Part shown: positions 1-64,000 of the stretch, piece after piece
How positions within the stretch are numbered: the stretch's first letter is position 1
Layout of the letters: the number at the start of each line of letters is the position of its first letter
From: Pedobacter sp. PF22-3
Lineage (GTDB): Bacteria > Bacteroidota > Bacteroidia > Sphingobacteriales > Sphingobacteriaceae
Assembly (NCBI RefSeq): GCF_026239555.1
Contig: NZ_JAPIVP010000012.1
Location: 62,001-126,000 of the forward strand
Length of the DNA: 64,000 nucleotides
Direction: 5' to 3'
The notes under the pieces: generated by a model
Seen by the model: the letters and a program-made list of their open reading frames with translations, nothing else
What the model was told of the DNA's origin: nothing
The model's database searches: none
Position numbers and translations under genes: made by a program

Positions 1-936
1 CTTTTAATTAAAGGAACTTCAGAATCTGCTTTTGTAAACGGAATTATCGTAATTACAAAAGTGGGTATCGTAATCCTGATCATCTTATTAGGCTGGGGCT
101 TTATACACGAAGCAAATCACCATCCATATATTCCTGCTGCTACAACTTATGTAGATCATGCGGGTATCAGCCATAGTTTTGGAGGTTTTTGGGGAGTTAT
201 TGGTGCTGCAGGAACGGTGTTTTTCGCGTTTATTGGTTTTGATGCCGTGAGTACCGCAGCGCAGGAAACTAAAAATCCTAAAACAGCAATGCCAATTGGT
301 ATCTTAGGTTCATTAGCAGTATGTACTATTTTATATATCTTATTTGCACACGTATTAACCGGTATTGCTCCAGTTGAATTCTTCAGAACCAAAGGTGGTG
401 AAGCATCAGTTGTAGCCGCAATCAGTGAGTATATGACAGGCTATAGCTGGTTAGCCAAATTGGTTACTGTTGCTATTTTAGCAGGTTTCTCTTCTGTAAT
501 CCTGGTCATGTTATTGGGTCAGAGTCGCGTATTTTATTCAATGAGCAAGGATGGTTTATTGCCAAAAATGTTCAGCGATTTACACCCAAAATTCAAAACG
601 CCTTACAAAGCCAACTTGGTAATTTTAGTAATTGTAGGTCTTTTTGCGGCATTTATTCCTGGTGATGTGGTAGGTGATATGACGAGTATCGGTACATTGT
701 TTGCCTTTATGTTGGTTTGTATAGCGGTAATTATCTTAAGAAAAACCGATCCTGATCTTCCACGTCAGTTTAGAACACCTTGGGTTCCATTAATTCCAAT
801 TCTTGGTGTTGTTGCTTGTGGATTAATGATTCTTGGTTTAGGCTGGACAAATTGGTTAAGATTATTTGGCTGGTTAGCTTTAGGCTTTATTATCTACTTT
901 GGATACAGCAAAAAGAATTCACATTTAAAAGGCTAA
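1..936 (+). CDS. APC-family amino acid permease, C-terminal part (5' end outside window)
   Basis: The reading frame is open from the first base, so the gene starts upstream; 311 C-terminal residues are visible. It is an inner-membrane amino acid transporter of the APC superfamily (cationic amino acid transporter type). Visible support is the motif GFDAVSTAAQETKNP, matching the conserved loop after TM6, then GQSRVFYSMSKDGLLP, typical of TM8/loop regions, and several hydrophobic segments to the C-terminus. A second, longer member of the same family lies at 41329-43278 and shares these motifs. A strong terminator follows 27 bp downstream. Substrate is not predictable. Confidence 0.9.
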   Translation, partial: LLIKGTSESAFVNGIIVITKVGIVILIILLGWGFIHEANHHPYIPAATTYVDHAGISHSFGGFWGVIGAAGTVFFAFIGFDAVSTAAQETKNPKTAMPIGILGSLAVCTILYILFAHVLTGIAPVEFFRTKGGEASVVAAISEYMTGYSWLAKLVTVAILAGFSSVILVMLLGQSRVFYSMSKDGLLPKMFSDLHPKFKTPYKANLVILVIVGLFAAFIPGDVVGDMTSIGTLFAFMLVCIAVIILRKTDPDLPRQFRTPWVPLIPILGVVACGLMILGLGWTNWLRLFGWLALGFIIYFGYSKKNSHLKG

Positions 937-963
937 ATTAGCTTAACATGTAAAAAATTTAAG

Positions 964-990
964 GCCCCGATTTAAAGTCGGGGCTTTTTT
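964..990 (+). terminator. Rho-independent terminator after the APC permease
   Basis: Perfect 7-bp GC-rich stem (GCCCCGA at 964-970, TCGGGGC at 978-984), 7-nt loop, followed by a run of T. It separates the permease from the porin gene. Confidence 0.9.
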
Positions 991-1014
991 ATGTTAAATA
1001 ATTGTTAATAAAAC

Positions 1015-1022
1015 TACCTTTG
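1015..1022 (+). promoter_or_regulatory. Bacteroidetes -7 promoter box for the porin
   Basis: TACCTTTG matches the Bacteroidetes -7 consensus TAnnTTTG, 15 nt before the porin ATG. No good -33 TTTG is seen at the usual spacing. Confidence 0.55.
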
Positions 1023-1037
1023 CAGAAAATTGATAAG

Positions 1038-2369
1038 ATGTACCGCAATTCTGCTAAAATTAAAAGCATTTATTTCTCTTTAACTGTTGTTTTACTATTC
1101 ATCTCCACAATAGGGTTTGCACAGAGAACAATAAACGATGTGATGGATTCTACAACGGTAAATCATTTACTCATCATATCAAAAAAATATGGCTCATTAT
1201 CATTTAGCGGATATTTACAACCACAATTTCAGGTTGCGCAATCAAATGGGGCACAGGCAGAATACCAGGGTGGCAATTTTGGCGAATTTACCAATAACCG
1301 GTTTAGGCTGAGAAGGGGCCGATTAAGGGCCGATTACATGATGTTAACAGAAGATGGAAGCCCTTCTACCTACTTTGTGCTTCAGTTTGACGGCACCGAA
1401 CAAGGTGTGGCCATCCGCGATTTCTGGGGACGTTATTACGAAAACAAATGGAAAATACTGGCCGTAACGCTTGGCCTTTCAGGTCGTCCGTTCGGGAATG
1501 AACTGCAGCTGTCCTCTTCTGTTAGGGAAGCACCAGAGCGTGGACGGATGTCGCAGATTTTAATGAAAACAGAACGCGATCTGGGCGCTACTTTTACCCT
1601 AAATCCACGTTGGAAAGATGCTACACTTAAAAACTTAGTGCTCGATTTCGGCATTTACAACGGACAGGGTTTAGCTGGTCAGGGTGAGTTTGACAACAGT
1701 AAAGATTTCATCTTCAGGTTAAGCCATAAAACTTATGCATTTGATAAGTTTACTATTGCAGGCGGTATAAGCACACTACAAGGCGGTTTAAACCATCGTT
1801 TACCTGTTAGTTATAAAATGGACAAGATTAGCGATCAATGGCAAATGGTAAAGGATTCAACTGCTTCAACCATTAATAAAGTAGCTCCAAGAAGGTATTA
1901 TGGTGCGGATGTCCAGTTATCCACCAAAACCAAAAGCTGGAAATCGGAACTTCGGGCAGAAGTAATATCCGGTTTACAAACTGGTACTTCAACTACCTCT
2001 ACTACGCCAGGCTCCTATCCTGTTGATAATAAATCGATAGCCCTGCCCTATTATACCAGAACTTTTAACGGCGCTTACTTAACCTTTGTACAAACGTTAA
2101 ACAGTACTGATAACCAGCTCATTTTAAAATACGACTGGTATGACCCAAACACTAAAGTTAAAGGTATGGACATTTCAGCAGATAAAGGACTTTCGCCTGC
2201 CGATGTTCGTTTTGATACTTTTGGCTTTGGTTTTTTACATCACTTTAATCCACATTTTAAGGCGGTAATTTATTACGATATCATTAAAAACGAATCGACG
2301 CAGATTAAAGATTATACCGCTGACAGAAAGGATAATGTGCTCACTTTAAGAACACAGTTCTATTTCTAA
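1038..2369 (+). CDS. Phosphate-selective porin O/P-type outer-membrane protein
   Basis: A 443-residue exported protein with a signal peptide (basic start, hydrophobic core, ending near FAQR). The region FSGYLQPQFQ followed by RFRLRRGRLRADYMM is the characteristic N-terminal strand pattern of the OprO/OprP porin family, and the chain ends in an aromatic residue (TQFYF) as outer-membrane barrels do. It likely forms an anion or phosphate channel, but specificity is inferred from family only. I start at the ATG at 1038; a longer frame from TTG at 1002 would run through the -7 promoter box. Confidence 0.8.
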   Translation: MYRNSAKIKSIYFSLTVVLLFISTIGFAQRTINDVMDSTTVNHLLIISKKYGSLSFSGYLQPQFQVAQSNGAQAEYQGGNFGEFTNNRFRLRRGRLRADYMMLTEDGSPSTYFVLQFDGTEQGVAIRDFWGRYYENKWKILAVTLGLSGRPFGNELQLSSSVREAPERGRMSQILMKTERDLGATFTLNPRWKDATLKNLVLDFGIYNGQGLAGQGEFDNSKDFIFRLSHKTYAFDKFTIAGGISTLQGGLNHRLPVSYKMDKISDQWQMVKDSTASTINKVAPRRYYGADVQLSTKTKSWKSELRAEVISGLQTGTSTTSTTPGSYPVDNKSIALPYYTRTFNGAYLTFVQTLNSTDNQLILKYDWYDPNTKVKGMDISADKGLSPADVRFDTFGFGFLHHFNPHFKAVIYYDIIKNESTQIKDYTADRKDNVLTLRTQFYF

Positions 2370-2408
2370 TAAATAATCGCACAAGTGAGGAATTGATACA
2401 AATTCCGC

Positions 2409-2416
2409 TACCTTTG
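2409..2416 (+). promoter_or_regulatory. Bacteroidetes -7 promoter box for marC
   Basis: TACCTTTG matches TAnnTTTG 17 nt before the marC-family ATG. Confidence 0.55.
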
Positions 2417-2433
2417 CTTAAAATTGCGCTGCT

Positions 2434-3015
2434 ATGAAATTCGATTTTATGACGTTCAACTTAAGTGAGATCCTATCTACAACGATGGTGCTCTTTGCCA
2501 TTATCGATATTTTAGGCGCCATTCCGGTAGTAATCGAGCTACGTAGAAAAGCAGGCCATATCGAATCGGAAAAAGCCTCGCTGGTAGCCGCAGGCTTAAT
2601 GATTCTCTTTTTGTTTGTTGGCGAATCGCTATTAAAGGTGATTGGGTTGGATGTGGAATCTTTTGCCATTGCAGGCTCATTCGTTATCTTTTTTATTGCC
2701 ATGGAGATGGTATTGGGATTAACCATTTTTAAAGAAGAAGCACCTGAAACGGTTTCTATAGTGCCATTGGCTTTCCCTTTAATTGCGGGGGCCGGAACTA
2801 TGACCACTTTGCTTTCACTCAAAACAGAATACCATACCCAGAATATTTTGGTGGGCATTATCCTCAATATGTTGTTTGTTTACTTTGTATTGAAAAATAC
2901 CAACAGACTGGAAAAACTTTTTGGAAAATCAGGCTTAAACATCTTACGTAAGGCTTTTGGCGTAATTTTATTGGCCATTGCGATTAAATTGTTCAGGAAT
3001 AATACAGGGCTTTAG
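2434..3015 (+). CDS. MarC family integral membrane protein
   Basis: 193 residues with six predicted hydrophobic segments. The N-terminal stretch with DILGAIPVVIELRR and the central PLAFPLIAGAGTMTTLLS are signature regions of the MarC/UPF0056 family; length fits the family (about 200 residues). The family was once linked to multiple antibiotic resistance in E. coli, a link later withdrawn, so the function remains unknown. It sits alone between the porin and a repeat-rich intergenic region. Confidence 0.85.
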   Translation: MKFDFMTFNLSEILSTTMVLFAIIDILGAIPVVIELRRKAGHIESEKASLVAAGLMILFLFVGESLLKVIGLDVESFAIAGSFVIFFIAMEMVLGLTIFKEEAPETVSIVPLAFPLIAGAGTMTTLLSLKTEYHTQNILVGIILNMLFVYFVLKNTNRLEKLFGKSGLNILRKAFGVILLAIAIKLFRNNTGL

Positions 3016-3030
3016 GAATCACTTTAAGAT

Positions 3031-3096
3031 TCGTCACCCTGAATTTATTTCAGGGTTTACATACAAAAAGATGCTGAAACAAGTTCAGCATGACGA
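3031..3096. repeat. Dispersed intergenic repeat (CACCCTGAA / TTCAGCATGACG type), copy 1
   Basis: Two inverted elements in a row: CACCCTGAA...TTTCAGGGT and GATGCTGAA...TTCAGCATGACG. Related copies lie at 21138-21229 and 58306-58430, all between genes. It may form RNA hairpins at the end of marC. Confidence 0.6.
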
Positions 3097-3183
3097 TCAA
3101 GAGAAACAGCACCTAAAATGACAATCCTACAATCAATCTGTAACAATAATTTCGTATATTCATCTAAATATAAAGCTTACATC

Positions 3184-3291
3184 ATGAACAGCTTTGAAGA
3201 ATATACCTTAATTATTGGAGCCATCGCCGTTTTAGTCGAGGCGGTGAAATACGTCAAGAGGAATTTCAGATCCTGGTTTGAACATACTTAG
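3184..3291 (+). CDS. Possible small membrane protein, 35 aa
   Basis: A short ORF reading MNSFEEYTLIIGAIAVLVEA and then a basic, aromatic tail ending WFEHT. A hydrophobic helix (about residues 8-22) is followed by positively charged residues (VKYVKRN), as in single-pass small membrane proteins. It lies alone between two repeats. No family is recognised and there is no conservation evidence, so the call is tentative. Confidence 0.35.
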   Translation: MNSFEEYTLIIGAIAVLVEAVKYVKRNFRSWFEHT

Positions 3292-3297
3292 CGTTGG

Positions 3298-3425
3298 TCG
3301 TCATCTCGATCCGATAGCTATCGGATGAAGCGTAGCGAAATGGAGAGATCTATCAAGTTAGATTTAGCTTCACTGAGCATTTCTTGGTTATTGACAGCAT
3401 TCCAATTCACTCGAAATGACGGTAT
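3298..3425. repeat. Dispersed intergenic palindromic repeat with ATCCGATAGCTATCGGAT core, copy 1
   Basis: A perfect 18-nt palindrome at 3309-3326 sits in a larger imperfect inverted repeat beginning GTCATCTCGA and ending TCGAAATGAC. The element with GAAGCGTAGCGAAATGGAGA recurs in opposite orientation at 57615-57715, and the 18-nt palindrome core also at 21199-21216 with one change. Confidence 0.65.
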
Positions 3426-3492
3426 TTCGAAGAAAATTGACCGAATTAATTTTAATAAATAATAAAATCCTGATCCTAAATCCCGCAATCCT

Positions 3493-4662
3493 TTAATCCT
3501 GGCTTTTCTTAATCAGCCTCGCGACAAACATCGTATCGGCATTGTTTTCATAACCTTTTATCAATTCCATTTTTTCCAGTTCCAATGGTAATGTATCGCT
3601 TATATGTTGTACAACAGCCTCATTTTCCGCTGCAAAAGCAGAACAGGTAATGTAAATTAAAGGTTTCCCAGGTTTTAGATATTTTACTACATTCTGCACA
3701 ATACTCTTCTGCATAGCTGCAAACTGATTGATTTTACGTTCTTCGAAAAAAGTAAGCACTTCGGGTGTTCTTCCCCATGTTCCTGAGCCTGTACAGGGTG
3801 CATCTAAAATAATACCATCAAACTGGTAATGATGCAAAACCTGATCATTATTCTGTAAAAGATCCAGCTCTTTTTTATGGTATTTTTTAATTCCCGCCAG
3901 GCGGAAACGTTCATCTAAATTCAAGAGTACACTTTCCCGCAAATCAGAAACTAAAAGTTCAATTATCGGCTCAAAACTATGCAAAAGCAAAGTTTTTCCG
4001 CCCGAAGCGGCACAGCAATCCCACCATTTATCCCATTTATTTGGCTTAAAATACAAACCGGTATGTTGTGAAGATAAATCCTGAACCTGATAACTTCCCT
4101 CGCTTAAAATCGTTTCAAGCTTGGTTCCATTGGGCAAAGCCAGAGCCGTATCAGTAATTGCTTTAACTGCGATGTTTTCAGCTTCCAGTTTGGAGATGAT
4201 GACGTTGGCTTCTTCAGCTTTCACTCGGATAAACAGGTCGGGTTGCTTAAAAAAAGAGGTAAAAAAGTCCTCTTTATTCATACCATCAGATAGCGCAACA
4301 TGAAAAGGATAAATCTGTTCTATATCAAAATCAGGATACTTAGCTTTAATCAGCGCTAATTTTTTTTCGAGCGGCTTAGTAACGCTTTCTTTTAAGTCTG
4401 GCAGATTCTTTTCCACCAATAGGCTTAAAGTATCATGACATAGAAAATCTGCAACACTCAACCGTTCCTCATTAGGCAGTAATGGTAAAGCCTTACCTAA
4501 TCTAAAAAAACTGTAAAGATGTCTTGTTGCCCATCTCCTGTCAGACGAGCCCATCTGCTTATGTTGTTTAAAATAAACAGGTAGAAAGCGATGTAAAGGC
4601 AAACTTCCATCGTAACTGTTTAAAATCTGTTCAAAGGCTCTTAACTGATGGTCTGCTCTCAT
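3493..4662 (-). CDS. RsmB/NOP-family SAM-dependent RNA (cytosine-5) methyltransferase
   Basis: 389 residues. The C-terminal half has the class I methyltransferase fold of the NOL1/NOP2/Sun family: DCCAASGGKT (motif I, SAM binding), LDAPCTGSGTWGRTPE (motif IV) and ITCSAFAAENE (motif VI). The Cys in APC and the Cys in TCS are the pair expected for m5C catalysis. The N-terminal part resembles the RNA-binding region of RsmB-type enzymes (RADHQLRAF...SSDRRWATRHL). Target is probably rRNA but is not shown by the sequence. Confidence 0.85.
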   Translation of the reverse strand: MRADHQLRAFEQILNSYDGSLPLHRFLPVYFKQHKQMGSSDRRWATRHLYSFFRLGKALPLLPNEERLSVADFLCHDTLSLLVEKNLPDLKESVTKPLEKKLALIKAKYPDFDIEQIYPFHVALSDGMNKEDFFTSFFKQPDLFIRVKAEEANVIISKLEAENIAVKAITDTALALPNGTKLETILSEGSYQVQDLSSQHTGLYFKPNKWDKWWDCCAASGGKTLLLHSFEPIIELLVSDLRESVLLNLDERFRLAGIKKYHKKELDLLQNNDQVLHHYQFDGIILDAPCTGSGTWGRTPEVLTFFEERKINQFAAMQKSIVQNVVKYLKPGKPLIYITCSAFAAENEAVVQHISDTLPLELEKMELIKGYENNADTMFVARLIKKSQD

Positions 4663-4692
4663 GGGATAATTAAAATGGAAGAAAATTATAGC

Positions 4693-5904
4693 TTACTCAA
4701 CTGGGCTCAAGGTGAAGTTTTTATACTTCAATAACATTAAACTGGTGTTAATATAGCCTAATTTTTCATCATGGATAAATGAAAAATTATTATGCAGTCC
4801 TTTGTATTTATCTTTTACGATATAATCCCTGTAATCTTCACCATAGGTTACCAGTAACCTGCCGAAATAATAGCCAATATCGAAACCTTTAAAGGCATAC
4901 TCTCCCGGCTCAAAACCATATTTATAGCGATACTTTTTGATAAAAGTAATCACATTACTGTTTTTATAGTCTATTTTATAAGAAGAACTGATAATTGTAC
5001 TCATATCCTGCAGTTTATCGGCAGGATAATTCTGCTTTACCCAATTCGGATGACCAAAAAGCGAGATATTATATCCACCAGTTCGAAGATGTTTTAATTT
5101 ATACAGTTTTTCTATGGTAGGCAATACAAAAGCACGGTCAGAAGAGGCAAGCACCACTGCATATTGCTTGCCTTTGACCATTCTTGTTTCAAAAGCATAG
5201 GCTGAAGCATACTCCTGTACCAAAAACTTGCCATTGGTTTGAAGATAATTTCTTATGGGTGCTGCAAAAGCTTCGTCTTCTGTTTTTTTAGGGTTAATGA
5301 ATACCACTATCGTATTAGCGGGATTGTAATTTTTAGCAATGTAGGCAGCTATCTTTTTCCCGTGTAAGCCAATATTATTTACAATGGAAACCAGATTGGG
5401 GTTATTAAATTCAGTAGGTTCAGATGCAGCCAAGGGAGAAACAATGATTGCATTATTTTCTTTGGCATAGCTGGAGATAAACTTTAATCCAGCAGGAAAA
5501 ACAGGACCAATAATTAAATTGCTTTGTTTAAAACGCTCGTTCTTATACAAGAGCGATATATGTGCATTATCATCCTGCGTATCGAAAACATTTAATTTAA
5601 AATTTAAACCCTGTGCCGCTGCAGAATCCAACCCCAATTTAAAGCCCTGATAAAAATCGATAGGCATGGCATACTTCTCAATCTCAGCCTTGGTGGCTGT
5701 TTTTAAATTTAGCTCATCCAGTTTAAAGGGAACAAGCAAAGAAACACTTGCCTGCGAAAACTTCTTGATCGGTTTTTTATCTGCAGGCTTTTCTTTTTCA
5801 ACCGGTTTTCCCGTTTCAGGCTTAGGTGTCCTGATTTTAGGCGAACAAGCACCTAAAACTATCGTAAACAAAACCAGCAACCCATAAACCTTCTTAACAT
5901 TCAT
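4693..5904 (-). CDS. Lipoprotein with periplasmic-binding-protein type 1 fold
   Basis: 403 residues from the ATG at 5904. A lipoprotein signal (VLFTIVLGAC, lipobox Cys) is followed by a Lys/Pro-rich linker and then a domain resembling type 1 periplasmic-binding proteins of branched-chain amino acid ABC systems (VSLLVPFKL, NLIIGPVFPAG, IIVSPLAAS). No ABC transporter genes are next to it, so a sensor or LpoA-like envelope role is as likely as transport. A longer frame from TTG (5922) only adds six residues before the signal peptide and is less likely. Confidence 0.65.
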   Translation of the reverse strand: MNVKKVYGLLVLFTIVLGACSPKIRTPKPETGKPVEKEKPADKKPIKKFSQASVSLLVPFKLDELNLKTATKAEIEKYAMPIDFYQGFKLGLDSAAAQGLNFKLNVFDTQDDNAHISLLYKNERFKQSNLIIGPVFPAGLKFISSYAKENNAIIVSPLAASEPTEFNNPNLVSIVNNIGLHGKKIAAYIAKNYNPANTIVVFINPKKTEDEAFAAPIRNYLQTNGKFLVQEYASAYAFETRMVKGKQYAVVLASSDRAFVLPTIEKLYKLKHLRTGGYNISLFGHPNWVKQNYPADKLQDMSTIISSSYKIDYKNSNVITFIKKYRYKYGFEPGEYAFKGFDIGYYFGRLLVTYGEDYRDYIVKDKYKGLHNNFSFIHDEKLGYINTSLMLLKYKNFTLSPVE

Positions 5905-5925
5905 ACCTATCGTTTTTAACAAAAT

Positions 5926-5958
5926 ATGCTAGCAAAGTTTATTCCACCTTGCTAGCAT
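5926..5958 (-). terminator. Hairpin terminator between guaA and the lipoprotein gene
   Basis: Perfect 10-bp inverted repeat ATGCTAGCAA / TTGCTAGCAT with a 13-nt loop; read on the minus strand it is followed by ATTTTGTT. It lies 57 bp beyond the guaA stop and 21 bp before the lipoprotein start. Confidence 0.6.
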
Positions 5959-6015
5959 CACATTTATTTTATGCAGTTTGGACTGAAAACTCCAAACTGA
6001 AAACTCACAACTGAA

Positions 6016-7545
6016 TTATTCCCACTCAATAGTTGCAGGTGGTTTAGAGCTGATATCGTACACTACCCTATTGATCCCTTTCACCTTATTGATAATTTCA
6101 TTTGAGATTTTAGCCAATACCGGATAAGGTAAGTGGCACCAATCTGCAGTCATCCCATCAAGTGATTCTACAGCTCTTAAAGCAATTACGTTTTCGTATG
6201 TACGCTCATCACCCATTACCCCCACTGATCTTACGGGTAAAAAGATGGCTCCTGCCTGCCATACCTTATCGTATAAACCTGCTTCTTTTAAATTATCAAT
6301 ATAAATTTTATCGGCATCTTGCAAAATGGCTACTTTTTCCGGAGTTACCTCTCCAATAATGCGGATGCCTAAACCTGGTCCCGGAAATGGGTGACGGCCC
6401 AAAATAAACGATTCTAAACCTAATGCAGTACCTACTCTTCTTACTTCATCTTTAAATAAAGTTTTAAGTGGTTCTACTACTTTAAGCTTCATGAAATCTG
6501 GCAAACCGCCTACATTATGGTGCGACTTAATGGTAGCCGATGGACCTTTTACTGATACCGATTCGATAATATCGGGATAGATGGTACCTTGAGCCAACCA
6601 TTTCACATCCTGAATAAGGTGAGATTCTTCATCGAAAACTTCGATAAATACACGACCAATAATTTTACGTTTTGTCTCCGGATCTTCTACGCCTGCTAAC
6701 TGGCTTAAAAATTTGTCTTTGGCATCAACACCTTTAATATTTAAGCCAAAATCTTTATACTGTTCTAAAACACTTTCATATTCATTTTTGCGCAATAAAC
6801 CGTTATCAACAAATATGCAATGCAGATTCGTACCGATGGCTTTATGCAAAAGAACAGCAGCAACGCTACTATCCACACCGCCTGAAAGTGCCAGAACAAC
6901 TTTATCGTTACCCACGGTAGCTTTAATATCGGCAATTGTGGTTTCAACAAAAGCAGCTGAAGTCCAATCCTGGCTACATCCGCAAATATCAACCAGGAAG
7001 TTTTCTAAAAGGATTTTTCCGTCAATGCTATGCGTTACTTCAGGGTGAAACTGGATAGCATAAGTATCTGAATCTTTAATGTGATACGCCGCTACTTTTA
7101 CACTGTCTGTACTGGCAATCAGTTCAAAGTTTTCAGGAATATCGGTAATGGTATCGCCATGGCTCATCCAAACTTGCGAATCGATGTTGATGCCTTTGAA
7201 TAGTTTATTTTCCTGGTTTACAAAATTCAGGTTAGCCCGGCCATACTCGCGTGTTGAAGAAGGCTGAACCGCACCACCAGAATGTTGGGCAATATATTGT
7301 GCACCATAACAAACAGCCAGTAAAGGATATTTTAAATGGTATTTTGATAAATCAATCTGAGGAGCATCTTCCTGGCGAACAGAGTATGGGCTACCTGAAA
7401 AGATAACACCTTTTACATCTTCGGTAATCTCAGGAAGATTGTTATATGGATATATTTCACAGTAAATATTTAGTTCGCGAACCCTACGGGCGATGAGTTG
7501 TGTAAATTGCGAACCAAAATCGACGATAATGATTTTTTCTTGCAT
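6016..7545 (-). CDS. guaA: GMP synthase (glutamine-hydrolysing)
   Basis: Converts XMP to GMP with ATP and glutamine, the last step of guanine nucleotide synthesis (cytosol). The 509 residues carry an N-terminal class I glutamine amidotransferase domain (nucleophile Cys79 in AVCYGAQ, later FHPEVTHS), the ATP pyrophosphatase loop [13 protein letters not shown], and a C-terminal dimerisation domain ending in KPPATIEWE, the standard GuaA tail. I start at the ATG at 7545; an in-frame TTG two codons upstream is part of the -7 promoter box. Confidence 0.97.
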
Positions 7546-7548
7546 CCG

Positions 7549-7556
7549 CAAAGGTA
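7549..7556 (-). promoter_or_regulatory. -7 promoter box of guaA, 3 nt before ATG
   Basis: Minus-strand TACCTTTG followed by CGG and then ATG. With transcription starting a few bases after this box the mRNA would be leaderless or nearly so. Confidence 0.6.
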
Positions 7557-7992
7557 CAAATTAGATATGAGATTTGAGAGGGGAGATTTGAGATTTTTAG
7601 CTTGTGCGGAGAGTTTTGAGCAGAGGGCATGGAGCAACGTCATTAAGCTAAGCCATTAGGCATAAGAAAATAATTTGACCACAGATAGAAAGGATGCACA
7701 CAAATCTGAAAATCCGTGTTTATCTGTGCTCATCTGTGGCTAAAAACCCTTAATTTAATGGCATTGGGGCATGGAGTGAGTGCTTAGCGCATAGGTTTTG
7801 ATTAACCATAATATAGTCCGAAGTCAGCAGTCATGGGTCTAAAGTCAAAAACTATAAAACTTATTTGCGCATTTACAAATTAGTGTACCTCGCTCTAATA
7901 CTTACGAAGTCGTGCCTCATACCATCCCATTAAACTTCGAAAGGCATTGCGCAATTCACCAATAAACTAATGACAAATGAACCAATGAACCT
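7557..7992. repeat. Intergenic region built of degenerate repeat fragments
   Basis: No gene is seen in these 436 bp. It holds pieces of several repeat families found elsewhere in the window: GATATGAGATTTGAGAG near 7564 (see 50611-50790), an inverted pair CCACAGAT (7679-7686) / ATCTGTGG (7732-7739), a TAGTCCGAAGTCAGCAGTC stretch near 7815, and an AACTAATGACAAATGAACC stretch before the deaminase stop codon. Confidence 0.55.
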
Positions 7993-8451
7993 CTACGATT
8001 CCATCAAAATTACCTCTACCCCAAACTTCCTTAAAAAATCCACGCCTTCATCGCTTGGTAAACCTTTATAGGCCGCATAAGACTTGGAGTAATATACCAG
8101 TTTAATCCCTGATGATAAAATGAGCCGGGCACAGGCAATACAAGGCGACAAGGTAGTATATAAAGTACATCCTTCTATTTTAGATCCATTTTTAGATGCG
8201 TATAGAATAGCATTTTCTTCTGCATGCAGTGCTAAAGAGCAACTTCCTTTGCTATCGCGGGCGCAACCATGCTCTGGCCATTCCTCATCGCAATTGTGCG
8301 TACCGGCCGGTGGCCCATTGTAGCCGATAGAAATAATGCGGGTATCTTTTGTTAACACTGCACCTACATGCGCACGCACGCAATGCGAACGGGCTGCCAA
8401 ATCGGTCGCAAGGTTCATAAATATCGAATCGAAACTTGGTTTATCTGCCAT
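7993..8451 (-). CDS. Deoxycytidylate (dCMP) deaminase family protein
   Basis: 152 residues of the zinc-dependent cytidine/deoxycytidylate deaminase fold. The catalytic motif HAEENAIL (zinc-ligand His and proton-shuttling Glu) and PCIACARLI (two zinc-ligand Cys) are present, with the upstream IGYNGPPAGTHNCDEEW loop typical of dCMP deaminases, which supply dUMP for dTMP synthesis. ComEB of Firmicutes is the same family. It starts just after a terminator hairpin, so it probably has its own promoter. Confidence 0.9.
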   Translation of the reverse strand: MADKPSFDSIFMNLATDLAARSHCVRAHVGAVLTKDTRIISIGYNGPPAGTHNCDEEWPEHGCARDSKGSCSLALHAEENAILYASKNGSKIEGCTLYTTLSPCIACARLILSSGIKLVYYSKSYAAYKGLPSDEGVDFLRKFGVEVILMES

Positions 8452-8460
8452 ATAAAAATC

Positions 8461-8493
8461 AAAAAAGCCACAAAGAAATTCATCTTTGTGGCT
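8461..8493 (-). terminator. Rho-independent terminator after the FucP-type transporter
   Basis: Perfect 11-bp stem (AGCCACAAAGA at 8466-8476, TCTTTGTGGCT at 8483-8493), 6-nt loop, followed on the minus strand by T residues at 8465-8461. It ends only about 10 bp before the deaminase start. Confidence 0.9.
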
Positions 8494-8513
8494 GCTAAAT
8501 TACTTTATTAAAA

Positions 8514-9950
8514 TTAATGTCCGCCAGAAATTTTCTGGTCGAAGTTAATTCCTTGTGATCTTAATATCGATGCAACTTTCCAGGCATAAAATGCCAGGTA
8601 AGCAAAACAGATGATCCCTACGATGTAACTGTGTTGAATACCTGTAAATTCTGATACTGCTCCCTGCGCCCAGCTAATAATACCACCGCCCATAATCATC
8701 ATAATTAAGAAGCTACTTCCCTGACTGGTGTGCTTACCTAAACCGCTTACAGCTAAAGTAAAAATACAAGGCCATAACGTACTACAGAATAAACCAACAC
8801 TGGTAATGGCATAAACACTTACCATGCCTTTAGTAAACATTCCGATTAACAACGCAGTAATACCAATTGCCGAAAAAATCAATAACATTCTGGCAGGATT
8901 ACCTTTACTCGCCATATCAGCAGCAATTAATACCAGAATAATCAATGCATATACATAAAAAGGGGCCAAATCATGTTTCGCAATAGCGTTAACAGCTAAG
9001 AAAATACCAAAAGCTAAATATGGTGCAATAAAACGCAATACTTTTTGCGTACTGATATTATCAGTAAAAGCTTCAACAGCACCTGTCCAACGCCCAATCA
9101 TCATACTAGCCCAGTATAAGGAGATATAAGGAGCAATATCTTTAATGGCAAAACCAAGATCTTTTTCCATGTAAGCAGGCAAATTACTTGCGGTTGATAC
9201 CTCAACACCTACGTAAACAAAAATAGCAATCATGCCCAAAACCAATTGTGGATATTGCAAAGCTGATCCCTTAATCGATTTAGTATCATCTGCTGACGCT
9301 TCAACTAAAGCAGGTCTATCAGGTAAAGATGACATTTTTAAGAAAATTGCTACTGCAATAAAAGCTACTCCCAGTATTAAATAAGGAATTTTAACGCTTT
9401 CTACACTGATGTTGGTATTTGCATTTGCAGCAGAACCAAAAATAGCGAAACTTACAATAAGCGGCCCAATGGTTGTACCGAAGTTATTAATACCACCGGC
9501 AAGTGTTAAACGCTGCGAACCAGTTTTGATTGGGCCCAGGGCAATAGCCAGCGGATTGGCAACAGTTTGTTGTAAAGAGAAACCCAAAGCCACAATAAAT
9601 AAACCCGAAAGCATTAAGGGAAATGAGTGTAGGTTTGCCGCTGGATAAAACAACAAGGTTCCAAGTGCGGAAATAACCAATCCCAATGCCAACGAATTTT
9701 TATAGCCCAGTTTGTTTACAATATCTTGTCCTATTAAAACAGAAATACCATTATAAATTAAGGCACCCACCGTGTAAGCAATGTAAAATGCCAGCGAAAC
9801 CAGCTGACTTTCGGCCTGCGATAAATCAAAAGCCTTTTTAAATACAGGGATGAGAATGTCGTTACTGGCGGCTACAAAGCCCCAAAAGAAGAATACAGTG
9901 ACCAGTGGGATAAACTGCGCCCACTTGGTTTGCGTTTGTTCTGAATTCAT
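8514..9950 (-). CDS. FucP/GluP-type sugar:H+ symporter (MFS, FHS family)
   Basis: 478 residues with about 12 membrane segments. The N-terminus (FIPLVTVFFFWGFVAASNDI) and the segment SLQQTVANPLAIALG are typical of the fucose-galactose-glucose:H+ symporter family. It most likely imports hexoses (fucose, glucose or galactose) across the inner membrane; substrate cannot be decided. No sugar-utilisation genes flank it. A terminator lies directly downstream. Confidence 0.88.
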   Translation of the reverse strand: MNSEQTQTKWAQFIPLVTVFFFWGFVAASNDILIPVFKKAFDLSQAESQLVSLAFYIAYTVGALIYNGISVLIGQDIVNKLGYKNSLALGLVISALGTLLFYPAANLHSFPLMLSGLFIVALGFSLQQTVANPLAIALGPIKTGSQRLTLAGGINNFGTTIGPLIVSFAIFGSAANANTNISVESVKIPYLILGVAFIAVAIFLKMSSLPDRPALVEASADDTKSIKGSALQYPQLVLGMIAIFVYVGVEVSTASNLPAYMEKDLGFAIKDIAPYISLYWASMMIGRWTGAVEAFTDNISTQKVLRFIAPYLAFGIFLAVNAIAKHDLAPFYVYALIILVLIAADMASKGNPARMLLIFSAIGITALLIGMFTKGMVSVYAITSVGLFCSTLWPCIFTLAVSGLGKHTSQGSSFLIMMIMGGGIISWAQGAVSEFTGIQHSYIVGIICFAYLAFYAWKVASILRSQGINFDQKISGGH

Positions 9951-10093
9951 ATTATAAATCTAGTTTTATTGGGGCTAAACATAAATAAAAAAAAGCTAAT
10001 AACCAGTATTTTTATGCAACCTATGCAACAAAAATAAATGTTATAAGTTTAGGTATAAAATTGCATATTCGCATATTATAAACAACACAATGC

Positions 10094-10720
10094 ATGTTTG
10101 AAGCCATATTATTAGGTATAGGAGCAGGGATTATTTCGTCGTTTTTAACAGGGCCGGTATTTTTTGCAATGATTAAAACGAGCATAGAAAGGGGCTTTAA
10201 GGCAGGTTTTTCTTTAGCTGTTGGTGTAATTATAAGTGATGTAATCTTGATCGGCCTGGTTCTTTTTGGCAGCCAGTTTGTTGATTATAAAGCCGAATTT
10301 GATAAATACGTGGGCAGTATTGGCGGTATATTTCTACTTGCTGTTGGTATTTATTACCTGGTTTCTAAAATCACCGTGCATTATGATAGCACCACGCTAC
10401 AGAAAGTGAGCAAACGGGGTTACGTGCTTAAAGGTTTTTTAATGTGCATCCTCACCCCTTCTACCCTCATGTTCTGGATTATTGTGAGCGGAATCATCTC
10501 TGTTAAGCTTAATAACATGCTTAACGAAAAACTGGTCTGCTTTTTTATTGCCATGGCCACCCAACTTGGTATTGATGGCGCTAAGAGCTTTTACTCGAGT
10601 AAACTCCGTTATAAAATAAAAGAAGACGCACTTAAAAAGCTGAATAAAATTGCTGGCGTAGTGATCATCTTTTTCGCCTTCTGGCTGATTATTAAAACTT
10701 ACCTAAAGTTTTACGCATAA
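10094..10720 (+). CDS. LysE family exporter
   Basis: 208 residues, about six membrane segments. The start, with GAGIISSFLTGPVFFAMIKT, and the region GFLMCILTPSTLMFWIIVSG match the LysE/RhtB amino acid exporter family (conserved N-terminal GPVFF and central P-x-x-x-x-FW). Probably exports an amino acid or derivative. It is divergent from the FucP-type gene, with a 143-bp AT-rich region between them. Confidence 0.85.
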   Translation: MFEAILLGIGAGIISSFLTGPVFFAMIKTSIERGFKAGFSLAVGVIISDVILIGLVLFGSQFVDYKAEFDKYVGSIGGIFLLAVGIYYLVSKITVHYDSTTLQKVSKRGYVLKGFLMCILTPSTLMFWIIVSGIISVKLNNMLNEKLVCFFIAMATQLGIDGAKSFYSSKLRYKIKEDALKKLNKIAGVVIIFFAFWLIIKTYLKFYA

Positions 10721-10784
10721 AACTTAACACTCCCCGTAAATTAATTTTTTCTAGTCTCTTTTATGCCTTTAATAGGCTTTTGAA

Positions 10785-10961
10785 AAGCAACTACAGTACT
10801 GCTATCAGGGGTTTAGTCCTGCCAATGCTACAAGTCCTCGCCCGGTGAAAAACCGGGCTCCGGGCTTTCCGCGAATGTCAGGTTTAGATAGAGGGGCAGC
10901 TGTATTGGAAAGCCACATGATTAAAAGATTGCTTCGTCGTTTCCTCCTCGCAATGATGTGA
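10785..10961. repeat. Structured intergenic element (nested inverted repeats)
   Basis: No coding frame is evident in 10721-11085. The stretch contains a perfect 7-bp hairpin GCCCGGT/ACCGGGC (10840-10858, GAAAA loop), an 8-bp inverted pair GGCTTTCC (10863-10870) / GGAAAGCC (10907-10914), and a final hairpin CACATG...ATTGC...GCAATGATGTG (10914-10961) with the GCTTCGTCG...CCTCCTCGCAATGA sequence that I know as a common Bacteroidetes mini-repeat. It may be a dispersed repeat or an RNA; function unknown. Confidence 0.5.
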
Positions 10962-11014
10962 TTTTTAATAAAGATTATTCTTCTCTCTGTGCAAACTCAG
11001 TGCACTCGGTGGTA

Positions 11015-11051
11015 AAAAAACAAAAAAATAGCCCATATTACTATGAGCTAT
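11015..11051 (-). terminator. Rho-independent terminator after purF
   Basis: Ten-base stem (11028-11037 with 11042-11051, one G-U wobble in the minus-strand RNA), tetraloop, then a long T-rich tract on the minus strand. It lies about 35 bp past the purF stop. Confidence 0.85.
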
Positions 11052-11085
11052 CTGTTATTCAAGTCCCCTTTAGGGGATTTAGGGA

Positions 11086-12987
11086 TTAATAAGCCCTTTG
11101 GTTATTTCCTTCTTTCCAATTAATGAAAGCTTTATTAACTACCTTGTTACCGCCCGGTGTTGGATAATTTCCAGAGAAATACCAGTCACCTTTGTTTTTC
11201 GGACAAGCTTCGTGCAGGTTCTCTAAACTTTGGTAAATTACTTCAACCTCAGCAACAGTACCTTTTGGGGTAATAATCTGCGCAATTTTAGCCGAAATCT
11301 CTTCAGGGGTAAATGGTTTATAAATTTCTTTAACGTGGTTTACAATTTCCTCTTTAGGTAAAAGTAACGAAGCTTTACATTTGGTGTAAACATCCTCTAT
11401 TACCTGCCACATGCCACGCTCAGTAAGCAATTGGATAGCCGCATCAAAAGCCACAAACTGTCCCATACGGCTCATATCAATACCGTAACAATCAGGATAA
11501 CGGATCTGAGGTGCTGAAGAAACAATAATAATTTTCTTTGGGTGTAAACGGTCAACAATTTTAATAATACTCTGCTTTAAAGTAGTACCACGTACAATTG
11601 AGTCATCAAGTGCAACTAAAGTATCCTGATGGTTATTGATAATACCATAAGTGGTATCGTAAACGTGTGCCACCATTTCACTCCGGTCTGCATCCTGGGT
11701 AATGAACGTTCTTAGCTTTACGTCCTTAACCGCTAACTTCTCAACACGGGGTGCTAATGACAGCAGGTCTTCAAGCTGTTGATCTGTTAACGTTTCTTTT
11801 TTATGCAAAAGTATATCTTTCTGGTGCCTGCGTACATATTGCTGAACACCATCAACCATTCCAAAAAAAGCAACTTCTGCCGTATTCGGAATAAAAGAGA
11901 ATACCGTATTTTTTAAATCGTAATTAACCGCCTGAAGAATTTTATCGCTCAATAAACGGCCTAACTGTTTCCGTTCACGGTAAATCTCTACATCACTTCC
12001 TTTTGAGAAATAGATCCGCTCGAACGAGCAAGATAATCTTTCGGTAGGTTCACGGAACTGCTCCATGCTTACCTCGCCGTTTTTCTTGATAATTAAAGCA
12101 TGCCCCGGATCGATCTCTTTAACATCCTTAAACTGAATATTAAATGCTGTTTGCAACGCTGGTCTTTCAGACGCCGCTACAACAATCTCATCATCATAAT
12201 AATAATATGCCGGACGAATCCCTGCCGGATCGCGCATAATGAACGAATCGCCATTACCAACCATACCACAGATCGAGTACCCGCCATCCCAGGTTTTGGC
12301 CGAACGTCGAAGGATATTGGCAATATCTAAATTATCAGATATTTTATGTGTAATGCTAACATTATCATGTCCCTCTTTTTTATACTGATCGAAAAGCTCC
12401 TGGTTTTCATCATCTAAAAAGTGACCGATTTTTTCTAATACGGTTACCGTATCTGCTTTTTCTTTTGGATGCTGACCTAATTCATACAATTGCTCCAATA
12501 ACTCATCAACATTGGTCATGTTAAAGTTACCGGCAATCACCAGGTTCCTGGTCATCCAGTTGTTTTGCCTTAAAAAAGGATGGCAATTTTCAATACTGTT
12601 CTTACCATGTGTACCATAACGCAGATGGCCCAATAAAACCTCGCCGATAAAGCTGACGTTGTTTTTGAGCCATTCTGTATCCTGCATTAGTTCAGGGGTA
12701 TTTTCTTGGATATCAACAAATTTGTTCTGTACATATTCGAAGATATCGGCTACCGCATTAGATGCCATGCTCCGGTATCGGCTAATGTACCTACTGCCGG
12801 GTTTCATATCCAGCTTAATGGTGGCAATACCTGCGCCGTCCTGGCCCCGGTTATGCTGTTTTTCCATTAAAAGGTATAATTTGTTAAGGCCGTAAAGTGC
12901 TGTACCGTACTTTTGCTGGTAGTAAGAAAGTGGTTTTAACAGGCGAATAAAAGCGATTCCGCATTCGTGTTTTATCTGATCACTCAT
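11086..12987 (-). CDS. purF: Amidophosphoribosyltransferase, long form
   Basis: Makes 5-phosphoribosylamine from PRPP and glutamine, the first step of purine synthesis. The N-terminus MSDQIKHECGIAF puts the expected nucleophile Cys at position 9, implying removal of an 8-residue propeptide as in Bacillus-type PurF. QHNRGQDGAGIA and LLGHLRYGTHG are glutaminase-domain motifs; LDDSIVRGTTLKQSI is the PRPP loop. At 633 residues it is well above the usual 470-510, with extra sequence in the glutaminase domain (about residues 60-110 and 180-220) and at the C-terminus. The start is the ATG at 12987; the in-frame TTG at 13008 belongs to the promoter. Confidence 0.88.
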   Translation of the reverse strand: MSDQIKHECGIAFIRLLKPLSYYQQKYGTALYGLNKLYLLMEKQHNRGQDGAGIATIKLDMKPGSRYISRYRSMASNAVADIFEYVQNKFVDIQENTPELMQDTEWLKNNVSFIGEVLLGHLRYGTHGKNSIENCHPFLRQNNWMTRNLVIAGNFNMTNVDELLEQLYELGQHPKEKADTVTVLEKIGHFLDDENQELFDQYKKEGHDNVSITHKISDNLDIANILRRSAKTWDGGYSICGMVGNGDSFIMRDPAGIRPAYYYYDDEIVVAASERPALQTAFNIQFKDVKEIDPGHALIIKKNGEVSMEQFREPTERLSCSFERIYFSKGSDVEIYRERKQLGRLLSDKILQAVNYDLKNTVFSFIPNTAEVAFFGMVDGVQQYVRRHQKDILLHKKETLTDQQLEDLLSLAPRVEKLAVKDVKLRTFITQDADRSEMVAHVYDTTYGIINNHQDTLVALDDSIVRGTTLKQSIIKIVDRLHPKKIIIVSSAPQIRYPDCYGIDMSRMGQFVAFDAAIQLLTERGMWQVIEDVYTKCKASLLLPKEEIVNHVKEIYKPFTPEEISAKIAQIITPKGTVAEVEVIYQSLENLHEACPKNKGDWYFSGNYPTPGGNKVVNKAFINWKEGNNQRAY

Positions 12988-13005
12988 TGTGTGGGTTTGA
13001 AGCCG

Positions 13006-13013
13006 CAAAGTTA
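13006..13013 (-). promoter_or_regulatory. -7 promoter box of purF
   Basis: Minus-strand TAACTTTG matches TAnnTTTG, 18 nt before the purF ATG. Confidence 0.55.
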
Positions 13014-13133
13014 TCCTTTTAAACCTTTACAACCTAAACAAAAATGCTTTCTTTTATGATGATGAGTTTAAGCTGACAGATGTATTAAATATATGTTAAG
13101 CTGCCTTCGCTACTTAAATTCCTATATTATTAA

Positions 13134-13148
13134 TTAGAATCTTTCTAA
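13134..13148. promoter_or_regulatory. Dyad upstream of the TonB receptor promoter
   Basis: TTAGAA-TCT-TTCTAA, perfect 6-bp arms, ending 5 bp before the -33 TTG. It resembles iron-regulator (DtxR/Fur-like) half sites of the TTAG...CTAA type, but the regulator is inferred only. Confidence 0.4.
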
Positions 13149-13153
13149 ATAAC

Positions 13154-13184
13154 TTGCAAAGTTAGTGTAGATTTTACACTTTTG
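13154..13184 (+). promoter_or_regulatory. Promoter of the TonB receptor / peroxidase operon
   Basis: TTG at 13154-13156, a 20-nt spacer, then CACTTTTG at 13177-13184 (consensus TAnnTTTG with one mismatch). Spacing is right for the Bacteroidetes sigma factor. Confidence 0.5.
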
Positions 13185-13197
13185 CAGCATTATTAAG

Positions 13198-13210
13198 ATT
13201 TAGTCTAAAT
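13198..13210. promoter_or_regulatory. Dyad overlapping the TonB receptor start codon
   Basis: ATTTAG-T-CTAAAT, perfect 6-bp arms; its last T is the first base of the TTG start codon. Together with the dyad at 13134-13148 it brackets the promoter. Confidence 0.4.
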
Positions 13211-15990
13211 TGAAGAAACTTTACACATCCTTATTATTCTTTTTTATTTGCTTCACTGCGCTGGCACAAATAAGAAACGTTGTGGTCGGAAAAGTAGTCG
13301 ACCCGCAGAACAAGCCATTAGAACTTGTCAACATTAAAATTGTAGAAACCAACCAGTATGCCATTACGGATAAGAATGGTTTATTCAGGGTAAACGGAAC
13401 AGAAACCAACAACATTTTAACGTTAGAGTTTTCGTTTATCGGTTTTCAGAAGTTAAGGTTACCGTTAACCGTAAAAGCAGGAGAAACGAATCTTGGTAAT
13501 ATTGCTTTAAAGGTTTTGGATTTAAGCTTGGAAAATATCGAGATTAATGCCAAAAGGAATTACACCGGTCAAACCAACTCATCATTAATCATTACCAGGG
13601 ATTTAATTGAGCAAACACCGGCGTTGAGTGTTAACGATTTATTAAACCAGATTCCGAATAGAAAAATCCAGCCGCCATCCTTACAAAATGTACAGAACAT
13701 CAACTTAAGGGCATCGTACGCCCCTACCACCGATGGGAAAGGTGATTACGAATTGAATAATGCTTTTGGTATTGCCATTATAATGGATGGAAATACAATT
13801 AGTAATAATGCGAACATGCAAAGTTTCAACCCAGGCAGAACTGGAGGAGTTGGGCAATCATTTGTAAAAAGTGGAAGTTATGGGATTAGAGGAACTGGTG
13901 AAGATAAGACAGGATATACTGGAGATTATACCTTTGGAGGAACAGATTTACGCCAAATACCTGCCGATAATATTGAAAGTATCGAGGTTATTGCGGGTGT
14001 TGCCCCTGCCAAATATGGAGATTTAACTGATGGCGCTATTATTATTGAGCGGCAAGCGGGTAAATCTCCTGCTTATGTACGTATGCAGTTAAGGGATAAT
14101 GCTACATCTTATGGGTTTTCCAAAGGATTTGAGATCAGTCCTAAATATGGAGCTGTAAACATTGGCATTAACTACGTTAACTCTTTCGAAGATAACCGTG
14201 ATAAATTAAAAGCTTACCGCAGAGTCAATACTAATGCCATGTGGACTAATTTGTTTGGAAAAACTAAACAATTAAAGAACACGCTCAGTATAGATTATGG
14301 AAGAAATCTTGATGGGATTAAATTTGATCCCGATGATGAAAAAAGTACAGCTTCTAAATTCGATAGCTGGAATTTTAGCTTTGCTAACAGAAGCAACTAT
14401 AGGCTTAATTCTGGGTTCTTAAAAAATATCGGCTTAAATTTAAGGTATTCTGAAGGCCATCAGGTAAGCTATAAAGAAGAATTAGTGAATGACCCCTACG
14501 TATTATATACTACTGCTACAACTACAGGAATTCATGAAGGGACATATGATACAGGGGTTTATACTGCTAAATCTTTAATTGATGGAAGACCTATAACCAC
14601 ATCCGCAAACCTTGATTTCACAGGTGGTTTTACTACTGGCAACCTTGTACATAATCTTTCATTTGGTACCAGTTTTAGTTATAGTGCAAATAAAGGCCTG
14701 GGGCAAACTATAGACCCAAATGAACCAAGAAGTGGGTCGAAGATTGCAAGCACTTCATTAGGTACAAAAAGTTCTGATCGTTTTTACGATTTCAGTTTAG
14801 CTGTTGCCCAAAAAGATATTGGCTTTTATATTGAAGATCTGTTCTCGGCAAAAGTATGGGGTAAACCTCTAAATGTAAGAGCAGGTATTCGGTCTGATTT
14901 ACAAAACGGATATGGATCTTTTTCACCAAGAACCAATATTAATTATGAGTTAAGTAAAACTTTTAGAATAGGTGTTGCTTATGGTTTATCATACAAATCG
15001 CCGGCTTTGGCGCAGCGTTATCCAGGCCCTACCTTCTTCGAGATCCCCTTGTTAAATGCTTACAACGGCAAGGTTAATGAGAGTACCTATCTGGTGTATG
15101 TAGAAAGATATGATCCTACAAACATTAATTTAAAACCATCAAAAAGTGAAAGCATTGAGTTATCAGCTCAAATCAAAATACAAAAATTCAATCTATCCAT
15201 ATCAGCATATACTAAGAAATCCAGAAATGGAATTTCAACAGTTCAAACGCTGCAAACTATCGAGTTACCATCTTATAATGCTACAATTAATCCAGGTGTA
15301 AAACCAACTGTTATACAGAATGGAACTAAGCTATATGCTATCAATTACTCTACTTTTAAAAATGATCTCTCTTCAGATAACCAAGGCTTTGAAGTGATTC
15401 TAAATACACCTGAAATTAAAGAAATCAAAACATCGTTTAATTTAAGCGGTGGGCTTTTCAGGACATATTATGGTTCAACATCATACACTTTAAGTAATCA
15501 GATGCCTAATACTATTCCCACAGATCCAAATTATGCATATATAGGTGTTTATGAACCCTTAAATAAAAAATCATATTTTAGTAATACAAGGGTTACAAGT
15601 GTAACGCACATTCCTAAGTTAAGCTTGGTTGTTTCATTCGTTGCAGAATTCGATCTTCTAGATAAAAAAATTAATACAGCAAGCTCAAGAATTCCTATTG
15701 GTTACTATAATAGGTTTAACCAATATACTGCTATTACCAGTTTCGACAAAACAAATGCTTCTTATGGCCATCTATATATTTCACCAGAAGAACAATCAGA
15801 AAACGATCTTCCACGCGTAATTTCCAATTACCACTTAAGTATTGCTAAAGAAATTAAAAAGCGTTTCAAATTCGCATTTAACGTTTACAACGTTTTTAAT
15901 CACCGTCCATATTACATCACATCAACTGGCGCTTATAAATATCCAAATAGCAGTCCAACCTTTGGAGCAGAATTATCCATTAAACTTTAA
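13210..15990 (+). CDS. TonB-dependent receptor with CarboxypepD_reg-like domain
   Basis: 926 residues: signal peptide (residues 1-20, ending TALAQ), a carboxypeptidase-regulatory-like beta domain (about 22-110), a plug (about 115-280) and a 22-strand-type barrel ending in an aromatic-poor but typical FGAELSIKL. An outer-membrane importer energised by TonB. The start is TTG, because a stop codon lies three codons upstream and no ATG precedes the signal peptide. It opens an operon with a lipoprotein, a second barrel and a di-haem peroxidase (gaps 3, 33 and 3 bp). Dyads around the promoter suggest metal-dependent control; substrate unknown. Confidence 0.9.
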   Translation: MKKLYTSLLFFFICFTALAQIRNVVVGKVVDPQNKPLELVNIKIVETNQYAITDKNGLFRVNGTETNNILTLEFSFIGFQKLRLPLTVKAGETNLGNIALKVLDLSLENIEINAKRNYTGQTNSSLIITRDLIEQTPALSVNDLLNQIPNRKIQPPSLQNVQNINLRASYAPTTDGKGDYELNNAFGIAIIMDGNTISNNANMQSFNPGRTGGVGQSFVKSGSYGIRGTGEDKTGYTGDYTFGGTDLRQIPADNIESIEVIAGVAPAKYGDLTDGAIIIERQAGKSPAYVRMQLRDNATSYGFSKGFEISPKYGAVNIGINYVNSFEDNRDKLKAYRRVNTNAMWTNLFGKTKQLKNTLSIDYGRNLDGIKFDPDDEKSTASKFDSWNFSFANRSNYRLNSGFLKNIGLNLRYSEGHQVSYKEELVNDPYVLYTTATTTGIHEGTYDTGVYTAKSLIDGRPITTSANLDFTGGFTTGNLVHNLSFGTSFSYSANKGLGQTIDPNEPRSGSKIASTSLGTKSSDRFYDFSLAVAQKDIGFYIEDLFSAKVWGKPLNVRAGIRSDLQNGYGSFSPRTNINYELSKTFRIGVAYGLSYKSPALAQRYPGPTFFEIPLLNAYNGKVNESTYLVYVERYDPTNINLKPSKSESIELSAQIKIQKFNLSISAYTKKSRNGISTVQTLQTIELPSYNATINPGVKPTVIQNGTKLYAINYSTFKNDLSSDNQGFEVILNTPEIKEIKTSFNLSGGLFRTYYGSTSYTLSNQMPNTIPTDPNYAYIGVYEPLNKKSYFSNTRVTSVTHIPKLSLVVSFVAEFDLLDKKINTASSRIPIGYYNRFNQYTAITSFDKTNASYGHLYISPEEQSENDLPRVISNYHLSIAKEIKKRFKFAFNVYNVFNHRPYYITSTGAYKYPNSSPTFGAELSIKL

Positions 15991-15993
15991 AAG

Positions 15994-17325
15994 ATGAGAA
16001 AATTGTTATTCATATTATTTTTGGCTACTGCAGTTTTAATTGCTTGTAAAAAATATCAGGGAAATGTTACAGGAATCCATCCAGTAAAGTACCAAGTAAT
16101 TATTTCATACGCCTCAAAAGATTTAGGGAAGTTATTACCAAAAGCTAAAATTGAGGTTACATTTAAGAGTGCTAAGAATGGTTTGGTTCGAAAATACACA
16201 ACCAAAAGTGATGGTGTTGTTTCACTTGATTCTATTTCTCCTGGTGTTTATGACATATCAGCTTCTATTAAAATTCAACCAGCAGATTACACCACTTTAA
16301 CTGGAGAAAAAGTAGATAAAGAAGTGGTTTTTAATGCATCAGAGAAATCGAAAACCATTACGGTAGAAGATAATCAACAAATTGAACTAAAACTGATTTC
16401 AGGCTCCACTGGCCCATGGGTAATTAAGCAGATTTATTATGCGGGTTCAAATACCACTACAGGAGCCTCTTTCCGTGACCAGTTTATCGAAATATATAAT
16501 AATTCGGATTCAGTTTTATTTGCAGATAGTTTATATGTAGCAGAAGTATTAGGAGTCCAAAATTTTACTTCAACTAATATTTACAGACAAAACAATAGCC
16601 AGTATGATTGGAGTAAATCGCAAGGTATGCCAACAGGTATTGATGCAAATAATGGCTACATATATACCAGATCACTATTAATGATTCCGGGTTCCGGTAA
16701 ACAATATCCTGTTAAACCAGGAGAAAGTATCGTGTTGGCTCAAACCGCCATAAATCACAAGGCACCCTTTACAGGTTCGGATGGAAAAACGGTTACTGTA
16801 AGGGACCCTTCGTTAACTATTGATTTGAGCGGAGCAGATTTTGAAGCGTATTATGCTCCCTTTTTACCTAAACCATTAGCATCGGATATTGATAATCCAA
16901 GTGTTCCAAATATTGACGTATTATCGTATAGTGGGACAGATCTTATTTTCGACAATCCAGGCCGGATGGGTTACGTTATTTTTAAGAATAAAGGTACTAT
17001 AGACATTAAAAAATTACCACAATACCCTTATCCAACAATCGCGCCGCCAACATCAAGTAGTGACAAGTATTACCAAATCCCAATTGATTTGATAATTGAT
17101 GGTGTGGAAGTTCAGCCGAGTAGTGCTGCATCACGTGTTCCTAAAAAGTTAGGCGCTACACTGGATGCACTATATACCTATGCACCTAATGGTGCATATT
17201 CTTCGCAATCAGTAATTAGAAAAACAGAAAGTATTGTAAATGGAAGAAGAATTTTAAAAGATACCAATAACTCTGCCGAGGATTTTGACTTCTTACCGCT
17301 CGCAGCTCCCAAGGCTTTTAAATAA
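15994..17325 (+). CDS. DUF4876-type lipoprotein with lamin-tail-like region
   Basis: 443 residues with a lipoprotein signal (FLATAVLIAC, then KKYQGN). The first part (about 30-130) looks like an Ig/carboxypeptidase-regulatory beta domain, and the region from about 150 (QFIEIYNNSDSVLFADSLYV) resembles lamin-tail-like beta domains. The whole matches my recollection of the DUF4876 family, which accompanies TonB receptors in Bacteroidota. It starts 3 bp after the receptor stop, so it is co-translated. A role as surface lipoprotein of the receptor complex is inferred. Confidence 0.7.
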   Translation: MRKLLFILFLATAVLIACKKYQGNVTGIHPVKYQVIISYASKDLGKLLPKAKIEVTFKSAKNGLVRKYTTKSDGVVSLDSISPGVYDISASIKIQPADYTTLTGEKVDKEVVFNASEKSKTITVEDNQQIELKLISGSTGPWVIKQIYYAGSNTTTGASFRDQFIEIYNNSDSVLFADSLYVAEVLGVQNFTSTNIYRQNNSQYDWSKSQGMPTGIDANNGYIYTRSLLMIPGSGKQYPVKPGESIVLAQTAINHKAPFTGSDGKTVTVRDPSLTIDLSGADFEAYYAPFLPKPLASDIDNPSVPNIDVLSYSGTDLIFDNPGRMGYVIFKNKGTIDIKKLPQYPYPTIAPPTSSSDKYYQIPIDLIIDGVEVQPSSAASRVPKKLGATLDALYTYAPNGAYSSQSVIRKTESIVNGRRILKDTNNSAEDFDFLPLAAPKAFK

Positions 17326-17358
17326 CTCAACACTATAGAGATACTGAATAAAATAATA

Positions 17359-18915
17359 ATGAAGAATACGATTCTATATATGCTTTTAGTTTTTAGTTCT
17401 ATACTTAAGGCATATGGCCAGCAGCATGATACACAAATTAATAGCGCAAAAAATAAATTATTCTCTGCTGATTCAACGCTCTTTGCAGCATATGATTTTG
17501 CAAAATCAAGTCCTTTTTACATTAAAAAGTTAATGCCAGCTACTTATAACAGCTTAAATATTGGCCATAACCTTGAAAAAGGCCATTTAATGAAAGCGCA
17601 AGATGCAACAAAAATTAATAACACTTTTTTAAGCACAGAAGGAATTTCACAATTGAAATCAATTAGCATATGGGGCCTATTTTCATATAGTAGAACGGTT
17701 GAAGATAGTGTGGCATTTGCGCATCAAACCCGAAATAATCTGGCAAATCCATATTATTATGGTTCTGTTAGAAATGTGAGCTACCAAAGAACAATTTATA
17801 ACTTGAAAACCCTGGCAAGTAAAAATATTTTAAGCAACAACTTACCTATTGGCTTAGGTGCCGATTATAGAATCGGCGATCACTATTCTACGAATGATCC
17901 ACGCGGCAAAATAAGCGATTATCAATTAAACCTAGTTGGTACACTTGGTTATAATTTGACCAAGCTTTTAACAATTGGAATAGCTTATCGCGTTGGATAC
18001 GGTCTCGAGAAAACAAATGTTGCTTATAAAAATAATAGTTTAAATCAGGGTCGGGTAAGTCCAGAATTTACTAACTATCTCATCAATGGATATGGTGAGC
18101 CAGGAGAGTCCAATTTTGACAGAACAGTTCAAAGTAATCAAACCAGAAATGGCATAGATACCTATTTAACATATAATTCTGAAAATATTGGAGATTTTAA
18201 CTTCAGCTATCAAACCTCGAAAGAAAACCAAAAATTTGACTACAGGAGCAATAGTGGAATAACTAAATTCATCGATTTTAACATAGTTAGCGAGGAATAC
18301 CATCTTCTTTGGTTAAAACGCACGGCTTCAAATTCTTTAGGCATAGACTTTAATTATCAGACCAATAAGGGAGACAACTACCTTAATAACTATCTGGCTA
18401 ATAGTTACCTGTTTAGCACCAGCTCTATCTTGATGAAAGGACGCTATACACTCAGGAAAAATCAGTACATCCATAATTTTGGCTTAGGTTTAAGTAAATA
18501 TGAAGAGCGCAAACAAGATGGCATTGCCGGTAACGATATCAGATTTAATCAATTAAATTATTCGTTAAGTTATGGTATAAACCATCAAAATAAAAACAAT
18601 CATAACTGGGGGGTTAGCTTAACTGGTTTATACAATCAATGCCTTGATTCTGATTTCAGCGTGCTTTTAGCTAACGAAGGTGTGTTTACAAGGAATGTGA
18701 TCTATTATGATTATGCCTACAATACAACCTCAAAATTTGGAGGTAATTTAACAGCCGATTATAGTATCCCAATGTTTAAACAAATCCATGCTGGTATTAA
18801 AGCCGGTGTTAACTACTGGAGAAGAGACGATTTAAAAGATTTTGGCAGGGTATTAACAAATGCCCCCGGCAAAGACCGCTTTTCTTCCAATATCAGCTTA
18901 AACCTCTATTTTTAA
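17359..18915 (+). CDS. DUF6850-type outer-membrane beta-barrel protein
   Basis: 518 residues, signal peptide ending near KAYGQQ, then alternating amphipathic strands to the C-terminal FSSNISLNLYF, whose terminal Phe is typical of outer-membrane barrels. Placement between the DUF4876-like lipoprotein and the peroxidase fits the DUF6850 family, but the family name rests on context and memory, not on a search. Function unknown; possibly a second channel or docking protein of the receptor system. Confidence 0.6.
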   Translation: MKNTILYMLLVFSSILKAYGQQHDTQINSAKNKLFSADSTLFAAYDFAKSSPFYIKKLMPATYNSLNIGHNLEKGHLMKAQDATKINNTFLSTEGISQLKSISIWGLFSYSRTVEDSVAFAHQTRNNLANPYYYGSVRNVSYQRTIYNLKTLASKNILSNNLPIGLGADYRIGDHYSTNDPRGKISDYQLNLVGTLGYNLTKLLTIGIAYRVGYGLEKTNVAYKNNSLNQGRVSPEFTNYLINGYGEPGESNFDRTVQSNQTRNGIDTYLTYNSENIGDFNFSYQTSKENQKFDYRSNSGITKFIDFNIVSEEYHLLWLKRTASNSLGIDFNYQTNKGDNYLNNYLANSYLFSTSSILMKGRYTLRKNQYIHNFGLGLSKYEERKQDGIAGNDIRFNQLNYSLSYGINHQNKNNHNWGVSLTGLYNQCLDSDFSVLLANEGVFTRNVIYYDYAYNTTSKFGGNLTADYSIPMFKQIHAGIKAGVNYWRRDDLKDFGRVLTNAPGKDRFSSNISLNLYF

Positions 18916-18918
18916 CCC

Positions 18919-20058
18919 ATGAATAAAATTTTTGCCCTTCTTGCTTTAGCCCTCACCGGTTTAATTCTATTTTCTTTTCAATCGGCTAATTTTAATAGCG
19001 AAGATGAGTTGAGTATTGATAGCCTGCGCAAAGTTTATTCAAAACCTACCGGTCAATGGCCAAAACCAACGGTAGATAAGGGTGCGGTGTTTCAGGAACT
19101 GGGTGAACTCCCGCCCTCTCCTGTTGATTTGAAAAATGATTCGGTAAAAAATGTAGTGGAGTTGGGGAAAATTTTATTTTTCGATCCGCGTTTGTCGGGT
19201 TCTAACCAGATTTCGTGTTCGAGCTGCCATGCGCCAGATCTGCACTGGACAGATGGTCGCCAGGTATCAATAGGGCACGATCACCTGGCCAATATTCGCA
19301 ATGCCCCATCTTTAGAAAATGTGTGGTTTTACAAACGGCTGTTTTGGGATGGCCGGGCCAATAGTCTAGAAGAACAAGCCGGTAGTCCGGTATCAGCACA
19401 TAACGAGATGCACCAGGACATGAAAGTTTTACCTAAAAAGCTAGGCAAGATTAAAGGTTATCAGCCTTACTTTACCGCTGCATTTGGCTCAAAAGAGGTA
19501 ACCAATAAAAGAATTTTTGAAAGTTTAGCTACTTTTCAACGTAGTATAGTAAGCCGCAGAACCCCTTTCGACCGTTTCCTGGCTAAAGATAAAAAAGCAC
19601 TCACCGATCAGCAATTGGTTGGCCTGCATTTGTTCCGCACCAAGGCGCGCTGTATCAATTGCCATAATGGCCCTTTTTTTACCGATAACGAGTTCCATAA
19701 CGATGGTTTAACTTATTATGGGCGCAAATATGAAGATTTGGGCCTGTACAATGTAACTAAAAAGGCAGAAGATGTGGGCAAGTTTAAAACTCCAGGCCTA
19801 AGAAATGTGATGAAAACTGCCCCTTGGTTCCACAATGGTTTATTCCCGGATATGGACGGCGTAATGAATATGTATAATGTGGGCATGCCCGTGCAAAGGG
19901 TAAAACCAGAACAGGTAAACGATCCACTCCTGCCTAAAAATGATCAGTTATTAAAAGGTTTAAAGCTGAGCAAAGCCGAGAAGGATGCTGTAGTTGCCTT
20001 TTTACATGCATTATCATCGCCAACCGTACTGGTTAGGGTTGAGCATTTACCGCAATAG
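18919..20058 (+). CDS. Di-haem cytochrome c peroxidase (CcpA/MauG family)
   Basis: 379 residues. An N-terminal hydrophobic segment directs export; two haem c motifs are visible, C100-SSC-H104 and C245-INC-H249, as in bacterial di-haem peroxidases. GKILFFDPRLSGSNQISC and FKTPGLRNV are typical of the family. It would reduce H2O2 or oxidise a protein or small molecule in the periplasm. Its start lies 3 bp after the preceding barrel gene, so it belongs to the TonB receptor operon, suggesting a redox step tied to uptake or haem/metal handling. Confidence 0.9.
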   Translation: MNKIFALLALALTGLILFSFQSANFNSEDELSIDSLRKVYSKPTGQWPKPTVDKGAVFQELGELPPSPVDLKNDSVKNVVELGKILFFDPRLSGSNQISCSSCHAPDLHWTDGRQVSIGHDHLANIRNAPSLENVWFYKRLFWDGRANSLEEQAGSPVSAHNEMHQDMKVLPKKLGKIKGYQPYFTAAFGSKEVTNKRIFESLATFQRSIVSRRTPFDRFLAKDKKALTDQQLVGLHLFRTKARCINCHNGPFFTDNEFHNDGLTYYGRKYEDLGLYNVTKKAEDVGKFKTPGLRNVMKTAPWFHNGLFPDMDGVMNMYNVGMPVQRVKPEQVNDPLLPKNDQLLKGLKLSKAEKDAVVAFLHALSSPTVLVRVEHLPQ

Positions 20059-20232
20059 TTAGTTTGGAGTTTACAGTTGGCAGCTAGTAATATACAGTAA
20101 GCAGTTTACAGTTTTCAATTGAGGGCTGTTTAACCACTTTAAATAGTTAACCAATTAAACCATATCTGAATAGGCAGTTAGCCTATTGATCATACCGATA
20201 AACAAATGACCAGCGAACAAATGAACGATAAC
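20059..20232. repeat. Convergent intergenic region with degenerate repeats
   Basis: The gap between the peroxidase and murI stop codons holds low-complexity repeat text (GTTTGGAGTTTACAGTTGGC..., GCAGTTTACAGTTTTC, then AAACAAATGACCAGCGAAC and ACAAATGAACGA). The latter resembles stretches at 7955-7990 and 59165-59215. No gene or clear terminator is seen. Confidence 0.4.
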
Positions 20233-21048
20233 TTACATTTTACCCGATTTCAGCGCTTCGCCAAAAAATATTGATGCATGTTCGTCAAATGCTGCCGGGT
20301 CACCGCTGGTGTAAAAATGCCTTTCTGCTTGCCTACCTAGTTTTTCTTCCATTTCAGGATGCCTTACTAAATAATCAACCAAACTATTGGCCACGATATC
20401 GCCTTGCGATAAAATATTGATATAATCAGGAAATACAGTTTTGAGTTTAGGCATTAATAATGGATAATGCGTACAGGCCAGCAGCACGCAATCAATATCG
20501 GCAGATTGTTGCAAAAGCTGACCGCAGTATTCTTCAATAAAAAAATCTGCTCCCGGTTCTAAATGCTCATTATTTTCAATGAGTGGTACCCACATTGGGC
20601 AGCTTTGCTGGAACACTTGTATTTCGGGGAAAAATTTATTAATTTCCAACAGGTACGATTGCGAATTAACAGTCCCCCTGGTACCCATTACGCCTACTTT
20701 TTTGGTACCGGTGTACTCATCTATTACTTCGGCCGTAGGCCTGATTACACCCAATACGCGCCTATCAGGATACTTAGCAGGCAAATCACGCTGTTGAATC
20801 GTCCTAAGTGCCTTAGCTGAAGCGGTATTACAGGCCAAAATCACCAAATGGCAACCTTTGGCAAAAAGCCATTCTACACACTCTAAAGTATATTTATAAA
20901 TGGTCTCGAAAGAATGATCGCCATAAGGCGAACGGGCATTATCGCCTAAATAGATATAATTATAATCGGGCAATTTATCGGCAATAGAACGAAAAACGGT
21001 TAAACCTCCGTAACCTGAATCGAAAATACCTATTGGCGAAGCCTGCAT
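20233..21048 (-). CDS. murI: Glutamate racemase
   Basis: Interconverts L- and D-glutamate to supply D-Glu for peptidoglycan. 271 residues with all family motifs: GIFDSGYGGLTV at the N-terminus, LACNTASAKAL containing the first catalytic Cys, and LLACTHYPLL containing the second. It follows the bamA-skp-skp cluster on the same strand but is separated from it by a terminator and a repeat, so it probably has its own promoter. Confidence 0.95.
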   Translation of the reverse strand: MQASPIGIFDSGYGGLTVFRSIADKLPDYNYIYLGDNARSPYGDHSFETIYKYTLECVEWLFAKGCHLVILACNTASAKALRTIQQRDLPAKYPDRRVLGVIRPTAEVIDEYTGTKKVGVMGTRGTVNSQSYLLEINKFFPEIQVFQQSCPMWVPLIENNEHLEPGADFFIEEYCGQLLQQSADIDCVLLACTHYPLLMPKLKTVFPDYINILSQGDIVANSLVDYLVRHPEMEEKLGRQAERHFYTSGDPAAFDEHASIFFGEALKSGKM

Positions 21049-21137
21049 TATGTTAGAAGTTGAAATGTTGGAAGGTTGTAAAGTTAGTTGAAAAGTTATA
21101 GATAAATATTGAAAAGTTAAATCTTTAAAAAGATCGT

Positions 21138-21229
21138 CTTCCTAAACTTGTTTCAGGATCTACTGCACTGAAGTTAGACATCAAAGATGCTGAAATAAAT
21201 CCGATAGTTATCGGATCAGCATGACGAAA
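21138..21229. repeat. Dispersed intergenic repeat, copy with ATCCGATAGTTATCGGAT inserted
   Basis: A degenerate copy of the GATGCTGAA...CAGCATGACG element in which the near-palindrome ATCCGATAGTTATCGGAT (21199-21216) replaces the loop, so two repeat families are combined. Related loci are 3031-3096, 3298-3425, 57615-57715 and 58306-58430. Confidence 0.55.
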
Positions 21230-21240
21230 CTGCATGAACA

Positions 21241-21273
21241 AAAAAAGCGGAACTAAGTTAAACTTAATTCCGC
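21241..21273 (-). terminator. Rho-independent terminator after the skp/ompH pair
   Basis: Eleven-base stem (21247-21257 with 21263-21273, one G-U wobble in RNA), 5-nt loop, T run on the minus strand at 21246-21240. It closes the bamA-skp-skp transcript. Confidence 0.85.
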
Positions 21274-21326
21274 CTTATATCTTGAACTGGTAGGGAGACT
21301 CTCGACTCCGAACTCACGACTCATGA

Positions 21327-21905
21327 CTATTTTTTAGGTGCAGCTGGTTTTGCAGCCGTAGCTGTGATACCTAATTTAGATTTAACTGCAGCGGTAATAT
21401 CATCACCACCATCCCAGAACACTAAATTATTACCACCTTGACCGTTTGCGATATCGAAAACGTAAGCCAAACCTTTTTCTTTAGCTACAGCAGAAATTGC
21501 AGTTGCAACTTTAGCCTGGATAGGTTGGAATAATTCGCCTTGTTTAGTACCTATATCTTGTGAAGCTTTAGTACGGGCATCAGTAATACGTTTCTCTAAA
21601 TCCTGTAATTCCTGACCCGCAGCTTGTAATTCTTTACCTACTGATTCTTTGTTTGCTTCGCTTAAAGTTTTTTGCTTAGCTTCTGCTGCAGTCATTTTAG
21701 TCTGATATTCTTTGATCATTGCATCAATATCAGCTTGCTTTTGTTTACCTAAGGTTTCTAAGGTAGTTTGAGCTGCCTTAGCTTCAGGTAAATTTGCAAA
21801 AACCTCCTCAGAATTAATGTGACCTAATTTTTGTTGTGCACTTGCCATATTCGCTGTAAACATTAACCCTGCTGCTACAAAGAATACGTTAATTAACTTT
21901 CTCAT
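21327..21905 (-). CDS. Skp/OmpH family periplasmic chaperone (copy 2)
   Basis: 192 residues: signal peptide (ending MASAQQ), then KLGHINSEEVFANLPEA, the conserved first strand of OmpH/Skp, a long Ala/Lys/Glu-rich helical hairpin (about 40-140) and a C-terminal IANGQGGNNLVFWDGGDDIT region. Skp-type proteins hold unfolded outer-membrane proteins in the periplasm. It lies 62 bp after a second skp/ompH paralogue and downstream of bamA. Its Ala/Pro/Lys tail (KPAAPKK) is unlike that of the neighbour. Confidence 0.9.
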   Translation of the reverse strand: MRKLINVFFVAAGLMFTANMASAQQKLGHINSEEVFANLPEAKAAQTTLETLGKQKQADIDAMIKEYQTKMTAAEAKQKTLSEANKESVGKELQAAGQELQDLEKRITDARTKASQDIGTKQGELFQPIQAKVATAISAVAKEKGLAYVFDIANGQGGNNLVFWDGGDDITAAVKSKLGITATAAKPAAPKK

Positions 21906-21967
21906 CGTTTTATTTTACTTTTTTATTTTTTCTGTTTGTTTTCCTTCAAAAATCAGGGACGAATATA

Positions 21968-22498
21968 CTAATTATTTACTGTCCCTGGTTTATAACCTAA
22001 TTTTACAATTACATCGTTACTTACATCGTAACTGCTACTTGCATAAATCATCATTGTTGCTTCACTGCTCTTGTCGAAAATGAAGTCTAAATATTTAGAT
22101 TTTGCAATCTGTTTAATAGCTTCGGCTACTTTATCCTGAATAGGCTTAATTAATTTTATCCTGCTTTGAAAAAGATCCCCATCGGGTCCAAATTTAGAAC
22201 GTTGAAATTCTTTAGCTTGTTTTTCTTTTTCTATAATCTCATTTTCTCGTCGTTTTCGCATATCATCAGTTAATAAAACCTGATCGGCCTGGTAAGCCTT
22301 GTACATCCTGTCAATCTCAGAAAAATTCTGATCTACTTGTTGTTGCCATTGTTTCGAGGCTACATTCAACTGACTGAGTGCTGATTTATATTCCGGCAAA
22401 TGCTTCAAAATATACTCGGTGTCTACGTAAGCAAATTTCTGTGCAAAGGCACCGAAAGAAGTGCAAAGTAGGAATGCGATAAAAAGATATTTTTTCAT
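21968..22498 (-). CDS. Skp/OmpH family periplasmic chaperone (copy 1)
   Basis: 176 residues with a signal peptide (ending GAFAQ), the AYVDTEYILKHLPEY first-strand motif, a charged helical hairpin and IFDKSSEATMMIYASSSYDV near the end. Same family and probably same role as its neighbour, but clearly diverged, so the two may have different clients. It follows bamA by 184 bp on the same strand. Confidence 0.9.
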   Translation of the reverse strand: MKKYLFIAFLLCTSFGAFAQKFAYVDTEYILKHLPEYKSALSQLNVASKQWQQQVDQNFSEIDRMYKAYQADQVLLTDDMRKRRENEIIEKEKQAKEFQRSKFGPDGDLFQSRIKLIKPIQDKVAEAIKQIAKSKYLDFIFDKSSEATMMIYASSSYDVSNDVIVKLGYKPGTVNN

Positions 22499-22682
22499 CC
22501 TGTTACAATTGTTTTTAAAGGTAATGAAGCGATCATGATTTTGTATTGCTTATTTCCAAGTAGGCAAAATCTGAAGGTTTCAATTGTGTGTGTGTTTTAA
22601 TGATATTAATAACCTAAGCTTTCTTTAAACTCCTGTTGCAATGATTTATTGCATAATTAGTTAATTTTTTGTTCTTTATCAA

Positions 22683-25226
22683 TTAAAATCCACCTAATTG
22701 TTGTGCGATACTGAAAGTAAAGTTTTGTTTACCGCCATCTGCCACACCAGGGATCCTATCAAATGCATGTCCGTAATCAATACCCAATAAACCAAATATA
22801 GGTAAGAAGATACGTGCACCTACACCAACTGATCTTCTCACATTAAAAGGATTAAAATCACCAAATCTATTCCAGGTATTACCAGCCTCAGCAAAGGCTA
22901 AAACGAATGCTGTTGCCTGCTGACTAGCAATTACCGGATAGCGGGCCTCTAATACATATTTAGTATAAATCGGGCTACCAGATTGTTGTGCAATTCTTGG
23001 ATCAGAACCATTTGGTATCACCGCATTGTTTGCGTAACCACGCATCGCAATCAGTTCAGACCCCTGTAAGAAATCGAATCCCTGCATACCATCACCACCC
23101 AGTTTAAAACGCTCAAATGCAGATTGACCAACGGCTTTATTATACTGGCCTAAGAAACCAAATTGTGCCTGGGCTTTAATTACCAGGTTACCTGCTACGC
23201 GTTGGTACCATTGCGAATCGAATTTCCATTTATGGTATTCTGTAAAACGATATTTCTCCTTATCAGATGCGGTAGCATAGTTTGTTTTATTTAACAATGA
23301 GAATGGCGGTGTAGCCTGAACCGTAAAACGTATAAATGATCCAGATTTAGGAAAGATTGGCGAATCTCTCGAATCGCGGCTAATCTCTTGCGATAAACTC
23401 AGGTTATATGATGTACCTGAACTAAATAAATAACCAGTATAGTTATTTAAAACATATTGCTGCAAACTCACAGCGTGAGTTAATTGGAAATAGTTATCCG
23501 GCCAGTTTAACCTTCTACCTAAACTAACAGTTACCCCGTTTAACCGGATTTTTTGAAAAGCAGCATCTCCACTACTTAAACCGTTTGATTGTAATGAGGT
23601 AAAGGCACTTACACCAAAGCTTACCGGTTTCTCACCACCAAACCAAGGTTGTGAGAATGAGAAGCTATATGATTGGTAATATTTACCGTTCGTTTGCCCA
23701 CGTAAGCTCAATTTCTGTCCGTCACCTTTTGGCAATGGCTTATAAGCTTTTAAATTGAACAGGTTACGTAGTGAAAAGTTATTGAAAGTTAAACCTAAGG
23801 TACCAATGATACGGCCACCACCAAAACCGCCTGATAGCTCGATCTGATCTGAAGGTTTCTCTTCTACGGCATATTCGATATCTACAGTACCATCAGCCGG
23901 GTTAGGGCGAGGTGTAGGTACGGTTTTAGACTCATCGAAGTTACCCAATTGACCAATTTCGCGAATGGTACGGATTAAATCACTTTTGTTGAACTTCTGT
24001 CCTGGTTTAGTACGGATCTCACGCAAAACAACCTTATCATTTGTAATGGTGTTACCTTTTATGGTAATGCGGTTGTTGGTATATTGTGGTCCTTCATACA
24101 TGCGCAATTCCACATCAACCGTATCGCCATAAATTTTGGTCTGTACCGGATCGATGTTAAAAGTTAAGTATCCGTTATCGGTATACATACTGTTAATGTC
24201 GCCACCGTTTTCGCCACCACCATTTAATTTTTTGTTTAATCTTTCTTCGCTAAAAACATCACCTTTTTCAATGGTTAATACTTTTTTCAGAATACTATCC
24301 GGGTAAATGGCATTACCAGCCCAGGTAATATTACCAAAATAATATTTTTTACCTTCATAAAGGTCCATTCTAATATTAACTTTTTTCTTGTTGTACTGGT
24401 AAATGGTATCTTTTAATAATTCTGCATCACGATAACCTTTCTCGTGCATTTTAGCAATCATTTTAACCTTGTTCTCTTCGTATTTCTCTTTAGCGAATTT
24501 TCCAGAACCCCAAAAGCGCCACCATGCAAACTGTTTAGGGCTTTTTAGGTATTTTCTCAGCTTTGCTGATTTGAAATCTTTATTTCCCGTAAAATCAATA
24601 TGCTGCACTTTAACCCGATGACCTTTATCGATATAGGCTTCTAATACCACACTGTTTTCTGCATTCGGATCTTTCCGTGTTTTGTAATCGATCTTGGTAA
24701 AGAAGAAGCCTTTATCCAATAAATATTTTTTAACAATGGCAGATGTGGTATTGTATAAGTTATCGTTTACGATTTTACCGGTTTTATCATTCAGCTTTTC
24801 TTGAATAGCCGTTTTTTCAGATTTACGGAGCCCTTTTAAATCGATAGAACTTAAACGCGGACGTTCCACTACTTCAATTTCAAAATAAACAGAATCCTGA
24901 ACAAATTTTAAGATGTTAAGTTTAACATCATCAAATAAGCCTTGTGCCCACAATGTTTTGATCGCATCAGAGGTTGCCTCTCCGGGAAGTATGATTTTAT
25001 CGCCCTTAGTTAGTTTAGACAAAGTGATTAATACTTCTTTATCTAGATATTGGGTTCCTGTTACCGTTGTACCTCCAATAATATACTCTTTAGGACTAAA
25101 ATAATCGAGATCTAAGCCACCAACCTTTAAAGAAGGGGTTACCGGAGCCTGACCTTGTGGACGTATTTGAGCGAAGGCCGGAGCGGCTAAAACGAGTAGG
25201 ATTAAAACCTGAAATATTCTTTTCAT
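22683..25226 (-). CDS. bamA: Outer-membrane protein assembly factor BamA
   Basis: About 847 residues: signal peptide (ending PAFAQ), POTRA repeats over roughly residues 75-430 (conserved pieces such as VEIEVVERPRLSSI-type strands and GNKDFKSAKLRKYLKS), and a C-terminal Omp85 barrel with the final IDYGHAFD...NFTFSIAQQLGGF. It inserts beta-barrels into the outer membrane and sits with the Skp chaperones and cell-wall genes. I use the ATG at 25226; the TTG at 25253 lies in a TACCTTTTG promoter-like sequence. Confidence 0.95.
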   Translation of the reverse strand: MKRIFQVLILLVLAAPAFAQIRPQGQAPVTPSLKVGGLDLDYFSPKEYIIGGTTVTGTQYLDKEVLITLSKLTKGDKIILPGEATSDAIKTLWAQGLFDDVKLNILKFVQDSVYFEIEVVERPRLSSIDLKGLRKSEKTAIQEKLNDKTGKIVNDNLYNTTSAIVKKYLLDKGFFFTKIDYKTRKDPNAENSVVLEAYIDKGHRVKVQHIDFTGNKDFKSAKLRKYLKSPKQFAWWRFWGSGKFAKEKYEENKVKMIAKMHEKGYRDAELLKDTIYQYNKKKVNIRMDLYEGKKYYFGNITWAGNAIYPDSILKKVLTIEKGDVFSEERLNKKLNGGGENGGDINSMYTDNGYLTFNIDPVQTKIYGDTVDVELRMYEGPQYTNNRITIKGNTITNDKVVLREIRTKPGQKFNKSDLIRTIREIGQLGNFDESKTVPTPRPNPADGTVDIEYAVEEKPSDQIELSGGFGGGRIIGTLGLTFNNFSLRNLFNLKAYKPLPKGDGQKLSLRGQTNGKYYQSYSFSFSQPWFGGEKPVSFGVSAFTSLQSNGLSSGDAAFQKIRLNGVTVSLGRRLNWPDNYFQLTHAVSLQQYVLNNYTGYLFSSGTSYNLSLSQEISRDSRDSPIFPKSGSFIRFTVQATPPFSLLNKTNYATASDKEKYRFTEYHKWKFDSQWYQRVAGNLVIKAQAQFGFLGQYNKAVGQSAFERFKLGGDGMQGFDFLQGSELIAMRGYANNAVIPNGSDPRIAQQSGSPIYTKYVLEARYPVIASQQATAFVLAFAEAGNTWNRFGDFNPFNVRRSVGVGARIFLPIFGLLGIDYGHAFDRIPGVADGGKQNFTFSIAQQLGGF

Positions 25227-25375
25227 TAAAATTATTTGTTCAGTAATGACCAAAAGGTAACGCTGTTTTATAAAGCAGAATTTCTTTACATTGTTCCCTT
25301 ATTATGGTTTCATTTATCGTATAAAAGTGGCGCTAAGTTAGTTTAAACGCTTGTTAAAAAGTGTTAAAAGAAAAA

Positions 25376-26116
25376 TTAGTTTAATTGTTCACTAATTTTA
25401 CCAAAACGGCGTTCGCGTTTTTGATAGTCTACAATGGCCTCGAAAAGATTTTCACGTCTGAAATCTGGCCATAAAACATCAGTAAAATAAAACTCGGTAT
25501 AAGCCATTTGCCATAGCAAGTAATTGCTGATCCGATGTTCTCCACTGGTCCTGATCATGAGTTCAGGGTCGGGTATATTTACGGTTGTCAGTTTCGATGC
25601 AAACAGGTCTTCGTTAATATCATCCAAAGAAATGTCATTATTCTTTACAGCTGATGCAATTTTTTTTGCGGCCTCCAGAATCTCCCATTTTGCACTATAA
25701 CTTAATGCCAGTGTTAAAGTACATTTTTCGTTATGGGCTGTTTTCTCCATGGCTTCTTTTAAATCATCAATACACTCTTGGGGCAAAGATGCAATATTAC
25801 CAATGGCATTCAGCTTAACATTATTTTTATTAAGTGTTTCGGTTTCTCTGTTGATGGTTGAAATCAGAATCTGCATCAACGCATCTACCTCTTCTTTGGG
25901 CCTGTTCCAGTTCTCTGTAGAAAAAGCATATAAGGTAAGGTATTCTATACCCACTTCAACACAACCTTCTACAATATCTTTTACAGAAAGTACACCCTGC
26001 TCATGTCCGAAAACCCGCACTTTGCCCTGGCCTTTAGCCCATCTTCCATTACCATCCATGATAACGGCAATGTGCTTTGGCAGGCGGCTATAGTCTATTT
26101 GTTCTTTAAATCCCAT
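25376..26116 (-). CDS. uppS: Isoprenyl transferase (undecaprenyl diphosphate synthase)
   Basis: 246 residues. HIAVIMDGNGRWA with catalytic Asp21, followed by STENWNRP and ELMIRTSGEHRISNYLLWQ, are the standard motifs of cis-prenyltransferases. It makes the C55 lipid carrier for peptidoglycan and other polysaccharides. It lies 19 bp after the DUF6089 barrel gene and 149 bp before bamA, in an envelope-biogenesis run. Confidence 0.95.
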   Translation of the reverse strand: MGFKEQIDYSRLPKHIAVIMDGNGRWAKGQGKVRVFGHEQGVLSVKDIVEGCVEVGIEYLTLYAFSTENWNRPKEEVDALMQILISTINRETETLNKNNVKLNAIGNIASLPQECIDDLKEAMEKTAHNEKCTLTLALSYSAKWEILEAAKKIASAVKNNDISLDDINEDLFASKLTTVNIPDPELMIRTSGEHRISNYLLWQMAYTEFYFTDVLWPDFRRENLFEAIVDYQKRERRFGKISEQLN

Positions 26117-26135
26117 TAATTATGTCAAAATCAGC

Positions 26136-26948
26136 TTAAAAGGAATAGCATTTTGAGGATACAAAGGTAAAAGATATGCCTATACTAACAAATAGATAAG
26201 TGTCCCTTTTTCGAAAATCGCCTCTCTGGGTACCGGGAACTCCAATCTGGTTAGCTGAAGGATCGGATAAATTAACCAGATTTTCTCCGGTTGGAACATA
26301 AGCAGGAATAGTCGGGTACCGGCCGCTTACATCATCAATATAATCGGTAAGCGGTGTTCTGTACCCTAATTCGGTAAAAACGCTCCAGGTATCTTTGTAA
26401 TTATACCTTAACCCCAAGCCGTAAGGAATAGTTAACACAGCATTTTTATAGCTATTATCCTGGCCTTCGGTGCCTAATCGGTCTAACCTATATTTTTCAC
26501 CATAAACATCTACAGTTGGCCTAAATACAAGCAGCCCTACCCCTGTAAAAAGGTACGGTGTAAATTGGCGTGTTCCGCCGCCCAGGTTAAAATTAAAGAA
26601 ATTAAAATCAACCAATCCGCTAAACTCATTCAATGCTGTTTTAAAACGCAGGTTCCTGTCACGGAATTGTTCATTACTGGAGTTGGCATCATCAGCCCTT
26701 ATTTGCCCATAGGTATAATTTAAACGGATGCCAACATATTGGTTAAAATTTCGCTTTACATAAGCACCACCGGAAAAACCGCTGATCTGCAATGGATTGT
26801 TCTGATTAAGGTCGCCCATATAACCTGCACCGCCAGCCATCATCCCAACTTCCCACGAAGGGTCGCCCACTATAGTACGCTGTGCATGAACCAACTGCGC
26901 ACTAAAAATGAGAAAGACTATAATGAATAACTGTTTGCCTGGTGCCAT
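26136..26948 (-). CDS. DUF6089-type outer-membrane beta-barrel protein
   Basis: 270 residues, signal peptide ending LVHAQ, then WEVGMMAGGAGYMGDLNQ and repeated amphipathic strands (GGAYVKRNFNQYVGIRLNYTY), typical of small barrels of the DUF6089 family, found in front of uppS-bamA in Bacteroidota. The stop of nadK lies only 2 bp upstream. Function unknown; the context suggests outer-membrane biogenesis. Confidence 0.75.
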   Translation of the reverse strand: MAPGKQLFIIVFLIFSAQLVHAQRTIVGDPSWEVGMMAGGAGYMGDLNQNNPLQISGFSGGAYVKRNFNQYVGIRLNYTYGQIRADDANSSNEQFRDRNLRFKTALNEFSGLVDFNFFNFNLGGGTRQFTPYLFTGVGLLVFRPTVDVYGEKYRLDRLGTEGQDNSYKNAVLTIPYGLGLRYNYKDTWSVFTELGYRTPLTDYIDDVSGRYPTIPAYVPTGENLVNLSDPSANQIGVPGTQRGDFRKRDTYLFVSIGISFTFVSSKCYSF

Positions 26949-26950
26949 AC

Positions 26951-27832
26951 TTAGTAGTTACGGGTATCGATACCCCATAATAATTTATTCCTTAACGTGC
27001 TTAAGTAAGTTTCATTATTAAGGCGGATAAGATTTAGGCAAAAGTCTGCCTTTTTTATGCTGATTTTTACCGAACGTTCAACGGTAACGGTTCGGCTATC
27101 GCACGAAACCAAAAATTTTGATTCTCTGGCTTCTACCTCAAATGAAAGCGTGTTGCTATCTGGCACTACTACTGGCCGTACATTTAAATTATGTGGCGCA
27201 ATAGGCGTAATTACAAAGTTCTTAGAATCGGGATAAATAATAGGGCCTCCGCAACTTAAAGAGTATGCTGTAGAGCCCGTTGGGGTAGCAATAATTAATC
27301 CATCGGCCCAATAAGAATTAATAAACTCATTGTTCATTGAAGCATGGATAATCATCATCGCCGAATTATCGCGACGGTGAATGGTAATATCGTTTAATGC
27401 AAAGTTCTCTTCACCAAATAAGCCATTATCCGATTCTAATGCTAAAAGCGATCTGCAATCTAAAGTATATTCTTTATTGATGAGCGCATGGAGTGCCGAT
27501 CCGATTTCGTTTTTATTGATACTGGCCAGAAAGCCCAGGCGGCCGAAGTTGATCCCGATTACAGGTATGCCCGAATTGCGGATCAATGATAAAGTATCTA
27601 ACAAAGTACCATCTCCACCTAAGCTTAACAACACATCGGCATGTTTCTTTAATTCGGTATGGTTATGAAAAATAATGGTATTTACCGGCAGTTTTATCTT
27701 GCCATGAAGTGATGTTTTAAATTTAGAATATAAAACAAGCTGAATGTGGTTTTCAATTAAATGATTAAAAACCTCCTGTACATAGGGCAAAACCGTATCG
27801 TTAAAATCTCTGCCGTAAATTGCAATCCTCAT
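26951..27832 (-). CDS. nadK: NAD kinase
   Basis: 293 residues. Phosphorylates NAD to NADP. The GGDGT motif is present in LLSLGGDGTLLDTL, with INFGRLGFLAS, the NDI motif in ALNDITIHRR and the glycine-rich ATPTGSTAYSLSCGGPI. It is translationally close to its neighbours (9 bp after the CBS gene, 2 bp before the barrel gene), so it is in one transcript. Confidence 0.95.
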   Translation of the reverse strand: MRIAIYGRDFNDTVLPYVQEVFNHLIENHIQLVLYSKFKTSLHGKIKLPVNTIIFHNHTELKKHADVLLSLGGDGTLLDTLSLIRNSGIPVIGINFGRLGFLASINKNEIGSALHALINKEYTLDCRSLLALESDNGLFGEENFALNDITIHRRDNSAMMIIHASMNNEFINSYWADGLIIATPTGSTAYSLSCGGPIIYPDSKNFVITPIAPHNLNVRPVVVPDSNTLSFEVEARESKFLVSCDSRTVTVERSVKISIKKADFCLNLIRLNNETYLSTLRNKLLWGIDTRNY

Positions 27833-27841
27833 AAAGTAGGT

Positions 27842-28504
27842 TTATACATTTAAATAGTTCATGAAAGAATCGTAACGCTCCTGCGATCCATCATCAATCT
27901 GGGTGTTATTGTATACCGCTTTAACCAGGTAATCATATCTTTCGAACGAGGCTACCAATGAAGTAATTTCTGTTTTATTTACTTTGAGCGTTACCTCTAA
28001 ACGTGTAGAATCTTCAAAAGAATTTACGTAAGAAGAGAGTACCTGCGCATTATCGGCTTCAACAATCTGTGCAATATGCGCCAAAGAGTTATCGCGGTTA
28101 CTGATTTCCAAAACTATTATTCCGCCAGGTTCATTTACCGCGTACTGTTCTGCCATGGCGTTTACCATACTGCTTACAGGGATTAAACCAGCATAGTTTT
28201 TATGCTGATCTAAAACAGGAACAGCTGTTAAATTTAACTGATTGAATAATCTGAGGACATCGTAGGCATGTGCATTACTAAAAACGAAAGCGTGAAGTAT
28301 GTTTACGGCACTGTTGCTTAGCGGTGTATCATGATTATCAATGTTCAATAAATCATCTTCAGATACCAAACCCAATAAAGTTGCCTCGTTAACAACCGGC
28401 AGATGCTTTAGTTTAAAATCGTTCATACGATCTAAAGCTTTCTGTACCGTGTCATCGGTTCTTAATGATGGAATTGCATCTGATATGATTTCTGCTGCAA
28501 ACAT
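27842..28504 (-). CDS. CBS-domain protein
   Basis: 220 residues with two tandem CBS motifs (about 1-60, DTVQKALDRMNDFKLKHLPV, and 65-130, AYDVLRLFNQLNLTAVPVLD), which usually bind adenosine nucleotides, and a C-terminal region (about 135-215) that resembles an ACT-like beta-alpha domain. Probably a regulatory sensor. Its ATG directly abuts the hydrolase stop codon. Placed before nadK, it might tie NADP supply to energy state, but this is inference. Confidence 0.8.
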   Translation of the reverse strand: MFAAEIISDAIPSLRTDDTVQKALDRMNDFKLKHLPVVNEATLLGLVSEDDLLNIDNHDTPLSNSAVNILHAFVFSNAHAYDVLRLFNQLNLTAVPVLDQHKNYAGLIPVSSMVNAMAEQYAVNEPGGIIVLEISNRDNSLAHIAQIVEADNAQVLSSYVNSFEDSTRLEVTLKVNKTEITSLVASFERYDYLVKAVYNNTQIDDGSQERYDSFMNYLNV

Positions 28505-29269
28505 TTATTTTAACAATATTCTATCTAAAAACTTCTCTAAAAATGCATTAAATATCTCTGGATGCTCCATCATAGGTGCATGTCCACATTTATCAACCCA
28601 ATTTAATTCAGAGTTTGGCAATAATTGGTGAAATTCTTCTGCCACTTCCGGCGGTGTAACCTTATCGTTTTTACCCCAGATAAGTGAAACCGGAATGGTA
28701 ATTTTAGAAAGGTCTTTAGCCATGTTATGGCGTATTGCCGATTTTGCCATGGTTAAAATCCGAATAACCCTCGATCTGTCGTTAACTGTTTTAAAAACGT
28801 CATCAACCAGTTCTTTGGTTGCTGTTGCGGGATCGTAAAATGTAAATTCTACTTTTTCCTTAATATAATCGTAACTTTCTCTACGTGGGAAAGACCCTCC
28901 AAAAGCATTTTCATACAAACCAGAACTGCCTGTAAGTACCAGCGCTTTAACAAATTCCTGATGAGCAACCGTAAATACTAGGCCTACGTGGCCGCCTAGT
29001 GAATTGCCTATAAGCACTACCTGGTTTAAATTTTTATATTTTAAAAAGCGGTGAAGATATCTCGACAATGCTTTTACGCCCAATGTTAAAATAGGCAGAT
29101 CGTAAATTGGTAAAATTGGAATAATTACCCTGTAGCGATCTTTAAACTGTTCTATAACCTGTTCCCAATTGCTTAGTTCGCCCATTAGGCCATGCAGCAA
29201 TACCAGTGTCTCGCCTGTTCCGGCTTCAATGTATTTAAATCCGTCTTCTTCTATTATCGGGTAAGTCAT
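28505..29269 (-). CDS. Alpha/beta hydrolase
   Basis: 254 residues of the alpha/beta hydrolase fold: oxyanion region LLHGLMGELSNWEQ, nucleophile elbow GNSLGGHVG (Ser), an acid in WGKNDKVTPPE (Asp) and the catalytic His in CGHAPMMEHPE. Substrate unknown; similar proteins are esterases or C-C bond hydrolases. First gene of the run CBS-nadK-DUF6089-uppS on the minus strand. Confidence 0.85.
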   Translation of the reverse strand: MTYPIIEEDGFKYIEAGTGETLVLLHGLMGELSNWEQVIEQFKDRYRVIIPILPIYDLPILTLGVKALSRYLHRFLKYKNLNQVVLIGNSLGGHVGLVFTVAHQEFVKALVLTGSSGLYENAFGGSFPRRESYDYIKEKVEFTFYDPATATKELVDDVFKTVNDRSRVIRILTMAKSAIRHNMAKDLSKITIPVSLIWGKNDKVTPPEVAEEFHQLLPNSELNWVDKCGHAPMMEHPEIFNAFLEKFLDRILLK

Positions 29270-29452
29270 ATATATTCTAGATGGTATTGTGCTACTAAGT
29301 TAGTAGAGTAAAATTAAATTTATGCATTTATATCCCATTTTTCTGAAATAAAATCGAAAACGGTATAAAAACATCCTTTGTAAAGCGTAAAACGGTAAGC
29401 GACTAGCGATAAATACGCTTTAAGCTTTAGTCTTTCTGCTTTTAACTTTAAA

Positions 29453-29899
29453 TTAAGCCAGTTTTTCTTTAACTATCTCTGCAATTAATTTACCATCAGC
29501 TTTACCAGCAAGTGCTGCATTCGCCATGCCCATTACCTTACCCATATCTTTAACCGATGTAGCGCCAGATTGTTTGATTACCCCCTCAATAATTGAGGCA
29601 ACTTCTTCCCTATCTAACTGTTTTGGTAAAAATTGATTAATTACTTCAATCTCTTCGTTTTCTACTTGGAATAAATCTTCGCGATTTTGTTGCTTATAAA
29701 TATCAGCAGATTCGCGGCGTTGCTTAATCAGTTTCTGAAGAATTTTAATTTCGGTTTCTTCTGTAATTTCTTCCGAAGACCCTTTCTCCGTTTTCGCTAA
29801 AAGTAAAGCTGCCTTTATTGCTCTTAAACCTCTTAATTGTGCATTATTTTTAGCCAACATGGCTTTTTTAATTTCCTGATCTATTGTATTTGATATCAT
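29453..29899 (-). CDS. GatB/YqeY domain protein
   Basis: 148 residues, full length for the YqeY family: an N-terminal helix with KKAMLAKNNAQLRGLRAIKA and a C-terminal tail-like domain (VASIIEGVIKQSGATSVKDM, then MGMANAALAGKADGKLIAEI) as found at the end of GatB and glutaminyl-tRNA synthetase. A role in tRNA binding or amidation is inferred from the family. Confidence 0.85.
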   Translation of the reverse strand: MISNTIDQEIKKAMLAKNNAQLRGLRAIKAALLLAKTEKGSSEEITEETEIKILQKLIKQRRESADIYKQQNREDLFQVENEEIEVINQFLPKQLDREEVASIIEGVIKQSGATSVKDMGKVMGMANAALAGKADGKLIAEIVKEKLA

Positions 29900-30009
29900 T
29901 GTTACTCGTGGTTAATTAGTTAACTGTTTAAACCGGTTAACTGTTCAAGATTGTTAATTATTGAATAAATAAATTTGTTAATTGATTATTGCAAATTGCC
30001 AACTGAAAT

Positions 30010-30768
30010 TTATACTCTGTTTACTATCGTTGCGGTAGCCTGTGCGGTTGGCATAATCAGCATATCGTTAATGTTAACATGTTTTGGCCTGCTCACTACA
30101 TACCAAATGGCATCTGCAATATCATCGGCAATGAGCGGCTCCAGGTTTTCGTATACCTTTTTCGCACGGTCTTCATCACCTTTAAAGCGCACTACCGAAA
30201 ATTCGGTTTCCACCATACCCGGATTAATTTCGGTCACCTTTATGCCATGAGGTAATAAATCTATACGCATGCCTTTACTCAAAGCATCTACGGCATGTTT
30301 GCTGGCACAATAGACGTTCCCGTTCGGATAAACTTCTTTACCAGCAATAGAACCGATGTTGATTATATGCCCTGATTGATTTGGAATCATCCAGTTGGAA
30401 ACAATTTTGGTTACATAAAGCAGCCCTTTTACATTGGTATCAATCATGTTGTCCCAATCGTTTGTATCACCTTTATCAATAGGATCTAAACCCTGACTTA
30501 AACCAGCGTTGTTAATCAAAACGTCAACCTTTTTCCATGCTGCTGGCAAGGCTTCTAAAGCAGCCTTAAGACTACCTTTATCGCGAACATCTGCCAAAAC
30601 CTGTTGAATGTTAATGCCATATTTATCTTCCAAATGATGTGCAATTTTAGCTAACCGATCTTCTCTTCGGGCTAATAATATCAGATTATAACCTTGCTGA
30701 GCAAATATATGGGCACAAGCTTCGCCAATACCAGAAGTTGCGCCTGTAATTAATGCGATTTTAGACAT
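30010..30768 (-). CDS. Short-chain dehydrogenase/reductase (YdfG-like)
   Basis: 252 residues. TGATSGIGEA (cofactor loop), INNAGLSQG (NNAG motif), and the YCASKHAV catalytic Tyr-x-x-x-Lys are all present, with RREDR after strand 2 pointing to NADP preference. Closest in style to serine 3-dehydrogenase / YdfG-type enzymes acting on 3-hydroxy acids; substrate unproved. Confidence 0.88.
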   Translation of the reverse strand: MSKIALITGATSGIGEACAHIFAQQGYNLILLARREDRLAKIAHHLEDKYGINIQQVLADVRDKGSLKAALEALPAAWKKVDVLINNAGLSQGLDPIDKGDTNDWDNMIDTNVKGLLYVTKIVSNWMIPNQSGHIINIGSIAGKEVYPNGNVYCASKHAVDALSKGMRIDLLPHGIKVTEINPGMVETEFSVVRFKGDEDRAKKVYENLEPLIADDIADAIWYVVSRPKHVNINDMLIMPTAQATATIVNRV

Positions 30769-30830
30769 TTTTATGAATTTTAAGTCCAGGTAAAGCCTTT
30801 AAGATACCATCTTTGATTTACCTATACCCA

Positions 30831-30838
30831 CAAAGGTA
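30831..30838 (-). promoter_or_regulatory. -7 promoter box of the SDR gene
   Basis: Minus-strand TACCTTTG, matching TAnnTTTG, 62 nt before the SDR start; it implies a short normal leader. Confidence 0.45.
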
Positions 30839-30858
30839 AGTTTTTTTGAATTGCAGGA

Positions 30859-31656
30859 CTATTGAAAAATTAAACTGAATGTTAATTGACGTAATTTCAA
30901 CTTATCTATTGGGTTGGCGTAAATGGTATTGTCGTGCTGTAGCAAATCGTTGGCCGAATAAGATAGTTTTATTTCGGGCGACATTTTAAAATATTCGAAA
31001 TAGATATCGAAACCAATACCTGTTTCATAAGACAAATAATTCCTTTTATTTTTTAAAAACTTGTTAACGGCTGTTTCTCCTTCATCGAAGGTTTTCTTTT
31101 TTGAAGCAATGTCTATCGAATATTTAGCACCGCCTAACCAGTATACCCTAAAATTATTCAGCCGGTTCGATTTCACCTTTATGCCTAATGGAAATTCGAA
31201 CATAGTGGCCTGTACTTTTCTGTCAACCACGGTTTGGAAATTTTTGGTTTGCCCGTTGCCAACGTTAATAGGCGCCATGGGCTCATACTCATAAGTGACT
31301 ACCCTATCGCTAAAAATAAGCGAGGGCGTTGCCCTGATATCAAAATTATCAGAGATCATCCTGTTCATTACAAAGCCCAATCCAAAACCCTGAGCGGGTT
31401 GACTGGAAATAGCATTTAAGTTTGAGGTAATCGGAATGCCCGAATTTGGATCGTATGATGGATCCAGTGTATTTGGCACTTCATAAAAAGGCGACCGCCA
31501 ATTTGGCTTTTTAAGTATTTTATATTCGGCCGAGATATATTGAAAATTAAAACCAAAACTCCAATCTTCATCATCTATTCCGCCACCCCAGTTTTGAGCG
31601 AAGACGGCGGTAGAAATAATAAAAAATGAAAGAATGAGGCTTAATTTTCTGATCAT
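30859..31656 (-). CDS. porT: PorT-type beta-barrel protein of type IX secretion
   Basis: 265 residues, signal peptide ending AVFAQ, then a small barrel with FGLGFVMNRMISDNFDIR and MFEFPLGIKVKSNRLNNFR and a C-terminal Phe-Gln. This matches PorT/SprT, an outer-membrane protein needed by T9SS, and the ubiE-porT pair is common in Bacteroidota. Its start overlaps the ubiE stop (ATGA). A T9SS cargo is encoded at 46167. Confidence 0.85.
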   Translation of the reverse strand: MIRKLSLILSFFIISTAVFAQNWGGGIDDEDWSFGFNFQYISAEYKILKKPNWRSPFYEVPNTLDPSYDPNSGIPITSNLNAISSQPAQGFGLGFVMNRMISDNFDIRATPSLIFSDRVVTYEYEPMAPINVGNGQTKNFQTVVDRKVQATMFEFPLGIKVKSNRLNNFRVYWLGGAKYSIDIASKKKTFDEGETAVNKFLKNKRNYLSYETGIGFDIYFEYFKMSPEIKLSYSANDLLQHDNTIYANPIDKLKLRQLTFSLIFQ

Positions 31657-32384
31657 TTGGTTCCTACATATATCGAACTTATTCCGAACGTTAAAATTCT
31701 TTGTTTGGTACTTTTAAACCCAACTTTTTCCATCAGGTTGGTAAAATCTTTCCCATCTGGAAAAGCGGCAACCGATTCTGGCAGGTAAGTATAAGCCCTA
31801 TGGTCTTTAGAGAAGAGTTTCCCGAAAAACGGCGTTACCTGTTTAAAATAAAAACTATACAATTGTTTTACCGGGAAAACCTTTGGTTTTGAAAACTCTA
31901 ATATTACCATTTTACCATTTGGTTTTAGCACACGGTACATATCGGTTAATCCTTTTTCGAGATTTTCGAAGTTACGTACCCCATATGCGCAGGTAATGGC
32001 ATCAAACGTATCATTTTCGAAATGTAGCCCCTCAGAATCCCCGACCTGAACGGTAAAAAATTCATTTAAACTGCGCTCATTAATTTTCTTCCTGGCCACT
32101 TCTAACATGCCTTCAGAAATGTCAACCCCAATCACCCTTTCTGGATGGAGCTTTTTAATGGCTTCAAAAGCAAAGTCGCCAGTTCCGGTAGCTACATCAA
32201 GCAAAGTTCTGGGTTGGATGGAAACCAATTCTTTAATCGCTTTTTTACGCCATAATACATCAATCCCTAAAGAAAGAAAATGGTTTAAAAAATCGTAAGT
32301 GCCAGAAATGTTGTTAAACATGGTTGCAACCTGCTCTTTTTTAGTTGCATCTTCTACTTGGTATGGGGTAATATTCTGATTCAT
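31653..32384 (-). CDS. ubiE: Demethylmenaquinone methyltransferase
   Basis: 243 residues from the ATG at 32384. FNNISGTYDFLNHFLSLGID and LDVATGTGDFAFEA (SAM-binding motif I) and YGVRNFENLEKGL are diagnostic of UbiE/MenG. It C-methylates demethylmenaquinone in the last step of menaquinone synthesis; respiratory quinone in this group is menaquinone. A TTG at 32396 upstream is part of the promoter box. A prenyltransferase of the UbiA family lies nearby at 33262. Confidence 0.95.
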   Translation of the reverse strand: MNQNITPYQVEDATKKEQVATMFNNISGTYDFLNHFLSLGIDVLWRKKAIKELVSIQPRTLLDVATGTGDFAFEAIKKLHPERVIGVDISEGMLEVARKKINERSLNEFFTVQVGDSEGLHFENDTFDAITCAYGVRNFENLEKGLTDMYRVLKPNGKMVILEFSKPKVFPVKQLYSFYFKQVTPFFGKLFSKDHRAYTYLPESVAAFPDGKDFTNLMEKVGFKSTKQRILTFGISSIYVGTK

Positions 32385-32393
32385 GATATGGAG

Positions 32394-32401
32394 CAAAGAT
32401 A
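32394..32401 (-). promoter_or_regulatory. -7 promoter box of ubiE-porT
   Basis: Minus-strand TATCTTTG (TAnnTTTG), 9 nt before the ubiE ATG. Confidence 0.55.
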
Positions 32402-32427
32402 TAGAAAAGTCGGGAGTCTTTAGTCCG

Positions 32428-32530
32428 GAGTCCGAAGTCTTTGATGCAAAGTATTCAGTGTAGTGTCAAAAATCATGTTTAAAAAATTATCAATTTGTAC
32501 TTCGGACTTCCGACTTCGGACTTCGGACTC
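32428..32530. repeat. Inverted repeat between divergent ubiE and engB
   Basis: GAGTCCGAAGTC (32428-32439) and its exact complement GACTTCGGACTC (32519-32530) enclose 79 bp. Extra degenerate units (CGGACTTCCGACTTCGGAC) sit next to the right arm. The right arm ends 7 bp before the engB -7 box. Confidence 0.6.
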
Positions 32531-32537
32531 AAAACCC

Positions 32538-32545
32538 TACCTTTG
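32538..32545 (+). promoter_or_regulatory. -7 promoter box of engB, 4 nt before ATG
   Basis: TACCTTTG, then CACT, then ATG. The spacing implies a leaderless engB mRNA. Confidence 0.6.
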
Positions 32546-32549
32546 CACT

Positions 32550-33173
32550 ATGATTATCAAAACGGCAACATTTGTTTGCAGCAACACACAGATTTCGGCA
32601 TTACCGGCACCAATTATGCCCGAATACGCATTTATTGGCCGCTCTAATGTGGGTAAATCTTCATTGATCAACATGCTCGTTAATCAACATGGATTGGCCA
32701 AAACTTCTCAGCGCCCAGGAAAAACGCAGTTGATTAATCACTTTTTAATTAACGAAGCCTGGTATATTGTCGATTTACCGGGTTATGGTTATGCGAAAGT
32801 TTCTAAAACCAGCAGAGAGAAGTGGGAAAAATTTATCCGTGCCTACATCACTAAAAGAGAAAGCCTACAATGCGTTTTTGTTTTGATAGACAGCCGTTTA
32901 GAACCTCAGGGAATCGATATTGAGTTCTGTTATTGGTTAGGTGAGAAACAGATCCCTTTTTCGCTAATTTTTACCAAAGCAGATAAACAAGGAATGACCA
33001 CCACACAGAAAAATGTAGCAGCCTTTAAGAAAAAGCTCGGCGAATTTTTCGAAGAGATTCCGGCAACCTTTATCACTTCTGCCGAAAAAGGTAACGGAAA
33101 AGATGAAGTTTTAAATTTCATTTATGAGGTGAATAAAGATTTTGTCGTTCCGACAGACTATAAGAAGTTTTAA
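32550..33173 (+). CDS. engB: Ribosome biogenesis GTPase YihA/YsxC
   Basis: 207 residues. A circularly normal small GTPase with GRSNVGKSSLI (P-loop), GKTQLINHF (switch), DLPGYGYAKV (G3) and FTKADKQG (G4). Assembles the large ribosomal subunit. I start at the ATG at 32550; the longer frame from 32463 translates the upstream repeat and promoter and is not credible. Confidence 0.95.
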   Translation: MIIKTATFVCSNTQISALPAPIMPEYAFIGRSNVGKSSLINMLVNQHGLAKTSQRPGKTQLINHFLINEAWYIVDLPGYGYAKVSKTSREKWEKFIRAYITKRESLQCVFVLIDSRLEPQGIDIEFCYWLGEKQIPFSLIFTKADKQGMTTTQKNVAAFKKKLGEFFEEIPATFITSAEKGNGKDEVLNFIYEVNKDFVVPTDYKKF

Positions 33174-33261
33174 ACAGTTTTCAGTCTGCAGTGCACAATT
33201 TTCAGATCAACATTTAAAATCTGTGTAATCAAATCATCTGTGTAATCATCTTTTAAAATAA

Positions 33262-34119
33262 ATGAAAAAATACTTTTCACTCGTATTATTCGCTCACTCC
33301 GTTTTTGCGCTGCCATTTGCCATGATTGGTTTCTTTTTGGGCGTAACTACAACAGAAAATCCATTTTCCTGGTATAAACTTATTTTAGTTTTGCTCTGCA
33401 TGGTTTTTGCCAGAAACTCGGCCATGGCTTTTAATCGTTATCTCGACCGGAATATTGATGCAAAGAACCCGCGCACGAAAATGCGTGATATCCCTGCAGG
33501 TAAAGTTTCAGCAAATGAAGCATTAATTTTTGTTATCGCCAATTGTGTACTTTTCGCTATTACCACCTATTTTATTAATCCGCTTTGTTTTTATTTGTCT
33601 CCAGTTGCCTTATTTGTAGTTTTATTTTACAGCTACACCAAACGTTTCACAGCGCTTTGCCACCTGGTATTGGGCCTGGGCCTGGCGCTCGCTCCTATTG
33701 GTGCTTACATTGCCGTAACCGGACATTTTGCGTTGGTGCCCGTACTTTACTCCTTAACCGTATTATTCTGGGTAAGTGGATTTGATATCATATATGCCTT
33801 GCAAGACGAAGAATTTGATCGCGAAGAAAAATTACATTCCATCCCATCGGCAATTGGCATTAAAAATGCTTTGAATGTTTCGGTGCTATTACATATACTT
33901 TCGGCTACCTGTGTTATTTTGCCTGTGTTTTTTACTTCCTTTAGTTGGGTTTATTACGTAGGTATTGTGTTTTTCTGTTCGATGTTGATTTATCAGCATT
34001 TGCTTGTAAAACCAAATGACATTAGCAAGGTAAACAGGGCATTTCAAACCTTAAATGGTTATGCATCGGTAGTATTTGCAATATGCTTTTTAATAGATGC
34101 GTATTTGAGACATAAATAA
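33262..34119 (+). CDS. UbiA-family prenyltransferase (menaquinone-type)
   Basis: 285 residues, about eight membrane segments. The two aspartate-rich sites are NRYLDRNIDAKNPRT and LQDEEFDREEKLHSIP, which bind the polyprenyl diphosphate via Mg. The length and FARNSAMAFNR signature fit the 4-hydroxybenzoate polyprenyltransferase-like branch (MqnP-like), which in many bacteria serves menaquinone synthesis; nearby ubiE supports this. Which pathway (Men or futalosine) cannot be told here. Confidence 0.82.
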   Translation: MKKYFSLVLFAHSVFALPFAMIGFFLGVTTTENPFSWYKLILVLLCMVFARNSAMAFNRYLDRNIDAKNPRTKMRDIPAGKVSANEALIFVIANCVLFAITTYFINPLCFYLSPVALFVVLFYSYTKRFTALCHLVLGLGLALAPIGAYIAVTGHFALVPVLYSLTVLFWVSGFDIIYALQDEEFDREEKLHSIPSAIGIKNALNVSVLLHILSATCVILPVFFTSFSWVYYVGIVFFCSMLIYQHLLVKPNDISKVNRAFQTLNGYASVVFAICFLIDAYLRHK

Positions 34120-34216
34120 AAATGAGTGGATGATTGAATTTTGAATGAGAGAAAATAACATTGCGCCATAAACCATTCACTCCTTCAATCATTCTCTAAT
34201 TCAATAATTAACTATT

Positions 34217-35920
34217 ATGATAACTAAGAAACCTAGAACATATATTCCACAGCAACTAAACATTACCTGGGAAAATTTAGAACCACTTTTCACTGAACTT
34301 CAAAACCGGGAAATAAACAGCACTGTTGAATTAGAGCAATGGTTAAAAGACCGTTCGGAGCTGGAAGCAGCTTTGGAAGAAGACTTTGCCTGGCGGTACA
34401 TTAAAATGAGCTGCGATACGGCCAATGAAGAACTGGTTAAAAACTTCCAATATTTTGCGACGGAAATTGAGCCAAAAATTTCTCCGCTGGCCAATGAATT
34501 GAACAAAAAATTTGTCGAAAGTCCGTTTATGGATGATCTGGACAAAGAAAAATATTTCGTATACAGTCGTGCGATTAAAAAAGCCCTTGAACTTTACCGC
34601 GAAGAAAATATTGAACTTTTTACTGAGCTTCAGGTAAAACAACAAAAATATCAGAGTATTACAGGCGCCATGAGCGTTGAGTTAAATGGCCAGGAGTATA
34701 CTTTGGAGCAAGCTTCTGTTTTTATTAAAGATTTAAACCGCGAAGTGCGCGAAAATGCGTGGAAGACGATCCAACAACGCCGTTTGGTTGATAAAGATGA
34801 TTTAAACATTTTGTTTGATGAGCTAATCAGATTGCGTAATCAGGTTGCCTTAAACGCCGGCTTTGAAAACTATCGCGATTATATGTTCCAAGCCTTGGGG
34901 CGTTTTGATTATACCCCACAGGATTGTTATGATTTTGCCAATGCGATTGAAAAGGAAATTGTTCCGATTTTAAAAGAACAAGCTGAAAAACGCCGCGAAG
35001 CTTTAGCTTTAGAAGTGTTAAAGCCTTGGGATTTGGAAGTAAGCGTGAGTGGTAAACCTGCCTTAAAACCATTTAACAATGGCGAAGAGCTGATTGATAA
35101 AAGTATTGCCTGCTTTAATGCCATTGATGAAAAACTGGGTTCAAAATTGGCCACCATGAAAGCCAATAATCTATTTGATGTAGAAAGTAGAAAAGGTAAA
35201 GCGCCCGGTGGTTACAACTACCCATTGGCTGAAACAGGGGCTCCGTTTATCTTTATGAATTCGGCCAATTCGTTACGCGATTTAACGACCATGGTGCACG
35301 AAGGCGGCCACGCCATCCATACTTTTTTAACTGCCAATTTAGCGCTAAACGATTTTAAACATTGTCCATCTGAAGTAGCCGAACTGGCATCAATGAGTAT
35401 GGAATTAATTTCCATGGATAAGTGGGATGTTTATTTCGACAATGAAGAAGATTTAAACCGCGCTAAAAAAGAACAATTGGCTGATGTTTTGAAAACATTG
35501 CCATGGGTTGCCGTAATTGATCAGTTTCAACATTGGATTTATACCAACCCAAGCCATACCGCTGCTGACCGTGAAGAAACATTTAAGCAGATTTATAACC
35601 GTTTTGGTGCTGGTTTCGCTGATTGGACAGATTTGGAGCAGCAATTTGGAAATGTATGGCAAAAACAACTGCACTTATTCGAAGTTCCATTTTATTATAT
35701 AGAATATGCAATTGCACAGCTAGGTGCTATTGCAGTTTGGAAAAATTATAAAGAAAATCCTGAAAAGGCTTTAGAACAATACCTGGCTGCACTTGCTTTG
35801 GGTTATACCAAACCAATAAATGAGATATATGAAACCGCAGGCATCAAATTCGATTTCAGCGAAGAATATGTAAAGGAGCTGGCAAGTTTTGTAAAAGATG
35901 AGTTAGAGAAATTAGGCTAA
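34217..35920 (+). CDS. M3 family oligoendopeptidase (PepF-like)
   Basis: 567 residues, the normal size for cytosolic M3 oligopeptidases. The zinc motif is H361-E-GG-H365 (MVHEGGHAIHTFL), with the third ligand expected in SEVAELASMSMEL. No signal peptide, so it degrades peptides in the cytosol. A clear terminator follows it. Confidence 0.93.
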   Translation: MITKKPRTYIPQQLNITWENLEPLFTELQNREINSTVELEQWLKDRSELEAALEEDFAWRYIKMSCDTANEELVKNFQYFATEIEPKISPLANELNKKFVESPFMDDLDKEKYFVYSRAIKKALELYREENIELFTELQVKQQKYQSITGAMSVELNGQEYTLEQASVFIKDLNREVRENAWKTIQQRRLVDKDDLNILFDELIRLRNQVALNAGFENYRDYMFQALGRFDYTPQDCYDFANAIEKEIVPILKEQAEKRREALALEVLKPWDLEVSVSGKPALKPFNNGEELIDKSIACFNAIDEKLGSKLATMKANNLFDVESRKGKAPGGYNYPLAETGAPFIFMNSANSLRDLTTMVHEGGHAIHTFLTANLALNDFKHCPSEVAELASMSMELISMDKWDVYFDNEEDLNRAKKEQLADVLKTLPWVAVIDQFQHWIYTNPSHTAADREETFKQIYNRFGAGFADWTDLEQQFGNVWQKQLHLFEVPFYYIEYAIAQLGAIAVWKNYKENPEKALEQYLAALALGYTKPINEIYETAGIKFDFSEEYVKELASFVKDELEKLG

Positions 35921-35934
35921 TCAATATATTTATT

Positions 35935-35967
35935 AAGTCGCGGTTAATCTCCGCGACTTTTCTATTT
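35935..35967 (+). terminator. Rho-independent terminator after the M3 peptidase
   Basis: Perfect 9-bp stem AAGTCGCGG (35935-35943) / CCGCGACTT (35951-35959), 7-nt loop, T-rich tail. Confidence 0.93.
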
Positions 35968-35985
35968 TTAGAAAAAAACATTTTT

Positions 35986-36729
35986 ATGCGCGTACTTAAA
36001 ACAATATTGATCATTTTAATATTTGCAAAAAGCATTTGCCACGCGCAACAAAAACAAAATAATACCATACAGAAATATACCTTAACCGGTTTCATAAATA
36101 AGAAAATTCCGGTTGAATTAAACATTTCTGTTTCTAATCAGCTCATTTTAGGAGATATCAGATATTTAAACACCAGATTGAAACAGCCAATTAAAATTAT
36201 TGGCCATATAGAAGATCAAAATCAGTATTCGCTGCATGAATTTGAAAGAGATGGAAATATTAGCGGGAGTATTGATGCAACGCTTAAAAACAATAAACTG
36301 GAAGGCAACTGGTCTTCTACCAAATCAGATACCAGCTATACAATCATATTAGCTCTTAAAACCAATCAAAATCTTAAGCCAGAAATATTTTCACCTCTTA
36401 AACCAGATCAGCTGGCAGGAGAATATGCTTATCAATACGGTGAAAAAGGCTATCAGGGAAGCATCACCATCAAAAAAATAAGTGGCAATACCTACAGTTA
36501 TGATATTGGTTCGGTTACCCATGATCCTGGAAGAAACATTGCTGATGCATCTGGAAAGGCTGTTTTGAAAAATAACCAGCTGATCATTAAGGTGAACAAA
36601 TCATGTGCATTCAAAGTTAAATTCTACAATGGCTTTTTAATCATTTCGCAGGAGAGTCCGTTCCAGTTAAATGATTGTGAATTTGGATTCAACGCCACAC
36701 TAGAAGGCACTTATCTGAAAGTTAAATAG
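35986..36729 (+). CDS. Hypothetical secreted protein
   Basis: 247 residues. A signal peptide (MRVLKTILIILIFAKS, cleavage near CHAQ) is followed by a beta-rich protein with two similar halves, each containing a G-x-I or G-x-W ligand-like turn (ISGSIDATLKNNKLEGNW and LAGEYAYQYGEKGYQGSITI). I do not recognise a family. Periplasmic or surface location is likely. Its stop lies just before the hairpin array at 36741. Confidence 0.6.
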   Translation: MRVLKTILIILIFAKSICHAQQKQNNTIQKYTLTGFINKKIPVELNISVSNQLILGDIRYLNTRLKQPIKIIGHIEDQNQYSLHEFERDGNISGSIDATLKNNKLEGNWSSTKSDTSYTIILALKTNQNLKPEIFSPLKPDQLAGEYAYQYGEKGYQGSITIKKISGNTYSYDIGSVTHDPGRNIADASGKAVLKNNQLIIKVNKSCAFKVKFYNGFLIISQESPFQLNDCEFGFNATLEGTYLKVK

Positions 36730-36740
36730 CAAACACTTAT

Positions 36741-37210
36741 CTGGTCTTAGCGCCTCGCTAAGCATTTTTTTTTGCCACAGAAACACGGAAGGCACGGAAA
36801 CTAAGCAGGAATAAAGGATCAGCCACTTACTTCATGTTTTTTCGGTAATCAACAACCAATGTTTCATCTGCAGTACCTTACCTATTCTTAGCGTCTCGCT
36901 AAGAATAAAGTTTAATTCTGTCAAATGGCATTAGCATCTCGCTAAGCATTTTTTGCCACGGAAACACAGAAGCACGGAAATTAACTTATCTGGTATTTAA
37001 CTAGTCTTATTGTCTCATTAAGAATGAAGTTAATTCTTTTATTATGAACCTTACCTGGTCTTATCTTCTCGTTAAGACTAAAGTTTAATTCTCATCAAGG
37101 AGTATGGATAATGCAAAAGACGCTTCGACTCCGCTCAGCGTGACAACCCGCGAGAGAATCAACTGGCTTTAGCATCTTTGTTAAGCGTTTTTTGGCCATG
37201 GAAATACAAA
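36741..37210. repeat. Array of about six degenerate hairpin units
   Basis: The 659-bp gap 36730-37388 has no gene. Six units each contain a short hairpin related to CTTAGCG-TCT-CGCTAAG: at 36746-36762 (7-bp stem), 36884-36906 (perfect 10-bp stem ATTCTTAGCG / CGCTAAGAAT), 36930-36947, 37004-37024, 37058-37078 and 37168-37187. Three units are followed by a T run and GCCACAGAAACACGGAAGGC-like text (36774, 36952, 37192). A separate common mini-repeat CGCTTCGACTCCGCTCAGCG sits at 37121-37140. Confidence 0.7.
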
Positions 37211-37326
37211 GTGCACAGAATTAGGCAAGAATTGTTATTTACCAATACTGATGAACCACAATATGTAAAAAAATGTTAATTGGGTTAAACATTGTTAAAA
37301 TCTACCAATTAATGCAACTAATGATC

Positions 37327-37334
37327 TAGTTTTG
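37327..37334 (+). promoter_or_regulatory. -7 promoter box before the outer-membrane receptor gene
   Basis: TAGTTTTG matches TAnnTTTG, 54 nt before the ATG at 37389. No clear -33 element. Confidence 0.45.
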
Positions 37335-37388
37335 TTTAATTCCTAATCAGATAAAAGGAGAAACTAATCATCAGATCCCTAGCTAATA

Positions 37389-39815
37389 ATGAAACCATTC
37401 GCTCCATTCTTTATGATACTTACTTTATTTTGTGTCAATCTGCTTTATGCCCAAACTGTAAAAACCCATATTACTGGAACAGTTATCTCTAAAAACAACA
37501 CAAAAATTTTGGCTACGCTCAAATTTAAAAGTGGAACAGACTATTCCTTTATCAAAACCGTGACAACTAACGAACAAGGGAATTTTACATTGGATAATTT
37601 CCCGTCGGGTAAGTGTACAGTAGAAGTTAAATCACTTGGTTATAAAACCCTTTTAGAAACGCTGGAGCTAAAACCACACAAAACCAATATCGATTTAAGT
37701 TTTACGTTACAACCGGATATAAATGAACTGGAAAGTGTTGTTATTGCTGGCCGCAAGTCTTTAATAGAACGTTATAACGATAAAACTGTGATGAACGTAG
37801 AGAACAGTATTGTTTCAACCGGAAATACTGCACTCGAAGTACTTGCTAAAATGCCCGGTGTAACGGTTAATCAGGATGGGATAATCAATATCAGAGGTAG
37901 ATCTGGTGTCAATGTGCTTATTGATGGAAAATCGACTTATTTATCGGCCGAACAATTGGCTACCAGATTACGATCGTTAAATAGTAGCGAAATAAAAACG
38001 ATCGAACTAATTACCAGCCCTTCTTCTAAATACGATGCTGAAGGAAATGCAGGTCTGCTCAATATCAAGCTAAAAAAGAACGCGAACTATGGTACAAACG
38101 GAAACATAGATTTAGGTTTCGGATATGGCAAGAATCCAAAAAGCGATGCCGGGATATCCATTAACCATCGAAACAAGAACCTTAACATTTTCGGGAACTT
38201 CGCTAGCAACAATAATAAAGCCACCGAAAACCTGGACATTTTGAGGGTAGTAAATGGCAACGATCAAAATACTTATTTCCATCAATCGAATACACAGACC
38301 AGATCCACACATAATAACAATTACAAAGCTGGGATTGATTATTTCATCAACGATAAAAACACTTTAGGTTTCCTCACTACGGGTTATTTCAACGATGGTC
38401 ACGATGCATCTAATGGCCTTACCGCTATTGGGCAAAGTTTTACAAAGGTTGATTCTTCTATCGTTGCCGATAATCCAGCAAGGAATAAATACCGCAATCA
38501 GGCTTATAACCTCAATTACAAAAGAGTGATGGATACCTTAGGTCAGGAATTATCAATCGATTTAGATTATGCGAAATACCATAGTGAAGAAAATACCATT
38601 TACCAAAATTCCTTTTTCGACCAAAGTGCTTCGATGTATAAATCACCTGCCATTTTTCGAAATGCCACCCCTTCCCTTATCACTATCAAAGCTGCGAAAA
38701 TTGATTATGCACTTCCACTTAACACTACTACTAAACTAGCCTTAGGTTTAAAAAGCAGTTGGGTAAGTACAGACAATGATTTTCGGTTCGAAAACCTAAT
38801 CGGAACAGATTGGAAAAATGATGCAGGCAGAAGTAACCGCTTTATTTACGACGAAAACATCAATGCCGCTTATGCCACCCTAAAGCATGAATTTAAATCA
38901 ACTAGTGTTGAAATTGGTTTACGAACTGAACAAACCAACTCCAAAGGAAATTCGATTAACGACAATAAGATTGTAAAACGCAGTTATTTTGATTTTTTCC
39001 CAAGTTTTAACATCAACCAAAGCCTAAATGCTAATCATGAAATTGGTTTTTCATACGGCAGAAGGATAGATCGACCTGATTACAAATCACTCAATCCCTT
39101 CGTTTACTTTGTTGATCTATATACTTTTAGTCAGGGAAATCCTTTTCTTAATCCGCAGTATACCAATTCTTTTCAACTGGCGTACAATTATAAAAAAACA
39201 TTAAATATTTCATTGGGATACAGCATCACCAACAATTTAATTATTGACGTTTTGCTACCTGAAAACGAGAAGAAAACATTGTATCAAACCGTTCAAAACC
39301 TCGATAAACAATATGCCTATGATCTAACGATCGGCTACCCTACAATCATTACCAAATTCTGGAGCATGGACAATACACTTACCAGCACCTATAACCAGAT
39401 CAAAACCGCAAACTTAGGCGATGGTGTATACGACAGAAAGAAAGTGAATTTTATGATCAACAGTAGTCACAGTTTTACGCTCAGTCCATCAACATCAGCA
39501 GAACTGTCAGGAGAATATGCCTCTTCGCAAATTTATGGCACTTATGCCATTAAGCCCTATTATGGAGTAGATTTTGGAATCAAGAAATCGTTCTTCGACA
39601 AGAAACTCAATGTTAAACTTTCTGCCAACGATGTTTTCGACACCAGAAAAGCAAGAATCAGCAGTGCACTTTCGGGTTTAGATTATAACCTCACGCAAAA
39701 ACAAGAGAGCAGGGTTTACAGACTCAGTTTAAATTACATTTTTGGTAGCAGCAGTATTAAGAGCACCCGGGAGCGAAAAACCAGCGTAACTGATGAACAA
39801 GGCCGGATCAAATAA
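37389..39815 (+). CDS. Outer-membrane beta-barrel (TonB receptor-like) protein
   Basis: 808 residues: signal peptide (ending LLYAQ), CarboxypepD_reg-like domain (about 22-110, NEQGNFTLDNFPSGKCTVEV), a plug-like region (about 120-230; GVTVNQDGIINIRGRSGVNV and VLIDGKSTYLS), and a barrel of the OMP_b-brl_3 type. Such proteins resemble TonB receptors but often lack clear substrate assignment. It stands alone and is convergent with the efflux gene with only 4 bp between stop codons. Confidence 0.85.
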   Translation: MKPFAPFFMILTLFCVNLLYAQTVKTHITGTVISKNNTKILATLKFKSGTDYSFIKTVTTNEQGNFTLDNFPSGKCTVEVKSLGYKTLLETLELKPHKTNIDLSFTLQPDINELESVVIAGRKSLIERYNDKTVMNVENSIVSTGNTALEVLAKMPGVTVNQDGIINIRGRSGVNVLIDGKSTYLSAEQLATRLRSLNSSEIKTIELITSPSSKYDAEGNAGLLNIKLKKNANYGTNGNIDLGFGYGKNPKSDAGISINHRNKNLNIFGNFASNNNKATENLDILRVVNGNDQNTYFHQSNTQTRSTHNNNYKAGIDYFINDKNTLGFLTTGYFNDGHDASNGLTAIGQSFTKVDSSIVADNPARNKYRNQAYNLNYKRVMDTLGQELSIDLDYAKYHSEENTIYQNSFFDQSASMYKSPAIFRNATPSLITIKAAKIDYALPLNTTTKLALGLKSSWVSTDNDFRFENLIGTDWKNDAGRSNRFIYDENINAAYATLKHEFKSTSVEIGLRTEQTNSKGNSINDNKIVKRSYFDFFPSFNINQSLNANHEIGFSYGRRIDRPDYKSLNPFVYFVDLYTFSQGNPFLNPQYTNSFQLAYNYKKTLNISLGYSITNNLIIDVLLPENEKKTLYQTVQNLDKQYAYDLTIGYPTIITKFWSMDNTLTSTYNQIKTANLGDGVYDRKKVNFMINSSHSFTLSPSTSAELSGEYASSQIYGTYAIKPYYGVDFGIKKSFFDKKLNVKLSANDVFDTRKARISSALSGLDYNLTQKQESRVYRLSLNYIFGSSSIKSTRERKTSVTDEQGRIK

Positions 39816-39819
39816 TAAA

Positions 39820-41037
39820 TTATACTTCATCTTTTTTTCGAATCCTTAAAATAATAAACATCACTAAAACCGATATTAAGATCATGATCAGATAACTATA
39901 GCTTAGGTTACGTTCATCTTTGGCCGGGATCAGATTTACGATACCATAACTCAAAAAAGAAACAATCACATAGGTAATCCCTCCTGTTAAGCCGCCTGCA
40001 ATGCCCGCATTTTTTGGGAATTTGCTCAGACAGAATGTAAAGTAATTATTAAAGGTAAAGCCTGCTCCTACATTAATTAAAAAGGCAAAGAAAATTAACG
40101 ACCAGATGTTAGAAACAAAATTTAAGCTTACAATCATCAAGACGACAAAAGCAACCTGAAACAGAGAATTAATCATTAGTCTTCTAAAGAAGGGCTTATT
40201 AATGGTGGCCTTGCCTATAAAGCCTCCAACCATCCAGGCAAAACCTAAAAACAATGAGCTATAACCTGCAATAACAGGTGAAAAATTAAAATGATGTTCG
40301 ATAATAAACGGGCCGGTCATATTGTAAACCATAACCATACAATAGGCTAAGCCCAACATTACAATACCCAGGGTAAAACTGGTTGTTTTAATCATTTCGA
40401 TATAAATACCTGTTATTTTCTTTAGCTGAAAATCAGTAAAATGTTTTAACGTTTCGCCACTGAACAATAACTCCAGCACCGCAAAAACAAGTGCAAAACC
40501 TGCCAAAAAATAAAAATTGGATTCCCAACCAAATACAGTTTGAAGATAACCACCAATAAAAGGTGCTACAATTGGCCCAGTAGACCAAATGATGGAAAAC
40601 AGACTGAGGTAATGTTTTAACTGATTGCCTTCGAAGAGGTCAACAAAGTATGCCCTTTTCGCCACCACAATTGCGCCTACAGTAAGTCCATGAATAACGC
40701 GCATTAAATAAATGAGGTAAATGTTATGGGTTGTGGCAATAACAATACTTGCCGCTGCAAAAATCAACAACGCATACAGGCAGATCTTATACCTTCCAAA
40801 GCTATCAAGCACACTCCCGATAAAAAGTTGCGCAATACCATAGCTAATTAAAAAGATACTTAAGGTGAGTTGAACCTGAACACTGCTTACTTGCATTTCA
40901 CCTGCCATTGTTGGTAAGGAGGGTATATAAATATCGGTAGCAAAACCAGACAATGGAATTAAGGCAAAGGCCAGTATAGTGGCCAAACCCTGGTGGCGTT
41001 CTTTAATATATTTTATTTGTGCTGTATTTGCATTCAT
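39820..41037 (-). CDS. Bcr/CflA family multidrug efflux MFS transporter
   Basis: About 405 residues from the ATG at 41037 (an ATG at 41076 would add 13 residues). Twelve membrane segments; GFATDIYIPSLPTMAGE near the first helix and the LDSFGRYKICLYA loop match the Bcr/CflA drug:H+ antiporters. Drug specificity unknown. Nothing nearby suggests a regulator. Confidence 0.85.
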   Translation of the reverse strand: MNANTAQIKYIKERHQGLATILAFALIPLSGFATDIYIPSLPTMAGEMQVSSVQVQLTLSIFLISYGIAQLFIGSVLDSFGRYKICLYALLIFAAASIVIATTHNIYLIYLMRVIHGLTVGAIVVAKRAYFVDLFEGNQLKHYLSLFSIIWSTGPIVAPFIGGYLQTVFGWESNFYFLAGFALVFAVLELLFSGETLKHFTDFQLKKITGIYIEMIKTTSFTLGIVMLGLAYCMVMVYNMTGPFIIEHHFNFSPVIAGYSSLFLGFAWMVGGFIGKATINKPFFRRLMINSLFQVAFVVLMIVSLNFVSNIWSLIFFAFLINVGAGFTFNNYFTFCLSKFPKNAGIAGGLTGGITYVIVSFLSYGIVNLIPAKDERNLSYSYLIMILISVLVMFIILRIRKKDEV

Positions 41038-41328
41038 CTTGATACTCTTACCTTTAAAAATATTCCAATCAAACATCTAATTAAGATCCCTTATTTATCT
41101 GATTGATTATTGGCAACAAAATTAGAACTTTCACGAGTCATAAAATTATGCCAATCAAACAAAGGATTATTCAAGCCAAATAATTTTAAATTTTTACTTT
41201 AATCTAATAAACAAGCTTCTTTTCTTCGGCATTTTACCACTCATGGCGTAGTGTATTGAAAATTATATCCTGCTTTAAACGTTTTTAGCCAAACTTTTTA
41301 TAAGTTTGAACAAACAAGCAAATAAAAG
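41038..41328. other. Intergenic region between efflux pump and APC permease
   Basis: About 250-290 bp of AT-rich divergent upstream DNA. Apart from the -7 box TAAGTTTG at 41301-41308 (20 nt before the permease ATG) I see no repeat, RNA or ORF of note. Confidence 0.5.
41301..41308 (+). promoter_or_regulatory. -7 promoter box of the long APC permease
   Basis: TAAGTTTG matches TAnnTTTG, 20 nt before the ATG. Confidence 0.45.
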
Positions 41329-43278
41329 ATGTTCGAAAAGCTATTCAGAAAGAAATCTATTTCCAAGATATTACAAGATGCGGCAAAAGGCTATGGCGAC
41401 CACGAAAATACATTACATAAAACACTCGGTGTACGCGATTTAACAGCTTTTGGAATTGCAGCAATTATTGGAGCCGGCATTTTTAGTACGATTGGCAAGG
41501 CAAGTGCAGATGGTGGTCCGGCGGTAATCTTTTTATTTATTTTTACAGCGGTAGCCTGTAGTTTCGCAGCCTTTGCTTACGCAGAGTTTGCCTCAATGGT
41601 ACCGGTTTCGGGTAGCGCTTACACGTATTCTTACGTAGCCTTTGGCGAATTGGTAGCCTGGATTATTGGATGGTCGCTCATTATGGAATATTCTATCGGT
41701 AATATTACGGTAGCCATATCCTGGTCTGATTATTTTACTGGATTACTCTCCACCATAAAAATACCTCCCCTCGGCATAGATGGAATCCACGTACCCGATT
41801 GGATGACAATGGATTATTTAAGTGCTTACAACGGACATAAACATGCTGAAGCACTTTTAGCCGCTGGAAAAAACCTTGCAGATTTAGATTCGGCCACAGC
41901 TTTGGCCAATAATGCATGGCTCACCGCCCCAAAAATCGGTAGTTTTCACATCGTTGCAGATATCCCTGCCCTGGGCATTATCATTTTAATTACCTGGTTA
42001 ATTTACCGAGGTATGAAAGAGAGCCGTAATGCCAGTAATGCCATGGTGGTGGTTAAGCTTGCCGTAATTCTTTTGGTATTGGCGGTAGGTATATTTTATG
42101 TAGATACAAAAAATTGGGATCCATTTGCACCTAATGGCGTTGCAGGAGTTCTAAAAGGCGTTTCAGCAGTATTTTTTGCTTATATCGGTTTCGATGCCAT
42201 TTCTACAACGGCTGAAGAATGTAAAAACCCACAACGCGATTTGCCGCGTGGAATGATGTGGGCCATTATTATCTGTACCATTCTTTATGTAGCTATTGCA
42301 TTGGTTTTAACCGGTATTGTTAAATCAGATACCTTAGCCGTTGGCGATCCCTTAGCATTTGTTTTTGATCAGATTAATTTAAAATTAATGAGCGGTATTA
42401 TTGCCGTAAGTGCGGTATTTGCAATGGCCAGTGTACTTTTGGTATTTCAGATGGGTCAACCCCGCATCTGGATGAGCATGAGCAGAGACGGGTTGTTACC
42501 GAAATCATTTTCTAAAATCCACCCGAAATATAAAACACCTTCATTTGCTACAATTGTGGTTGGCTTTGTAGTAGCTGTACCATCGCTTTTTATGAACCTT
42601 ACCATCGTAACCGATTTATGTTCTATCGGAACACTTTTCGCTTTCGTATTGGTTTGTGCAGGAGTTTTGGTACTACAGAACAGGCCTGACGTTCAACGTG
42701 GAAAATTCAAAATACCATATGTAAACAGTAAATTTATTATTCCGGTTATTTTAATTGGCGCCTTAATTTTCGCATTTACAAATTACGGAAAAGAAACCAA
42801 AGCATTCTTTTTCAATTCGCCCAAAACCATCCAAACCGTGACTTTCGTAACCTCTTTAAGTGGCGATGAACTGAAAATTGTTAAAGAAGAAATTGTTAAC
42901 AATGCTAAGCCGCAAATTGTATTGGCCGAGAAAGTAGACGCAGAATCTTACCTCAGTGCATTACCTGCTGATCGTTATGAGCAGTTTATTTCAGCCTCAA
43001 AAGTGCCTGTAGAGAAGAAATACGAAAGTGGCTGGGGTTTATTTAAGCACAAAATCCCTATGTGGATTTTCTTGATTATCTGCGTGGTCATCACCTACTA
43101 TTGCATTACCAAAAACTTATCATTAATTCCTGTTTTGGGATTGATCAGCTGTTTATACATGATGTGCGAACTTGGTATTTCAAACTGGATCGGTTTCGGC
43201 ATTTGGCTGGTAGTTGGGCTGGTGGTTTATTTTGCTTATGGTTACAGGCATAGTAAACTGGCAAATCCGGAGGTTTAG
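41329..43278 (+). CDS. APC-family amino acid permease, long form
   Basis: 649 residues. N-terminal KTLGVRDLTAFGIAAIIGAG and the later GFDAISTTAEECKNPQRDLP and GQPRIWMSMSRDGLLP are APC motifs shared with the permease at 1-936. Two extra soluble stretches are seen: about residues 144-205 between early helices, and about 487-570 (KTIQTVTFVTSLSGDELKIV onward) before the last helices, which looks like a compact alpha/beta insert. The RAYT ORF starts 3 bp after its stop. Confidence 0.88.
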   Translation: MFEKLFRKKSISKILQDAAKGYGDHENTLHKTLGVRDLTAFGIAAIIGAGIFSTIGKASADGGPAVIFLFIFTAVACSFAAFAYAEFASMVPVSGSAYTYSYVAFGELVAWIIGWSLIMEYSIGNITVAISWSDYFTGLLSTIKIPPLGIDGIHVPDWMTMDYLSAYNGHKHAEALLAAGKNLADLDSATALANNAWLTAPKIGSFHIVADIPALGIIILITWLIYRGMKESRNASNAMVVVKLAVILLVLAVGIFYVDTKNWDPFAPNGVAGVLKGVSAVFFAYIGFDAISTTAEECKNPQRDLPRGMMWAIIICTILYVAIALVLTGIVKSDTLAVGDPLAFVFDQINLKLMSGIIAVSAVFAMASVLLVFQMGQPRIWMSMSRDGLLPKSFSKIHPKYKTPSFATIVVGFVVAVPSLFMNLTIVTDLCSIGTLFAFVLVCAGVLVLQNRPDVQRGKFKIPYVNSKFIIPVILIGALIFAFTNYGKETKAFFFNSPKTIQTVTFVTSLSGDELKIVKEEIVNNAKPQIVLAEKVDAESYLSALPADRYEQFISASKVPVEKKYESGWGLFKHKIPMWIFLIICVVITYYCITKNLSLIPVLGLISCLYMMCELGISNWIGFGIWLVVGLVVYFAYGYRHSKLANPEV

Positions 43279-43281
43279 TAA

Positions 43282-43833
43282 ATGAAATACAATCCTTTAA
43301 TACATCATCGAAGATCGATCAGGTTAAAGGGTTACGACTATTCAAAAGCAGGGGCATATTTTATCACGATCTGCTGTGAAGATAGAATCCATAGATTTGG
43401 AAAAGTTTCAGGTGATGAAATGATCCTAAATCAGCCTGGAACTATCGCTTATAACGAATGGATTAATTTAGCGGAGAGATTTCCGAATTTTGAACTTGAT
43501 GTTTTTCAGATCATGCCGAATCACATGCATGGCATCATCGTCTTATCAGATCGAACTACTGTCGGGGCGACCCTTGCGGTCGCACAAGAGCAAAACGAAT
43601 TAAACAGGGCGACCGCAAGGGTCGCCCCGACAATTGCTGAAATCGTCGGAGCTTACAAATCAATTGTTTCAAATGCATGCCTGCAGTTGTTCAAGTCACA
43701 CAATAAAATAATGGGAAAGCTCTGGCAGCGTAATTATTACGAACACATCATTCGTGATGAAAGAGCATATCAAAACATTTCAAATTACATCATCAATAAT
43801 CCCGGTAAATGGAACGAGGATAAATTCCATTAA
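43282..43833 (+). CDS. REP-associated tyrosine transposase (RAYT, Y1/HUH family)
   Basis: 183 residues. RRSIRLKGYDYSKAGAYFIT at the start, the HUH metal motif H81-M-H83 (QIMPNHMHGIIVL) and the C-terminal helix ...YIINNPGKW (candidate catalytic Tyr163 or Tyr169) are typical of IS200-like RAYT proteins, single-strand DNA nucleases that mobilise REP hairpins. Residues 94-117 (VGATLAVA...RATARVAPT) are encoded by a pair of inverted REP-like hairpins lying in frame between the HUH region and the C-terminal helix. The gene has no flanking insertion-sequence ends that I can see. Confidence 0.88.
   Translation: MKYNPLIHHRRSIRLKGYDYSKAGAYFITICCEDRIHRFGKVSGDEMILNQPGTIAYNEWINLAERFPNFELDVFQIMPNHMHGIIVLSDRTTVGATLAVAQEQNELNRATARVAPTIAEIVGAYKSIVSNACLQLFKSHNKIMGKLWQRNYYEHIIRDERAYQNISNYIINNPGKWNEDKFH
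43561..43631. repeat. REP-like inverted repeat pair inside the RAYT gene
   Basis: Perfect 23-bp arms, 43561-43583 and 43609-43631, around a 25-nt loop. Each arm begins GTCGGG and contains its own hairpin GCGACC-(5 nt)-GGTCGC, the layout of a REP element (short 5' tag plus hairpin) in a head-to-head pair (BIME-like). The 72-nt block 43561-43632 adds exactly 24 codons and keeps the frame. Confidence 0.9.
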
Positions 43834-43835
43834 AC

Positions 43836-43867
43836 AAAAATCCCCTTTCTTGAGTAGAAAGAGGATT
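43836..43867 (-). terminator. Terminator after kup and the small membrane protein
   Basis: An 11-bp stem (43839-43849 with 43857-43867, one G-U wobble in the minus RNA), 7-nt loop and T-rich tail on the minus strand. It ends just 5 bp past the small ORF stop. Confidence 0.85.
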
Positions 43868-43871
43868 ATAT

Positions 43872-44024
43872 TTATTTCTTCTTGATAAATGCCAGTGCGG
43901 TAATCATCACGAGGCCTAATCCAGATGCAATCATGTAATTATTAGCATGATCCAGATGGTATATTTTGGCTGCGGGACCTGCTATAAACAGTATGATTCC
44001 CAAACTTAAAATGGCAGTCCTCAT
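43872..44024 (-). CDS. Small membrane protein, 50 aa, downstream of kup
   Basis: A short ORF of 50 codons starting 4 bp after the kup stop codon and ending just before a strong terminator, so it lies in the kup transcript. Two hydrophobic segments (about residues 4-20, AILSLGIILFIAGPAA, and 30-47, YMIASGLGLVMITALAF) with a polar turn (KIYHLDHAN) predict a two-helix membrane hairpin, ending KKK. I recognise no family. A partner or regulator of Kup is an inference from position only. Confidence 0.65.
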   Translation of the reverse strand: MRTAILSLGIILFIAGPAAKIYHLDHANNYMIASGLGLVMITALAFIKKK

Positions 44025-44028
44025 TTAA

Positions 44029-45987
44029 TTAAACCGGCAACCTATGTAATTCGATATCATCCGGTGTAACGAAAATTAATGGAACTTTCTCTACATCAAC
44101 ATAACTGCTATCCAAACCAAAACTTCGCTCCTCAGATAAACTTAATTTTTTAAGGATAAAATAATAATCCATAATCTGTCTCTCATAGAAACTCAATTTG
44201 GTAAACTTCGATAAATGTTTTTCCAAAAGTACAAACCTGAAATCGCCTGCAATTTTATGCTTGTTCAACGAAGTGTATTGACTGGTAATATCAATTTCAC
44301 CATTTTTCACCAATTCTTCAACCACTTTACGGTATAATAAATTAACACGTTGTTCAATCCTGAAGCCCAACCTAAAGTCGATCCGGATTAGCTTGCCTGG
44401 AATCAGGAATTCAACTTTATAATCTAAAGTATAAGGCTCATCCATTACGTCAACATGCACCAACCAGTATACGTCAGCGCGTTTTGGCTCCTTTTGAATA
44501 ATGGAATAAATAATTTTTGATTCAATTTCAGTTTTAAAATTGGCACTGGTTAAATAAACCAACTGTGAAGAGTATTTCGGAACCGATTCATCACTGCTCA
44601 ATTCGGTTAAAATCTGGTAGTAATCTTCAATTTCGACATATTTAACAAAACGATTTTTAATCTTACGGGCTACAAACCAACTCCACATCACCGTAAATAA
44701 TAAAGAACCGATTAATACCGTTACCCAACCGCCATGTAAGAATTTGGTTAAATTACTGATTAAAAATGTACCTTCAATAATCACGTAGGTAAAGAAGAAT
44801 ATGGCTATTAAATATTTCGGGAACCGTCTGCTTCTCAAATAAAAACTCACCAGAATGGTGGTCATTAACATGGCTATGGTGATGGATAAACCATAAGCCG
44901 CATCCATTCGCTCTGCTTTTTGAAACAAGAAAACAATGCCACAGCAGCCAATCCATAACATCCAGTTGATGGAAGGAACGTATAATTGGCCTTTTGAAAC
45001 TGACGGATAAATAATTTTAATTTTAGGCCAAAGGTTCAAACGTACTGCCTCTGCAATTAAGGTAAAAGAGCCACTAATTAAAGCCTGACTGGCAATTACC
45101 GCCGCCATTGTAGCCAATATAACCATCGGAATTTGAAACTGACTGGAAACGATCTGGAAAAATGGATTCATTTTCGCTCCAGGAATATAACTGCCGCTGT
45201 TCTGCAAAATCCAAACGCCCTGCCCTAAATAATTTAAGATAAGCGTAAGTTTCACAAAAATCCAACTGATTCTAATGTTATTTCTTCCGCAGTGACCCAA
45301 GTCAGAATATAAAGCCTCCGCCCCTGTAGTACATAAAAACACCCCACCCAGAATTAAAAACGCCAGTTTATTGGTCACCAATAAATGGATGGCATAGTAA
45401 GGATTAAATGCCTTTAGAATGCTGAAATCTTTAACCACAAAAGACACACCTACAATCCCCAACACAGCAAACCAAACAAACATTACCGGGCCGAATAGCT
45501 TGCCTACCAGATTGGTACCGAACTGCTGGATAATAAATAGAATGGTTAAAATGGTGATTACAATTGGAATAACCGGCACATCGAACTTACTGGTAAGTCC
45601 TTCAATGGCTGATGTTACCGTAATACTGGGCGTAATAATACCATCAGCAAGTAATGCGCAGCCACCTACAACAGCTGGAACAACCAACCACTTGGCCTTT
45701 TTGCGCACCAGCGAGAACAAAGAGAAAATACCACCCTCACCTTTATTATCTGCCCTGAGGGTAATAATAACATACTTAACAGTAGTCTGTAAGGTTAATG
45801 TCCAAATGATGCAGGATAAAACACCCAAAACATTTGTTGGATTGATATCCTGCTTTCCACCTAAAATTGTGGTAAAAATTGCGTTTAAAGTATACAGGGG
45901 TGACGTACCAATGTCACCGAACACAATTCCTAAGCTAATTAGAACACCGCCGGCGGTTAACGCGTTGACATTTTTATGATTTGACAC
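44029..45987 (-). CDS. kup: Kup/Trk-type low-affinity potassium uptake protein
   Basis: 652 residues with 12 predicted membrane helices and a soluble C-terminal domain of about 190 residues. GIVFGDIGTSPLYTL is the family signature near the first helix, and ADNKGEGGIFSLFSLVR follows. It imports K+ with protons across the inner membrane. Promoter with both elements at 46009-46039. Confidence 0.95.
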   Translation of the reverse strand: MSNHKNVNALTAGGVLISLGIVFGDIGTSPLYTLNAIFTTILGGKQDINPTNVLGVLSCIIWTLTLQTTVKYVIITLRADNKGEGGIFSLFSLVRKKAKWLVVPAVVGGCALLADGIITPSITVTSAIEGLTSKFDVPVIPIVITILTILFIIQQFGTNLVGKLFGPVMFVWFAVLGIVGVSFVVKDFSILKAFNPYYAIHLLVTNKLAFLILGGVFLCTTGAEALYSDLGHCGRNNIRISWIFVKLTLILNYLGQGVWILQNSGSYIPGAKMNPFFQIVSSQFQIPMVILATMAAVIASQALISGSFTLIAEAVRLNLWPKIKIIYPSVSKGQLYVPSINWMLWIGCCGIVFLFQKAERMDAAYGLSITIAMLMTTILVSFYLRSRRFPKYLIAIFFFTYVIIEGTFLISNLTKFLHGGWVTVLIGSLLFTVMWSWFVARKIKNRFVKYVEIEDYYQILTELSSDESVPKYSSQLVYLTSANFKTEIESKIIYSIIQKEPKRADVYWLVHVDVMDEPYTLDYKVEFLIPGKLIRIDFRLGFRIEQRVNLLYRKVVEELVKNGEIDITSQYTSLNKHKIAGDFRFVLLEKHLSKFTKLSFYERQIMDYYFILKKLSLSEERSFGLDSSYVDVEKVPLIFVTPDDIELHRLPV

Positions 45988-46008
45988 TTCGTTGATATTT
46001 TAGTGCGG

Positions 46009-46039
46009 CAAAAGTAAACTAACTATAACAATTTAACAA
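46009..46039 (-). promoter_or_regulatory. kup promoter with -33 and -7 elements
   Basis: On the minus strand TTG (46039-46037), exactly 20 nt spacer, then TACTTTTG (46016-46009), a full Bacteroidetes promoter, about 20 nt before the kup ATG. Confidence 0.7.
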
Positions 46040-46145
46040 CCAAATTATTGTGTATTTTTGACACTATGAAAATTAAATTTTATTGTTAAATTGTGTTAAA
46101 TTATGGGTTTTAAACAAAATGTTTAATTTCTTTGTTTTAAATTAA

Positions 46146-46153
46146 TACATTTG
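46146..46153 (+). promoter_or_regulatory. -7 promoter box of the T9SS cargo gene
   Basis: TACATTTG matches TAnnTTTG, 13 nt before the ATG at 46167. Confidence 0.5.
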
Positions 46154-46166
46154 CTATACCAATTTG

Positions 46167-46697
46167 ATGAAACTCTACACTAAGATAACGTTACTCACAA
46201 AACTTGCCTGCACATTGTGCATTATTTTGTTGTGCAGCGTAAATTCTTGGTCGCAACAAATTGATAGCATACACATTAGCTTAAAAAGCAGAACAAAAAA
46301 AACAAGTCGAATTCCTGAAATTAAAGCGAATATTACGCCTTACAAACCTCTTTTCATGACAGTTGGCGGTTCGGGAATATTCAATACTTATTCTACAGTG
46401 CCTAAAAATGCGACCGTTGTACTGAAAGACAAACTGTTAAGCATCATTAAAATATATCCTAATCCAGTAGAAGACCAGTTAAATATTATTTTAGCTATTG
46501 GAAAAGATGGTACCCAAACAACAATTAAAATTATCGATTTATTGGGTAATGAAGTTGCAACGCTTTTAAACGAACGTTTAAATTCCGGTGAGCATACCAA
46601 AAACTTTGTTGTTCCTAACAGAATTAACCCAGGCATTTACTTTTTAAGGGTTATTGCAGGTTCAGAAAGCCAGGTAAAACGGATCTCAGTTTTATAA
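46167..46697 (+). CDS. Short secreted protein with type IX secretion sorting domain
   Basis: 176 residues: signal peptide (about 1-30, hydrophobic IILLCSVNSWSQ), a short 60-residue middle, then a type A T9SS C-terminal domain (about 93-176; IKIYPNPVEDQLNI, IKIIDLLGNEVATLL, GIYFLRVIAGSESQVKRISV). It should be moved across the outer membrane by T9SS and anchored at the surface. The start is ATG 46167; the TTG one codon upstream is less likely. Confidence 0.85.
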   Translation: MKLYTKITLLTKLACTLCIILLCSVNSWSQQIDSIHISLKSRTKKTSRIPEIKANITPYKPLFMTVGGSGIFNTYSTVPKNATVVLKDKLLSIIKIYPNPVEDQLNIILAIGKDGTQTTIKIIDLLGNEVATLLNERLNSGEHTKNFVVPNRINPGIYFLRVIAGSESQVKRISVL

Positions 46698-46772
46698 CAC
46701 CATTTTCTTTTCTATTTTTGATTGATGCGGAATTAATTCCCTTCTATTTTTACATATTTCATATTCTTAACA

Positions 46773-47384
46773 ATGAAGATCATCGCCATTGGCCGAAATT
46801 ATGCCGAACACGCAAAAGAGCTGAACAATCCAGTTCCAACCATACCAGTAATTTTCCTTAAACCTGATACTGCTGTTTTAAAAGATAATAAACCTTTTTA
46901 CCTGCCCGATTTTTCTGATGATGTGCATTATGAACTGGAGGTCGTTCTAAAAATCTGCAAAGAAGGTAAACATATTGCTGAAAAGTTTGCGGCTAATTAT
47001 TATGATGAAGTGGGTTTGGGCATCGATTTTACCGCACGCGATATCCAGGCAAAACACAAAGAAAAAGGATTGCCTTGGGAACTTGCCAAGGCTTTTGACA
47101 ATTCAGCCCCAATCAGTATTTTTTTGCCAAAAAGCGATTACGAAGATCTTTACAATTTAAATTTTGAGTTAAAGATAAATGGCGAAAGCCGCCAGGTTGG
47201 CCATACTAAAGATTTGTTATTCTCGTTCGAGAAGATAATCAGTTTTGTTTCTCAATATATCACTTTAAAAAAAGGCGATTTAATTTTTACCGGAACGCCT
47301 CAGGGTGTTGGAAAAATAAATAAGGGCGACAAACTGGAAGCCTGGTTAGAAGGAAAGCAACTTTTAAATTTTGATGTAAAATAA
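46773..47384 (+). CDS. Fumarylacetoacetate hydrolase family protein
   Basis: 203 residues. IAIGRNYAEHAKEL near the N-terminus, the metal-binding HYELEVVLKI and IDFTARDIQ, and FTGTPQGVGKINKGD at the end are typical of short FAH-domain enzymes (acylpyruvase / oxaloacetate decarboxylase type, FAHD1-like). The M23 peptidase starts 3 bp after it, so they are co-transcribed. Confidence 0.88.
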   Translation: MKIIAIGRNYAEHAKELNNPVPTIPVIFLKPDTAVLKDNKPFYLPDFSDDVHYELEVVLKICKEGKHIAEKFAANYYDEVGLGIDFTARDIQAKHKEKGLPWELAKAFDNSAPISIFLPKSDYEDLYNLNFELKINGESRQVGHTKDLLFSFEKIISFVSQYITLKKGDLIFTGTPQGVGKINKGDKLEAWLEGKQLLNFDVK

Positions 47385-47387
47385 CGA

Positions 47388-49121
47388 ATGATTAAAAACC
47401 CGATCCAATACAAGTTAAAATTTTACATTTCAATTTGCCTTTTAACCCTTTCAACTTTTGTTCAGGCACAACAGATTTTCAGTAACAACAAATATCCCAT
47501 TACCGATTTCAGACAGCCATTGGATATTACTCCACCTGCCCTTGCAGGCTCCTTTGGCGAAATAAGGGGCAATCACTTTCATTCCGGAATCGATTTCAGA
47601 ACCAATCAGCGCGAAGGTTATCCTGTTTATGCGGTTGCTGATGGTTATATTTCGAGGTTAAGGGTGCAGAACAGTGGTTTTGGACAGGCACTATATATCA
47701 ATCACCCTAATGGTTTTACCACGGTTTACGGCCATTTACAGCGCTTTGCACCAAAAATTGCCACGATTGTTAAGAATCTTGAATACGAAAAAAAATCATT
47801 TGAGCTTGATGAATTTCCGGATGCCACATTAATTCCTGTACATAAAGGCGATATTATTGCCTGGTCTGGTAACCGTGGCAGTTCAGGTGGACCACATTTG
47901 CATTTCGAAATCAGAGATACCAAAACTGAAGAAACTATAAATCCGCAATTTTTTGGGATCATCATCCCCGATAATATCCCTCCTGTTATCCACGGACTTT
48001 ATGTATATCGTTTAAATGGTAAAACTTTTAACGAAAATACACCTAAACAGGCTATTGGCATTAGTGGAGCAAATGGTAGTTATAAAACTGTTGCACCAAT
48101 CAGCTTAACTGGCGAGGTTGGTTTTGGCATCGTGGTAACTGATAGGCATAATGGTTTATCAGGCACTAACGGTGTATATTCTATTCAATTAGAGGTAGAT
48201 GGCAAAAAAGTGTACACATCTGCACTTGAACGTTTTGCTTTCGAAGACAGTAAAGCAATTAATTCGCATATCGATTATCCTACCTACTTAAATACGAAAA
48301 GAAGTATCCAGAAAAGTTTTGTTGAACCTGGCAACCCTTTAAAAATTTATAGTGGTTTGGTCAATAACGGCAGGATCAATTTCAACGACGGTGCTCCACA
48401 TCAGCTTCGCTATATCATTACAGATTCGAAAGGAAATGTTTCTATCCTCCCTTTCTCGGTAAATGCAGGGTTAGCAACTATTACAGCGCCAGTTGTTCCT
48501 GCCGGAGTAATTTATCCATACAATAAAGTAAACGAGTTTAATACCGATGATATTAAAGTAGTTTTCCCTCTCGGAACATTGTACAGCGATTTAAACTTCA
48601 CTTATAAAAAGTTGCCTAAACCTGCTGGTAATGCCTGGTCAGCTGTTCATCAGATCCATAACAGATACACGCCATTGCATATCGGATTCGACATCTCAAT
48701 TAAGGCTGATAACCTCCCTGAAAATCTCCGGAGCAAAGCATTGATTGTCAATTCAAACGGCTCATCACAGGGTGGATATTATGATAATGGTTTTGTAAAA
48801 GCAACACCAAGAAACTTTGGCAGTTTTTACATTGCAGTTGATACCATTGCTCCACGGATTTCACCCATCAATATTGCCGAAGGAAAAAACATGGCTGGTT
48901 TATCTAAAATGATTTTTAAAATCAGTGATAATTTATCGGGCATTAAAAGCTTTAACGGCTACATGGATGGCAAATGGATATTAATGGAATTTGATGCGAA
49001 AACCGCAACACTTTGGCACAGTTTCGATGAAAGAACTCCATCAGGCAAACATTCGTTTGAATTGGTGGTTACAGATATGAAAGAAAACACAAGAAGATAC
49101 CCGATACATTTTTCCAAATAA
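47388..49121 (+). CDS. M23 family metallopeptidase
   Basis: 577 residues: signal peptide (ending FVQAQQ), then an LytM/M23 domain at about 45-185 with zinc ligands in NHFHSGIDF and GPHLHFEIRD. M23 enzymes cut peptidoglycan crosslinks; the long C-terminal half (about 200-577) is beta-rich and may bind or position the enzyme in the envelope. Confidence 0.88.
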   Translation: MIKNPIQYKLKFYISICLLTLSTFVQAQQIFSNNKYPITDFRQPLDITPPALAGSFGEIRGNHFHSGIDFRTNQREGYPVYAVADGYISRLRVQNSGFGQALYINHPNGFTTVYGHLQRFAPKIATIVKNLEYEKKSFELDEFPDATLIPVHKGDIIAWSGNRGSSGGPHLHFEIRDTKTEETINPQFFGIIIPDNIPPVIHGLYVYRLNGKTFNENTPKQAIGISGANGSYKTVAPISLTGEVGFGIVVTDRHNGLSGTNGVYSIQLEVDGKKVYTSALERFAFEDSKAINSHIDYPTYLNTKRSIQKSFVEPGNPLKIYSGLVNNGRINFNDGAPHQLRYIITDSKGNVSILPFSVNAGLATITAPVVPAGVIYPYNKVNEFNTDDIKVVFPLGTLYSDLNFTYKKLPKPAGNAWSAVHQIHNRYTPLHIGFDISIKADNLPENLRSKALIVNSNGSSQGGYYDNGFVKATPRNFGSFYIAVDTIAPRISPINIAEGKNMAGLSKMIFKISDNLSGIKSFNGYMDGKWILMEFDAKTATLWHSFDERTPSGKHSFELVVTDMKENTRRYPIHFSK

Positions 49122-49243
49122 GTGGTAAAAATGTTTTAAAATGTCATCTTTTAAATTCCTGCGAACAGGATAGTAATTTAAACTGTTTACTTTGCAGCAT
49201 TAATTAATAGATCCAAGGACATAAAAATTCAATCATTTTATAT

Positions 49244-49708
49244 ATGGCAGAATTAAAAGAAGGTGATCAGGCACCTGCAATTACATCAAAAGATCAAAAT
49301 GGAAACGAGGTTTCGTTAAGTGATTATAAAGGCAAAACAGTTGTACTTTATTTTTACCCAAAAGACGATACCCCGGGCTGCACCGCGGAAGCCTGTGATT
49401 TCAGAGACAACTATCAGGGTTTACAAGCCAAAGGTATTGTCGTTTTAGGCGTTAGCGTAGATGATGAAAAATCGCACCAAAAATTTGTAACCAAACATAA
49501 CTTACCATTTACCCTACTGGCTGATACGGACCAGAAAATCGTAAATGATTATGGCGTTTGGGCAGAAAAAAATATGTACGGTAAAAAATATATGGGCACG
49601 GTTCGCACCACCTTTATCATTGATGGCGATGGAAAAATTATCCATATCATCAAAAAAGTTGACACCAAAAATTCAACACAACAAGTACTCAATTTAATCA
49701 ATAACTAA
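49244..49708 (+). CDS. bcp: Thioredoxin-dependent thiol peroxidase
   Basis: 154 residues. PKDDTPGCTAEACDFRD carries peroxidatic Cys46 and resolving Cys51 in the Bcp/PrxQ spacing. Reduces peroxides using thioredoxin in the cytosol. Separated from transketolase by 54 bp containing the latter's promoter. Confidence 0.95.
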   Translation: MAELKEGDQAPAITSKDQNGNEVSLSDYKGKTVVLYFYPKDDTPGCTAEACDFRDNYQGLQAKGIVVLGVSVDDEKSHQKFVTKHNLPFTLLADTDQKIVNDYGVWAEKNMYGKKYMGTVRTTFIIDGDGKIIHIIKKVDTKNSTQQVLNLINN

Positions 49709-49731
49709 TTATGATATAGCAGGTAAAATAT

Positions 49732-49739
49732 TAACTTTG
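49732..49739 (+). promoter_or_regulatory. -7 promoter box of the transketolase genes
   Basis: TAACTTTG matches TAnnTTTG, 23 nt before the ATG at 49763. Confidence 0.55.
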
Positions 49740-49762
49740 CTATACAACAACCTCTTATTTTA

Positions 49763-50608
49763 ATGAAACATACAATTAAAGAGCTAGAAGATATTGCCTC
49801 TCAAATCCGTAGAGATATCGTAAGAATGGTTCACGGATGTCAATCTGGTCACCCTGGCGCTTCGCTTGGATGCGCAGATTTTTTTACTGCACTATACTTT
49901 GAAGTGCTGAACCACAAAACAGACTTCACGATGGAAGGTGCAGGCGAAGATTTATTTTTCCTTTCGAACGGTCATATTTCTCCGGTTTGGTACAGTACTT
50001 TGGCTCATGCCGGTTATTTCGACAAAAGCGAACTGGCAACTTTCCGTAAACTGGATTCAAGATTGCAGGGGCACCCTACAACACACGAACATTTACCAGG
50101 CATCCGTATTGCTTCAGGCTCATTAGGTCAAGGTTTATCAGTGGCTATTGGTGCTGCATTGGCTAAAAAGTTAAATGGCGATAAATCTTATATTTTTGCG
50201 CTTTTAGGTGACGGAGAATTACAGGAAGGACAAAACTGGGAAGCAGCTATGTTTGCCCCATTTAATAAAGTTGACCATTTAATTGCATCAGTTGATTATA
50301 ACGGACAGCAGATTGATGGTCCGACCAGTAAAGTGCTTGCTCTAGATGATTTACAAGCTAAATTTGAAGCTTTCGGATGGCACGTAATCAATACTGATGG
50401 TAATGACATGCAAGCCATAGTTGAAGGTTTACATTATGCTAAAACCTTAACCGGAAAAGGTAAACCGATCTTAAATTTAATGAGCACACAAATGGGTGCT
50501 GGTGTAGATTACATGACGGGTTCACACAAATGGCACGGCACGGCACCAAATGATGAGCAATTAGCCGCTGCATTAGCGCAATTACCAGAAACTTTAGGGG
50601 ACTATTAA
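49763..50608 (+). CDS. Transketolase, N-terminal subunit
   Basis: 281 residues. Carries the thiamine-diphosphate binding half: HGCQSGHPGASLGCADFFTAL, LFFLSNGHISPVWYS, and GDGELQEGQNWEA (GDG...N motif). The protein stops where the pyrimidine-binding half begins, which is encoded by the next gene; the split form is normal in many bacteria. Acts in the non-oxidative pentose phosphate pathway as a complex of two subunits. Confidence 0.95.
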   Translation: MKHTIKELEDIASQIRRDIVRMVHGCQSGHPGASLGCADFFTALYFEVLNHKTDFTMEGAGEDLFFLSNGHISPVWYSTLAHAGYFDKSELATFRKLDSRLQGHPTTHEHLPGIRIASGSLGQGLSVAIGAALAKKLNGDKSYIFALLGDGELQEGQNWEAAMFAPFNKVDHLIASVDYNGQQIDGPTSKVLALDDLQAKFEAFGWHVINTDGNDMQAIVEGLHYAKTLTGKGKPILNLMSTQMGAGVDYMTGSHKWHGTAPNDEQLAAALAQLPETLGDY

Positions 50609-50610
50609 TG

Positions 50611-50790
50611 TAGATTTTGAGACATTAGATATGAGACTTGAGGCATTTCGTCGCTAATCTCACATCTAAAATCTCCTAAGGAATATAAAACCCAGATTAT
50701 AAATTGATTTTGAGGCAATAGATATGAGATTTGAGACGAGTGGTCGCCTGATCTCACATCTAAAATCTCATATCTCATATCTAAAACAAA
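50611..50790. repeat. Two tandem inverted repeats between the transketolase genes
   Basis: Two similar copies, each with GATATGAGA(C/T)TTGAG on the left and CTCACATCTAAAATCTC on the right, fill the whole gap between the subunits. Further copies are at 51748-51815 and, truncated, near 7564. Each could form a hairpin in the mRNA. Confidence 0.7.
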
Positions 50791-51747
50791 ATGAAAAAAT
50801 ATACATATACAGAAAAAAAAGATACACGTTCGGGTTTTGGAGCTGGCTTACATGAGGCTGGAAAGAAAAACGAGAATGTGGTTGCCTTATGTGCCGATTT
50901 AGTTGGATCGCTTAAAATGGATGCTTTTATTAAAGATTTTCCGGAGCGTTTTACTCAGGTTGGTATTGCAGAAGCGAACATGATCGGTATTGCAGCAGGT
51001 ATGACAATTGGCGGTAAAATTCCTTTTACAGGTACTTTTGCCAACTTCTCTACTGGCCGTGTTTACGATCAGATCCGTCAATCGGTAGCTTATTCTAATA
51101 AAAACGTTAAAATCTGTGCATCTCACGCCGGATTAACATTAGGCGAAGATGGTGCGACACACCAGATCTTAGAAGATATCGGTTTAATGAAAATGTTGCC
51201 AGGAATGGTGGTGATCAATCCTTGCGATTATAACCAGACTAAAGCCGCAACGATGGCCATTGCCGAGTACGAAGGTCCGGTTTATTTACGTTTTGGCCGT
51301 CCGGTAATCCCAGTGTTTACAGATCCGGATCAAAAATTTGAGATTGGTAAAGCCTGGATGGTGAATGAAGGAACCGATGTGACCATTATTGCTACAGGAC
51401 ACATGGTTTGGAAAGCGATTGAGGCTGGTGAGAAATTAGCCGAACTGGGTATAGATGCCGAGATTATTAACATCCATACCATTAAACCTTTGGATGATGA
51501 AGCCATCTTAACATCTGTTAAGAAAACCGGATGCGTAGTTACTTGTGAAGAGCATAACAAATTTGGTGGATTGGGCGAGAGCGTGGCACGTTTATTAACA
51601 ACTGAATTGCCAACTCCACAAGAGTTTGTAGCCACTAACGATACTTTTGGCGAAAGCGGAACACCAGATCAATTAATGTCTAAATATGGTTTAGATGCCG
51701 TAAACATTGTTGAAGCTGTTCAAAAAGTAATTGGCAGAAAAAAATAG
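50791..51747 (+). CDS. Transketolase, C-terminal subunit
   Basis: 318 residues. Contains the pyrimidine-binding domain (AEANMIGIAAGMTIGGKIPF) and C-terminal domain (CEEHNKFGGLGESVARLL). Together with the preceding subunit it forms a complete transketolase. Starts 182 bp after the other subunit, an unusually long gap filled by repeats. Confidence 0.95.
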   Translation: MKKYTYTEKKDTRSGFGAGLHEAGKKNENVVALCADLVGSLKMDAFIKDFPERFTQVGIAEANMIGIAAGMTIGGKIPFTGTFANFSTGRVYDQIRQSVAYSNKNVKICASHAGLTLGEDGATHQILEDIGLMKMLPGMVVINPCDYNQTKAATMAIAEYEGPVYLRFGRPVIPVFTDPDQKFEIGKAWMVNEGTDVTIIATGHMVWKAIEAGEKLAELGIDAEIINIHTIKPLDDEAILTSVKKTGCVVTCEEHNKFGGLGESVARLLTTELPTPQEFVATNDTFGESGTPDQLMSKYGLDAVNIVEAVQKVIGRKK

Positions 51748-51815
51748 ATTTGAGACATAAGATATGAGGTTTGAAACATCAAATCTCATATCTCAATACT
51801 CACATCTCAAATCTT
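51748..51815. repeat. Inverted repeat after transketolase (third copy)
   Basis: TAGATTTGAGACATAAGATA on the left and CTCACATCTCAAATCTTA on the right enclose more of the same motif; same family as 50611-50790. It ends 10 bp before the sigma factor start. Confidence 0.65.
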
Positions 51816-51825
51816 ATACAATAGA

Positions 51826-52386
51826 ATGAAACAAGTTGAAGATTCAGAAATTCTTGCCATGTTTGCTGTTGAGCATACGCGCAATGAAGCCTTTAACCTG
51901 TTACTAAAAAAATACCAGCAAAAAATATACTGGCATATCCGCAGGCTGGTTTTAAATCATGATGACTGCGATGATCTTTTGCAGGAAGTATTTGTTAAGG
52001 TCTGGAAAAATCTCGATAAATTTAGAAGTGATTCCCAGCTTTACACCTGGATTTACCGTATCGCAACCAACGAAGCGATCACTTTCTTAAATAAACAAAA
52101 GCAGCGTAACAATACACCTTTAGACGAGGTATCATCCGAACTCGCCGATAATCTGGTGGCATCATCCTATTTTAATGGCGATAAGCTTGAGCTTAAACTG
52201 CAAAAAGCAATCCTAACGTTACCGGAGAAACAACGGATTATCTTCAATATGAAATATTTTGATGATATGAAATATGAAGAGATTTCGGAGGTGTTGGGAA
52301 CCTCAGTTGGTGCGTTAAAAGCATCCTTTCATATTGCCGCAAAAAAAATTGAAGCTTTTATTACAAATGATGAGGTTGACTATTAA
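51826..52386 (+). CDS. ECF-type RNA polymerase sigma factor
   Basis: 186 residues. Region 2 (CDDLLQEVFVKVWKNLDKF, and IYRIATNEAITFLNKQKQR) and region 4 (LPEKQRIIFNMKYFDDMKYE, VGALKASFHIAAKKI) are clear, with no region 1 or 3, as in extracytoplasmic-function sigma factors. It is followed closely by a single-pass membrane protein and a CpxP-like protein, a layout of envelope-stress units. Confidence 0.93.
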   Translation: MKQVEDSEILAMFAVEHTRNEAFNLLLKKYQQKIYWHIRRLVLNHDDCDDLLQEVFVKVWKNLDKFRSDSQLYTWIYRIATNEAITFLNKQKQRNNTPLDEVSSELADNLVASSYFNGDKLELKLQKAILTLPEKQRIIFNMKYFDDMKYEEISEVLGTSVGALKASFHIAAKKIEAFITNDEVDY

Positions 52387-52419
52387 ACCTTTTCACTTTA
52401 ATTGTATCATATATCTGTG

Positions 52420-53079
52420 ATGAACGAAAATATAGAAAATAACGATTGGATGAACGAGGCTCCTGCACTTGCGGCTCTGGAGAAACGTAATCCTTTCTCC
52501 GTTCCTGATGGATATTTCGAAAATAGTGATGAGGCCATTTTTTCTGCTGTATTCCTTGATGGATTGAAACAGAAAACAAGTAACAATAATTTTGAGGTTC
52601 CGCAGCATTATTTTGAAAATTTAGCGGAACGCATACAAACCCGCATTACCCTATCTGAAATTCCTAAAGCAGAAAAGGCTTTTACAGTACCCGAAAATTA
52701 CTTCGACACATTACAAAGTAGAATTACGCAAAGAATTGCGGTTTTGGAACCTAAAAGGGAGGCTAAAATTATTCCTTTGTGGAGAAGAAACATCGTTAAA
52801 TACGTAAGTGCAGCTTGCTTTTTGTTAATGGCCTCATTTGGCATTTATTTTTACCAAAACGGATCGGTTTCTGTTGGTCAGCCATCACCATCTGCGGAGG
52901 CCATAGTAAACGAACAATTATTGTATGATATTGACGAAAATACCATCATAGATCATTTAGAAACACAAAACACGACCTCATCTAATATAAAAACAACTTC
53001 CGCGTCAGATACGGAAATGGAAAATTACATTTTGAGCAATTTCTCTTCAAGTGATTTGGCTCAGGAGCTAAATAATTAA
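52420..53079 (+). CDS. Putative anti-sigma membrane protein with three VPxxYF repeats
   Basis: 219 residues from the ATG at 52420. Three repeats, F26-SVPDGYFE, F58-EVPQHYFE and F88-TVPENYFD, spaced 32 and 30 residues, precede one membrane helix (about 125-145, YVSAACFLLMASFGIYFY). The short extracytoplasmic tail is Ser/Thr-rich. Its position directly after an ECF sigma gene and its topology suggest an anti-sigma factor with a cytoplasmic sigma-binding part, but no known anti-sigma domain is recognised. Confidence 0.7.
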   Translation: MNENIENNDWMNEAPALAALEKRNPFSVPDGYFENSDEAIFSAVFLDGLKQKTSNNNFEVPQHYFENLAERIQTRITLSEIPKAEKAFTVPENYFDTLQSRITQRIAVLEPKREAKIIPLWRRNIVKYVSAACFLLMASFGIYFYQNGSVSVGQPSPSAEAIVNEQLLYDIDENTIIDHLETQNTTSSNIKTTSASDTEMENYILSNFSSSDLAQELNN

Positions 53080-53086
53080 TATAAAA

Positions 53087-53527
53087 ATGAAGAATTTACT
53101 TTTTGTTGCTTTGATGTTTTTATTACCCTCTACCCTATTGGCACAAAGACCAAGGGGAGAAGAAATAGAATCGCTTAAAATAGCCTTTTTCACTCAAAAA
53201 CTAGATTTATCGCCAGAAGAGGCTAAGATTTTCTGGCCAATTTATAACGACATGCAGGCAGAACAAAATGCACTGCGTAATGAACGCAGGCAGAAGATGA
53301 TCTCTTTCAGAAAAACGACTGAAATCGATAATCTAAGTGATGCACAGGTGCAAAGTTTAATTACCAGCGAATTTGAGTTCAAGCAAAAAGATCTTAATCT
53401 TGATAAAAAATATTACAACAAGCTTAAATCTTCTCTGCCCATAAAAGTTGTAGGTAAATTTTATCGGGCGCAAGAGGGTTTCAAACGAGAGCTACTCAAT
53501 AGGTTTAAAGGCGGTCAAAAACCATAA
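53087..53527 (+). CDS. CpxP/Spy-like periplasmic protein
   Basis: 146 residues: signal peptide (ending TLLAQR), then charged helices with LDLSPEEAKIFWPIYNDM, a pattern like the LTxxQ helices of CpxP/Spy/CnrX sensors. It starts 7 bp after the anti-sigma gene and is followed by a terminator, so the three genes form one unit. A role as stress-sensing or chaperone component is inferred. Confidence 0.6.
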   Translation: MKNLLFVALMFLLPSTLLAQRPRGEEIESLKIAFFTQKLDLSPEEAKIFWPIYNDMQAEQNALRNERRQKMISFRKTTEIDNLSDAQVQSLITSEFEFKQKDLNLDKKYYNKLKSSLPIKVVGKFYRAQEGFKRELLNRFKGGQKP

Positions 53528-53528
53528 C

Positions 53529-53560
53529 AAAAAAGACTTACAGCAATGTAAGTCTTTTTT
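53529..53560 (+). terminator. Rho-independent terminator after the sigma factor cluster
   Basis: A 14-bp stem AAAAAAGACTTACA / TGTAAGTCTTTTTT with a 4-nt loop. Confidence 0.93.
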
Positions 53561-53585
53561 GTTTTAAAGCACTCTTTCATTTCCG

Positions 53586-53593
53586 TACTTTTG
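53586..53593 (+). promoter_or_regulatory. -7 promoter box of the class III aminotransferase, 4 nt before ATG
   Basis: TACTTTTG, then TGCT, then ATG: predicted leaderless start. Confidence 0.6.
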
Positions 53594-53597
53594 TGCT

Positions 53598-54788
53598 ATG
53601 CTTACCCAACGTCAGTTGTTTTTACAACACAATGCACAAACCTCCCCTGAACCACTTATGCTCGAATTTGTAAGGGCAAAAGGAATCTACATTTACGATG
53701 CACAGGATAAAAAACACATTGATCTTATTGCCGGTATCGGTGTAAGCAATGTTGGCCATTGCCATCCTGCAGTAGTGAAAGCCATTCAAGATCAGGCAGA
53801 AACCTATATGCACTTGATGGTTTATGGCGAATATGTTCAAACACCACAGGTGAATTTTGCCAAGGCCCTCGCAGAAATTTTACCCGAAAGCTTAAGTTGT
53901 ACCTACTTTTTAAACTCTGGAACGGAAGCTGTAGAAGGCGCCATGAAACTGGCCAAACGGTATACTGGCCGTAAAGGATTTATAGCCTGCAAAAATGCTT
54001 ATCATGGCAGCACACAGGGTGCAGAAAGTTTAATGGAAAGTGATTTTTATTCTGTTGGTTATGGCCCTTTCTTGCCCCATGTGAGTTTTATTGAGCATAA
54101 CAACCTGGCTGATCTGCAAAAAATCAATTCAGACATTGCTGCTGTTTTTATTGAGCCTATACAAGGTGAAGCTGGAATTAGGGTTGCCGATTTAAGTTAT
54201 ATGCAGGCTTTAAGAGCGAAATGTAACGAAACCGGAACTTTATTAATTTTCGACGAAATACAATCGGGTTTTGGCCGCAGTGGTAAAATGTTTGCTTTTG
54301 AACATTACGAGGTTGTACCTGATGTATTGCTTTTGGCAAAGGGAATTGGTGGCGGAATGCCAATAGGTGCTTTTATTAGTTCTCTAGAAATCATGTCAGT
54401 ATTGTCGCATACGCCAATCTTAGGCCACATGACTACTTTTGGAGGTCACCCGGTTTGCTGCGCAGCCGGATTGGCGACTTTACGCACCCTGGTTGATGAT
54501 CATATTGTTGAAGAAGTAGAAGAAAAAGGCCAGTTGTTTAAACAGCTTTTAAAACATCCGGCAATTAAAGAAATCAGGGGCAAAGGGTTAATGCTTGCTG
54601 TTGAATTCGATAATTTCGAGAACAATAAAAAAATTATAGATGCCTGTATTTTAGATGGAGTATTGTCTGACTGGTTTTTACATTGCAGCAATTCTATGCG
54701 GATAGCCCCTCCGCTAATTATTACAAAAGAAGAAATTAAAGAAGCTTGTAAGACCATCTTAAAAAATATTAACTTAGTTGCAGGGTAA
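53598..54788 (+). CDS. Class III PLP aminotransferase (ArgD / GabT-like)
   Basis: 396 residues. Fold type I aminotransferase with FLNSGTEAVEGAMKLAKRYT, IFDEIQSGFGRSGKMFAFEH (PLP-binding Asp) and LLLAKGIGGGMPIGAF, where Lys248 holds PLP. This subgroup accepts omega-amino donors such as ornithine, acetylornithine or 4-aminobutyrate; the exact substrate cannot be decided and no arg genes flank it. Confidence 0.9.
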   Translation: MLTQRQLFLQHNAQTSPEPLMLEFVRAKGIYIYDAQDKKHIDLIAGIGVSNVGHCHPAVVKAIQDQAETYMHLMVYGEYVQTPQVNFAKALAEILPESLSCTYFLNSGTEAVEGAMKLAKRYTGRKGFIACKNAYHGSTQGAESLMESDFYSVGYGPFLPHVSFIEHNNLADLQKINSDIAAVFIEPIQGEAGIRVADLSYMQALRAKCNETGTLLIFDEIQSGFGRSGKMFAFEHYEVVPDVLLLAKGIGGGMPIGAFISSLEIMSVLSHTPILGHMTTFGGHPVCCAAGLATLRTLVDDHIVEEVEEKGQLFKQLLKHPAIKEIRGKGLMLAVEFDNFENNKKIIDACILDGVLSDWFLHCSNSMRIAPPLIITKEEIKEACKTILKNINLVAG

Positions 54789-54844
54789 AAGCATAAGGCA
54801 TAGCTTAAAATGCTGAAAGATAAAACTAATAACTGTTAGCTGAA

Positions 54845-55522
54845 ATGAATGTATTAATTGTTGAAGATGAGAAAAGCCTGGCGCTTGAAATGGATGAATT
54901 CTTGAGTAAAGAAGGATTTATTGTAGAGCATGCATGGAAAAAATCTTCTGCTGAAGAAAAGATATTTGTAAATAATTACGATTTCATTTTACTAGACCTG
55001 GGCTTGCCTGATGGCGATGGTTTCGATGTTTTGAAGCAGCTGAAGGCCATGAAAGACCGTGATGATGCTGTAATCATTTTAACTGCACGTAGCGCTGTTG
55101 ATGACCGGATTAAAGGTCTTGACGAGGGTGCAGATGATTATTTACCAAAGCCATTTTCGCTAAACGAACTTTTAGCGCGAATGCATGCGATTACGCGTAG
55201 AAAACATAAACTAGAGAAAAATGAGGTAAATGTTCACAATTTCTTACTCAATATCCAGAACAGAACTGTTTCTTTTGAAGATGAAAGATTAAACCTGACC
55301 AAAAAGGAGTTCGAGATATTTAACTACCTGGTACTGAATAAAAACCGCGTAGTATCAAGAATGAGTTTAACGGAGCACGTTTGGGGAGATATTTTAGAAG
55401 TGAATTCTGATTCAAACTTTGTGGACGTACATGTTAAAAACCTTCGAAAAAAACTCGCGGGAGTTACACCAATAGATTGGTTTGAAACCGTAAGAAGCAT
55501 AGGTTATAGGATTAACTGCTAG
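54845..55522 (+). CDS. OmpR-family response regulator
   Basis: 225 residues: receiver domain with acidic pocket Glu7/Asp8, phosphoacceptor Asp51 (LLDLGLPDGDG) and Lys102 (YLPKPFS), then a winged-helix DNA-binding domain (about 130-225; LTKKEFEIFNYLVLNKNRVV, VDVHVKNLRKKL). It pairs with the kinase that follows. Confidence 0.95.
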   Translation: MNVLIVEDEKSLALEMDEFLSKEGFIVEHAWKKSSAEEKIFVNNYDFILLDLGLPDGDGFDVLKQLKAMKDRDDAVIILTARSAVDDRIKGLDEGADDYLPKPFSLNELLARMHAITRRKHKLEKNEVNVHNFLLNIQNRTVSFEDERLNLTKKEFEIFNYLVLNKNRVVSRMSLTEHVWGDILEVNSDSNFVDVHVKNLRKKLAGVTPIDWFETVRSIGYRINC

Positions 55523-55610
55523 TGCGTTTAGGGTTGGGCGTTTGGCGCTTAGCGTCAATTAACCGATTTAAACAATTAACCCAACGATAAATAAACCCTC
55601 ATCTATCTAA

Positions 55611-56927
55611 ATGAAGTTACAGGTTAAGTTTTCTTTATATAATGCAGTAACCAAAGTGGCCATCATACTGGTATTGGGCGCCATCATCCTGTTTTCATTA
55701 GATAGATTGGCTCATAACCAGCTGGATAACCGTTTGATTAAAAAGAAGAACAAAATCATCAAACATTTAGATGATAATGAGATCGATAGCCTTTTAAATA
55801 AAGAACAATCTTTTACCGACTATAATATTCTAAAAGAAGAATTTATTGTATTAACAGTCCTTCCCGACAATCAAAAAGATTCTACTGCAAAGGTATTTAC
55901 TGAAAAAAGGGAGATTGAGGGTGATATTGAAGTATATCGCATTTTAAACTATAAATTCTCTTATCATAAAAATTGGTACAACCTGGAGATCGGAGAAACC
56001 ATGACAACGCTTCAGTCTATTAAAAATTCGATCCGTTTTTATATGCTGATTGTACTCGTTGCTGCATTGTTCATTACCCTCGTGGCCGATTACACCTTCT
56101 CTAATTTTTTACTGAGACCATTTTACCGCATTATTGATAAAAAGATTAACCTGGTTGATGATCCCACTCATTATAATTACCAGAACATCCCCACCAGCAC
56201 CAGTGATTTTAAAATTCTTGATAATAGCATAAACTCGTTAATGCGTAAGATAAATACGCTTTTCGCTTTAGAAAAGCAGTTTATTGCTAACGTTTCGCAT
56301 GAGCTACTTACCCCTATTTCGATTTTAAGTACACGATTTGAAAATATGCTCAATACACCAGACATTCCTGTTGAGCATGAAAATAAGATCTATGCCTCAT
56401 TAAAAACCCTAAACCGCTTAAAGTTGATTATAAATAGTTTGTTGCTCATTTCAAAAGTCGAAAACAATCAGTATCTAAAAACAGAAGAAATTAGCCTCAA
56501 ACAGGAAATTGATGATATATACGAGGATCTGGAAGATCGGATAGCGGATAAAAACATTAGTTATAGCGCCCAGCTTTCAAAAGACTTTCATTTTATAGGA
56601 AACAAAGCACTGATACATACGCTTTTGATTAACATCATCAACAATGCAATTAAATATAATGTTGATCACGGAACTATTTCCATAACCGATAAAACCGAGA
56701 ACGAAAAATATATCCTCACCATCAGCGATACCGGAGCGGGCATGAGCGCCGCATTGGTTGAAAATGCTTTCGATCGTTTTAAAAGAGGAAATTCTGAAGA
56801 AAATGGCTTTGGCTTGGGGCTAGCCATTGTGCAAAGTATTGCCCGATTTCATAAAATAGATGTTAACATCGAATCTGAAGAACACAAGGGAACCAATATT
56901 TCCTTATTTTTCGCAAATGAAAGTTAG
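55611..56927 (+). CDS. Sensor histidine kinase
   Basis: 438 residues: two membrane helices (about 11-30 and 145-165) around a periplasmic sensor of about 115 residues, HAMP-like linker, dimerisation helix with His230 (VSHELLTPISIL), N box NIINNAIKYN, G1 DTGAGMS and FGLGLAIVQSI. It is the partner of the preceding OmpR-type regulator; the signal is unknown. Confidence 0.93.
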   Translation: MKLQVKFSLYNAVTKVAIILVLGAIILFSLDRLAHNQLDNRLIKKKNKIIKHLDDNEIDSLLNKEQSFTDYNILKEEFIVLTVLPDNQKDSTAKVFTEKREIEGDIEVYRILNYKFSYHKNWYNLEIGETMTTLQSIKNSIRFYMLIVLVAALFITLVADYTFSNFLLRPFYRIIDKKINLVDDPTHYNYQNIPTSTSDFKILDNSINSLMRKINTLFALEKQFIANVSHELLTPISILSTRFENMLNTPDIPVEHENKIYASLKTLNRLKLIINSLLLISKVENNQYLKTEEISLKQEIDDIYEDLEDRIADKNISYSAQLSKDFHFIGNKALIHTLLINIINNAIKYNVDHGTISITDKTENEKYILTISDTGAGMSAALVENAFDRFKRGNSEENGFGLGLAIVQSIARFHKIDVNIESEEHKGTNISLFFANES

Positions 56928-57118
56928 GCTGACAGCAAGATCTGAGCCACTGTAAGCAAGATTTTTATCTTGAAATATCTGTAAACGAAATTCTGGAAAT
57001 TCATTTATCCATATGAAAAGGCAGCCTATACTGGTGTGAAAATTGAAGTAGAATTATAATTTTTGGCAGGGGCTTTGCTTGCTATTAAGATCAATCTGAT
57101 CATCAAAAAGATATTACA

Positions 57119-57592
57119 ATGAAAAACATCATCCCAATTCTAGGAGCCATCACCTTATTTATGGCATCTTGCCAGGGTGGAACGGCAAAAAAGACACAGG
57201 CCAAAATAGACTCTACTATTGTAAGCAACGCACAAAGCACACCAGATTCTGTTCAATGTTACCAATATATTAAAAACCGCGATACAGCAACCTTAACCTT
57301 AAAAACAATTGATAATAAGTTAACAGGTACATTGGGCTATAATTTATATGAAAAAGATAAAAATGCAGGCACCATAGCCGGGATTATTAAAGGCGACACA
57401 CTAATCGCCAACTACACTTTTCAATCTGAAGGCAAAACGTCAGTAAGAGAAGTAGCATTTATGAAAAAGGGCAATCAGCTTGTAGAAGGATTTGGTGATG
57501 TACAGGAAGTAAATGGAGAAAGCAAGTTTAAAAACCTGAGCCAACTAAAGTTTGATGGATCAATGACTTTTGAAAAAATTGAGTGTAAATAA
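57119..57592 (+). CDS. Hypothetical lipoprotein
   Basis: 157 residues with a lipoprotein signal peptide (AITLFMASC) and a beta-rich region with LTLKTIDNKLTGTLGYNLYE. Similar turns occur in the secreted protein at 35986, but there is no clear homology. Function unknown. Confidence 0.6.
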   Translation: MKNIIPILGAITLFMASCQGGTAKKTQAKIDSTIVSNAQSTPDSVQCYQYIKNRDTATLTLKTIDNKLTGTLGYNLYEKDKNAGTIAGIIKGDTLIANYTFQSEGKTSVREVAFMKKGNQLVEGFGDVQEVNGESKFKNLSQLKFDGSMTFEKIECK

Positions 57593-57614
57593 TACTTCTT
57601 CATTTCATACCAGA

Positions 57615-57715
57615 ATTCGTCATTTCCGTAGTGGAGAAATCTTTCACATAGTTTAAAGATTTCTCCATTTCGCTGCGCTTCATCCGATAGCTATCGGATC
57701 GAAATCACGACCTTT
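57615..57715. repeat. Dispersed palindromic repeat with ATCCGATAGCTATCGGAT core, copy 2
   Basis: Opposite orientation to 3298-3425. It begins CGTCATTTCC, includes an internal hairpin GGAGAAATCTTT / AAAGATTTCTCC, then CATTTCGCTGCGCTTC, and the perfect palindrome at 57682-57699. It fills the space between two convergent lipoprotein genes. Confidence 0.65.
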
Positions 57716-57730
57716 CTTAGCACATATTCA

Positions 57731-58159
57731 CTATTTACCTACAGCATCCTTAGCTGCAGCACTCCACTCTTTAGTTAATTTAAGTACATAATCAGAATAC
57801 TTTTGAATTTCATCAGGTTTTAGCTTGGAAGCCCATCCTGTTGCCTGGTTTGCCCAGGTAGTATATTTATCGCTGATGGCCTTAATTTCCTTAGCATTTT
57901 TACTTTTTACAGCTGCAACGTATTCGTCTTTTAATTTGCTGTACTCGGCAAGGCCTTTATTTACTTCTTCATTTGAGAAAGTCGGAACTTCTGTTTTAAT
58001 GGTTTCAGTGGTGGTCGTGGTAACTTTGGTAACGGTATCACTGTTTACGGCAATTTTGCTGGAATCTTTGGTTGTTTCCGTTTTTTTGGTACTATCGCAA
58101 GAAACTAGTGTAGAGGCCAACAGGCCTGTTAAAGCGATTGATAAGAAGATTTTTTTCAT
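57731..58159 (-). CDS. Hypothetical lipoprotein with helical C-terminal domain
   Basis: 142 residues from the ATG at 58159: lipoprotein signal (LASTLVSC), a Thr/Lys-rich linker and a helical region (VNKGLAEYSKLKDEYVAAVK and onwards). The upstream 20 residues in the longer frame (start 58219) lie before the signal peptide and are unlikely. Function unknown. Confidence 0.6.
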   Translation of the reverse strand: MKKIFLSIALTGLLASTLVSCDSTKKTETTKDSSKIAVNSDTVTKVTTTTTETIKTEVPTFSNEEVNKGLAEYSKLKDEYVAAVKSKNAKEIKAISDKYTTWANQATGWASKLKPDEIQKYSDYVLKLTKEWSAAAKDAVGK

Positions 58160-58305
58160 GATGGATTTAGTTTTTAACCGATAGAAGACTAAATATTGTG
58201 CCAAATCCTTAATACTCAATTAATATTAATAGCATTCTTCTGTAAACCTGAATTCGATTAATAACCTATCTTCCAAGATGCACTATGGAGATTTTTAAAT
58301 AAGAG

Positions 58306-58430
58306 CCGTCACCCTGAATTCATTTCAGGGTCTACTTTGCAAGAAACATGCTGACCACGAAGTAGCTATTAGGCCTTTAAAACAATGAAAATTACTAATA
58401 AAATAAATTCAGCATGGCGACCATACATCG
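58306..58430. repeat. Dispersed intergenic repeat, copy 3 (split)
   Basis: CACCCTGAATTCATTTCAGGGT at the left end and AAATTCAGCATGGCGACC at the right match the two inverted halves of 3031-3096, but here the halves are about 80 bp apart, as if the element was interrupted. Confidence 0.55.
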
Positions 58431-58482
58431 CTAAGCGACTAAAAAAATAATGATTATGAAAAAATAATTAATCGAATTGAGG

Positions 58483-59169
58483 TTATAAATCCTCAAACCT
58501 TTCCCAAAAACCATCAACGGGTAATTTGGCGAATATATTTACAGGTTCCTTTTTTACGGGGTGCATAAACTGTAAACGACGGGCATGCAGGCAAATACTT
58601 CCCTTTCTGCTTCCCCGGGGATAACCGTATTTGTTATCGCCCATAATCGGACAGCCCATTGAGGATAACTGCACCCTGATCTGGTGCGAACGCCCCGTTA
58701 AAGGATCTACCTCCAACAGGTAATAATCGCCAACTTTGGCTTTTACTTTATAAGAAAGCTCGGCCCGCTGGCTACCAGTAACTTCTGTGTTATAATAAGA
58801 TACCACATTCTTCTGTGGATTCTTAACCAACCAGTGGATCAAAGTAGCCGATTCCTTTTCGGGTTTATTCTTTACCACTGCCCAATAGGTTTTCTTTACT
58901 TCACGGTTTTTAAATACAGCATTCATTCGTTCTAAAGCCTTACTGGTTTTAGCAAACAAAATTACACCACTCACCGGGCGATCTAAACGGTGTACTACCC
59001 CTAAAAAAGCTCCATTTGGTTTATTGTATTTTTTAGCGATGTACTTTTTCACCTGTTCATCCAATGGCTCATCGCCGGTTTCATCAACCTGCACAATATC
59101 ACCTGCTCTTTTATTAATAGCGATTAAATGATTATCTTCAAAAAGAATGTCGTTATCAGTAATGGGCAT
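58483..59169 (-). CDS. RluA-family pseudouridine synthase
   Basis: 228 residues. VVHRLDRPVSGVILFAKTSK holds the catalytic Asp in HRLDR; RSHQIRVQLSSMGCPIMGDN is the second motif. No S4 domain, so it is a short RluA-type enzyme; RNA target not predictable. Confidence 0.93.
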   Translation of the reverse strand: MPITDNDILFEDNHLIAINKRAGDIVQVDETGDEPLDEQVKKYIAKKYNKPNGAFLGVVHRLDRPVSGVILFAKTSKALERMNAVFKNREVKKTYWAVVKNKPEKESATLIHWLVKNPQKNVVSYYNTEVTGSQRAELSYKVKAKVGDYYLLEVDPLTGRSHQIRVQLSSMGCPIMGDNKYGYPRGSRKGSICLHARRLQFMHPVKKEPVNIFAKLPVDGFWERFEDL

Positions 59170-59327
59170 CAGTTAGTTCATTGGTTCATCCGTCATTAGT
59201 TCATTTGTAATGCAAATCGTGTAATGCGAAAGTTTATTTGTTAATCGGTTAGCTATTTAATTGTTTAAAGTTGGATAATTTATTTGCGCTTAAAATAACT
59301 CCAAACTCGAAGCGCCCAACTCCAAAC

Positions 59328-60143
59328 TTAATATTGTTCTTTCTCGTTCGGGAAGTCGTTTCCTTTCACATCACGGATATAAGATTGCGCAGCACCCAAA
59401 ATTTCGTCGTACAGGTTGATATACTGGCGTAAAAAGCGTGGTTTAAATCCTTTGGTTAAACCAATCATATCATTTACCACCAAAACCTGCCCATCACAGT
59501 CTGGACCCGCACCTATGCCAATAGTGGGGATATGCAGGCTTTCTGTAACTTCTTTACCCAGGGCAGCAGGAATTTTTTCCAATACAATGGCAAAACAACC
59601 CGCAGCCTGTAAAGCCAGAACATCTGTTTTTAACTTATTTGCTTCTTCTTCTTCCTTTGCACGAACGGTATAGGTTCCAAATTTATAAATCGACTGTGGG
59701 GTTAAACCCAGGTGTCCCATTACCGGGATTCCTGCCGTAATAATCCGCTGAACAGATTCAATAATTTCTTCGCCACCCTCTAATTTAACACCGTGGGCTC
59801 CTGACTCTTTCATAATCCTTATCGCTGAGTTCAAAGCTTCTTTCGAGTTTCCCTGATAAGAGCCGAAAGGTAAATCAACTACAACAAAGGCACGTTTAAC
59901 GGCCCTGATTACAGATGCAGCATGATAAATCATCTGATCAAGGGTTATAGGCAAAGTTGTCTCATGACCAGCCATTACATTCGAAGCAGAATCACCAACC
60001 AATAAAACGTCTAATCCCGCATCATCTAGAATGGTTGCCATCGAATAATCGTAGGCAGTTAACATCGATATTTTTTCACCACGTTGTTTCATTTCCTGTA
60101 AAATGTGCGTAGTAATGCGTTTGATTTCTTTATGTACCGACAT
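59328..60143 (-). CDS. panB: 3-methyl-2-oxobutanoate hydroxymethyltransferase
   Basis: 271 residues. First step of pantothenate synthesis, adding a hydroxymethyl group from methylene-THF to ketoisovalerate. [51 protein letters not shown] and [21 protein letters not shown] are canonical PanB motifs with the metal-binding Asp pair. Separated from the RluA gene by 158 bp of repeat text (TTCATTGGTTCATCCGTCAT). Confidence 0.96.
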
Positions 60144-60295
60144 GGGTTTTGTTTTGTGTTGTCAAAAGTATTGTTTTTTCTTTAAAAAGGCATAAGGTAA
60201 AAGGTTTAAGGTTTAGGGCCAATCAACCTTATACCATATACCCTCAACCTCCAACCTTATTTCACTTTTCTCTTTACATTACAAATCTTAAACGC

Positions 60296-60303
60296 TATCT
60301 TTG
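60296..60303 (+). promoter_or_regulatory. -7 promoter box of carA
   Basis: TATCTTTG (TAnnTTTG) 118 nt before the carA ATG, so carA has a long leader with an ORF and hairpins. Confidence 0.5.
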
Positions 60304-60312
60304 TACCCCGAA

Positions 60313-60429
60313 ATGGAAGGGATATATTCATCTTTTTTTGCACCCTGCAAATACGGCTTTAATGCCGAAAGCCATTGTTTTTTCAACTCTTTTTTAAATC
60401 AAAATCCATATTGTAATTACCATGACTAA
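60313..60429 (+). CDS. Leader ORF overlapping the start of carA (38 codons)
   Basis: An ATG-initiated ORF in a different frame from carA, starting near the expected transcript start and ending with TAA inside carA's third codon. It is rich in Phe (6), Asn (5), Tyr (4) and Cys (3). Two alternative hairpins fall inside it: CGGC/GCCG (60354-60367) and GGCTTT/AAAGCC (60355-60373), the latter followed by T-rich sequence. It looks like an attenuator-type leader peptide, but there is no conservation evidence. Confidence 0.45.
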   Translation: MEGIYSSFFAPCKYGFNAESHCFFNSFLNQNPYCNYHD

Positions 60430-61534
60430 CTACACCAAGTTACCTGCGATTTTATTACTGGCCGACGGCACGGTTTTTTACGGCAAAGCGGCCGGAAAAA
60501 TTGGCACTACTACCGGCGAAATTTGTTTTAATACCGGGATGACAGGTTACCAGGAAATTTTCACAGATCCAAGTTATTTTGGACAGATAATGGTTACCAC
60601 GAATGCACATATTGGTAATTATGGTATCCACAAAGATGAGATCGAATCGGGCTCGATCAAAATTGCTGGTTTAGTCTGCAAAAATTATAATATCGTTTAT
60701 AGCCGTAAAGAAGCAACAGAATCTATTCAGGATTATTTCCAGAATGATAACCTGGTTGCTATTTCAGATATTGATACACGTGCTTTGGTTCGCCATATCA
60801 GAGATAAAGGTGCTATGAACGCAATTATTTCTTCTGAAATTACCGACCTGGATGAATTAAAACAAAAGTTGGCCGAAGTACCATCAATGGAAGGTTTAGA
60901 ACTTTCTTCTAAAGTAAGTACAAGCGAACCATATTTTTACGGTAACCCTGAGGCAAGCTTAAAAGTGGCTGCCCTTGACTTGGGTATCAAGAAAAACATT
61001 TTGCGTAGCTTTGAAAACCGCGATATCTACGTTCAGGTTTTCCCCGCTAAAACCACTTTCGCCGAAATGGAAAAATTTAGCCCTGATGGTTACTTTATTT
61101 CAAATGGCCCTGGCGATCCGTCGGTAATGCCTTATGCGGTAGAAACGATCAAAGATATATTAGCAGAAGATAAGCCTTTGTTCGGCATCTGCTTAGGTCA
61201 CCAGTTATTGGCCGAAGCTAACGGTATCGGTACCATGAAAATGTTTAATGGTCACCGTGGATTAAACCACCCTGTTAAAAACATTATCAAAAACCACTGC
61301 GAAGTTACTTCACAGAACCATGGCTTTGGCGTAGTTCCAGATGAGGTTAGGAACTCTGATAAAGTAGAAATTACACACATTAATTTAAACGATAAATCAA
61401 TTGAGGGAATCCGTGTAAAAGGTAAAAAAGCTTTCTCGGTTCAATATCACCCGGAATCTTCTCCAGGTCCACACGATTCACGCTACTTATTCGATGATTT
61501 CGTTGAAGTAATGAAAGGTGAACTGGTTTGGTAA
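60422..61534 (+). CDS. carA: Carbamoyl-phosphate synthase small subunit
   Basis: 370 residues. The amidotransferase chain that delivers ammonia from glutamine to the large subunit for arginine and pyrimidine synthesis. N-terminal CarA domain (TTGEICFNTGMTGYQEI) and class I GATase with nucleophile Cys in FGICLGHQLL and catalytic His/Glu in QYHPESSPGP. carB is not adjacent downstream, which is uncommon outside this phylum. Confidence 0.96.
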   Translation: MTNYTKLPAILLLADGTVFYGKAAGKIGTTTGEICFNTGMTGYQEIFTDPSYFGQIMVTTNAHIGNYGIHKDEIESGSIKIAGLVCKNYNIVYSRKEATESIQDYFQNDNLVAISDIDTRALVRHIRDKGAMNAIISSEITDLDELKQKLAEVPSMEGLELSSKVSTSEPYFYGNPEASLKVAALDLGIKKNILRSFENRDIYVQVFPAKTTFAEMEKFSPDGYFISNGPGDPSVMPYAVETIKDILAEDKPLFGICLGHQLLAEANGIGTMKMFNGHRGLNHPVKNIIKNHCEVTSQNHGFGVVPDEVRNSDKVEITHINLNDKSIEGIRVKGKKAFSVQYHPESSPGPHDSRYLFDDFVEVMKGELVW

Positions 61535-61595
61535 GTTTGAGATAGAAAGACTAAAGCTTAAAGACCAAAGGTTAAAGGCCAAAATACAATAATAA

Positions 61596-61646
61596 GATCT
61601 GCGGATTTGCGGCAAAAATAAGCTGCCGATCCGCAGATTTCTTTTA
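61596..61646 (+). terminator. Terminator-like hairpin after carA
   Basis: Perfect 10-bp outer stem ATCTGCGGAT (61597-61606) / ATCCGCAGAT (61629-61638), partial inner stem, then TTTCTTTT. Confidence 0.75.
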
Positions 61647-61747
61647 TAACCTATTTTCGCCTGCTTAAAACATCATTTTACCGACATTTTCAGCTATGTA
61701 TTCAAAAATTCATTCTCTATTCATTTAAAGCTCCTTACATTCGCAAC

Positions 61748-62512
61748 ATGGAAACAAAAAAAGCCATTATCAGTGTTAAAGATCTGGTAAAAAAATATGA
61801 TGATTTCGTGGCCGTTCAAGGGCTTAATTTTGAAGTATACGAGCATGAGATTTTTGGTCTACTTGGCCCTAATGGTGCTGGAAAGACCACTACCCTCGAA
61901 ATTATCGAAACGTTGAGAGACAAAACATCAGGCGAAATTATTGTTGATGGTTTTTCTGTTGACAAACACCCACAGGATATTAAACAGATTATTGGCGTGC
62001 AACTACAGGCCGCTGGTTATTACCCCAATCTAAACCTGATCGAACTGATTGAACTTTTTGCCGGCTTATACGGTGCCAACATTAAACCCATGGAGATGCT
62101 GGAGAAAGTAAATCTTCAGGATAAGGCCAAAGCTAAATACAAAGCACTTTCAGGTGGGCAAAAACAACGTTTCTCTATAGCGACAACGCTCATCAACCAA
62201 CCAAAGATTATTTTTTTAGATGAGCCTACAACGGGTTTAGATCCGCAGGCACGCAGAAATCTTTGGGATCTGATTACAGAAATCCGAGATGCAGGTACCA
62301 CGGTTGTAATTACCACACACTACATGGACGAGGCTGAACAGCTTTGCGATCGCGTTGCTTTTGTAGAACGCGGACAAATTATCGCTTTGGATACGCCTGA
62401 TAACTTAATAGACAAATTAGTAAACAGCGGTTTTGAGCGTAAGAAAGAAGTTAAAAAGGCCAATCTGGAAGATGTATTCATTAATCTTACAGGTCAGGAA
62501 TGGCGTGAATAG
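61748..62512 (+). CDS. ABC-2 exporter ATP-binding protein
   Basis: 254 residues with Walker A GPNGAGKTT, the signature LSGGQKQRFS, Walker B IIFLDEPTTGLDP and the His of THYMDEAEQL. The GLLGPNGAGKTT, EIIETL and FERKKEVKKANLEDVFI regions match CcmA-type ABC-2 exporters. The permease follows 76 bp later. Confidence 0.93.
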   Translation: METKKAIISVKDLVKKYDDFVAVQGLNFEVYEHEIFGLLGPNGAGKTTTLEIIETLRDKTSGEIIVDGFSVDKHPQDIKQIIGVQLQAAGYYPNLNLIELIELFAGLYGANIKPMEMLEKVNLQDKAKAKYKALSGGQKQRFSIATTLINQPKIIFLDEPTTGLDPQARRNLWDLITEIRDAGTTVVITTHYMDEAEQLCDRVAFVERGQIIALDTPDNLIDKLVNSGFERKKEVKKANLEDVFINLTGQEWRE

Positions 62513-62588
62513 CCACCTACTCCCGTTAAGAGGGAACTTAATATCGAAGTTTAATACATAGTTCAAAATAGAATCTAGCACAATCAAT

Positions 62589-63710
62589 ATGCAAAAAGAT
62601 ATACCAGGCCAAAATATAAGCGCTCCTTCAGGGGTTAGGAGCTACAGCAATACCAAAGCAACCCTAGCCCTTGCCAAAGCAAGTTTCCGGTCTATTATGC
62701 GGAGTCCTTCGGCAGTAGTTTTCACCCTTGCTTTCCCCTTGATATTCATACTCGTTTTTGGCTTTCTGGGTGGCGGTGGAACGCGTATTGATGTTGGGGT
62801 AACACCAGGTTCTGATGTAAATAACCCGGTAATGGGTATGCTCGAAAAAACAGGTATGATCCGTCTGGTAAAAAATAAATCAAAAGCCGAATTTGATAAA
62901 TTACTTGAAAAGGGCAATGTTGATGCTATGATTGATGTACACAGAAAAGTAAATACTGCCGCCTATTCGGTTAATGTGGTTTATACTTCGGCATCGAGAG
63001 ATAAAGGTGGGATTTTAAAATCAGTTTTAAACAATATCTTTTACGATAAAACCTTAAAACCAACCGTTGCAGAAATTAAAGAAAGCACCATTACAGGCCG
63101 CGAGTATAAAACGATTGATTTCATCCTTCCTGGCCAATTGGGTTTTTCGCTATTAAGCACCGGCGTTTTCGGAACAGCATTCGTTTTTCTAAGTCTGCGC
63201 CAAACCCTGGTAATCAAGCGTTTTTTCGCAACTCCGGTAAGGCGTTCGAGCATTGTAATAGGCGAAGGAATGGCCCGTATAGGATTTGCCTTAATTGGCG
63301 CTTTATTTATCATTTTAATTGGACATTTCTTTTTTGGCTTTACACTCGTGCATGGTGCAATCACGGTCGTCAACATGCTTATGCTGGCCACAATGGGCAT
63401 TATCGTATTTATGGGCTTTGGCTTTATTATTTCTGGCATTGCCAAAAGCGAAAGTATGGTACCACCCATTTCGAACATTGTTACTTTACCACAGTTTTTA
63501 TTATCGGGAACATTCTTTTCTATCGAAGCTTTCCCAGGTTGGTTACAACCAATTAGCCGGGCATTACCGCTTACCTATTTAAATGATGCTATGCGCAAGG
63601 TAGCTTTTGAAGGTTTAGGCCTTTGGGATGTTAAGTTTCAGATCATGATTCTATTACTCTGGGGTATTGGTATTTATGCAGTAGCGGTAAAAGTATTTAA
63701 GTGGGAATAA
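62589..63710 (+). CDS. ABC-2 exporter permease
   Basis: 373 residues: one N-terminal helix (FTLAFPLIFILVFGFLGGGG), a large extracytoplasmic region (about 65-185), then five helices with the ABC-2 signature in MVPPISNIVTLPQFLLSGTF. With the ATPase it forms a full exporter; substrate unknown. Confidence 0.9.
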   Translation: MQKDIPGQNISAPSGVRSYSNTKATLALAKASFRSIMRSPSAVVFTLAFPLIFILVFGFLGGGGTRIDVGVTPGSDVNNPVMGMLEKTGMIRLVKNKSKAEFDKLLEKGNVDAMIDVHRKVNTAAYSVNVVYTSASRDKGGILKSVLNNIFYDKTLKPTVAEIKESTITGREYKTIDFILPGQLGFSLLSTGVFGTAFVFLSLRQTLVIKRFFATPVRRSSIVIGEGMARIGFALIGALFIILIGHFFFGFTLVHGAITVVNMLMLATMGIIVFMGFGFIISGIAKSESMVPPISNIVTLPQFLLSGTFFSIEAFPGWLQPISRALPLTYLNDAMRKVAFEGLGLWDVKFQIMILLLWGIGIYAVAVKVFKWE

Positions 63711-63730
63711 GTTAGCTCAAAGCATTTTAA

Positions 63731-63761
63731 AATGATAACATAAACGTTATCATTTTTTTTT
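63731..63761 (+). terminator. Rho-independent terminator after the ABC exporter
   Basis: Perfect 9-bp stem AATGATAAC / GTTATCATT (63731-63739, 63746-63754), 6-nt loop, then a run of T. Confidence 0.9.
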
Positions 63762-63774
63762 GGAGAAAAACTTT

Positions 63775-63812
63775 AATATCGGATAGATTTATTTTTAATA
63801 ACATCCGATATT
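63775..63812. promoter_or_regulatory. Inverted repeat at the fic promoter (possible operator)
   Basis: Perfect 10-bp arms AATATCGGAT (63775-63784) and ATCCGATATT (63803-63812), 18-nt spacer; the right arm ends 3 bp before the -7 box. A repressor binding here would cover the promoter. Confidence 0.5.
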
Positions 63813-63815
63813 TAC

Positions 63816-63823
63816 TATCTTTG
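63816..63823 (+). promoter_or_regulatory. -7 promoter box of fic, 3 nt before ATG
   Basis: TATCTTTG, then GGT, then ATG at 63827: predicted leaderless start. Confidence 0.6.
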
Positions 63824-63826
63824 GGT

Positions 63827-64000
63827 ATGTGGGATTTTGATTTAGGCGATTTAGAAGAGCTATTACCGCAAACAGAAAGGTTATACGAAAAAAAGGCCAG
63901 ATTAGAAACTTCAAGGCCATTACCTAGTAGCGCCCTACACCGTATTAAAGAAGACCTCACGCTGGAGTGGACGTATAACTCAAACAGCATTGAAGGAAAC
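63827..64000 (+). CDS. Fic family protein, N-terminal 58 residues (3' end outside window)
   Basis: Residues 51-57 read NSNSIEG, matching the inhibitory-helix motif (S/T)xxxE(G/N), so this is the class of Fic AMP-transferase with an N-terminal self-inhibitory helix. The preceding EDLTLEWTY is typical of Fic_N-type leaders. The catalytic HPFxxGNGR would lie beyond the window. Fic proteins add AMP (or other groups) to target proteins; the target is unknown. Confidence 0.75.
   Translation, partial: MWDFDLGDLEELLPQTERLYEKKARLETSRPLPSSALHRIKEDLTLEWTYNSNSIEGN

Follow-up and report, generated by a model that had tools for sequence, protein, structure and literature searches.

Results

A RAYT gene with a palindrome in its reading frame

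The window analysed here, a stretch of 64,000 nucleotides from Pedobacter sp. PF22-3, contains a RAYT gene, the reading frame of which carries a head-to-head pair of REP-type hairpins. The features concerned are as follows.

43282–43833, plus strand: RAYT (TnpA_REP-like HUH/Y1 transposase) gene, an open reading frame of 183 amino acids
43522–43530, plus strand: HUH motif His81-Met82-His83, with H81 and H83 in invariant columns of the family alignment
43561–43632, plus strand: in-frame REP-pair block, codons 94–117, VGATLAVAQEQNELNRATARVAPT, between the strand at residues 81–88 and the helix at residues 118–139
43560–43583, plus strand: left arm, with foot GTCG at 43561–43564, local stem 43567–43572/43578–43583 and loop CTTGC at 43573–43577
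43609–43632, minus strand: right arm, with GTCG on the minus strand (foot 43628–43631), local stem 43607–43614/43620–43627 and loop 43615–43619
43723–43755, plus strand: W148 Q149 ... E154 H155 ... R158, placed by profile alignment to 4er8
43786–43788, plus strand: putative catalytic tyrosine Y169 in YIINNP, an invariant column; YIxNNP is the subclass 2.4 motif in Table 1 of PMC6006769

The protein scores 29.2 bits against PF01797 (Y1_Tnp; cutoff 23) and thus counts as having a Y1_Tnp HUH domain. Its score with NCBIfam NF047646 (REP_Tyr_transpos) is 60.8 bits, under the curated cut-off of 80, and may be lowered by the inserted block. A structure model was built from 53 aligned family members, with the window protein first and L064 omitted from the 53 locus proteins listed; it has a mean pLDDT of 79.7, and its top PDB match is chain A of 4er8 (E 3e-07, TM 0.51/0.56, rmsd 9.3), a TnpA_REP in complex with a REP hairpin, followed by IS200/IS605 transposases. 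A profile search of the RAYT family against the PDB likewise gave 4er8 as the sole chain at E 0.01. Residues W148, Q149, E154, H155 and R158 align with W94, Q95, E100, H101 and R104 of E. coli TnpA_REP, all five being present, and in the E. coli enzyme these form the GTAG-contacting region according to PMC6006769. The assignment of the window RAYT to the REP-recognising type is supported.

The permease gene upstream (41329–43278) ends with a stop codon 3 bases ahead of the RAYT start codon (junction at 43276–43284), so that both genes may share a transcript and be coupled in translation. A conserved small ORF of 50 amino acids is found on the minus strand at 43872–44024, between the RAYT and kup genes, and also at most of the orthologous loci.

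The original prediction, made from the DNA alone, described perfect inverted arms of 23 bp in frame between the HUH motif and the C-terminal helix of a RAYT gene. The arms are indeed perfect, in frame and located after the HUH motif and before helix C, with the correction that each is 24 nt long; they are 100% complementary and separated by 25 nt. Each consists of GTCGGG, GCGACC, the loop CTTGC and GGTCGC (the right arm being read on the minus strand), so both the individual hairpins and the common GTCGGG tag that had been described were recovered. The local stem is 6 bp on the left, as predicted for both, and extends to 8 bp with a GGG/CCC bottom on the right. In the structure model, where strands and helices were assigned by position, the block falls at β3–αC between the HuH and Y motifs. 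Residues 93–113 have pLDDT values below 50, and the block probably sits in a disordered loop, modelled with low confidence.

A chance repeat was rejected as an explanation. Full 23/23 complementarity arose in only 4 of 200,000 back-translations of both arm peptides with the codon usage of the window; the 23-mer, with up to three mismatches allowed, was matched 0.00 times on average when the window was shuffled 100 times by dinucleotides; and the RNA and DNA folds have z scores of −8.1 and −8.4, with none of 200 shuffles equally stable in either case. An assembly artefact is ruled out by the recurrence of the block across many genomes. A search for known RNA families gave nothing near a gathering score, the best of three matches up to E 1 being mir-274 (E 0.05, 22.8 bits against a gathering score of 56).

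A single orthologous locus in Pedobacter

Relatives of the RAYT were found in 42 of the 145 genus genomes searched, and scanning GTDB contigs brought up 72 loci, of which many belong to named Pedobacter species. The neighbours of the RAYT gene, an amino-acid permease gene and kup, are the same at loci L003–L025 and L029; L007 has some 0.6 kb of extra DNA ahead of the RAYT, and L019 some 1.2 kb past it. The 21 orthologues used for the synonymous-site test below all adjoin this permease and kup. The Pedobacter genes with the hairpin pair are orthologues at a single locus.

The orthologue alignment comprises 23 Pedobacter reading frames, including L029 without its N-terminal part and leaving aside L024 (stop codon), L026 (other locus) and L027 (contig end). 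All 23 contain the block or its deletion product, while the stretches before and between the arms (linker and spacer) differ in length. That the block adds exactly 24 codons cannot be shown, because no insert-free orthologous gene sets the edges of the insertion. Six RAYT-less loci with a short permease–kup gap (20 were fetched) gave no clean empty-site junction. Judged by eye, L145 resembles the decayed start of a RAYT gene.

The permease tree and the tree of RAYT sequences with the insert removed concur in setting orthologues with a GCAACC stem (L019, L020, L021, L023, L025 and L029, the last absent from the RAYT tree) apart from those with a GCGACC stem, with which L009 (stem GCTACC) groups. 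The kup tree disagrees with the permease tree. The protein of the kup gene (44029–45987 in the window) is about 88–92% identical to that of the window in L007, L009, L011, L013, L017, L018 and L019, as against 95–98% at most other orthologous loci; together with the tree conflict, this looks as if kup had been exchanged at the locus.

No further copies of the pair

In its own genome, GTCGGGGCGACC occurs twice, and these occurrences are the two arms. With up to three mismatches the hairpin was matched at 15 places, compared to 34 for a reversed control; 4 of these are the RAYT gene and the other 11 have three mismatches, leaving no copy outside the RAYT gene. Feet of the form GTMGGGGC number 59, compared to 119 for the reversed pattern, and inspection of all 59 in this genome found only two with a stem of at least 6 bp, both in the RAYT gene, and one other with a 5-bp stem. 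Across 17 other genomes the excess of feet was mixed, above the reversed control in some and below it in others.

Among the 145 genus genomes, GGGGCGACCN5GGTCGC gave 26 matches in 17 genomes, all 26 inside RAYT intervals, and the corresponding GCAACC form gave 19 matches in 10 genomes, 15 of them inside RAYT intervals of 8 genomes; the patterns were exact in these genomes, so the counts would miss decayed copies and other stems. The remaining four GCAACC-form matches are intergenic REPs with a GTAG foot in genomes G019 and G028, which have no RAYT match at E 1e-8. The stem type is thus shared with ordinary intergenic REPs of two other Pedobacter genomes, which makes a mobile origin plausible, but as a past event. 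Genome G028 also has intergenic REP pairs with unlike stems, around position 697 in L188 and around 630–730 in L187. Replication in a second genus, that of G148, was limited to matches in just 6 of 48 genomes, too few to be of use. The original prediction had taken an absence of copies elsewhere in the host genome as evidence against itself; within the searches made, none are there. Its view of a RAYT gene with a REP-type pair conserved as hairpins at the DNA level holds, but that of a pair that is mobile at present, with copies elsewhere, is not supported for this genome.

Constraint on the arms at the DNA level

Synonymous divergence (pS) was compared along the gene in 21 orthologues, with L022 and L029 left out. 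It is 0.182 in the left arm and 0.266 in the right arm, compared to 0.581 in the N-terminal part, 0.521 in the spacer and 0.747 in the C-terminal part. In the N- and C-terminal parts, all 141 segments of 8 codons exceed the left arm in pS, and all 139 segments of 9 codons exceed the right arm. At fourfold-degenerate columns, mean diversity is 0.22 in the arms (14 columns) compared to 0.46 elsewhere (28 columns), with p values of 0.0007 and, against A/V/T/G/P columns only, 0.002, which are indicative only because columns within an arm are not independent. Conservation of the hairpins at the DNA level, whose absence would have counted against the original prediction, is therefore present, the arms having diverged at synonymous sites about one third as much as the rest of the gene.

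Codon choice in the arms also differs from that in the rest of the gene. GC3 is 0.745 in the arms and 0.334 in the rest of the gene, in a window with 37.7% G/C, and the mean share among synonyms is 0.18 for arm codons compared to 0.42 for the others. The valine codon GTC makes up 3.1% of valine codons in 32 ORFs of the window, yet it stands at the left foot in 20 of 21 orthologues. Non-synonymous divergence is 0.053 and 0.071 in the arms, 0.076 and 0.084 in the rest of the gene, and 0.283 in the spacer.

Matched changes between the arms

Changes in the arms were mapped on the permease tree of 22 orthologues, L022 being left out both here and in the shuffling of arms. Each arm has 14 changes, four of which coincide with the same complementary change at the same column and on the same branch in the other arm; random placement gave a mean of 0.07 such matches and reached four in none of 20,000 trials. 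Two of the matches, at columns 9 and 21, lie on both sides of the root and so on one edge between the two groups, where together with their local partners they form a single four-column switch. The others are at column 9 in L009 and at loop column 15 in L021, and these do not aid, or even disrupt, the local hairpins while keeping the pairing between the arms. Mismatches between arms amount to 22 of 506 positions, compared to 42.4 when arms were shuffled among all 22 species (none of 10,000 shuffles as low). When shuffled only within the two groups, the observed match was reached in 386 of 10,000 cases, which means that most of the signal rests on the one old switch. With 10 of the 14 changes per arm unmatched, pairing between the arms is favoured but not absolute.

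Central deletions and damaged copies

Three copies have been reduced to one hairpin that has a foot on either side, referred to below as double-foot: L022, which has an open frame, and the damaged copies L151 and L152. The hairpin is perfect in L152 and has one mismatch in L151. The loop is CTTGC in L022 and L152 and GCAAG in L151, which would fit deletions between direct copies of the right or left half-stem. According to PMC6006769, double-foot REPs could come from central deletion of an inverted dimer; L022, L151 and L152 resemble these REPs in their two feet around one hairpin, and differ in that orthologues with and without the deletion share one locus. In G086, the contig of L027 ends right past its hairpin, which could be a fourth central deletion or a contig-end artefact; L076 shares its final 1,500 bases with L027. 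Two further damaged copies have fared differently: the truncated gene L153 keeps both arms, with 22 of 23 positions matching and the left foot changed to ATCG, and most of the right arm is gone from L024, which has a stop codon.

REP units in the wider RAYT family

Outside the Pedobacter locus, 39 loci, mostly from Bacteroidota, were compared, with kinship among loci ignored in the counts. At least one strict REP unit was found in the loop at 23 of the 39, a fraction that is not a rate for all RAYTs because relatives without a GAYKS-like anchor were left out. These comprise Flavobacterium L096, L097, L099 and L100 (without recognisable REP peptides), L101, L032 and others; in addition, 16 of 104 loci were dropped from the family set for lack of an intact HUH-to-Y frame by the pattern used. 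The inserts, 6,807 nt in all, contain 41 strict units, as against 5 in the remaining 19,539 nt of the genes and 17 in 194,260 nt of flanking DNA, and 100 mononucleotide shuffles of the inserts gave 0.13 units on average and 2 at most. Stem types differ (CAACC, CAGGG, CGACC, CGGGG), even inside one gene, and the start GTNGGGGC is common to most but not all.

The idea that internal and flanking REPs are alternatives was rejected, there being no association between them (flanking REPs present/absent at 4/19 loci with internal units and at 4/12 loci lacking them; Fisher p 0.69). Pedobacter also has another RAYT group (L170–L185) with hairpins of other stems in the same loop, for example GTAGGGGCAAATCATCATTTGCCC in L174 and L185, and thus a further instance of REPs read in frame. 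In L058, L072, L087, L089 and L090 the inserts have grown into tandem repeats of REP-derived codons, such as the repeated AVAPNN of L072, so that REP sequence seems to act as a seed from which repeats grow in these transposases.

Discussion

Relation to known REP systems

TnpA_REPs of subclass 2.4, which corresponds to group 4 of Bertels (PMC6006769, Table 1) and is abundant in Bacteroidetes, have REPs inserted in frame predominantly at β3–αC (Quentin et al. 2018, PMC6006769), so the in-frame arrangement itself, in print since 2018, is not new. The window gene resembles this subclass in its in-frame REP between HuH and Y and in its WQ and YIxNNP motifs. By this comparison of motifs, it differs in its HUH motif, NHMH instead of NH[IFV]H, as well as in its foot, GTCG instead of GT[AG]G, and in the lack of any other copy found in the genome. 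Synonymous constraint, shown here for the window gene, finds no mention for subclass 2.4 in the consulted parts of PMC6006769, and our searches of open-licence PMC papers pointed to no analysis of such constraint on internal REPs. The present analysis adds the single-locus orthology, the lack of other copies in our searches, the synonymous constraint with the matched changes, and the central deletions.

A canonical REP, which its TnpA_REP binds and cuts in single-stranded form, has a GT[AG]G foot followed directly by the hairpin, with three G-C pairs at the bottom of the stem, and is extragenic and repeated in the genome, whereas both arms of the window pair have the foot GTCG and the pair is neither extragenic nor repeated. 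As to the stem, the right arm has 8 bp with a GGG/CCC bottom, the left arm 6 bp. Like REPINs and BIMEs, it consists of two inverted REPs with a short spacer, and the related GCAACC stem is intergenic and GTAG-footed in G019 and G028; unlike them, it has no mobile population in its genome. REPs are also known inside other genes (Di Nocera et al. 2013, PMC3733652). As with in-frame intragenic REPs and the Rickettsia palindromic elements, which bear a CGTC tag (PMC3733652), the palindrome is read through as protein; those elements lie in varied host genes according to the same source, the window pair in the gene of its family's own enzyme.

Explanations for the conserved palindrome

The simplest account of its origin is that a mobile REP pair landed in the loop and stayed. 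We infer that this pair, a head-to-head, REPIN-like dimer, would have been present in the ancestor of these Pedobacter species, in the tolerant β3–αC loop of a RAYT gene resembling subclass 2.4, and would since have been inherited vertically at one locus without multiplying, being kept because its DNA sequence matters. The arms would be recognised as single-stranded hairpins by the protein of the very gene that carries them (self-recognition in cis), possible uses being autoregulation of the RAYT gene or holding the protein on its own template, and the identity of the arms is probably aided by template switching from one to the other. Recognition by the own protein would explain the constraint on both foot and stem and would fit the residues present. 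In its favour also count the single locus, the lack of other copies in our searches, the matched changes and the concentration of REP units in the inserts of other RAYTs. Several observations speak against it: the foot is GTCG, whereas the known guide is GT[AG]G (PMC8266576); the matched changes in L009 and L021 do not serve the local hairpins; palindromes persist in damaged copies; L022 has an open frame with a single double-foot hairpin left; and most of the match between arms rests on one old switch, 10 of 14 changes per arm being unmatched. As regards the foot, PMC8266576 reports that any substitution in GTAG abolishes binding and cleavage by the E. coli enzyme, and that two other TnpA_REPs accept changes to some extent. 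Weighing belief and doubt about equally, we read the palindrome as an old REP pair that no longer multiplies and persists as a site at the DNA level, most probably one for the protein of its own gene.

Pairing between the arms could instead matter in the mRNA, where a 24-bp duplex with a 25-nt loop would slow ribosomes or be cut, RNase III being the suggested agent, and would thereby limit expression of the transposase. The RNA does fold as one long arm–arm duplex (−56.8 kcal/mol, z −8.1), and a role in mRNA accounts better than own-protein recognition for the matched changes in L009 and L021, which keep this pairing and not the local hairpins. It fails, however, where the two stems of a gene differ: relatives outside the locus (L048, L049, L055, L062, L087) have unlike stems and hence no long duplex, and what they mostly have in common is the foot and the GTNGGGGC start. 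We consider this role unlikely, though worth bearing in mind. Complementary changes on the same branch, including one at a loop position of L021 that is unpaired in any local hairpin, would also be left by template switching (quasipalindrome correction) or conversion between the arms, which could keep them alike in the absence of any function. Template switching is reported to homogenise the arms of inverted repeats (PMC8604942, PMC8794818), and palindromes persist in the damaged copies L151, L152 and L153, a persistence that fits either mutational upkeep or recent damage. Homogenisation alone, however, should not slow divergence between species, yet the rest of the gene has about three times the pS of the arms, whose GC-ending codons persist. 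GC-biased conversion could still yield both of these features; all the same, a palindrome upheld by mutation alone strikes us as distinctly unlikely.

A REP pair trapped in frame in a tolerant loop, with no present role, would agree with the very low confidence at which the loop is modelled and with its being the predominant place of insertion in subclass 2.4 (PMC6006769), but the synonymous-site constraint across 21 Pedobacter orthologues makes a past insertion very improbable as the whole explanation. The least probable reading is that the peptides VGATLAVA and RATARVAPT are needed by the protein and the palindrome merely follows. The non-synonymous divergence of the arms resembles that of the rest of the gene and is far under that of the spacer, as such a need would predict; against this stand the constraint on synonymous sites in the arms, the appearance of the palindrome in just 4 of 200,000 back-translations of the two peptides, the very low model confidence of the block, as would be seen for a disordered loop, and the other REP peptides carried by other lineages in the same loop.

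A RAYT and its target may have merged, although here our doubts somewhat outweigh our belief: the only cognate REP pair would lie inside the frame of its own enzyme, with the same DNA read as protein and serving as its putative binding site, in a self-contained single-copy unit that selection would maintain without a REP population, possibly with the guide shifted to GTCG. To our knowledge, the role of RAYTs for their hosts and the reason why REPs persist are open in the field. A lone, constrained REP pair in its own RAYT gene, in a genome where no REP population was found, separates the two explanations usually given, the spread of REPs and a host or self-regulatory role, and the changed foot GTCG offers a natural test case for the guide-sequence model of how cleavage sites are chosen.
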